From: a virus
IMG/VR virus record: IMGVR_UViG_3300048552_000070
Coordinates: 1-25,322 of that record
Length of the DNA: 25,322 bases
Strand: one strand, 5' to 3'
The notes under the pieces are model-generated. The model searched no databases, was not told the DNA's origin, and saw only the letters and a program-made list of their open reading frames with translations. The stretch's first letter is position 1. Every line of letters starts with the position of its first letter. The translations under genes and the position numbers were made by a program. Below, piece after piece: positions 1 through 25,322 of the stretch.

Positions 1-342
1 CTGGGCAAAGACATGGCCTACCCGAACTTTTACACAGAGATTCAGCACGACAAGGTGACTGATCGAGAAACTGTAAAACTAGGGTTCTCTACTACCGCAA
101 AAACCAAACCTCTCATCATTGACCAACTCAGGGCCACCATGCGTGACGAAGAGTTGGAGCTAAATGACAAAGTCACTATCCGAGAAATGCTGACATACAT
201 CGTGACTGAGTCTGGAGCCATGCAAGCGGAAAGCGGCTGCTATGACGATTGCGTGATGAGCCTGGCATTAGCAAATTATGTCCACCAAGGAGCCTGGGAA
301 CCCATTGAGGTTTCTGATTCTTATTACATTGAAATGGTATAA
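1..342 (+). CDS. Terminase large subunit, C-terminal part (cut by window start)
   Basis: The reading frame is open from base 1 (codons L-G-K-D before the first internal ATG at 13), so this is the 3' end of a longer gene. The visible 114 residues look like the end of the nuclease domain of a phage terminase large subunit. They include an IDQLR segment, an LND..TIREML..IVTESGAM stretch, and the motif CYDDCVMSLALA, where the Asp pair is typical of the RNase H-like nuclease that cuts concatemeric DNA during packaging. The motor (ATPase) domain would lie upstream of the window. The portal gene follows 3 bases after the stop, the usual terminase-portal order. Family recognition is from the motif only. 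An internal start at 13 is unlikely to be the real one. Confidence 0.8.
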   Translation: MGKDMAYPNFYTEIQHDKVTDRETVKLGFSTTAKTKPLIIDQLRATMRDEELELNDKVTIREMLTYIVTESGAMQAESGCYDDCVMSLALANYVHQGAWEPIEVSDSYYIEMV

Positions 343-345
343 ATA

Positions 346-2376
346 ATGGCAAAACGTAAAGACTACAAGAAACTGTCGGACACTAGCATCGTCACTTTGG
401 TCGATGAGAATGTTGGCCTAGCAGTAGGCTACGCAGATTCAGAGTTGAGTACGGAACGTGCAAATGTTGTCGACTACTACAACGGAACTTTGCCCAAGCC
501 GCTGCACGATGGAAACTCAAAGTACGTGTCATTAGATTTATATGATGCAGTGGAGAGCCTTAAAGCGGCACTCCTTGAAACCTTCAGTAGTGGCAATAAG
601 ACAGTAAAGTTTAGCCCACAGAACCAGGACGATGTTGCTAAGGCAAAAATCTGCACTGAGTACACTGATTATGTTGTCCACCGTCAGAATGATATGTACA
701 AGGTGATGTCTACGGTTATACATGATGGCCTAATCGCCAGGGCAGGTATTGCCAAAGTATTCTGGGAAGAATCCGCACACTTTGATTACGAAGAGTTTGA
801 AGATGTAACTGAAGGTGAGTTGGATATGCTCCTGGCCCAGGACGATGTCGAGCTAGTAGAAAGCACTACCGATGACCTGGGGTTGATCTCTGGGACCATC
901 AGTATCGAAAGTGACACCTCCCAGGTAGCTATTGAGAACATCGCACCGGAAGAGTTCCTGATCGAGACCCAGGCAAAGAGCCTGGACTCTGTTAACTTCT
1001 GTGCCCACAGAACAAAGAAAACAATCTCTGAGCTAACCGACGAAGGATACCCCAAGAAACTTATCGACAAGATCGGGGAGCATTCTGATGTCGACATGGA
1101 AACCGATCCAGAAATATTGAGCCGTTTCGATAATATAGGCAACCGCAGTTTTAACTCGTCTGGTTACCAGGACCAGGTACGCACCGTCATGGTGTACGAA
1201 GCCTACATTATGCTAGATGTTGAGGGGACGGGAGTCGCTGAACTATACAAAGTAATCAAAGCTGGCAATGTTCTTTTATCTAAAGAAAAAGTATCCAGAA
1301 AACCCTTCATTGCTTTTGTTCCGCTCCCGATCCCTCACGCTTTTTACGGCAACAACTATGCTGCCAAAGTTATACCCACACAGAACGCCCGTACAGTGCT
1401 GACCAGGTCAATCCTGGACCATGCCATGATTACAAATAACCCCCGTTACACAGTAGTTAAAGGCGGTCTCACCAATCCTCGTGAGCTAATCGATAACCGT
1501 GTGGGCGGAATCGTGAACACTACCAGGCCAGATGCAATCTCACCGATGCTACAGGCTCCTTTGAACCCGTTCACGTTCCAGACCATTCAGATGCTGGATG
1601 AAGACAAAGAGGACACTACTGGCGTTTCTAAGATCAGCCAAGGTTTAAACAAAGACGCAGTCAGCAAGCAAAACTCAGCCGCCATGGTTGAGCAGCTGGC
1701 GACCATGTCTCAGCAGCGGCAGAAGATTATCGCCAGGAACTTTGCTAACCAATTCGTTAAGCCATTGTTCCAGGAGGTTTATCAGCTGGTCTGTGAGAAC
1801 GAAAGCCAGGAGCGCATAGTTGAGCTATCAGGCGAGTACGTGGCCTGTGATCCTCGCAAGTGGCGAGAGAAGCGCGATGTCGTTACTGAAATGCACCTGG
1901 GCTACGGAGAGCAGGACCGAGAATCTCAAAAGTACCTGGCACTGCACACGCTACTAAGTTCCGACCCTTCATTGTCCAAAATGTACCAGCCTCAGAATCA
2001 GTACGAGCTAATCTCTCGGACAATGGACATGACAGGTATCAAGGATGTCAGTGCATTCCTGACGAACCCACAAGAGTTGCCAGAAGAGCAGCCTGATCCC
2101 GCACAAGAGTTGCAGATGCAAATGATGCAAAAGCAGCTTGAAGTACAGGAACGTCAGACAGCAGTTGCTGAAATGAAAGCCCAGGTAGACGCTGAAATTA
2201 GCAAGATGAAACTTCAGTTGGAGAAAGCCAAGGTTGAAAACCAGCATGCTATCCAGAGCGACAACATGGACCTCAAAGAAGAGCAGCTACGACACAAGAA
2301 AGAGATCGACGCTGCCGAAATGGTCCTGGCACAACGTGCTGAACAAATTACTGCCATTGCGAGCCCGAATGGTTAA
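346..2376 (+). CDS. Portal protein (P22/podovirus type, 676 aa)
   Basis: The product would be the dodecameric ring at the packaging vertex through which DNA enters and leaves the head. The length (676 aa) is close to P22-like portals (about 725) and larger than the T7 connector (about 536). The N-terminal part (YYNGTLPK, SKYVSLDLYDAVESLKAALLETF) and the central region with GNNYAAKVIPTQNARTVL match the large-portal type of marine podophages. Residues about 580-660 are rich in Gln, Lys and Glu with heptad spacing, so a long C-terminal helix or coiled coil is likely, as in the P22 barrel. The start is ATG 346, three bases after the terminase stop. No strong Shine-Dalgarno is visible, so translation may be coupled. 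The position between terminase and scaffold supports the call. Confidence 0.85.
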   Translation: MAKRKDYKKLSDTSIVTLVDENVGLAVGYADSELSTERANVVDYYNGTLPKPLHDGNSKYVSLDLYDAVESLKAALLETFSSGNKTVKFSPQNQDDVAKAKICTEYTDYVVHRQNDMYKVMSTVIHDGLIARAGIAKVFWEESAHFDYEEFEDVTEGELDMLLAQDDVELVESTTDDLGLISGTISIESDTSQVAIENIAPEEFLIETQAKSLDSVNFCAHRTKKTISELTDEGYPKKLIDKIGEHSDVDMETDPEILSRFDNIGNRSFNSSGYQDQVRTVMVYEAYIMLDVEGTGVAELYKVIKAGNVLLSKEKVSRKPFIAFVPLPIPHAFYGNNYAAKVIPTQNARTVLTRSILDHAMITNNPRYTVVKGGLTNPRELIDNRVGGIVNTTRPDAISPMLQAPLNPFTFQTIQMLDEDKEDTTGVSKISQGLNKDAVSKQNSAAMVEQLATMSQQRQKIIARNFANQFVKPLFQEVYQLVCENESQERIVELSGEYVACDPRKWREKRDVVTEMHLGYGEQDRESQKYLALHTLLSSDPSLSKMYQPQNQYELISRTMDMTGIKDVSAFLTNPQELPEEQPDPAQELQMQMMQKQLEVQERQTAVAEMKAQVDAEISKMKLQLEKAKVENQHAIQSDNMDLKEEQLRHKKEIDAAEMVLAQRAEQITAIASPNG

Positions 2377-2402
2377 ATCCCTAGTCTTTTAAGGAGAGAC
2401 GA

Positions 2403-2669
2403 ATGACCGAAGAAGAAAAGATGGTCGCCATGGGGGATCACGCTGAAAACTTTCTACAGAGTGATTCCTTTAACGCCATTATCAACAGCCTGGTAGAACA
2501 ATGCTTCCAAAGTTTTGCCTTCAGTAAGCCCGAAGATGAAGCTGTAAGGCAGCATGCCTACTACCAGTATTTAGCAGTAACAGAAATAGTCGACACCATT
2601 AAACAACGTGTCGCTGTACGTGATGAAATTAACAACAGAGCAAGCGACAGCCGCTCAGAAGAGGAATAG
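2403..2669 (+). CDS. Small conserved protein of the head cassette (88 aa)
   Basis: The function is not recognised. The ATG at 2403 has a good ribosome site (AAGGAG about 7 bases upstream). The protein is acidic and probably all helical: MTEEEK at the start, a central segment with FLQSDSFNAIINSLVEQ, and an acidic end (RSEEE). Proteins of this size with a similar helical pattern lie between portal and scaffold genes in other marine podophages (from memory, not searched), so a role in head assembly is possible. It sits 26 bases after the portal gene and 3 bases before the scaffold gene, and is surely co-transcribed with both. Confidence 0.7.
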   Translation: MTEEEKMVAMGDHAENFLQSDSFNAIINSLVEQCFQSFAFSKPEDEAVRQHAYYQYLAVTEIVDTIKQRVAVRDEINNRASDSRSEEE

Positions 2670-2672
2670 ACC

Positions 2673-3710
2673 ATGTCAATTGATAACGTCAATAATACTT
2701 CCGACTCTCCCCTGGCATCAGTAGACGATGCCGCAGAAGCTATACTTGGACAATGGGAAGACGCTGATGAAGATCAGCTATCTGAAGATAGTCAAGAGGC
2801 TACAGATGAATCTACAGACGAGACTGACGTAGAGGAATCTGAAGAAACCGAAGATGAAACTGAAGACGAAGAATCTGATGAGGAAACTGAGGACCCTGAC
2901 GAAGAATTAGAGGAAACCGAAGACAGTGACGAAGAGTCTGAGGACGATGATCAAGAAGTAGAAGAAATTGATCTGTCCGACGACACCCTGGTCGAGATTA
3001 CTGTCGATGGCGAATCTAAGCAGGCATCCATAAAGGACCTTAAAAGACTCTACGGTCAAGAAGCATCTTTAACACGTAAGTCTCAAGAAGCTGCATCACA
3101 ACGTAAGTTGGCCGATGACCAGCTGCAAAAAGCCGATGCGTCATTACAAGCGATGCTCAGTCGAGCCCAGGAACGGTATAAGCCGTACTCTGAGGTCGAT
3201 ATGTTGGTTGCCAGTAAGCAGATGGATGCCGAGTCATTCACTGCCCTGCGCGCCGAAGCAAAGCAAGCTGAAGACGATCTTAAATTTCTAAGCGAAGAAG
3301 CCGACCAATTCTATTCGTTTGTCAAACAGCAGCAGGCTGAGTCAAAACAGTCTGAAGCTAAAGAGTGCATCAAGGTCCTTCAGAGAGAAATCCCTGATTG
3401 GAACAATGACCTCTACAACGACATACGAAGCTATGCAATTGGCCAGGGATTACCCGAAGAAGCAGTCAACCAATATAGCGATCCTAATGTGATCATGTTG
3501 CTGAACAAGGCACGATTGTTTGACCAAACCAAGAAGGTAGCTACTGCGAAAAAGGCTAAAGCGTCTAAGAAGATTTTGAGATCGAAGAAGGCACCCCCCA
3601 CCAAAGCTGACATAAAAGCCCAACGTCAAAAGAAGACCATGGACAAGCTCAGAAGCGGTGGCAATGACCTCGACAATATTGCAGATGCGATTATGGCTGG
3701 CTGGGAATGA
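2673..3710 (+). CDS. Putative scaffolding protein (345 aa)
   Basis: This probably acts as the internal scaffold for capsid assembly. Residues about 30-105 are extremely acidic (runs of Glu and Asp with Ser and Thr). They are followed by a short folded piece (VEITVDGESKQASIKDL), then a long helical, probably coiled-coil region (about 130-240). A very basic tail follows (about 285-330, KKVATAKKAKASKK and RSKKAPP). An acidic N-terminus, helical middle and basic C-terminus that contacts coat protein is the usual scaffold plan, and the gene lies directly before the capsid gene. GAGGA upstream of ATG 2673 serves as ribosome site. The call rests on architecture and position, not on a catalytic motif. 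Confidence 0.75.
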   Translation: MSIDNVNNTSDSPLASVDDAAEAILGQWEDADEDQLSEDSQEATDESTDETDVEESEETEDETEDEESDEETEDPDEELEETEDSDEESEDDDQEVEEIDLSDDTLVEITVDGESKQASIKDLKRLYGQEASLTRKSQEAASQRKLADDQLQKADASLQAMLSRAQERYKPYSEVDMLVASKQMDAESFTALRAEAKQAEDDLKFLSEEADQFYSFVKQQQAESKQSEAKECIKVLQREIPDWNNDLYNDIRSYAIGQGLPEEAVNQYSDPNVIMLLNKARLFDQTKKVATAKKAKASKKILRSKKAPPTKADIKAQRQKKTMDKLRSGGNDLDNIADAIMAGWE

Positions 3711-3757
3711 TGCTCTATTTTTATTTTAATTTTCTCATTTTCAAAAGGTAATAAATT

Positions 3758-4642
3758 ATGACTATGTTAACCACATTCTCGACTGTAGGATTAGCGGAAG
3801 ACGTATCCCAAACTTTGGTATCCATCTCTCCAACTAGTGTACCGTTCACTTCTTCTATTAAGTCTGAAAAAGTCTCTGCTCGTACATTCGAGTGGTTAGA
3901 GGATTCCATTAGGAGTTCGGCGGAAAATGCACTTGTAGAAGGTGCAGACGCAGCAACTACTGCCATTGGCCAGCCTACCTCACGAAGCAACGTGACTCAG
4001 ATCATCGGTGAAGCATTTAAAGTTGCTGCAACTGTTGACGCTGTAAATCGCAACGCCCGTGCTAAGGAGACCGCATACGCCCTGGCAAAAACACTGAAGG
4101 CCATCAAGCTCGATCAAGAAAGAGCATATGTGGGTGTTGACCAGGCAGCCGTAAACGGCAGTGCCTCTGCTGCTCGTAAGATGGCTTCTGCATCTCAGCA
4201 GATTTCTACTACTGTTGATGCCGGTGCAAACTCAACTGATGCACTTACCGAAGCGAAAGTTTTGGAGTTGCACCAGACTTGCTACGAGAATGGTTCTGAT
4301 CCATCGATCCTTATGGTCAAGCCCGCGGACAGTTCAATCATTGCTGGTTTTGCTACAGCAGCGAACCGTCAGCGTGACTTCTCGCAAGATAAGACACTGA
4401 CCAACGCGATTGAAGTTTTGATTACTCCCTTCGGCAGTCTGAAGGTGCAGATAAATAGAAATCTTCTTTCAACGCATGCGTTCATGTATGACCCAAGCAT
4501 GTTTAAGCAGTGTGTACTACGTCCATACACTCGCACTTTGCTTGCTAAGAATGGCGATGCCGACACTCACTTTGTTGTCGGTGAAGTAAGCCTGAAGCAT
4601 TCAAACTTCAGCGATAGTGGAATGATTACCGGTCTTTCTTGA
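3758..4642 (+). CDS. Major capsid protein (SU10-like, 294 aa)
   Basis: This is the coat protein of the head. It resembles the SU10-type capsid family (DUF5309): an N-terminal TFSTVGLAEDVS and a segment on P-loop-like SISPTSVPFTSSI, then W-L-E-D, then a conserved 'N.TQII..AFKVAATVDAVN' region. A Lys-rich helix follows (AKTLKAIKLDQERAY), with a C-terminal beta part ending VGEVSLKHSNFSDSGMITGL. It is not of the T7 gp10 type. ATG 3758 follows an AT-rich 47-base gap and a weak AAGG ribosome site; a downstream in-frame ATG at 3764 is also possible. A terminator lies just after the gene. Confidence 0.82.
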   Translation: MTMLTTFSTVGLAEDVSQTLVSISPTSVPFTSSIKSEKVSARTFEWLEDSIRSSAENALVEGADAATTAIGQPTSRSNVTQIIGEAFKVAATVDAVNRNARAKETAYALAKTLKAIKLDQERAYVGVDQAAVNGSASAARKMASASQQISTTVDAGANSTDALTEAKVLELHQTCYENGSDPSILMVKPADSSIIAGFATAANRQRDFSQDKTLTNAIEVLITPFGSLKVQINRNLLSTHAFMYDPSMFKQCVLRPYTRTLLAKNGDADTHFVVGEVSLKHSNFSDSGMITGLS

Positions 4643-4659
4643 TCAGTAGTTAACTAATT

Positions 4660-4733
4660 GCGGCCAGAGTTATTGCTACCAGGTTTCCGCTCTCCTTACT
4701 GGGAGTGGTGACTCTGGCTGCATTTTTATTTTA
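4660..4733 (+). terminator. Branched intrinsic terminator after the capsid gene
   Basis: An 11-base arm (4660-4670, GCGGCCAGAGT) pairs with 4711-4721 (ACTCTGGCTGC) with one mismatch and is followed directly by ATTTTTATTTTA. The 40-base interior can form at least one more small hairpin (CTCC/GGAG around 4692-4704). A terminator just after the major capsid gene parallels T-phi after gene 10 of T7. It would lower expression of the downstream head and tail genes relative to coat protein. Confidence 0.75.
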
Positions 4734-4746
4734 TAAAGGAAGCAAA

Positions 4747-5052
4747 ATGTCAGACCAAATTATTCACGATGTCCAGAACAAAGTGTTACGGGACAACGAC
4801 CACGAAAACTTTAATATTGAAACCTCGCAGTACATATCACCTCAATTCATGGAACAGCTAAAGCAACAACGAAGCAACAGCCTGGGACAAACTGAGGGTG
4901 AGTACATGTCTGTCGCCAGGGTACCAGTAGCGGTCCACGAACAATGGCTACGCGAAGGTTTCGACATGATGGAAGAGCCTGCACATGCAATTGTCGCCAG
5001 GTTAAAACAGCAGAACCTTGATGGGTTCCTAACGACAAATAAGAAGGTGTAA
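4747..5052 (+). CDS. Conserved head-cassette protein (101 aa), function unknown
   Basis: The start is ATG 4747, because AAAGGA lies about 7 bases upstream; an earlier in-frame ATG at 4705 lies inside the terminator stem and is not used. The protein is hydrophilic, with a conserved-looking middle and end: VARVPVAVHEQWLREGFDMMEEPAHAIVARLK, then a C-terminal DGFLTTNKKV. Proteins with this 'WLREGFD..KEP' pattern sit next to capsid genes in several podophages (recollection, not a search), suggesting a virion or assembly role. It is translated from mRNA that reads through, or is processed near, the terminator before it. Confidence 0.75.
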   Translation: MSDQIIHDVQNKVLRDNDHENFNIETSQYISPQFMEQLKQQRSNSLGQTEGEYMSVARVPVAVHEQWLREGFDMMEEPAHAIVARLKQQNLDGFLTTNKKV

Positions 5053-5055
5053 CCA

Positions 5056-5199
5056 ATGAGCCTTTACAAGAATATCGCTAAAAAACGAGCGCGAATAAAA
5101 GCCGGCAGCGGTGAAACTATGCGTAAGCCGAACAGCAAAGGTGCCCCCACCAATGCGTCTTTCAAGAAAGCAGCTAAGACAGCAAAGAAGAGGAAGTAA
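5056..5199 (+). CDS. Small basic phage protein (47 aa)
   Basis: A short gene with ATG 5056 three bases after the previous stop. The protein is strongly basic: it starts MSLYKNIAKKRARIKAGSGE, has MRKPNSKGAPT in the middle, and ends KKAAKTAKKRK. This short protein, with the invariant-looking 'AGSGE.MRKPGSKGAP' core, is widespread next to head-completion genes in marine and other podophages (from memory). Its function is unknown; the charge suggests nucleic acid or capsid contact. AAGAAGG upstream may serve as ribosome site. It is followed 3 bases later by the adaptor gene. Confidence 0.8.
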   Translation: MSLYKNIAKKRARIKAGSGETMRKPNSKGAPTNASFKKAAKTAKKRK

Positions 5200-5202
5200 C
5201 GA

Positions 5203-5805
5203 ATGAATCTCGGCAATATCCGTATCCACTTTAAGGCCCTGCTTAATCGCAGCGATATCACCGATGCACTTGCAGATACCTTTATTGACCAGGGTATTGC
5301 CAGGGTCCAGCGTTCCCTGCGTATACCATCGATGGAGAAGCAGTATAACTACAGCATCACATCGCCAACGACTTCTGTGGTCCTGCCCAATGATTTCCTG
5401 GAGGCTATCTCCCTGTACTTCGATGGTCGGCAGCTGGCCAAGGTAACACTCCCAGAAATCCTGGAGAGACAGCAGAACGGTGAGCAGGGGGCTCCCTTGT
5501 ACTTTTGTCGCCAGGGCGGTACCTACCTTATTAGCCCGGCGCCATCGTCAGGAACTTTGAGCCTGGACTACTACGCGCAGTTTATTGACATGACAGCAGA
5601 CAGCGACGAGAACATCCTGGCACAGGTTGCTAGTGATCTAATTATTTATGCTGCACTGACCTACGCCAGCGATTACTACATCGATGAGCGGTCACCAGTA
5701 TTTGAGGGTAAGTACACCCAGTTCATGGCCGAGATCCAAGAGCAGTCTAATGACGCTGAAACCTCTGGAAATATGCAAACCATCCGTCCTTCGTACCAAC
5801 TTTAA
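5203..5805 (+). CDS. Head-tail adaptor protein (200 aa)
   Basis: This is probably the ring that joins portal to tail. The pattern is that of phage adaptor proteins. There is an N-terminal helix pair (LGNIRIHFKALLNRSDITDALADTFIDQGIARVQRSLRIP). A small beta domain about residues 45-105 follows, with VVLPNDFLEAISLYFDGRQL and YLISPAPSSGTLSLDYYAQF. A C-terminal helical pair (ILAQVASDLIIYAALTYASDYY) follows that. The ribosome site is AGGAAG at about 5191, inside the end of the preceding gene. It differs in size and order from T7 gp11, and no large tail-nozzle or internal virion protein gene follows. Those must lie outside the window or be replaced. Confidence 0.72.
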   Translation: MNLGNIRIHFKALLNRSDITDALADTFIDQGIARVQRSLRIPSMEKQYNYSITSPTTSVVLPNDFLEAISLYFDGRQLAKVTLPEILERQQNGEQGAPLYFCRQGGTYLISPAPSSGTLSLDYYAQFIDMTADSDENILAQVASDLIIYAALTYASDYYIDERSPVFEGKYTQFMAEIQEQSNDAETSGNMQTIRPSYQL

Positions 5806-5817
5806 CCTGGAGCAACA

Positions 5818-7827
5818 ATGGCTACTTCTTCCTTTTACTCAAGTACCGGACCGACTGCTGAAGATGTAACTGCACTCCAGGGTTACAAGGACCAGGCAGC
5901 AGACTCGGCAGCCGCTGCGGCAGACTCAGAAACAAATGCAGCAAATTCTCAGTCATTAGCAGCAACAGAAAATACAGAAGCTCAGGCTGCTAAGGTTGCA
6001 GCTGAGGCAGCAAGAGATGCGGCCTTGGTAAGTAAGAATGCGGCCAATGGGTTCCAAGCTACGGCATCTAGTGCGGCCACAACTTCAGCGATAGAGGCAG
6101 GAATCGCTGCCACCAAAGCAAACGAAGCGTCTGCTTCGGAATCTACTGCGACAACAGAAGCTGCCGAAGCAGCAGCATCAGCCGCAGCTGCTCTATTATC
6201 TGAGGACAATACCAGCAACTCAGAAACAGCCTCGGCAGCCAGTGCCGCAGCTGCGCTATCTTCAGAAAACAATGCTTCGGGTTCGGCAACTACAGCTACT
6301 TCCCAGGCAGGCATAGCGACAACAAAAGCTGGCGAAGCGGCCACCTCAGCAACGAATGCGGCCACCTCAGAAACCAATGCGGCTGCCAGTGCGACAGCAG
6401 CATCTACTTCTGCTGGCACATCGACAACTAAGGCTGGAGAATCGTCTACAAGCGCATCTAATGCCGCTACCTCAGAGACAAACGCATCCAACAGTGCTAC
6501 CTCAGCAGCCACTGCACAGACTGCCGCAGAAGCTGCGAGAGACGCTGCACTGGCCGCCTTTGATTCATTTGATGATCGGTATCTCGGGCCTTACTCAAGT
6601 GACCCTACTACCGATAACGATGGTGATGCTCTAGCTGCTGGGATGCTGTACTTCAACACTACCACTGATGACATGAAAGTGTACGAAGGGTCTGTATGGG
6701 TTAATGCTTATGGAAACCTTAGCGATGCTTTAGCAAAAGCAAATAACCTGTCTGACCTACCTAACGCAGCTACCGCAAGAACGAACCTAGGTTTAGGCAC
6801 AGCAGCAACTACAGCTGCGAGTGACTACGCTACAGCTGCACAAGGGACTAAAGTAGATGGCATAGAAGCAAACGCTGACATTACTGATTCAACCAATGTA
6901 GGTGCTGCCCTTACAGGATTCACTACAGGTACAGATGCTGAAAGTTCCGACCTAGTTCCCTACTACGATGTGTCAGCTGGCACTTGGGAAAAAGGCACTA
7001 TTACTGATGTCGCTTTGCAAGGTCCAGCAGGTGCTGACGGAGCAACTGGTGCAGACGGAGCAGATGGAGCAACAGGTCAGCAAGGCCCAACGGGACCTAC
7101 TGGCCCCGCAGGTGCTGACGGTAATGATGGAGCCACTGGCTCAACAGGGCCGCAGGGTGCAACTGGACCACAAGGTCCTGCAGGACCTACTGGTGCTACC
7201 GGATCGACAGGTGCTACTGGATCTACAGGTGCAACTGGCCCTCAAGGCCCAGCTGGTACAAACCCAACAGGGGCGCATATAAACAGTTATAGCAACGACA
7301 TGACTTGTCACGCTGGGTACGCAGATAACTGGTTCAGACCCACTGGCTCGTCTGGGCTGTATTTCCAGTCTTATGGCGGTGGTTGGCATATGACCGACAC
7401 CACTTGGATTCGTGCCTATAATTCAAAGCCTGTTTATGTTGCGAATCAGATTGCGGCTTCAGGAAACGTCACCGCTTATTACTCAGATGAACGCCTTAAA
7501 ACAAAGACAGGTGACATTGAGAATGCTCTTGAAAAAGTACAGAGCCTCTCAGGGTTCACTTATGTTGAAAATGATTTAGCCAGAGAGTTGGGATACGTGA
7601 ATGAAAAACAGCAGGTTGGTGTATCTGCCCAACAAGTACAGGCTGTTGTCCCAGAAGCTGTATCATTAGCACCAGTTGATTTTGAAACAGATGAACATTC
7701 AGGTGAAGTCACTTCTAAGTCGGGAGAAAACTATCTGACGGTTGATTACTCCAGAATAGTCCCTCTATTGATAGAAGCGATTAAAGAACTTAAAACAGAG
7801 GTTGAAGAACTGAAAGGAGGTGCGTAA
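5818..7827 (+). CDS. Tail fibre with collagen-like repeats and C-terminal S74 chaperone (669 aa)
   Basis: A trimeric host-recognition fibre. Residues 1-20 are a short N-terminal anchor. About 20-240 is a long Ala/Ser/Thr/Glu repeat, probably a coiled shaft ([22 protein letters not shown]). About 245-330 contains a small domain and a fibre repeat ([20 protein letters not shown]). About 402-480 is collagen-like, with Gly at every third position ([13 protein letters not shown]). The C-terminus from about 550 is an intramolecular chaperone of the S74 peptidase type. It starts YYSDERLKT, with Ser556-Asp557 as the expected self-cleavage site, then [15 protein letters not shown] and [19 protein letters not shown]. 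The chaperone helps trimer folding and is then released. ATG 5818 has CCTGGAG upstream. The end overlaps the next gene as TAATG. Confidence 0.9.
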
Positions 7828-8363
7828 TGACATTAGCATCATCAGGCAGTATCTCAATTGGAGGTAGCACTTCAGGCAGATCAATCAACTTAGAGTTGGG
7901 CAGAAGTGCTACAGCCAGCAGTAACCTCAACGAGTCATCCTTACGATCACTGGCGAACCGATCATCAGGCTCAATCTCATTAAGCCAATTTCACGGAAAG
8001 TCTGCCGCTGAGATTCAGACTGTAACTGTGGGTTCTCATACTGCTAGCGGTTACATCACCGTCACCCAGTATGGGTACGGATCAGTCGGAGCAACCTTTG
8101 GCTCAATCAGTGACGGAACGCTTGGGCCTGTGGGTAACAAAACCATCCAGATATTAGCTTGGAACAGTTTCACTAATGTCATTCTTAGAGTAGCAGGTTC
8201 GGCCAGCAACTCTGGATTTACAACCATGAAAGTACACAATACAAATTTCAGTCGATCTGCTGCTACTTACACTAATCAAGGTACATACACGCAGTGGAGT
8301 TGGTTTGGTACATCTACTAACCCCTTTGGAACCTCTGGGACTAAACAGGTGACTTTCACATGA
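7827..8363 (+). CDS. Virion-like protein with Ser/Gly-rich N-terminal domain (178 aa)
   Basis: Not assigned to a known function. Its start overlaps the fibre stop (TAATG) and its stop overlaps the next start (ATGA), so it belongs to the fibre operon; AAAGGAGG lies just upstream. Residues 1-58 (SGSISIGGSTSGRSINLELG, ending ISLSQFHGKSAAE) resemble short N-terminal modules seen in phage tail and tip proteins, and resemble the start of the protein at 9153. The rest (60-178) is predicted beta rich, with alternating Ser, Thr and Gly, and probably forms a beta sandwich. A tail tip, fibre accessory or adhesin role is likely by context. Confidence 0.75.
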   Translation: MTLASSGSISIGGSTSGRSINLELGRSATASSNLNESSLRSLANRSSGSISLSQFHGKSAAEIQTVTVGSHTASGYITVTQYGYGSVGATFGSISDGTLGPVGNKTIQILAWNSFTNVILRVAGSASNSGFTTMKVHNTNFSRSAATYTNQGTYTQWSWFGTSTNPFGTSGTKQVTFT

Positions 8364-9145
8364 GCAGAGTATATACAACACGAACTGAGGGGGACGACAG
8401 CTACATCTGTTATTCAAAAGATGGAACTTACTTTGAGATACCACAAGCAACAGACGAAACAGAAATACAAGACAAACTAAACTCATGTTTATTATCGAGT
8501 GTTCTAGATACATATGAATTAAAGCAGTGTCGAGATGATGTTTACGTTGATCAGGGCGTAGTAAGGCAAGACCATACTTTGGAAACTGAGGCGGGGGCTT
8601 TGATACTCGAAGAGTTAAACAGAGAATTTCCTGATTACGTTAAATACGATAGGGCAGAGTACAACTTTGTTGGGAAGTACGATGGGTACAGAGAGCCTTA
8701 TCAAAACAACAGTATCAGCTTTTATGACTTTGGTGCCACTCCAAGCGAGGCATTGCAGTTATCTTTCAACACAAGCTATTTATCAAGCAACCTAAAGCAC
8801 TGGTATGGATTAAAGTTTGATCTTGTAAGTAGAGAGGTTTTGCTCAAGGTAGTTATCAATGACTATGACGGAGATAAACCAGAGCTGCCAAAGGAAGACG
8901 CTGTTTACAAGACGTTTTATGCGCTTACCCATGACCAAGACGGAACGGTGTCTGATTGGGTAGATGCTTATGTATATTCAACACCAAGGCGCATTAAAGA
9001 GTTTTGTGCAGCAAAGGGACTGACCTATCCGCTGCCAGAAAACACGCACAGAGAATGCGATGTTGTTTGGTGCTGGGGATTTGTCTTTAACAAAAACACA
9101 TTGGCGTATGGAGCTGTAAAAGCCTATGCCCGATACAATCTATAG
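8360..9145 (+). CDS. Unrecognised protein of the tail-fibre operon (261 aa)
   Basis: I do not recognise a family. It starts in the ATGA overlap with the previous gene. It has no signal peptide or membrane segment. It is rich in Tyr, Asp and Trp (KYDRAEYNFVGKYDGYREPY, HWYGLKFDLVSREVLLKVV, DYDGDKPELPKEDAVYKTFY), with a Cys/Trp-rich end (ECDVVWCWGFVFNKN). Base use is more AT-rich than the neighbouring morphogenesis genes, and the gene contains no CCWGG pentamer, unlike most of the phage. It may be a fibre chaperone, a receptor-binding accessory, or a protein that processes the neighbouring virion proteins. These are guesses from position only. Confidence 0.75.
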   Translation: MSRVYTTRTEGDDSYICYSKDGTYFEIPQATDETEIQDKLNSCLLSSVLDTYELKQCRDDVYVDQGVVRQDHTLETEAGALILEELNREFPDYVKYDRAEYNFVGKYDGYREPYQNNSISFYDFGATPSEALQLSFNTSYLSSNLKHWYGLKFDLVSREVLLKVVINDYDGDKPELPKEDAVYKTFYALTHDQDGTVSDWVDAYVYSTPRRIKEFCAAKGLTYPLPENTHRECDVVWCWGFVFNKNTLAYGAVKAYARYNL

Positions 9146-9152
9146 GTAATCC

Positions 9153-10181
9153 ATGACAATACAATACAGTGGTCAAATCAGTATCAATGATATTGGCGAT
9201 GAATATGAAGTAGCAACGGCCAATCGTTCCCTGACGAACCTTTCTACAGGTATCGGACTGTCAGCTCCCCACGGTATAAAAGAGTTCTATGGCCGCAGCG
9301 CAGCGGTGTCTGTCTCTGGTGCAACTTTGACAGGAGAAGGGCAAAGCATGACTTCAGATACAGCTCCTTACGATCACTGGATTGTCACTACGAATCCCAG
9401 CGACAAACAAGCAGTGATTCAGATGGTTTACGACCCCAGTAGTGCCCCAAATTCCGACCACCGCATAACAATACAGCGGGGCAGTACCTACAATGCCATG
9501 GTCGCCAGTAATACTGCTTACATGGTTCACAGCTCCAACAATGGCGGCAACCCGTACACCATATCGATACAAGTTTTAAATGGTGACTATGTGCGAGTGG
9601 TGATTGGAAATTCTGATATTGGCTCTACGCACACTGGATCGCTGGAGTGGAAGAACCGCTCAGACGGTAGTGTAACACTGGTAAGTGATACCTTCAGTCA
9701 ATATCGATACACACCCTCAGGCGGTGGCGGTGGCAATTTTTATGGGTGCTTCCCAGCAGGCATGATGGTCACCATGGCTGACTTATCAGAAAAAGCCATA
9801 GAGACTATATCGGAAGGCGATATGGTTTTAGGCTCTGGTATGCAGTCAGCGGAAGTGCTGGATGTTTGGACAATGCCGCAAGAGTCCAGATTGATTTTCA
9901 ACATCAACGGTAAGCTCAGGATGACCAAAGATCACCCGATCAAAATCATTGGCCCCACATCATCAACGTGGGCCGCAATGGACCCAGAAGCTGCCAACGA
10001 AATTCACCCCGAACTAAACATACAGCAGTTGGAGATTGGGCAGACATTGGTCGGACCTGATGGTTACAGGGAAACCGTAGAGACAATTGAAACTCAAGTC
10101 GAAGATAGCCAGGTGTACAACTTGAACGTGTCTGGCGATGACACCTACTTCGTGCAAGGTTTACTTGTACACAACAAATAG
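9153..10181 (+). CDS. Virion-like protein with C-terminal Hint (intein/BIL-type) domain (342 aa)
   Basis: Residues 1-50 form a short N-terminal module (SGQISINDIGDEYEVA, IKEFYGRSA) like that of the protein at 7827. About 55-190 is a beta-rich domain, then a Gly-rich linker (GGGGG). Cys199 opens a Hint fold. It begins CFPAGMMVTMADLSEKAIET, has a block B T258-K-D-H261 (T..H) in MTKDHPIKI, and ends VYNLNVSGDDTYFVQGLLVH followed by Asn341-Lys342. These are the N-terminal nucleophile, the T..H oxyanion pair and the terminal His-Asn of inteins and bacterial intein-like domains. No C-extein follows apart from one Lys. The domain could therefore cleave itself off, or attach the N-terminal part to a nucleophile, rather than splice. 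AGGTAA precedes ATG 9153. Confidence 0.82.
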   Translation: MTIQYSGQISINDIGDEYEVATANRSLTNLSTGIGLSAPHGIKEFYGRSAAVSVSGATLTGEGQSMTSDTAPYDHWIVTTNPSDKQAVIQMVYDPSSAPNSDHRITIQRGSTYNAMVASNTAYMVHSSNNGGNPYTISIQVLNGDYVRVVIGNSDIGSTHTGSLEWKNRSDGSVTLVSDTFSQYRYTPSGGGGGNFYGCFPAGMMVTMADLSEKAIETISEGDMVLGSGMQSAEVLDVWTMPQESRLIFNINGKLRMTKDHPIKIIGPTSSTWAAMDPEAANEIHPELNIQQLEIGQTLVGPDGYRETVETIETQVEDSQVYNLNVSGDDTYFVQGLLVHNK

Positions 10182-10190
10182 GACACTCCC

Positions 10191-10364
10191 ATGACAGATC
10201 AAGAAAAAGATATGTTAGATGCGGTGGCTGCGTCGACTGGGGTACTTTCCCTGGTCGCCTGGCTGCCGCCTGTGGCTTCCCTATTTACCATAATCTGGCT
10301 GGGGCTGCGTATCTGGGAAACAGAGACCGTCAAAGCATTAACCAACAGGAGAGACAAAGAATGA
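10191..10364 (+). CDS. Small holin-like membrane protein (57 aa)
   Basis: A short gene (ATG 10191) whose stop overlaps the lysozyme start as ATGA. The sequence opens MTDQEKDMLDAVAASTGV. It has one clear hydrophobic stretch about residues 17-42 (VLSLVAWLPPVASLFTIIWL), then a charged tail (RIWETETVKAL, NRRDKE). Size, a single membrane span with a polar N-terminus, and direct coupling to an endolysin fit a class II or III phage holin such as those of T7-like marine phages. It would form the membrane lesion that lets lysozyme reach the cell wall. A second holin-type protein lies after the lysozyme, so the partition of roles is open. Confidence 0.72.
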   Translation: MTDQEKDMLDAVAASTGVLSLVAWLPPVASLFTIIWLGLRIWETETVKALTNRRDKE

Positions 10365-10774
10365 ACTTAGAGAGACTCAAGTCTACGCTAATTCGCCACG
10401 AAGGCGAAAAGCTAGAGATTTACAAATGCTCTATGGGCTATCAGACCATCGGTGTCGGACATAACCTGGACACCAAGCCCATTAGCAAACGAGTGTCTGA
10501 CCTGATGCTCGAAGATGACGTTGAGGATTCTATTGCAGACTGTAAGAGGAACATTAGCTTTTTTGATTCCCTGGACGATGTCTGCCAGGAGGCCCTGGTT
10601 AACCTTTGTTTCAACATGGGCATTGCCAAGCTGATGCAATTCAAAAAGACCCTGGCACACCTCCAGGATGGCAACCGCGAGAAGGCAGCTAATGAGCTAT
10701 TAGATAGTCGCTATGCAACCCAGGTTGGCTATCGAGCCATCGAGGTGGCCAGCATGATTAAAGGAGAAGGCTAA
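10361..10774 (+). CDS. Endolysin, GH24 T4-type lysozyme (137 aa)
   Basis: It hydrolyses the peptidoglycan beta-1,4 bond between MurNAc and GlcNAc. The N-terminus carries the GH24 catalytic pattern: Glu14 in RHEGEKLEIYK, Cys23, and Thr29 in QTIGVGHNL. The spacing Glu-8-X-5-Thr is exact. The Asp seen in T4 lysozyme (Asp20) is Cys here, a variant known in this family and still active. The rest follows the family (LVNLCFNMGIAKLMQFKKTL). At 137 aa it is slightly shorter than T4 lysozyme (164). There is no signal peptide, so export should depend on the holin. It overlaps the holin-like gene upstream and the 3TM holin gene downstream by one base (stop/start at 10774). Confidence 0.9.
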   Translation: MNLERLKSTLIRHEGEKLEIYKCSMGYQTIGVGHNLDTKPISKRVSDLMLEDDVEDSIADCKRNISFFDSLDDVCQEALVNLCFNMGIAKLMQFKKTLAHLQDGNREKAANELLDSRYATQVGYRAIEVASMIKGEG

Positions 10775-11157
10775 TGCTTACTGCATTGATTGGACCTGTC
10801 ACTGGTTTACTAGAGCGTGTGATCCCAGATAAAACTGAAGCCAACCGGCTGGCACACGAAATTACCACCATGGCTGAGAAGCAAGCGCACGAACTAGCCA
10901 AGTCACAAATCGAAGTAAATAAGGTCGAGGCATCTCACGAAAGCATATTTATTTCTGGATGGAGACCGGCAACGGGCTGGTGCTGCGTCAGTGCCATGTG
11001 CGGTAACTTTATGATCATCCCGTTCACTAACTTCGTCATGGAAGTAATTGAGAGAGACATTGTCATACCACTGATTCCCCTGGACACAATGATGCCCGTG
11101 CTTTTAGGCATGCTCGGTCTAGGTGGGCTCAGGACCTATGAAAAGACCAGAAAGTAG
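10774..11157 (+). CDS. 3TM holin-family membrane protein (127 aa)
   Basis: Similar to the 'holin of 3TMs' family first described in gene transfer agents. An N-terminal helix (LTALIGPVTGLLERVIPDKT) is followed by a charged helix about residues 25-55 (NRLAHEITTMAEKQAHELAK). Then comes the hallmark SGWRPATGWCCVSAMCGNF and two hydrophobic segments (about 63-85 and 95-118), ending LLGMLGLGGLRTYEKTRK. The gene starts on the last base of the lysozyme stop and has AAAGGAGAAGG upstream. It would be an inner-membrane lysis protein, acting with or antagonising the small holin-like protein. The family assignment is good; the exact lysis role is inference. Confidence 0.8.
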   Translation: MLTALIGPVTGLLERVIPDKTEANRLAHEITTMAEKQAHELAKSQIEVNKVEASHESIFISGWRPATGWCCVSAMCGNFMIIPFTNFVMEVIERDIVIPLIPLDTMMPVLLGMLGLGGLRTYEKTRK

Positions 11158-11186
11158 GGAGAGCATATCCAACCAGGATACCCGCT

Positions 11187-11654
11187 ATGGTTTTAGAAAT
11201 CGGCACAGCTGTGTCTATGTGCAGCCAAGCCTTCAAAGTAATAAACAAGGGCCTCTCGGCAGGCCACTCGGCCATGGACCTCATGGACCGGTTCTCGCAG
11301 TTTTATGACGGCAAAGATCAAATCACAGCTATGGAAGCTGCAAGCAAGGAGAAACCTCTATTGGGTGTCGGCAGCGTAGAAGGCCAGGCATTGCAAATAG
11401 TTGCTGCCAAAGCAAAGACAGCTGAGATGGAAAAGCACCTCCGTGAAATCATATTGATCACCGTACCCAATGGGCAGCAGTTTTACACTGACATGCTTAG
11501 GGAGCGCAGGAACATAAGACAGCGGATTATTGAAGACGCTCGTCGCGCAGCTGCACGAAAGAAACATATCATCAATGTGCTAATGGTCAGCAGCCTCTGC
11601 ACCCTGGTTGTCGTACTCTACTCTGTGCTGGCAGCTGCAATCATCAATAGTTAA
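11187..11654 (+). CDS. Tail-anchored membrane protein of the lysis region (155 aa)
   Basis: Its function is not known. The N-terminal 60 residues are mixed (AVSMCSQAFKVINKGLSAGH, then MDLMDRFSQFYDGKDQI). The middle is a long charged helix (about 65-125: AAKAKTAEMEKHLREIILI, then DMLRERRNIRQRIIEDARRA). The end is one hydrophobic span (about 128-153: INVLMVSSLCTLVVVLYSVL). That plan resembles a protein found in many marine phages and some spanin-like proteins. There is no lipobox. The AGGA at about 11177 is the likely ribosome site for ATG 11187. A spanin or membrane-disrupting role after lysozyme is possible but unproved. Confidence 0.7.
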   Translation: MVLEIGTAVSMCSQAFKVINKGLSAGHSAMDLMDRFSQFYDGKDQITAMEAASKEKPLLGVGSVEGQALQIVAAKAKTAEMEKHLREIILITVPNGQQFYTDMLRERRNIRQRIIEDARRAAARKKHIINVLMVSSLCTLVVVLYSVLAAAIINS

Positions 11655-11674
11655 GTGTCGTATTTTTGCATTTA

Positions 11675-11716
11675 TATGTACGTAAAAGCGTACTGTTTGC
11701 ACACTTCTGTGCGCTT
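11675..11716. repeat. Two small tandem hairpins before the Zn-ribbon gene
   Basis: GTACG-taaaag-CGTAC (about 11679-11694) is followed by GCACA-cttc-TGTGC (about 11699-11712). They lie in the 90-base gap between the membrane protein and the Zn-ribbon gene. There is no convincing T-run, so termination is doubtful. RNA processing or a regulator site is possible. Confidence 0.4.
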
Positions 11717-11744
11717 AATCTTAAACTAATATAAGGAGACACAG

Positions 11745-11927
11745 ATGGCTGGTAAAGGTTCAGCCCCACGACCAATTCCTGACCAGGAGACTTTCGCGTC
11801 CAACTGGGACCAGGTGTTTGGCGAGGCTAAAAAGCAAAAGAAGTGTAGTAACTGCGGACAATACTTTGAGACTGACCAGGCAAGCAGCTGCCACCAGGGC
11901 GAATGCCCAAAAGCTCCGATCCATTGA
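11745..11927 (+). CDS. Small Zn-ribbon protein (60 aa)
   Basis: The start ATG 11745 has AAGGAG at a good distance. The protein begins MAGKGSAPRPIPDQETFASN, followed by WDQVFGEAKKQKK. It then has Cys34-X2-Cys37 (KCSNCGQYF) and Cys49/His50-X-Cys54 (SCHQGEC), enough to bind one zinc ion. Short proteins opening 'MAGKGS.PRP....F..NWD.IFG' are common in podophages (recollection). Their function is unknown, but nucleic acid or polymerase binding is the usual guess for a Zn ribbon. The gene is followed at once by a terminator whose 5' arm starts within the last codons. Confidence 0.75.
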   Translation: MAGKGSAPRPIPDQETFASNWDQVFGEAKKQKKCSNCGQYFETDQASSCHQGECPKAPIH

Positions 11928-12007
11928 TAAACAGCAGATGTTTTATCCTATGCCCCACGGCCACCCTGGTCCTGGGGCAAAAGAGCCTGGATCGGTGTTT
12001 TTTTATT
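11916..12007 (+). terminator. Composite intrinsic terminator between late and early modules
   Basis: The outer stem is CCGATCCA (11916-11923) with TGGATCGG (11988-11995), followed by TG and seven T's, then ATTTT. An inner perfect 7-bp hairpin, TGCCCCA (11951-11957) with TGGGGCA (11973-11979), lies within it. It closes the late (structural and lysis) transcript just before the early control region and would stop late transcription entering the early genes. Confidence 0.8.
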
Positions 12008-12028
12008 TTGTCCACCCTTATCACCGAA
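12007..12028 (+). promoter_or_regulatory. Degenerate copy of the phage RNA polymerase promoter
   Basis: TTTGTCCACCCT is identical to the core of the three clear phage promoters at 14261, 16970 and 24654, but the initiation part TATAGG is replaced by TATCACC. It lies in the T-rich tail of the terminator at 11916. It may be inactive or weak, or a binding site only. Confidence 0.45.
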
Positions 12029-12030
12029 TG

Positions 12031-12059
12031 TTGCAACGGGCCACAGTTTTCCATATAAT
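12031..12059 (+). promoter_or_regulatory. Sigma-70 early promoter
   Basis: TTGCAA (12031-12036), a 17-base spacer, and a perfect TATAAT (12054-12059). The predicted start is about 12066. This is the best host-type promoter seen in the window and would drive the early genes at 12194 onward, the integrase and, by read-through, the phage RNA polymerase. The base after the predicted start begins a perfect 10-bp inverted repeat (12067-12076 with 12148-12157). Confidence 0.8.
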
Positions 12060-12066
12060 CGGGATA

Positions 12067-12157
12067 ATCCGATGACTCTAACCAATCGATTATGAGTCGA
12101 CTGCTCTAACCAACTGAGCTATGGGCCCTTAGAGGCCGCGAGTTTACGTCATCGGAT
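12067..12157. repeat. Perfect 10-bp inverted repeat flanking the tRNA-like segment
   Basis: ATCCGATGAC at 12067-12076 and GTCATCGGAT at 12148-12157 are exact reverse complements, 71 bases apart. The left arm starts at the predicted +1 of the early promoter. The arms enclose the tRNA-Met remnant. They could be recombinase arm-type sites, a repressor operator pair, or a stem in the 5' leader of the early mRNA. Confidence 0.7.
12080..12128 (-). other. tRNA-Met(CAT) 5' half; probable phage attachment site (attP)
   Basis: Read on the minus strand from 12128 the sequence is a classical tRNA 5' half. It has an acceptor arm GGGCCCA, TA, a D arm GCTC-AGTTGGTTA-GAGC, and a five-pair anticodon stem GTCGA/TCGAT around the loop CTCATAA (anticodon CAT, 12092-12094). 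A start of a variable loop (TGGTT) follows. The T arm and the 3' acceptor strand are absent, so it cannot be a functional tRNA. Partial tRNA genes beside a tyrosine integrase (here 12807) are typical attP cores. It is unusual that the 5' and not the 3' part is carried. Confidence 0.75.
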
Positions 12158-12170
12158 ACATGTTAATCAA
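12141..12170 (-). promoter_or_regulatory. Possible minus-strand promoter upstream of the tRNA half
   Basis: On the minus strand TTGATT (12170-12165), an 18-base spacer and TAAACT (12146-12141) lie just before the tRNA 5' end at 12128. A GC-rich discriminator (CGCGGCC) follows, as in stable-RNA promoters. After integration such a promoter could drive the hybrid tRNA gene. This is a sequence match only. Confidence 0.4.
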
Positions 12171-12193
12171 CTGTATCTTGAGGGAGATGACGA

Positions 12194-12613
12194 ATGACTA
12201 AACTCAACAACGAAACCACAGTAAATAATGGCCCTGCAAAGGGTTTCCACGTATACCAAATCAAATACACCTACGAAGAGTACGTCTCTGGGGATTCCTA
12301 TGCCCAGGAGAAGGCTGACGCTCACCGACTGGTATCTGGGTTTGGCGATAACTTCAAAGCCGACCTGTGCAAATACTACGGCCATGTCGCTGATGTTGCA
12401 GCTACTGATGTCGACGATGCGTTCCGCATAATGAATGTTTGGACCGAAGAGGACGAGGCAAAAGTAACACGCCTGGCACCTCTGCATTCTCTGTCTGTCG
12501 GTGATGTCCTGGTCGACCCAGTCTCCGGTTCTGCATACGTATGCCTGGCAGCTGGATGGCGCAAGGTTCCTGCCGCTGCACATTCTTTCGATTACCAAGG
12601 GGCGGCAGCATGA
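12194..12613 (+). CDS. First early gene, unknown protein (139 aa)
   Basis: The first gene after the sigma-70 promoter, with GAGGGAGATGACGA before ATG 12194. The protein is soluble and acidic. Residues about 15-85 have an alpha/beta look (FHVYQIKYTYEEYVSGDSYA, then DDAFRIMNVWTEEDEAKV). The end, about 93-125, is HSLSVGDVLVDPVSGSAYVC followed by LAAGWRKV. The 'hSLSVGDV.....G..Y.V...GW.K' motif resembles the C-terminal module of YodL-like small phage and plasmid proteins. I do not know the function. Its place suggests a host-takeover or early regulatory role. Its stop overlaps the next start (ATGA). Confidence 0.75.
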   Translation: MTKLNNETTVNNGPAKGFHVYQIKYTYEEYVSGDSYAQEKADAHRLVSGFGDNFKADLCKYYGHVADVAATDVDDAFRIMNVWTEEDEAKVTRLAPLHSLSVGDVLVDPVSGSAYVCLAAGWRKVPAAAHSFDYQGAAA

Positions 12614-12792
12614 TCGCCTCCAAACCTGTACTAGAAGTCCAACTTGAGCCAATCGAGGTCGCTATCCGCAAGGAGCGCACTCGCCTGCAAGACATCGAGT
12701 TCGACACTGGTTCGCAGCCAAGCACCTGGCTTATTGAATACATGGTCAACGAACGTGCCCGTGGAGTCACGGGTTGGCCAATCAATCTTTAA
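12610..12792 (+). CDS. Small early protein (60 aa), unknown
   Basis: ATG 12610 overlaps the preceding stop (ATGA), which favours this start over an upstream in-frame ATG at 12541 lying inside the previous gene. The protein is charged and probably helical in the middle (EVAIRKERTRLQDIEFDTGS), with STWLIEYMVNERARGVTGWP near the end. No family is recognised. It is translationally coupled to the gene before and lies 14 bases before the integrase start. Confidence 0.6.
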   Translation: MIASKPVLEVQLEPIEVAIRKERTRLQDIEFDTGSQPSTWLIEYMVNERARGVTGWPINL

Positions 12793-12806
12793 TAGAGGGA
12801 AACATT

Positions 12807-13643
12807 ATGTATACATTAAAAGCATTCGCAGATGAACACGGCCACCGTATGTGGCACGACCGTCACCTAATGAACAGCCTTCGCATGATCAAAAAGGTGT
12901 CAACATTCCGTGACTTTGCTACTAGGCCAATCACTGACTACAAGCCTACCGACATCGAGGCACTGATGGATAGCCTTCAAGACGAGGGCCTAAAGGATGG
13001 GACCATCAATCGGTACCTGTCTGCCATATCGTCGGTATTCAAAGAAGCTGTACGCAAAGAGGTAGTAACCCACGCCCCCAGTGTTCGCTGGAAGAAAGAA
13101 AGCAAGGGTCGCCCACGTTACTACACGGCCAAAGAGGTCAAGGACATCATCGATTTCCTAAAGACATCACGGGACCCCTGGATGGCTGACTTTGTCGTTA
13201 TTGCTGTTAATACAGGGATGCGCCTGGGTGAAATCTTAGGCATCAACAATCCCGAATCTAAGACGGTTGGCAGGGTTTCTAACTGCGGTTCTTTCGTGAC
13301 ACTGTTTGACACTAAGAACGGTGACGAACGCCTGGTACCGCTTAACAAGGACGCTCAGTGGTCTTTAGAGAACCTTAAGGGGGTGCCTAGTGCCTACTAC
13401 AGCCACACTAGATTCTACCGTACCTGGTGGGAAGCAAAAGACGAGTTAGCCAGGCACGACGATAACTTTGTATTCCATGTTTTACGCCACACATGCGCTA
13501 CTAGGTTGGCCATGGAGTTTAACGTCGAGACCCTGACTATTGGCAAAATCTTGGGACATCGGTCTACCCAAACTACACAGAAGTACGTGCATGTGCAGCC
13601 TGACAGCATCAAAAAAGTTATGCAAAAACTGGAAAACTACTAG
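12807..13643 (+). CDS. int: Tyrosine integrase (278 aa)
   Basis: A tyrosine recombinase for site-specific integration. The catalytic residues are in place: Arg139 (NTGMRLGEILG), His224-X-X-Arg227 (HVLRHTCATRL), His251 (LGHRS) and the nucleophile Tyr260 (TQKYVHV). An N-terminal SAM-like core-binding domain covers about residues 20-100 (TINRYLSAISSVFKEAV). ATG 12807 is chosen because GAGGGA lies about 6 bases upstream; the in-frame ATG at 12774 would overlap the previous gene and has no ribosome site. At 278 aa it is short and lacks a large arm-binding domain. The neighbouring tRNA-Met half is the likely attP. No excisionase is recognisable nearby, though the small genes around it are candidates. 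Confidence 0.9.
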   Translation: MYTLKAFADEHGHRMWHDRHLMNSLRMIKKVSTFRDFATRPITDYKPTDIEALMDSLQDEGLKDGTINRYLSAISSVFKEAVRKEVVTHAPSVRWKKESKGRPRYYTAKEVKDIIDFLKTSRDPWMADFVVIAVNTGMRLGEILGINNPESKTVGRVSNCGSFVTLFDTKNGDERLVPLNKDAQWSLENLKGVPSAYYSHTRFYRTWWEAKDELARHDDNFVFHVLRHTCATRLAMEFNVETLTIGKILGHRSTQTTQKYVHVQPDSIKKVMQKLENY

Positions 13644-13652
13644 GAGTATTAC

Positions 13653-13847
13653 ATGGATATTAAGACATTTACTGAGCTATGCGATGCCCACGACTGGACC
13701 TATGAGCATAGCGACGACTTTCAGAAATACAAACGGGGCAGAGATGTCAGTAATCGCCTGGAACAGGTAATGCGAGAGCAAGGCCAGGATTACAAAGACA
13801 TCTATAAAATCAAGCAGGCGTACTACACGCGAGGTATTGCATTATGA
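13653..13847 (+). CDS. Small protein after the integrase (64 aa), unknown
   Basis: ATG 13653 follows the integrase stop by nine bases with AGGAG at about 13643. The protein is charged (FTELCDAHDWTYEHSDDFQK, then RDVSNRLEQVMREQG and YKDIYKIKQAYYTRG) and probably helical. No family is recognised; size and position would allow an excisionase or regulator. Its stop overlaps the next start (ATGA at 13844). Confidence 0.65.
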   Translation: MDIKTFTELCDAHDWTYEHSDDFQKYKRGRDVSNRLEQVMREQGQDYKDIYKIKQAYYTRGIAL

Positions 13848-14125
13848 ACGACTGGAAGAAATACGTAATGGATGGTCACACGGAATGTGACTTACCGCCC
13901 CTGGGCATAGAACCTGTCCAGGATTACACCCGCTTTAGGACCTGGGTGGACACCAACATTGAAAGAATCGAGAGAAGTATCGACAATCATCTAAAAGAAG
14001 TCCAACTGTGTAGCCACCTGGACAACGAGGCAGAGCAAATGCATAACTGCCTGGACCAGGGTATCAAGGGAATTGAAGACGCGCTGCACCATCTCAAAAG
14101 TTTAAAAGACCAACTCAACGCATAG
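13844..14125 (+). CDS. Early helical protein (93 aa), unknown
   Basis: Starts in an ATGA overlap with the preceding gene. It opens MNDWKKYVMDGHTECDLPPL, and residues about 25-90 look like two or three amphipathic helices (FRTWVDTNIERIERSIDNHL, then NCLDQGIKGIEDALHHLKSL). No function is recognised. It is the last gene before the polymerase promoter region, followed by an imperfect hairpin without a T-run. Confidence 0.65.
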   Translation: MNDWKKYVMDGHTECDLPPLGIEPVQDYTRFRTWVDTNIERIERSIDNHLKEVQLCSHLDNEAEQMHNCLDQGIKGIEDALHHLKSLKDQLNA

Positions 14126-14132
14126 AAAGCCC

Positions 14133-14166
14133 CACTCACCGCTACTTAACTGTGGCGGGATGAGTG
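14133..14166. repeat. Imperfect hairpin before the RNA polymerase gene
   Basis: CACTCACCGC (14133-14142) can pair with GCGG-ga-TGAGTG (ending 14166) with a two-base bulge. There is no T-run on either strand, so an RNA processing site or a weak (or factor-dependent) terminator is more likely than an intrinsic terminator. Confidence 0.4.
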
Positions 14167-14260
14167 TATCTACTTGCTATGCATTGATAGATAAGCTATT
14201 TGTAAATAAATAGTTGGTCCAGTAATAGGCTAATACAGCCAGTAGGGCAGGCAATTTTAT

Positions 14261-14282
14261 TTTGTCCACCCTATAGGAATAC
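14261..14282 (+). promoter_or_regulatory. Phage RNA polymerase promoter upstream of its own gene
   Basis: The core TTTGTCCACCCTATAGG, followed by AATAC, is identical over 22 bases to the copy at 16970 and is preceded by the same AT-rich stretch. The shape mirrors the T7 class (CACTATAGGG), so the start would be G14276. It lies 31 bases before the polymerase ATG, implying positive autoregulation. Confidence 0.8.
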
Positions 14283-14306
14283 GACTTGTACCTTTGAGAG
14301 GGAAAT

Positions 14307-16787
14307 ATGGACACAGTTTTACAGCAACAGATCGAGCGCGAACACAAAATGTTTGACCAGGGCCGACAGCGGTACATGGGCAGACTCGAGAAAAACCAAA
14401 GCAGATCCACCCAGGACAACCCCCACAGCATTATCACCAATGCTTTGACCAGGGTATCCAAGGCCATCTCCGCAGCTATAGATGCAGAGACAGAGTCTAA
14501 AGGACGAGGTCGAAAGTTTGCCTGGTATTACGACATCCAGGGACTCGACACTGACCTCCTGGCATACCTTGGTCTCAACACATGCATGGACTCAGTGTCT
14601 ATAGGCGCAAGTCTAACCTCTGCTTTGACCAAGATAGGCAAAAGGGTTGAACTGGAGGTTTGGGCCTTGGGTCTCAAGGAACACGACTCCAAGCTATCAA
14701 AACGAATAGAGACCAAAGTAACTAAAGACCACTCGTCTGAGGTTTACAGGATCAAGGCTGCAAAGATAATAGCTAAGAAAGCAGGCTACGAATTCGAGAA
14801 GTGGACCGAAGAGCGCAGGGTCAAGGTAGCGACGGTCATCCTTAACGCTATCCTGGAACACTCAAGTGTCTTTGATGTCTGGGAGCAAAAGAGACCCAGG
14901 AACACCATCAGACGTATTGGTCTTACCGCAGCTGCAAGTAATCAGTTAGCCAACATGGACCACCAGTGTTCCTGGCAGGAGCCTATGCTGGCACCGCTAA
15001 TTGTTCCACCAAAGACATGGACCTCGTTTAACTCAGGTTGCTACATGGATGATGTCACCGCAGGAATGGTTCCCCTGGTCCGAAGTGCAAGCCCAGAGCA
15101 ACGTAAGGCTGTACAGCACCAGTTGGCCCAGGGAACACCCTTGTACGTGGAGGCACTTAACGCCCTCCAGGCTACACCCTTGAAGATTAATACCTATGTC
15201 CTTGATGTCGTTAACAAGCTATGGGACCAGGGTATAGCCTTCGGTAAGTTTCCTCGGAAGCACCACATGGAACACCTAAAGAGACCAGAAGACTGGGACG
15301 ACATGGATGACTTCGCAAAGAAAGGCTGGTCGTTAAAAGCCAGGGCAGTGCGAGAGAAAAACCGAGAGATCGATGGTTCTATTGCCATGATGACCCAGGA
15401 CCTGGGAACAGCTAATGACCTGGCTAAATTCGACAGTTTCTGGCTCGGTTGGAACTTTGATTTCCGAGGCCGTGTTTACCCTGTAAGCCACTTTAGTTAC
15501 CACAGGGATGACCACATCAAAGCATTGTTTAACCTCGCCAGGGGCAAAACTATGGACGCTGATGCGGTCTCCTGGTTAGCTGTTCACATAGCCAACGTCG
15601 GTGACTTTGACAAGATCAGCAAGCAGTCTTTAGACGCTAGGATTGCCTGGGTAGAGGACAACAGCGAAAACCTGTACCAGGTAGGCAGAGACCCTATTGC
15701 AACCTTTGACTATTGGTCTACAGCTGACAAGCCGTTTCAGTTCCTGGCAGCCTGCCATGAGTTAGCAAACTACATGGACGTGGGTCCTGACTATGTCTGC
15801 TCATTGCCGCCTCAACTCGATGGTACTAACTCTGGTGTTCAGCATTATGCAGCTGCAAGTCTCAACAAGGAGGACGGAAAGATGGTTAACCTGGTACCTG
15901 CGGATAAGCCCCAGGATATCTACCAGAGTGTTGCTGATTCTGTACTTTGTAAACTTAATGAATCAAAAGAGCCAGAAGCTAAACTCTGGTTGGACTATGG
16001 CGTATCTCGAACAACGGTAAAGAGAAACACCATGACCTATGGCTACTCGTCGGGTAAGTATGGGTTCGGAGACCAGCTGTACGACGATGTCATGCGTCCA
16101 CTAGGTGACCAGGTTATGCGCGGCACACTTCAGGCTCACCCCTTCGGTATTGAAGAGCGCGACCAGAAGAAATCCTGCTCTTTCCTGGCAGGCATCAACT
16201 ACCAGTCCATTCAGGAAGTGATCAGCAGTGCCGCCCAGGGCATGAAGTTTTTCCAAGACATTGCTGGTGCCCTGGCTCACGAAAACAAAGGTGTCAGGTT
16301 TGAGACTCCTATTGGTTTTCCCGTGTTTCAGCAGTACAGCCATTGGGATGTCAAGAAGGTCAAAATCTATTTGTTCGACAGGGACGCTAAGGTTAAACAA
16401 AGAACCCAAATCAGCATTCGTACAAAACCAGTGCAGAAGATAGATAAGAGAAAAGCAAAGTCAGCTGTGTCGCCAAACATTATTCACAGCATGGACTCAG
16501 CGCATCTTTTGATGACTGTACTGTTGGCCAAGGACAATGGTGTCGAAGATTTCTTTATGATACACGACTCTTTTGGGACCTTGCCGGCAGACACCAACAT
16601 GATGTACCAGGCAGTACGGCGGACCTTTGTCGATATCTACAGTAACTGGTGTTTGTACGAAAGTTTCTTTAAGCAGGCAACCAGTAACCTTAGTTACACC
16701 GGCCTGGCAAATCTAAACGTCCAGGTACCTGAGAAAGGGGACCTCGATTTAAACCAGGTCATTGAATCGGAGTATTGCTTCAGCTAG
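14307..16787 (+). CDS. T7-like single-subunit RNA polymerase (826 aa)
   Basis: DNA-directed RNA polymerase that recognises the phage's own promoters. All catalytic signatures are present. Motif A is at Asp505 (DGTNSGVQHYAA, T7 Asp537). Motif B is VKRNTMTYGYSSGKYGF with Lys572 (T7 Lys631). Motif C is at Asp754 (MIHDSFGTLPAD, T7 Asp812). The region before motif C (about 660-745, FPVFQQYSHWDVKKVKIYLF and SAVSPNIIHSMDSAHL) holds the specificity loop. The end, SEYCFS, corresponds to the aromatic 'foot' of T7 (FAFA). At 826 aa it is shorter than T7 (883), mainly in the N-terminal half. GAGAGGG precedes ATG 14307. A phage promoter lies upstream; the next such promoter follows the next small gene. 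Confidence 0.97.
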   Translation: MDTVLQQQIEREHKMFDQGRQRYMGRLEKNQSRSTQDNPHSIITNALTRVSKAISAAIDAETESKGRGRKFAWYYDIQGLDTDLLAYLGLNTCMDSVSIGASLTSALTKIGKRVELEVWALGLKEHDSKLSKRIETKVTKDHSSEVYRIKAAKIIAKKAGYEFEKWTEERRVKVATVILNAILEHSSVFDVWEQKRPRNTIRRIGLTAAASNQLANMDHQCSWQEPMLAPLIVPPKTWTSFNSGCYMDDVTAGMVPLVRSASPEQRKAVQHQLAQGTPLYVEALNALQATPLKINTYVLDVVNKLWDQGIAFGKFPRKHHMEHLKRPEDWDDMDDFAKKGWSLKARAVREKNREIDGSIAMMTQDLGTANDLAKFDSFWLGWNFDFRGRVYPVSHFSYHRDDHIKALFNLARGKTMDADAVSWLAVHIANVGDFDKISKQSLDARIAWVEDNSENLYQVGRDPIATFDYWSTADKPFQFLAACHELANYMDVGPDYVCSLPPQLDGTNSGVQHYAAASLNKEDGKMVNLVPADKPQDIYQSVADSVLCKLNESKEPEAKLWLDYGVSRTTVKRNTMTYGYSSGKYGFGDQLYDDVMRPLGDQVMRGTLQAHPFGIEERDQKKSCSFLAGINYQSIQEVISSAAQGMKFFQDIAGALAHENKGVRFETPIGFPVFQQYSHWDVKKVKIYLFDRDAKVKQRTQISIRTKPVQKIDKRKAKSAVSPNIIHSMDSAHLLMTVLLAKDNGVEDFFMIHDSFGTLPADTNMMYQAVRRTFVDIYSNWCLYESFFKQATSNLSYTGLANLNVQVPEKGDLDLNQVIESEYCFS

Positions 16788-16795
16788 GAGTATCT

Positions 16796-16969
16796 ATGGA
16801 TAAACAAAAGCATTTGCAGCGACGGGCAACCCCTGTCCGTCAGCTGCGAGGTGCATCCCTTCAGTCACTATCTGCAAAACAAATCAAAGCATTAATCAAC
16901 CTCAATAAAACATCGACACAGACAAAGAAATTACTGCTCAACGAATTGGTATTTAGAGCCAAGATTTAA
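16796..16969 (+). CDS. Small basic protein after the RNA polymerase (57 aa)
   Basis: ATG 16796 is preferred over the in-frame ATG at 16775 because it lies after the polymerase stop and has TAGGAG 6 bases upstream. The protein is basic (MDKQKHLQRRATPVRQLRG, then LSAKQIKALINLNKTSTQT, ending FRAKI) and may bind nucleic acid or regulate the polymerase. That is a guess from charge and position. Its stop codon lies in the AT-rich part of the next phage promoter. Confidence 0.65.
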   Translation: MDKQKHLQRRATPVRQLRGASLQSLSAKQIKALINLNKTSTQTKKLLLNELVFRAKI

Positions 16970-16991
16970 TTTGTCCACCCTATAGGAATAC
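16970..16991 (+). promoter_or_regulatory. Phage RNA polymerase promoter for the replication block
   Basis: It has the same 22-base core as the copy at 14261 (TTTGTCCACCCTATAGG then AATAC). The predicted start is G16985. It drives SSB, endonuclease I, primase-helicase, DNA polymerase and exonuclease. Confidence 0.8.
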
Positions 16992-17001
16992 AAAAAAACA
17001 T

Positions 17002-17175
17002 ATGCACCCAAGAGAACGTGTTCTGGGAGTTGCCGCCCTGCTTGACAAAAAAGGCAAACCATACCCACCGCGATTAATCATCGAAGCTAACAAGCTGGGT
17101 ATTCATTTACCAAATCTTAAAACCCCTAATGTAATTAAAACCAAGGAGAAAACAAATGGCTCAGTCACGAGTTAA
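17002..17175 (+). CDS. Possible small protein before SSB (57 aa)
   Basis: An open frame begins at ATG 17002, 17 bases after the predicted phage transcription start, and overlaps the SSB start by 20 bases. The product reads like a real protein (MHPRERVLGVAALLDKKGKP, then YPPRLIIEANKLGIHLPNLK). A clear ribosome site is missing (only A-rich sequence precedes it). The last dozen residues come from SSB leader sequence in another frame. No family is recognised. Confidence 0.5.
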   Translation: MHPRERVLGVAALLDKKGKPYPPRLIIEANKLGIHLPNLKTPNVIKTKEKTNGSVTS

Positions 17176-17713
17176 ATTTATCAGTAGTCCAGGTCGCGCA
17201 CAGTACCCCTGGCTAAACCAGCCCGACACCGCATTTGGTGGAGAGCCTAAGTACAAAACCAACGTCATCGTCGACGATGGCCAGGAGCTACAGAAGCTAT
17301 GCCAGGAAATTGCAGAGCGTGAGTTTGGTTCCAAAGCCGGTCGCGCCAGGATGCCATTTGACCTGGACGAAGACACTGGCGAAGTAGTAGTCAAAGTTAA
17401 ATCCAAGTACGCCCCGCAATTCTTTGATGCAACCGGTCAGCCCCTGGTTGGCAAGCAGGTCCCAAACATCTGGGCAGGCAGCATCATCCGTGTCGGTGGA
17501 TTCGCTGCTCCTTATTCTGTCAGTGGCAGTGCCGGAGTAATGCTTCAGTTAACCAAAGTCCAGATCATCGAGCCTGCTAAGGGCAGCGGTGGTGATGCTG
17601 ACGGATTCGATGCCGTCGACGGTGGCTATGTTGCTCCAGAAATGACACAGGATGACTTTGAAAATGAAGAGCAAGTATTGGCAGAGACGACGGAATCAGC
17701 CGACCGCTTCTAA
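17156..17713 (+). CDS. Single-stranded DNA-binding protein (gp2.5-like, 185 aa)
   Basis: Binds single-stranded DNA and coordinates polymerase and helicase. It has an OB-type layout, opening MAQSRVKFISSPGRAQYPWL, with a middle KVKSKYAPQFFDATGQPLVG and a strand-rich SIIRVGGFAAPYSVSGSAGV. It ends in a long acidic tail (about 145-185, with DDFENEE) and a terminal aromatic (SADRF), as T7 gp2.5 ends in Phe. The acidic, Phe-terminated tail is the part that contacts partner proteins. AAGGAG lies before ATG 17156. The tail region overlaps the beginning of the endonuclease reading frame. Confidence 0.87.
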   Translation: MAQSRVKFISSPGRAQYPWLNQPDTAFGGEPKYKTNVIVDDGQELQKLCQEIAEREFGSKAGRARMPFDLDEDTGEVVVKVKSKYAPQFFDATGQPLVGKQVPNIWAGSIIRVGGFAAPYSVSGSAGVMLQLTKVQIIEPAKGSGGDADGFDAVDGGYVAPEMTQDDFENEEQVLAETTESADRF

Positions 17714-18119
17714 CAGCGGTAACCGGTTAAAGGAGATAGGTATTCGCCACGGTTTCAGAAGCGGCCTAGAGGACAAGATAGCAAAGCAAATAGTTGCTGC
17801 CGGTCACAAGGTTGAATATGAAACCGACAAGGTCGAATACGAAGTACCAAGTCGCAAAGCTAAATACACGCCCGACTTTAAGCTGCCAAAACAAGGTGGC
17901 TTTTTTTATGTCGAGACAAAAGGCATCTGGGATACAGCAGATAGACAAAAGCATCTACTGATCAAAGAGCAACAGCCTGACCTGGACATCAGGTTTGTGT
18001 TTAGCAATGCGAATTCAAAACTCTACAAGGGATCGAAAACGACATATGCAAGCTACTGCGAAAAGCAGGGTTTCATGTATGCCCACAAAACGATTCCTGA
18101 AGAGTGGCTAACTGAGTAG
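17664..18119 (+). CDS. Endonuclease I, Holliday-junction resolvase (T7 gp3-like)
   Basis: Resolves branched DNA and degrades host DNA. The match to T7 gp3 is strong: FRSGLEDKIAKQIVAAG, YTPDFKLP, YVETKGIWDTADRQKHLLIK, DIRFVFSNANSKLYKGS and CEKQGFMYA. The catalytic Glu (GLED), Asp (PDF), Glu and Lys (ETK) are all kept. The start is uncertain. ATG 17664 (or 17652) lies inside the SSB gene and has no good ribosome site. A strong AAAGGAG at about 17728-17734 stands the right distance before an in-frame ATT at 17741, giving a 126-residue protein starting just before the conserved part. A terminator follows at once. Confidence 0.9.
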   Translation: MKSKYWQRRRNQPTASNSGNRLKEIGIRHGFRSGLEDKIAKQIVAAGHKVEYETDKVEYEVPSRKAKYTPDFKLPKQGGFFYVETKGIWDTADRQKHLLIKEQQPDLDIRFVFSNANSKLYKGSKTTYASYCEKQGFMYAHKTIPEEWLTE

Positions 18120-18135
18120 TTAGTCAAGGAGAGCA

Positions 18136-18177
18136 AGGGTCATCCTCGGAAACGGGGGTGGCCCTTTTTTTGTTTTT
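18136..18177 (+). terminator. Intrinsic terminator after endonuclease I
   Basis: The 13-bp stem pairs AGGGTCATCCTCG (18136-18148) with CGGGGGTGGCCCT (18153-18165), three pairs being G-U, around a GAAA tetraloop. It is followed by a run of seven T's, G and five T's. It separates the SSB-endonuclease pair from the helicase gene and would set expression ratios. Confidence 0.85.
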
Positions 18178-18191
18178 AGAGAGGGAAACAA

Positions 18192-19799
18192 ATGATAGCT
18201 ACAGAACCGCATAATGATTCTGCATTCATACGCCATGTCAGCTGTGAGCATTGCGGATCAAAAGACAATGCCGCCCTGTACGACGATGGCCACACTTACT
18301 GTTTCGGGTGCCAGACTCTTACCCAGGGCGACGAGAGTGCCGAGGTAATCCAGCAGCCAGAAGAGCGAATAGAAAAGAAGCTGCTGCAAGGTTACTTCAG
18401 TAATCTAAAGAAGCGCGGAATCTCGGAAGCAACCTGTCGTAAATTTGGATATGAGATTGGTGAGCATCGCGGAGAACCCGTTCAGATTGCCAACTACAGA
18501 AATGACCATGGCCAGATAGTTGCTCAGAAGATACGAGACGCAAACAAAAACTTCACTATCCTGGGTGCCGCAAAAGAGATGGGCCTATTCGGTCAGCACC
18601 TGTGGATTACTGGTCGCAAGCTGGTTGTCTGCGAGGGTGAAATAGACTGCCTAAGTGTTAGCCAAGTGCAGCGCAACAAGTACCCAGTAGTGTCTCTACC
18701 CAATGGGGCACAGTCAGGCAAAAAGGCACTAATGAATGCCTGGGATTGGCTCGGTGGATTCGATGAAATTATCCTTATGTTTGACCAGGATGAATCAGGA
18801 CAAAAGGCCGCATTAGAGTGCGCTGAGGCCCTGCCAGTAGGTAAGGTCAAGATTGCCAAGCTAGGCCATAAGGATGCAAATGAGGCCCTTCAGAAGGGTG
18901 CTGAGAACGACATTATCGATGCTATCTGGAGAGCCAAAGACTGGCGACCCGACGGCATTGTTAGCAGCTCAGAATTGCGTGATGTCATCGCAGAAACCGA
19001 AGAAGAAAGCCTGGTCAGCTACCCGTACCCAAAGCTCAATGACATCACCAAAGGTATACGACCGTCGACCCTGGTAACCATTTGTGCCGGAAGTGGTGTC
19101 GGTAAGTCTACCCTGGTATCTGAGATTGCCTACCACCTGCACTGCCATGGTCACAAGGTCGGTATGTTAATGCTTGAGGAAGAAAACAAAAGGACCATTC
19201 GAGGTTTACTTGGTCTCCACCTCAACAAGAACATCGTCCAAGACTATGCCTGCGCTACCAAAGAAGAAGTGTTAGATGCCCATTCCGAGTTGTTCTGTGA
19301 ACAAGACATTCAACTGTTCAGTCACTTTGGTAGTACCAGCCTGGAAATCATCTGTAACCGAATTCAGTACATGGTCAAGGCCATGGGCTGCACCCACGTA
19401 ATCTTGGACCACATATCTATTGTTGTCTCTGGTTTGACTGCGGGTGTTACCGATGAACGTCGTTTGATCGACCACTGCATGACGGTCCTCCGGCAGCTGG
19501 TGCAGGAGCTTGGGATCACTTTGTTCCTGGTGTCGCATTTAACTAGGCCACAAGGTGTTGGCCATGAGGCAGGGGGCAGGGTTGCATTGTCGCAACTTAG
19601 AGGCTCTCACTCATTGGCTCAACTCTCAGACCAGTGCATTGGTCTCCAGGTAAACCCCGATGACCCTAGCGATGATACCCGTGACCTGGTTGTTTTGAAG
19701 AACAGGTTCACAGGACAGGTCGGACATGCTGGAAGGCTGAAGTACATCCGAGAGACCAGTCGCCTGGTTGATCACACATATTCTGAACCCCCATTTTAG
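18192..19799 (+). CDS. Bifunctional primase-helicase (T7 gp4-like, 535 aa)
   Basis: Replicative helicase with an N-terminal primase. A zinc finger is formed by Cys18, Cys21, Cys37 and Cys40 (SCEHCGS and YCFGCQ). The TOPRIM core includes VVCEGEIDCLSVSQ and MFDQDESGQKA. The helicase (RecA/DnaB type) follows, with Walker A GSGVGKSTLVSEIAYHL (Lys305), the E-rich MLMLEEENKRT, Walker B VILDHISIVVSG and VSHLTRP. The end is VVLKNRFTGQVGHAG and Arg-rich. The length is close to T7 gp4 (566). GAGAGGGAAAC precedes ATG 18192. The DpdA-like gene follows 10 bases later. Confidence 0.95.
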   Translation: MIATEPHNDSAFIRHVSCEHCGSKDNAALYDDGHTYCFGCQTLTQGDESAEVIQQPEERIEKKLLQGYFSNLKKRGISEATCRKFGYEIGEHRGEPVQIANYRNDHGQIVAQKIRDANKNFTILGAAKEMGLFGQHLWITGRKLVVCEGEIDCLSVSQVQRNKYPVVSLPNGAQSGKKALMNAWDWLGGFDEIILMFDQDESGQKAALECAEALPVGKVKIAKLGHKDANEALQKGAENDIIDAIWRAKDWRPDGIVSSSELRDVIAETEEESLVSYPYPKLNDITKGIRPSTLVTICAGSGVGKSTLVSEIAYHLHCHGHKVGMLMLEEENKRTIRGLLGLHLNKNIVQDYACATKEEVLDAHSELFCEQDIQLFSHFGSTSLEIICNRIQYMVKAMGCTHVILDHISIVVSGLTAGVTDERRLIDHCMTVLRQLVQELGITLFLVSHLTRPQGVGHEAGGRVALSQLRGSHSLAQLSDQCIGLQVNPDDPSDDTRDLVVLKNRFTGQVGHAGRLKYIRETSRLVDHTYSEPPF

Positions 19800-19809
19800 G
19801 AGTCATGTT

Positions 19810-20406
19810 ATGAAAATAATGCTCGACTGTTCGCCTAAGAAAATACATGCATATCGTGAGAGATACGGGGTGGACCTATGGCAGCTAAGAACGCCTTTGA
19901 CCAGGTACTCTTTGTCTGGATTGCCATACGGGTTAGACAACGGGTGTTTCAAACGCTTCGACCAAAAGACTTGGGAAAGGCTGCTTAATGAAGCTGAAGA
20001 TAGTGTACCGAAGTTTGTGTGTCTGCCAGACATTGTTGGGGATGCCGTTAGGACACTCGACCTCTTTGATGTCTTTGAATCTAAAACTAATGGGCTGCCC
20101 AGGGCACTTGTACTTCAGGATGGAATCGGCAACCACAGAATCCCTTGGGACAAGATTGCTGCTGTTTTTGTCGGTGGAAGCGACGCATTTAAGACGAGCC
20201 AAGAGGCCATGAATGTATGCCGAACAGCCCAGATGCTAGGCAAATGGATACACGTCGGAAGAGTCAACACGGCATCAAGGGTTGCCTATTGGAAAGGCAT
20301 TGCTGATTCATTAGACGGCAGCGGTATTAGCCGGTTTGACCACATGCTCGAAGACGTTATTGCCGCCCTGGAAGACTCAAGCGTCCAACAAGAAATTAAT
20401 CTGTAA
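19810..20406 (+). CDS. DpdA/TGT-like protein, candidate DNA base transglycosylase (198 aa)
   Basis: Probably a TIM-barrel enzyme of the tRNA-guanine transglycosylase superfamily, of the short phage type related to DpdA, which exchanges guanine in DNA for a 7-deazaguanine. Key pieces: PYGLDNGCF (Asp43), KFVCLPDIVGDA (Asp74, Asp78), ALVLQDGIGN (Asp104), AVFVGGSDAFK (Gly122-Gly123, Asp125), KWIHVGRVNTASR (Arg151) and SLDGSGISRF (Asp169). The start ATG 19810 has AGGAG 7 bases upstream; an upstream in-frame ATG lies in the helicase gene. No zinc motif is seen. No 7-deazaguanine synthesis genes are in the window, so preQ0 would come from the host or from genes elsewhere. Family by motif; activity is inference. 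Confidence 0.68.
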   Translation: MKIMLDCSPKKIHAYRERYGVDLWQLRTPLTRYSLSGLPYGLDNGCFKRFDQKTWERLLNEAEDSVPKFVCLPDIVGDAVRTLDLFDVFESKTNGLPRALVLQDGIGNHRIPWDKIAAVFVGGSDAFKTSQEAMNVCRTAQMLGKWIHVGRVNTASRVAYWKGIADSLDGSGISRFDHMLEDVIAALEDSSVQQEINL

Positions 20407-20429
20407 GACCCCCCGCAATAAAACCAAAA

Positions 20430-20460
20430 CCACAGGTAGGCCAATCGGTGCCACCTGCGG
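20430..20460. repeat. Hairpin between the DpdA-like gene and the next gene
   Basis: CCACAGGT (20430-20437) pairs with ACCTGCGG (20453-20460) with one mismatch, and GGC/GCC pair inside it. Only a short pyrimidine stretch (CATTTCTAC) follows, so it may be a weak terminator or an mRNA processing structure. Confidence 0.45.
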
Positions 20461-20497
20461 CATTTCTACAATTATCGATAACTAAAGGAAGCAAATT

Positions 20498-20803
20498 ATG
20501 AGCAAGTACGAAAAGCAATTTATTGAATTCCACAAAGCCAATCCCCACGTCTATGAACTGTTCAAGAGATACACCAAAGCAGCGATGGCTACCGGCAGAA
20601 AACATTACTCTGCCGCAGCAATCTTTGAACGCATCCGGTGGCACACCGACATCGAGACTAATGAGGAACTGGGCTTCAAACTTAATAACAACGTCACAGC
20701 TTATTACTCCAGAATGTATTCGGCCAACTACCCGCACCACAAAGATTTCTTCCGCACTCGTTCTCTCGTATCTGAGAAACCGGTCCAGCTGGAGGTGTTT
20801 TGA
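20498..20803 (+). CDS. Conserved phage protein (101 aa), function unknown
   Basis: AAAGGAAGC precedes ATG 20498. The sequence resembles a small family common in phages and prophages: FIEFHKANPHVYELFKRYTK, then ERIRWHTDIETN, then FKLNNNVTAYYSRMYSANYP, then FFRTRSL. The Trp, Arg and paired Tyr residues look conserved. The function is not known; the fold may be a small helical DNA-binding domain. The stop codon overlaps the DNA polymerase start (TGATG). Confidence 0.78.
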   Translation: MSKYEKQFIEFHKANPHVYELFKRYTKAAMATGRKHYSAAAIFERIRWHTDIETNEELGFKLNNNVTAYYSRMYSANYPHHKDFFRTRSLVSEKPVQLEVF

Positions 20804-22587
20804 TGAGCCTGATATTTGACCTGGAGACTGACGGTCTACTCAATCAGCTTACAAAGATTCACTGCATTGCAATATTCGACACTAAGCAAACTGATCGTCG
20901 TGTCAATGCAAACAAGATATACCACGGTGACGAACAGATCAGAGAGGCTCTTGAGTTACTGGAGAATGCTGACGAGATCATAGGCCACAACGTCATCAAC
21001 TTTGATGTACCTGCAATCCAGAAAGTTGTACCTGGTTGGAAGCCTAAAGGCAAAGTGACGGACACCATTGTTCTCTCCAGGTTAATCCATGCCGACCTGA
21101 TGAATGAGGATGCAACCTCAGTGTCACTGCCCGAAGGTTTCCAAAAGAGACTGTGGGGCAGCCACTCGTTAAAAGCCTGGGGCCTCAGAATGGGAACCAT
21201 GAAGGGCGACTATGACGGTGGATGGGAAACCTGTAACCAGGACATGCTCGACTACTGTCAGCAGGATGTCACTGTCACCTACAAGCTATATAAGAAGCTC
21301 CTGGTCGACAGCGACCCCTTCAGCCAGCAGTGCATAGACTTGGAACATGAGTTGGCACATATCTGTAACGAGATAGGTAACAACGGCTGGACCTTTGATG
21401 TCGATGCTGCCAATGCACTGTATGCCGAACTGGCGAAGAAGCGCATCAACCTAGAGAAGGACCTGGCGGTACTCTTTGAACCCTGGGAAGTTGTTACTAC
21501 CTTTATACCCAAGCGCGACAACAAGACCCTCGGTTACAAAAAGGGTGAGCCATACGACAAGGTAAAGGTCGTCGAGTTTAATCCCAACTCTCGCAAGCAT
21601 ATCCATCGGTGCCTGGTAGAAAAGTACGGATGGAAGCCCAGGGAATTTACCCCCAGCGGTGATGCCAAGATTGACGAGAATGTACTCAACGCATTGCCCT
21701 ACCCAGAGGCCAAGAAGCTGGCATTGTTTTTCTTGGTACAGAAGAGAATCGCCATGTTGGCTGAGGGTAACCAGGGTTGGCTAAAGGTATGCGACAGCGA
21801 TGGTCGTATCCGGCATTCCATTGTTAGCGGTGGGACTGTATCTGGCCGCGCCTGTCATCGGTCTCCAAACCTTGGGCAGGTGCCGTCGACGAGGGCAGCC
21901 TATGGCAAACAGTGCCGTGATCTATTCACTGTGCCCAGGGGCTGGGTCCTACTCGGTAGCGACCTCAGTGGTCTTGAGTTACGAGTGTTAGCACACTTCC
22001 TGCAAGACGGTGGAGAGTACGCCAAGCAAATACTAGAGGGCGACATTCACACCTATAACCAGAAGGCTGCGGGACTAAAGACCAGGGCAGAGGCCAAGAC
22101 ATTTATCTACGCGACGATGTATGGCGGTGGAGATGGGCTCATCGGTTCCCTGGTCGGTGGAACTGCAAAAGACGGTAGAAAACTCAAGCGAGACTTCGAG
22201 CATGCAATCCCTGCATTCAAGACTTTAAAGAGCGAACTGAAGAGAGCCTACGATGGCCGAGGTTACCTTAAGGGTCTCGACGGTAGGAAACTATTTGTGC
22301 GCTCTGAGCATCGATGCCTGTCTCAGCTGCTCCAGTCTGCTGGTGCAATTCTATGTAAGAAATGGGTTGCCCTGGTCCACAACGAAATCAAAAAACAAAA
22401 CCTAGACGCAGAGATCCTTGGATGGATTCACGACGAAGTCCAGATCGCCTGCCGCAATGAAGAGGTAGCAAAGCATGTCGGTAACATCACTGGAAGAATG
22501 GCGAAAGAAGCAGGAACTCATTTCCAAATCAAAATCCCAATCGAAAGCGAATATGACGTGGGACGTACTTGGAGTGACACCCACTGA
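20803..22587 (+). CDS. Family A DNA polymerase with 3'-5' exonuclease (T7 gp5-like, 594 aa)
   Basis: Replicative polymerase. The proofreading exonuclease has Exo I IFDLETDGLL, Exo II GHNVINFDVPAI and Exo III DYCQQDVTVTYKLYKKL. The polymerase has motif A with Asp387 (LGSDLSGLELRVLAH), motif B RAEAKTFIYATMYGGGD with Tyr436 (like T7 Tyr526), and motif C with Asp544 (GWIHDEVQIAC). The 594 aa compare with 704 in T7. Much of the difference lies in the thumb between FEPWEVVTTF and VEFNPNSRKHI, where T7 carries its thioredoxin-binding loop. ATG 20803 overlaps the previous stop, with GGAGG upstream; a TTG one codon earlier is less likely. The next gene overlaps the 3' end by 113 bases. Confidence 0.95.
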   Translation: MSLIFDLETDGLLNQLTKIHCIAIFDTKQTDRRVNANKIYHGDEQIREALELLENADEIIGHNVINFDVPAIQKVVPGWKPKGKVTDTIVLSRLIHADLMNEDATSVSLPEGFQKRLWGSHSLKAWGLRMGTMKGDYDGGWETCNQDMLDYCQQDVTVTYKLYKKLLVDSDPFSQQCIDLEHELAHICNEIGNNGWTFDVDAANALYAELAKKRINLEKDLAVLFEPWEVVTTFIPKRDNKTLGYKKGEPYDKVKVVEFNPNSRKHIHRCLVEKYGWKPREFTPSGDAKIDENVLNALPYPEAKKLALFFLVQKRIAMLAEGNQGWLKVCDSDGRIRHSIVSGGTVSGRACHRSPNLGQVPSTRAAYGKQCRDLFTVPRGWVLLGSDLSGLELRVLAHFLQDGGEYAKQILEGDIHTYNQKAAGLKTRAEAKTFIYATMYGGGDGLIGSLVGGTAKDGRKLKRDFEHAIPAFKTLKSELKRAYDGRGYLKGLDGRKLFVRSEHRCLSQLLQSAGAILCKKWVALVHNEIKKQNLDAEILGWIHDEVQIACRNEEVAKHVGNITGRMAKEAGTHFQIKIPIESEYDVGRTWSDTH

Positions 22588-22846
22588 GTCTACGGATACA
22601 CCCTTTAGTGAAAACGTCGAGCAGATGATTGCATTCTGGATCGTCCTGGACAAAGCCCAACGCGAACCATTCAAAGTCAAAAGCAACTTCGCCAGGCAAG
22701 CAGCCTGGTTTATCGCAGTCTGTGCAAGCACCGGTCTCATAACCACTGAGGTCGAGGTCGATACATTTGGCCAGCACTGGCTAATCACTGAGATAGGTAT
22801 TGATTTTAAGGAGGGCCTCGATGAAAGCATCCAGGAACTTATGTAG
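22475..22846 (+). CDS. Small protein overlapping the polymerase end (123 aa), unknown
   Basis: ATG 22475 lies inside the polymerase gene in another frame but has a good ribosome site (GAGG about 9 bases upstream). The protein starts MSVTSLEEWRKKQELISKSK, a beginning shared by other T7-like phage proteins next to polymerase and exonuclease (recollection). The rest is helical then mixed (NVEQMIAFWIVLDKAQREPF, FARQAAWFIAVCASTGLI, ITEIGIDFKEGLDES). A later in-frame ATG at 22553 has no ribosome site. The function is unknown. It overlaps the exonuclease start by 26 bases. Confidence 0.72.
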   Translation: MSVTSLEEWRKKQELISKSKSQSKANMTWDVLGVTPTESTDTPFSENVEQMIAFWIVLDKAQREPFKVKSNFARQAAWFIAVCASTGLITTEVEVDTFGQHWLITEIGIDFKEGLDESIQELM

Positions 22847-23579
22847 CGACAAAACGACCCTGCTCATCGATGGTGATCTTTATTTGTACCAAGCATGTGC
22901 AGCTGCCGAAGAGGAAGTAGATTGGGGCGACGATATCTGGTCTCTGTCTACTGATCTAAAAGTAGCCAAGAAGATATTCAACAGGCGCATTCAAGACTTT
23001 TGTGAACGCCTGGGAAGCGAGGAAATACTCGTCTGTTTCACTGTTGGAAATAACTTCAGGAAGGACCTGCTGCCTACCTACAAAGGTAACCGGAAAGCTA
23101 CCAGGAAACCTGTCGGATACAAGGAGATGGTCCGGTGGGCTCACACAGAGTACCCGTGCTGCGACCAGGATGGACTAGAGGCCGATGACATCATGGGCAT
23201 CTTACAGTCCGGCAGAACAGCCCCTACGTGCATTGTCAGTGACGATAAGGACATGAAGACCATACCAGGCAAACTCTACAGGCCCATGGCCGATGAACTG
23301 CTACAGATCAAAGACTCTGAGGCAGACCATTGGTTCTACATGCAGTGCCTGATGGGCGACACGACAGACGGCTACTCAGGTTGCCCAAAGATAGGGCCGA
23401 AGACAGCCGAGAAGGTACTAGGGAACTACCCCAGCTGGGAGCAGGTAGCCCAGCAGTACATCAAGGCAGGGTTAACCAGGGAGGATGCCCTGGTGCAATC
23501 ACGATGCGCTCGGATACTCAGGTCCACTGAGTGGGACGCAACCAATCTAAAAGTAAAACTATGGGAGCCAGTCATATGA
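22821..23579 (+). CDS. 5'-3' exonuclease, FEN/gp6-type (252 aa)
   Basis: A flap/exonuclease that removes primers and degrades DNA. Acidic metal-binding motifs are present: LLIDGDLYLYQA, GLEADDIMG, VSDDKDMK, and GDTTDGYSGCPKIGPKTAEK (a helix-hairpin-helix-like end). A Lys/Arg-rich arch segment (YKGNRKATRKPVGYKEMVRW) lies between. ATG 22821 is chosen because AAGGAGG ends a few bases upstream; a TTG at 22800 is in frame but lacks a ribosome site. The length is near T7 gp6 (300). The stop overlaps the next start (ATGA). Confidence 0.9.
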   Translation: MKASRNLCSDKTTLLIDGDLYLYQACAAAEEEVDWGDDIWSLSTDLKVAKKIFNRRIQDFCERLGSEEILVCFTVGNNFRKDLLPTYKGNRKATRKPVGYKEMVRWAHTEYPCCDQDGLEADDIMGILQSGRTAPTCIVSDDKDMKTIPGKLYRPMADELLQIKDSEADHWFYMQCLMGDTTDGYSGCPKIGPKTAEKVLGNYPSWEQVAQQYIKAGLTREDALVQSRCARILRSTEWDATNLKVKLWEPVI

Positions 23580-23776
23580 TTATTGAAAGACGCAGTGAGC
23601 TTACCGGTGCATACCGAGAGATGGAGATTGATGTCTGTCCACAGCAAATCAAGGAGTGGGAAGAGGGAAGGCTAATACAGGATGCCATGCCCAACCTTAC
23701 CCCAACTGAGCGTGAGTTCATTATGACCGGCACGACAGATGAAGAATGGGAGACCATGCTAGATGCTGTTAACTAA
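23576..23776 (+). CDS. Conserved small phage protein (66 aa), unknown
   Basis: ATG 23576 overlaps the exonuclease stop and has GGGAG upstream. The protein has the pattern of a family frequent in T7-like and other phages: an N-terminal IERRSELTG, DVCPQQIKEWEEGRLIQDAM, then NLTPTEREFIMTGTTDEEWE. The 'LIQdAmPnLTp.EREFimTG.t.eEWd' signature is very characteristic, but the function is unknown. It overlaps the next gene by 14 bases. Confidence 0.8.
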   Translation: MIIERRSELTGAYREMEIDVCPQQIKEWEEGRLIQDAMPNLTPTEREFIMTGTTDEEWETMLDAVN

Positions 23777-23981
23777 CCGTGACCTCAAGCAACTTACTCC
23801 CAAACTATTTAAGCAGCCAAAGGCAGGGTACAACCTGCCCCATGTTTGCGAGGAAGAAGACAAGTGGCAGATGTTTTGCCAATGTAAAACTACCGTTGTT
23901 CGTAGGAAGGCCATAGGTACTGATGGCTGCTACGTTAAACCGTGTTCGAGATGTGGAAGGAGAATTAAAGATGAGCATTAA
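23763..23981 (+). CDS. Small Cys-rich protein, possible zinc finger (72 aa)
   Basis: A basic protein with six Cys: Cys29, Cys39-X-Cys41 (MFCQCKT), Cys56, and Cys61-X2-Cys64 (KPCSRCGRR). This allows a zinc site and nucleic acid binding. ATG 23763 lies inside the previous gene with only a weak GGGAG about 13 bases upstream. The coding continues cleanly to 23981, overlapping the next gene by 11 bases. No family is recognised. Confidence 0.65.
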   Translation: MLLTNRDLKQLTPKLFKQPKAGYNLPHVCEEEDKWQMFCQCKTTVVRRKAIGTDGCYVKPCSRCGRRIKDEH

Positions 23982-24294
23982 CAAGGCAACCCCCCAAGAC
24001 TGGGATAACCTAAGACAGCGTTACCCAGCCATTGAGAGGACCGATAAAGATATGCAGCCTGTAACTGAAGACATGGTCAACTCACCAGGGCATTACACCC
24101 AGGGCAAAGTTGAATGTATCGAAGGTATCCAGGAATCAATGACAACCGAAGGTTATCGAGGGTACTGCAAAGGTGCTGCTATGAAATATCTTTGGAGATA
24201 CGAGCGGAAAGGAAAGCCCGTAGAGGACCTCCAGAAATGTCGCTGGTACCTCGACCGCTTAATAGCAAGTCATCAAGAGCAATCAGAAACATAA
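23971..24294 (+). CDS. DUF3310-type protein, possible nucleotide kinase (107 aa)
   Basis: The start is ATG 23971, because AAGGAG lies about 9 bases upstream; an in-frame ATG at 23923 is inside the previous gene. The C-terminal half has the DUF3310 signature: VNSPGHYTQGKVECIEGIQ, YRGYCKGAAMKYLWRYERKG, then DLQKCRWYLDRLI. The domain occurs in many phages and in T7 gp1.7, reported as a nucleotide kinase, so a role in nucleotide metabolism is possible. Whether this short form is active is not shown. It is the last convincing + strand gene in the window. Confidence 0.8.
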   Translation: MSINKATPQDWDNLRQRYPAIERTDKDMQPVTEDMVNSPGHYTQGKVECIEGIQESMTTEGYRGYCKGAAMKYLWRYERKGKPVEDLQKCRWYLDRLIASHQEQSET

Positions 24295-24334
24295 GAGTAA
24301 GAGAAAGGAAAATCATAAAGTTCATTGAGTCAGT

Positions 24335-24387
24335 GTGGTCCTAAGTATTAGTAAGTGAGGCAGTATTTTATTCACTTGTAGGACCAC
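24335..24387. repeat. Strong two-part hairpin after the last replication gene
   Basis: Outer arms GTGGTCCTA (24335-24343) and TAGGACCAC (24379-24387) are perfect. Inner arms AAGTGA (24353-24358) and TCACTT (24372-24377) are also perfect. There is no T-run after it. Its place about 40 bases after the last gene suggests an mRNA end-protecting or RNase processing structure. Confidence 0.6.
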
Positions 24388-24653
24388 CGACCAATGTCTA
24401 TAAATCATGGACGGCATGCATCCCCTGGTGCCAGGTTCTGATGTTTAATAAGAGTAAAGAAAAGAAGATAACCAATGGTAGGGGATGAGGACACCCGCAG
24501 CATCCATTGACGGTTACATCGAGGCAACCTTAGATTGCCTACGAGCATCCCCACCACCACTACTAAAGCTAGACCCATCCCATAAGTATGTCAATAGCCA
24601 GACATACCCGTGTTTCCTACATATAACTACATGGTCTATAGACGACATTTATT

Positions 24654-24675
24654 TTTGTCCACCCTATAGAGATAA
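24654..24675 (+). promoter_or_regulatory. Phage RNA polymerase promoter at the right end
   Basis: TTTGTCCACCCTATAG is identical to the copies at 14261 and 16970. The bases after the start differ slightly (AGATAA for GAATAC). The predicted start is G24669. It points rightward out of the window through the dyad array, toward late genes or an origin. Confidence 0.78.
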
Positions 24676-24759
24676 CGTGAGTGTCTGTACGTCGCGCGAC
24701 AATGCAATAGCAGTCGCACCCAAGACCCCAATTGATACACAAGTTTCCCCTCTGTAATC

Positions 24760-24944
24760 CCTAGCATCGACCCTGAGTGTCTCCCTCCAGTCACGGTTGA
24801 TGCTAGGTGGTTACTTTAGTTACACACTGGTACAGAAGTTACCCTGGTTGACCCAGGTAATTACTGCACCAGTTATGTCTAGTCACAACATAGACAACCA
24901 AGGACCAGGACCAGGCAATCTATGTCGATCTAAGGTCCTTTGGT
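24760..24944. repeat. Four adjacent dyads (structured array)
   Basis: Dyad 1 is CCTAGCATCGACC (24760-24772) with GGTTGATGCTAGG (24795-24807), 13 pairs with one G-U. Dyad 2 has ACTGGT (24826-24831) with ACCAGT (24868-24873), and TTACC/GGTAA plus TGG/CCA inside. Dyad 3 is TGTCTA (24876-24881) with TAGACA (24891-24896). Dyad 4 is ACCAAGGACC (24897-24906) with GGTCCTTTGGT (24934-24944), 10 pairs with one bulge. They follow one another with gaps of 18 bases or fewer, downstream of the phage promoter at 24654. Confidence 0.65.
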
Positions 24945-25004
24945 CGCCATGAATACCAAGAGAACCATAGTCACTGTTGATGCCTTAGATGGCATTCTGT
25001 GGAT

Positions 25005-25044
25005 GCTGTGGTGGACTGTGGTTGGCTGTGGTGGACTGTGGTTG
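25005..25044 (+). repeat. Perfect 20-bp tandem direct repeat, G/T rich
   Basis: GCTGTGGTGGACTGTGGTTG occurs at 25005-25024 and again at 25025-25044, followed by a degenerate third copy (ACCAAGGTGGACTAAGG). Each unit itself contains two TGTGGT elements. Strong strand bias (G/T on +). It may be a set of protein-binding iterons or a slippage-prone packaging-region repeat. Confidence 0.8.
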
Positions 25045-25055
25045 ACCAAGGTGGA

Positions 25056-25265
25056 CTAAGGACGTGGTCCCGATTTGTAGACAAAAATCCAGGGGTCAAT
25101 CCAATAAATTTCTGAAGATAGCCAAATGTCAGTAATGTCGGACAGTGATTGGTCCAGGATAGCAGTCGATAACATATCCTCTGCTGTAAGAAACCCAGGA
25201 ACCACGGGGCCTGTAGCAATCCCTGGTAGAAATCTGGGACTCCGGCCCTGGAATCTGGCCCCCAT
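25056..25265 (-). CDS. Possible minus-strand protein or gene remnant (69 aa)
   Basis: The minus-strand frame reads like coding sequence: MGARFQGRSPRFLPGIATGP, LTAEDMLSTAILDQSLSDIT, DIWLSSEIYWIDPWIFVYKS. It has regular hydrophobic spacing and ordinary codon use. In-frame codons continue upstream of the ATG (I-D-I-D-I-R-P) to a TGA at about 25287. There is no ribosome site before 25265. It would be the only minus-strand gene in the window. It could be a real small gene, the end of a broken gene, or chance. Confidence 0.3.
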   Translation of the reverse strand: MGARFQGRSPRFLPGIATGPVVPGFLTAEDMLSTAILDQSLSDITDIWLSSEIYWIDPWIFVYKSGPRP

Positions 25266-25322
25266 GGGTCTAATGTCAATGTCGATTCAAAAAGACCGCT
25301 AAACCCCCGCCTTGTTGTTGTT

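Follow-up and report, generated by a model that had tools for sequence, protein, structure and literature searches.

The gene at positions 19,810 to 20,406 (plus strand) of the window, which is the whole of a 25,322-base (25.3-kb) virus fragment and of its record, probably specifies a member of the DpdA/TGT superfamily, a minimal DNA guanine transglycosylase of about 200 aa, which would take its base from the host or from genes beyond the 25-kb fragment. This interpretation is based directly on the presence of a real gene, its predicted fold, its superfamily, a conserved active site and a family-wide genomic link to 7-deazaguanine supply, and from these we infer that the substrate would be DNA, the base preQ0 and the source the host, with possibly some protection against restriction. 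Both the superfamily and this type of modification were known before, and the protein is a putative compact variant of DpdA and not a new kind of system; no description of the compact variant, of the size of the family or of its pairing with synthesis or import genes was found in the literature searched. Cui et al. 2023, outside the scope of that search, reportedly define further DpdA subfamilies (DpdA3 and DpdA4), and the compact family may already have a name.

The open reading frame begins with ATG, encodes 198 aa plus a stop, and has an AGGAG ribosome-binding site 7 nt 5′ of the start. Comparison with the corresponding gene of locus L007, which is 83% identical, gave 37, 12 and 116 nucleotide differences at codon positions 1, 2 and 3, respectively. 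Therefore, this is a real gene under purifying selection, and that selection is strong. Directly 5′ is a primase-helicase gene (18,192 to 19,799, plus strand; PHROG_239, 4.6e-179), and on the 3′ side is the gene of a T7-type DNA polymerase (20,803 to 22,587, plus strand; PHROG_17, 2.6e-139). The sequence-only reading had placed the gene between these two, and it is indeed flanked by both, but it does not immediately adjoin the polymerase gene because a 101-aa ORF without known function (20,498 to 20,803, plus strand; PHROG_13625), which is kept in sister phages, intervenes. The same gene order was found in loci L005, L006 and L007 as far as the contigs reach, and the upstream half of it in L025; these contigs were found through the transglycosylase gene itself, so that the shared order is weak evidence of retention.

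As a single query, the 198-aa protein had no match in Pfam, NCBIfam, PADLOC or the PDB, and when the Pfam, NCBIfam, PADLOC and PHROG families were searched, the sole match was PHROG_15826 (5.1e-29), the function of which is listed as unknown. The AF2 model (pLDDT 89.6, pTM 0.86) confidently predicts an eight-stranded TIM barrel in which the conserved motifs terminate strands 3 to 8. A Foldseek comparison with the PDB returned TGT (2nqz) as the second match; other TIM barrels (pyruvate kinase, PdxJ and aldolases) scored alike, and pyruvate kinase led a second alignment. Therefore, the PDB fold search alone decides nothing. Among the best 21 matches in a viral structure library, every informatively named one was a queuine tRNA-ribosyltransferase, and the remaining matches were uncharacterised or unnamed, one of them being from phiST.

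The relationship was evaluated further with profiles. A 22-row family profile gave chance matches only against the PDB. Comparison by hhalign gave P values of 2.9e-5 with DpdA1, 5.1e-5 with the 7-11 type, 8.1e-4 with the CP220 type and 0.023 with cellular TGT, whereas the controls QueC, QueD, QueE and FolE gave 0.07 to 0.64 and reversed profiles 0.35 to 0.8. The kinship to DpdA and TGT proposed from the sequence alone was thus borne out by profile search, with the catalytic residues in register, and these comparisons support the placement of the protein in the DpdA/TGT superfamily. When a 61-row profile (A4) was applied to 10 phage records, of which eight belong to phages of the 7-deazaguanine literature, with Sonali and R29Z as positive controls, beyond the short genes it gave weak matches only: the canonical DpdA gp87 of Sonali (3.6e-4), CPT_0056 of CP220 (0.006) and gp032 of Salmonella phage 7-11 (0.012), which is annotated as a queuine tRNA-ribosyltransferase. 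The compact-family profile had no match in CAjan, 9g or HVTV-1, nor in the Vibrio phage nt-1, the DpdA2 of which may be a more distant relation. The PF01702 model of cellular TGT found nothing in the 198-aa protein or in these phages, and the CxCxxC zinc motif is absent from the 198-aa sequence. The idea that a second short enzyme accounts for the two modified motifs of CAjan was dropped, as the family profile finds no member in that phage; deletion of the CAjan dpdA gene removes all modification (PMC6884629).

All five motifs on which the sequence-only reading relied are present in the protein, namely GLDNG (residues 41 to 45), LPDIVGD (72 to 78), VFVGGSD (119 to 125), HVGRVN (148 to 153) and LDGSG (168 to 172). 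In a 141-sequence alignment, residues D43, P73, D74, Q103, F120, G122, G123, K128, H148, G150, R151, R157, D169 and G170 are about 97 to 99% kept, and N44, D104 and N153 are also nearly invariant; the near-invariant residues fall in these five motifs and in a QDG motif. Asp43 of GLDNG (19,936 to 19,938, plus strand; 132 of 134 rows) is at the end of barrel strand 3 and aligns in hhalign with Asp63 of phage DpdA (LDSGAF), and, judged by the order of the motifs, it corresponds to the general acid/base Asp of TGT. Asp74 of LPDIVGD (20,029 to 20,031, plus strand; end of strand 4; 135 of 136 rows) aligns with Asp105 of phage DpdA (LDGIGD) and is the probable base-recognition Asp. Strand 5 ends in Gln103-Asp104-Gly105 (20,116 to 20,124, plus strand), which is aligned to VQGG in TGT. 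Gln103, found in 134 of 137 rows, is located where canonical phage DpdA has a conserved His (numbered 196 in the literature and probably the one in the FHFG motif), whereas TGT itself has Gln; therefore, the compact protein was not filed as DpdA1. Strand 6 ends in Gly122-Gly123 of VFVGGSD (20,173 to 20,178, plus strand), which is aligned to GGL in TGT, and at the end of strand 8 Asp169 of LDGSG (20,314 to 20,316, plus strand; 135 of 136 rows) is aligned to the Asp that acts as the nucleophile in TGT (FDCVLPTR). The register with TGT in hhalign pairs VLQDG with IVQGG, FVGG with AIGG, HVGRVN with LMGVGSP and LDGSG with FDCV. The alignments support an intact active site, with a TGT-type set of catalytic residues predicted on successive barrel strands.

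The compact protein is about 100 aa shorter than phage DpdA1, which is found with preQ0 genes and has a length of 296 to 316 aa in the four phages used for comparison, namely Enterobacteria phage 9g, CAjan, SHIN8 and Sonali. The D-x-G, D-x-x-G-D and GG motifs of the two are in register, but the compact protein has DNG for DSGAF, PD for LD and Gln for the conserved His. With bacterial TGT (PF01702), it shares the TIM barrel and the Q-G, GG, G-V-G and D motifs, which follow one another from strand to strand in an identical order, but it is half as long, has no Pfam match and no CxCxxC zinc site, and its substrate is presumably DNA. The actinophage proteins Phegasus gp54, Aoka gp40 and Sonali gp81, to which annotators gave the name "DpdA-like tRNA-guanine transglycosylase", are direct members of the compact family, with 28 to 31% identity to the window protein and the same invariant residues; these are from phages that are not T7-like, several with an adjoining PF02592 transporter gene, whereas the window gene is in a T7-like replication block. 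Salmonella 7-11 gp032 and CP220 CPT_0056 gave weak but specific profile matches and differ in their length (246 to 258 aa), in the strand-5 motif of 7-11 (VWHSEG) and, in both, in the strand-6 motifs. CPT_0056 of the Campylobacter phage CP220 (L173:1176-1952) is a hypothetical protein with LDNS, VPDALGD and VVQG motifs in a phage that has queC, and it is probably the transglycosylase of that phage.

The compact gene was found by tblastn in 22 to 24 phage records, including Vibrio phage R29Z, the Seuratviruses SHIN8 and phiG7, two Synechococcus phages, two Erythrobacter phages, and phages of Mycobacterium, Arthrobacter and Rhodococcus, some of them annotated as "DpdA-like tRNA-guanine transglycosylase". 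As far as the inspected records tell, none of these named carriers is T7-like. One carrier, Synechococcus phage Ssp-JY42, showed neither queC nor queD. A two-pattern scan of IMG/VR gave at least 532 confirmed relatives in viral contigs, and the gene was also found on 38 bacterial or archaeal contigs. Four phages (SHIN8, phiG7, R29Z and Sonali) have the compact gene and a full DpdA, and therefore the two enzymes may divide the work or differ in their substrates. In genomes of three Nonomuraea species (G037, G038 and G040), the short gene is present and both TGT and QueC are absent, and so not every member of the family has an obvious source of the base. In SHIN8 (L003:8001-8593) and phiG7 (L032:4926-5518), the gene is interrupted at an identical position, which leaves two overlapping frames (-1), each of them well conserved, as with an inherited break or a programmed frameshift.

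The genes beside the family members were counted in 135 loci with locally built HMMs, which were used because a genome-wide family search had missed a real queD (L013). It was found that queC, queD or queE adjoins the short gene in 37 of the 135 loci, and many of these 37 are close kin; each of the three genes was seen, on either side. The distance was less than 200 nt for 37 of 52 que-gene matches, which as open frames mostly overlap or touch the short gene. When ten que examples were checked against Pfam, nine were confirmed as QueC, PTPS (QueD) or radical-SAM (QueE-type) proteins, and one QueE-like protein had no match. Clustering at 70% identity left 34 clusters, and in 7 of them a less sensitive search found a que gene within 3 kb. 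QueC is rare in phages overall (328 of 50,697 phage records). In 16 further loci, including actinobacterial phages and genomes, the adjoining gene encodes a PF02592 transporter (for example, L009:2770-3234, L010:5829-6296, L033:4399-4929, L047:8480-9031 and L136:8503-9081). PF02592/COG1738 is QPTR (YhhQ), a known importer of preQ0/preQ1 that serves as a salvage transporter in hosts (PMC11130926). Phage ReqiPine5 likewise has a PF02592 gene. A que gene and this transporter were found together in none of the 135 loci, and the short gene is paired with one or the other in 53.

Both arrangements are found among close relatives of the window gene (60 to 74% identity), with the transporter in L009 and L010 (73 to 74% identity to the window protein), queD in L013, L077, L079 and L080, and queE or queE plus queC in L082, L085 and L086. 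On an 85-row tree, the three states (que, transporter and none) need 16 changes, and therefore the pairing arose or was lost many times. A 2019 survey found YhhQ homologues in some phages with no correlation with any group (Hutinet et al. 2019; PMC6884629), whereas a link to the importer is seen here with part of the compact family. The repeated adjacency to queC, queD, queE or a preQ0-type transporter points to a family that uses 7-deazaguanines, whether made or imported, and supports its dependence on their supply. In several loci (L186:5424-6467, L081:5300-6202, L085:4531-5499, L087:632-1510 and L021:5991-6806), a gene resembling PAPS reductase was also noted at a distance of no more than about 2.5 kb from the compact gene, and in L085 it comes after queE and queC.

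Within the 25.3-kb window, we found no gene for QueC, QueD, QueE, FolE, a second DpdA or a preQ0 transporter, in agreement with the earlier statement that no preQ0 synthesis gene is visible. The window appears to start inside a large terminase gene (read by eye) and is a fragment, and so the absence of supply genes applies to these 25 kb and not necessarily to the whole phage. The nearest relatives of the window gene in the tree are those of L007, L008 and L009, of which L009 has the transporter, L008 has no supply gene and L007 has none of its own, and four members of the 24-row clade around it (97% SH-aLRT) have que genes.

The suggestion that the base is taken from the host pool gained indirect support from the contig of locus L007 (L035), which contains a sister prophage collinear with the window. 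The prophage boundary (L035:17058-19015) consists of an integrase gene, tRNA-Lys(TTT) and then queC at the contig end, and this phage type appears to integrate at tRNA genes. Because the tRNA-Lys gene lies between the integrase gene and queC, the latter most probably belongs to host DNA that flanks the attachment site, and queC as a phage gene in the sister contig (G001) was rejected. The host of the collinear sister phage can therefore probably make preQ0, and host-made preQ0 is a plausible supply for the window phage. The window contains a tyrosine integrase gene (12,807 to 13,643, plus strand) and, 5′ of it, a tRNA-like 5′ half up to the CAT anticodon region (12,075 to 12,135, minus strand), which is a probable attP core; therefore, the window phage too is probably temperate. 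Two other features of the window were noted by eye: a tail-region ORF (9153 to 10,181) with a C-terminal part that resembles the Hint/intein type and ends in LVHNK, and a tail-fibre-like ORF (5818 to 7827) with collagen-like GPTGPAG repeats and a peptidase/chaperone-like C-terminal end.

The chemistry of TGT is a double displacement and, given this and the register of the residues, a double displacement at guanine in DNA is the most likely reaction of the compact enzyme, which would consist of one TIM barrel only, lacking a zinc site and any additional C-terminal domain. Asp169 would be the nucleophile that attacks C1′ of deoxyguanosine and releases guanine, the incoming 7-deazaguanine (preQ0 or a close derivative) would be held by Gln103, Asp74 and the Gly122-Gly123 loop, and Asp43 would act as the acid/base, the base then being joined to the DNA. 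Expression from the replication gene block would direct this activity to newly copied phage DNA. The relatives would obtain the base by means of phage queC, queD or queE or a phage preQ0 importer of the QPTR/VUT type, and the window phage from the queuosine pathway of the host or from genes outside the 25-kb fragment. DNA is preferred over tRNA as the substrate because of the kinship to DpdA and the location in the replication block, and preQ0 is preferred as the base because of the neighbour genes in relatives.

Protection against restriction is the weakest claim of this interpretation. In three phages with other DpdA types than the compact family, the lone dpdA gene has yielded little modified base: about 0.02% of G as dADG in Salmonella 7-11, where dpdA is the only pathway gene, and none in Orion (PMC6884629), and about 0.13% of G as dADG in MED16, the DNA of which was cut by most enzymes tested (PMC8306585). 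These values favour a milder form of the main reading, in which a small host pool of free preQ0 would allow trace modification of the DNA here, with little effect on restriction. We consider this unlikely, though worth keeping in mind. Against it, the distribution of differences over the codon positions indicates lasting selection for function; the unchanged location of the gene in the other contigs of this type of phage argues in the same direction, weakly, as the contigs were found via the gene.

It is distinctly improbable that the enzyme acts on tRNA or another RNA, so that host tRNA would contain more queuosine or preQ0 during infection. Within the superfamily, TGT is the enzyme that works on tRNA, the supply genes that adjoin the short gene would equally serve tRNA modification, and such a role has been proposed for phages with preQ0 genes but no DpdA (PMC6884629). 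However, queuosine-competent hosts already have a TGT, the protein has neither the zinc motif of cellular TGT nor its similarity to PF01702, its profile is closer to phage DpdA than to TGT, and the gene sits in a DNA replication block. Very unlikely, finally, is a loss of base exchange that would leave a guanine-releasing glycosylase or an enzyme with another substrate, aimed, for instance, at the DNA of the host or at a competing phage: the members in the Nonomuraea genomes and in phages with a complete DpdA, as well as the replacement of the canonical DpdA His by Gln, are in its favour, but TGT itself has Gln at that place, the full TGT-type residue set is nearly invariant, and 53 of 135 loci pair the gene with 7-deazaguanine supply or import genes.

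Taken together with the reading of the window gene as a DNA guanine transglycosylase, these comparisons lead us to propose, tentatively and at a little under even confidence, that the compact family would be a separate and widespread class of such enzymes, among the smallest known, using whatever supply is at hand (phage-made, imported by phage QPTR or drawn from the host pool), and that in this T7-like temperate phage it would form a one-gene DNA modification system. A function is thereby proposed for a large phage family listed as unknown, PHROG_15826, with more than 500 relatives in viral contigs, and a minimal enzyme is offered for the study and use of base exchange in DNA. The pairing with synthesis genes or an importer suggests how DpdA phages without synthesis genes may get their base, a question open since 2019, and the suggested answer extends to phages of actinobacteria that are unable to make it. 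If the proposal is true, the one-gene modification system of a T7-like phage would be easily tested.
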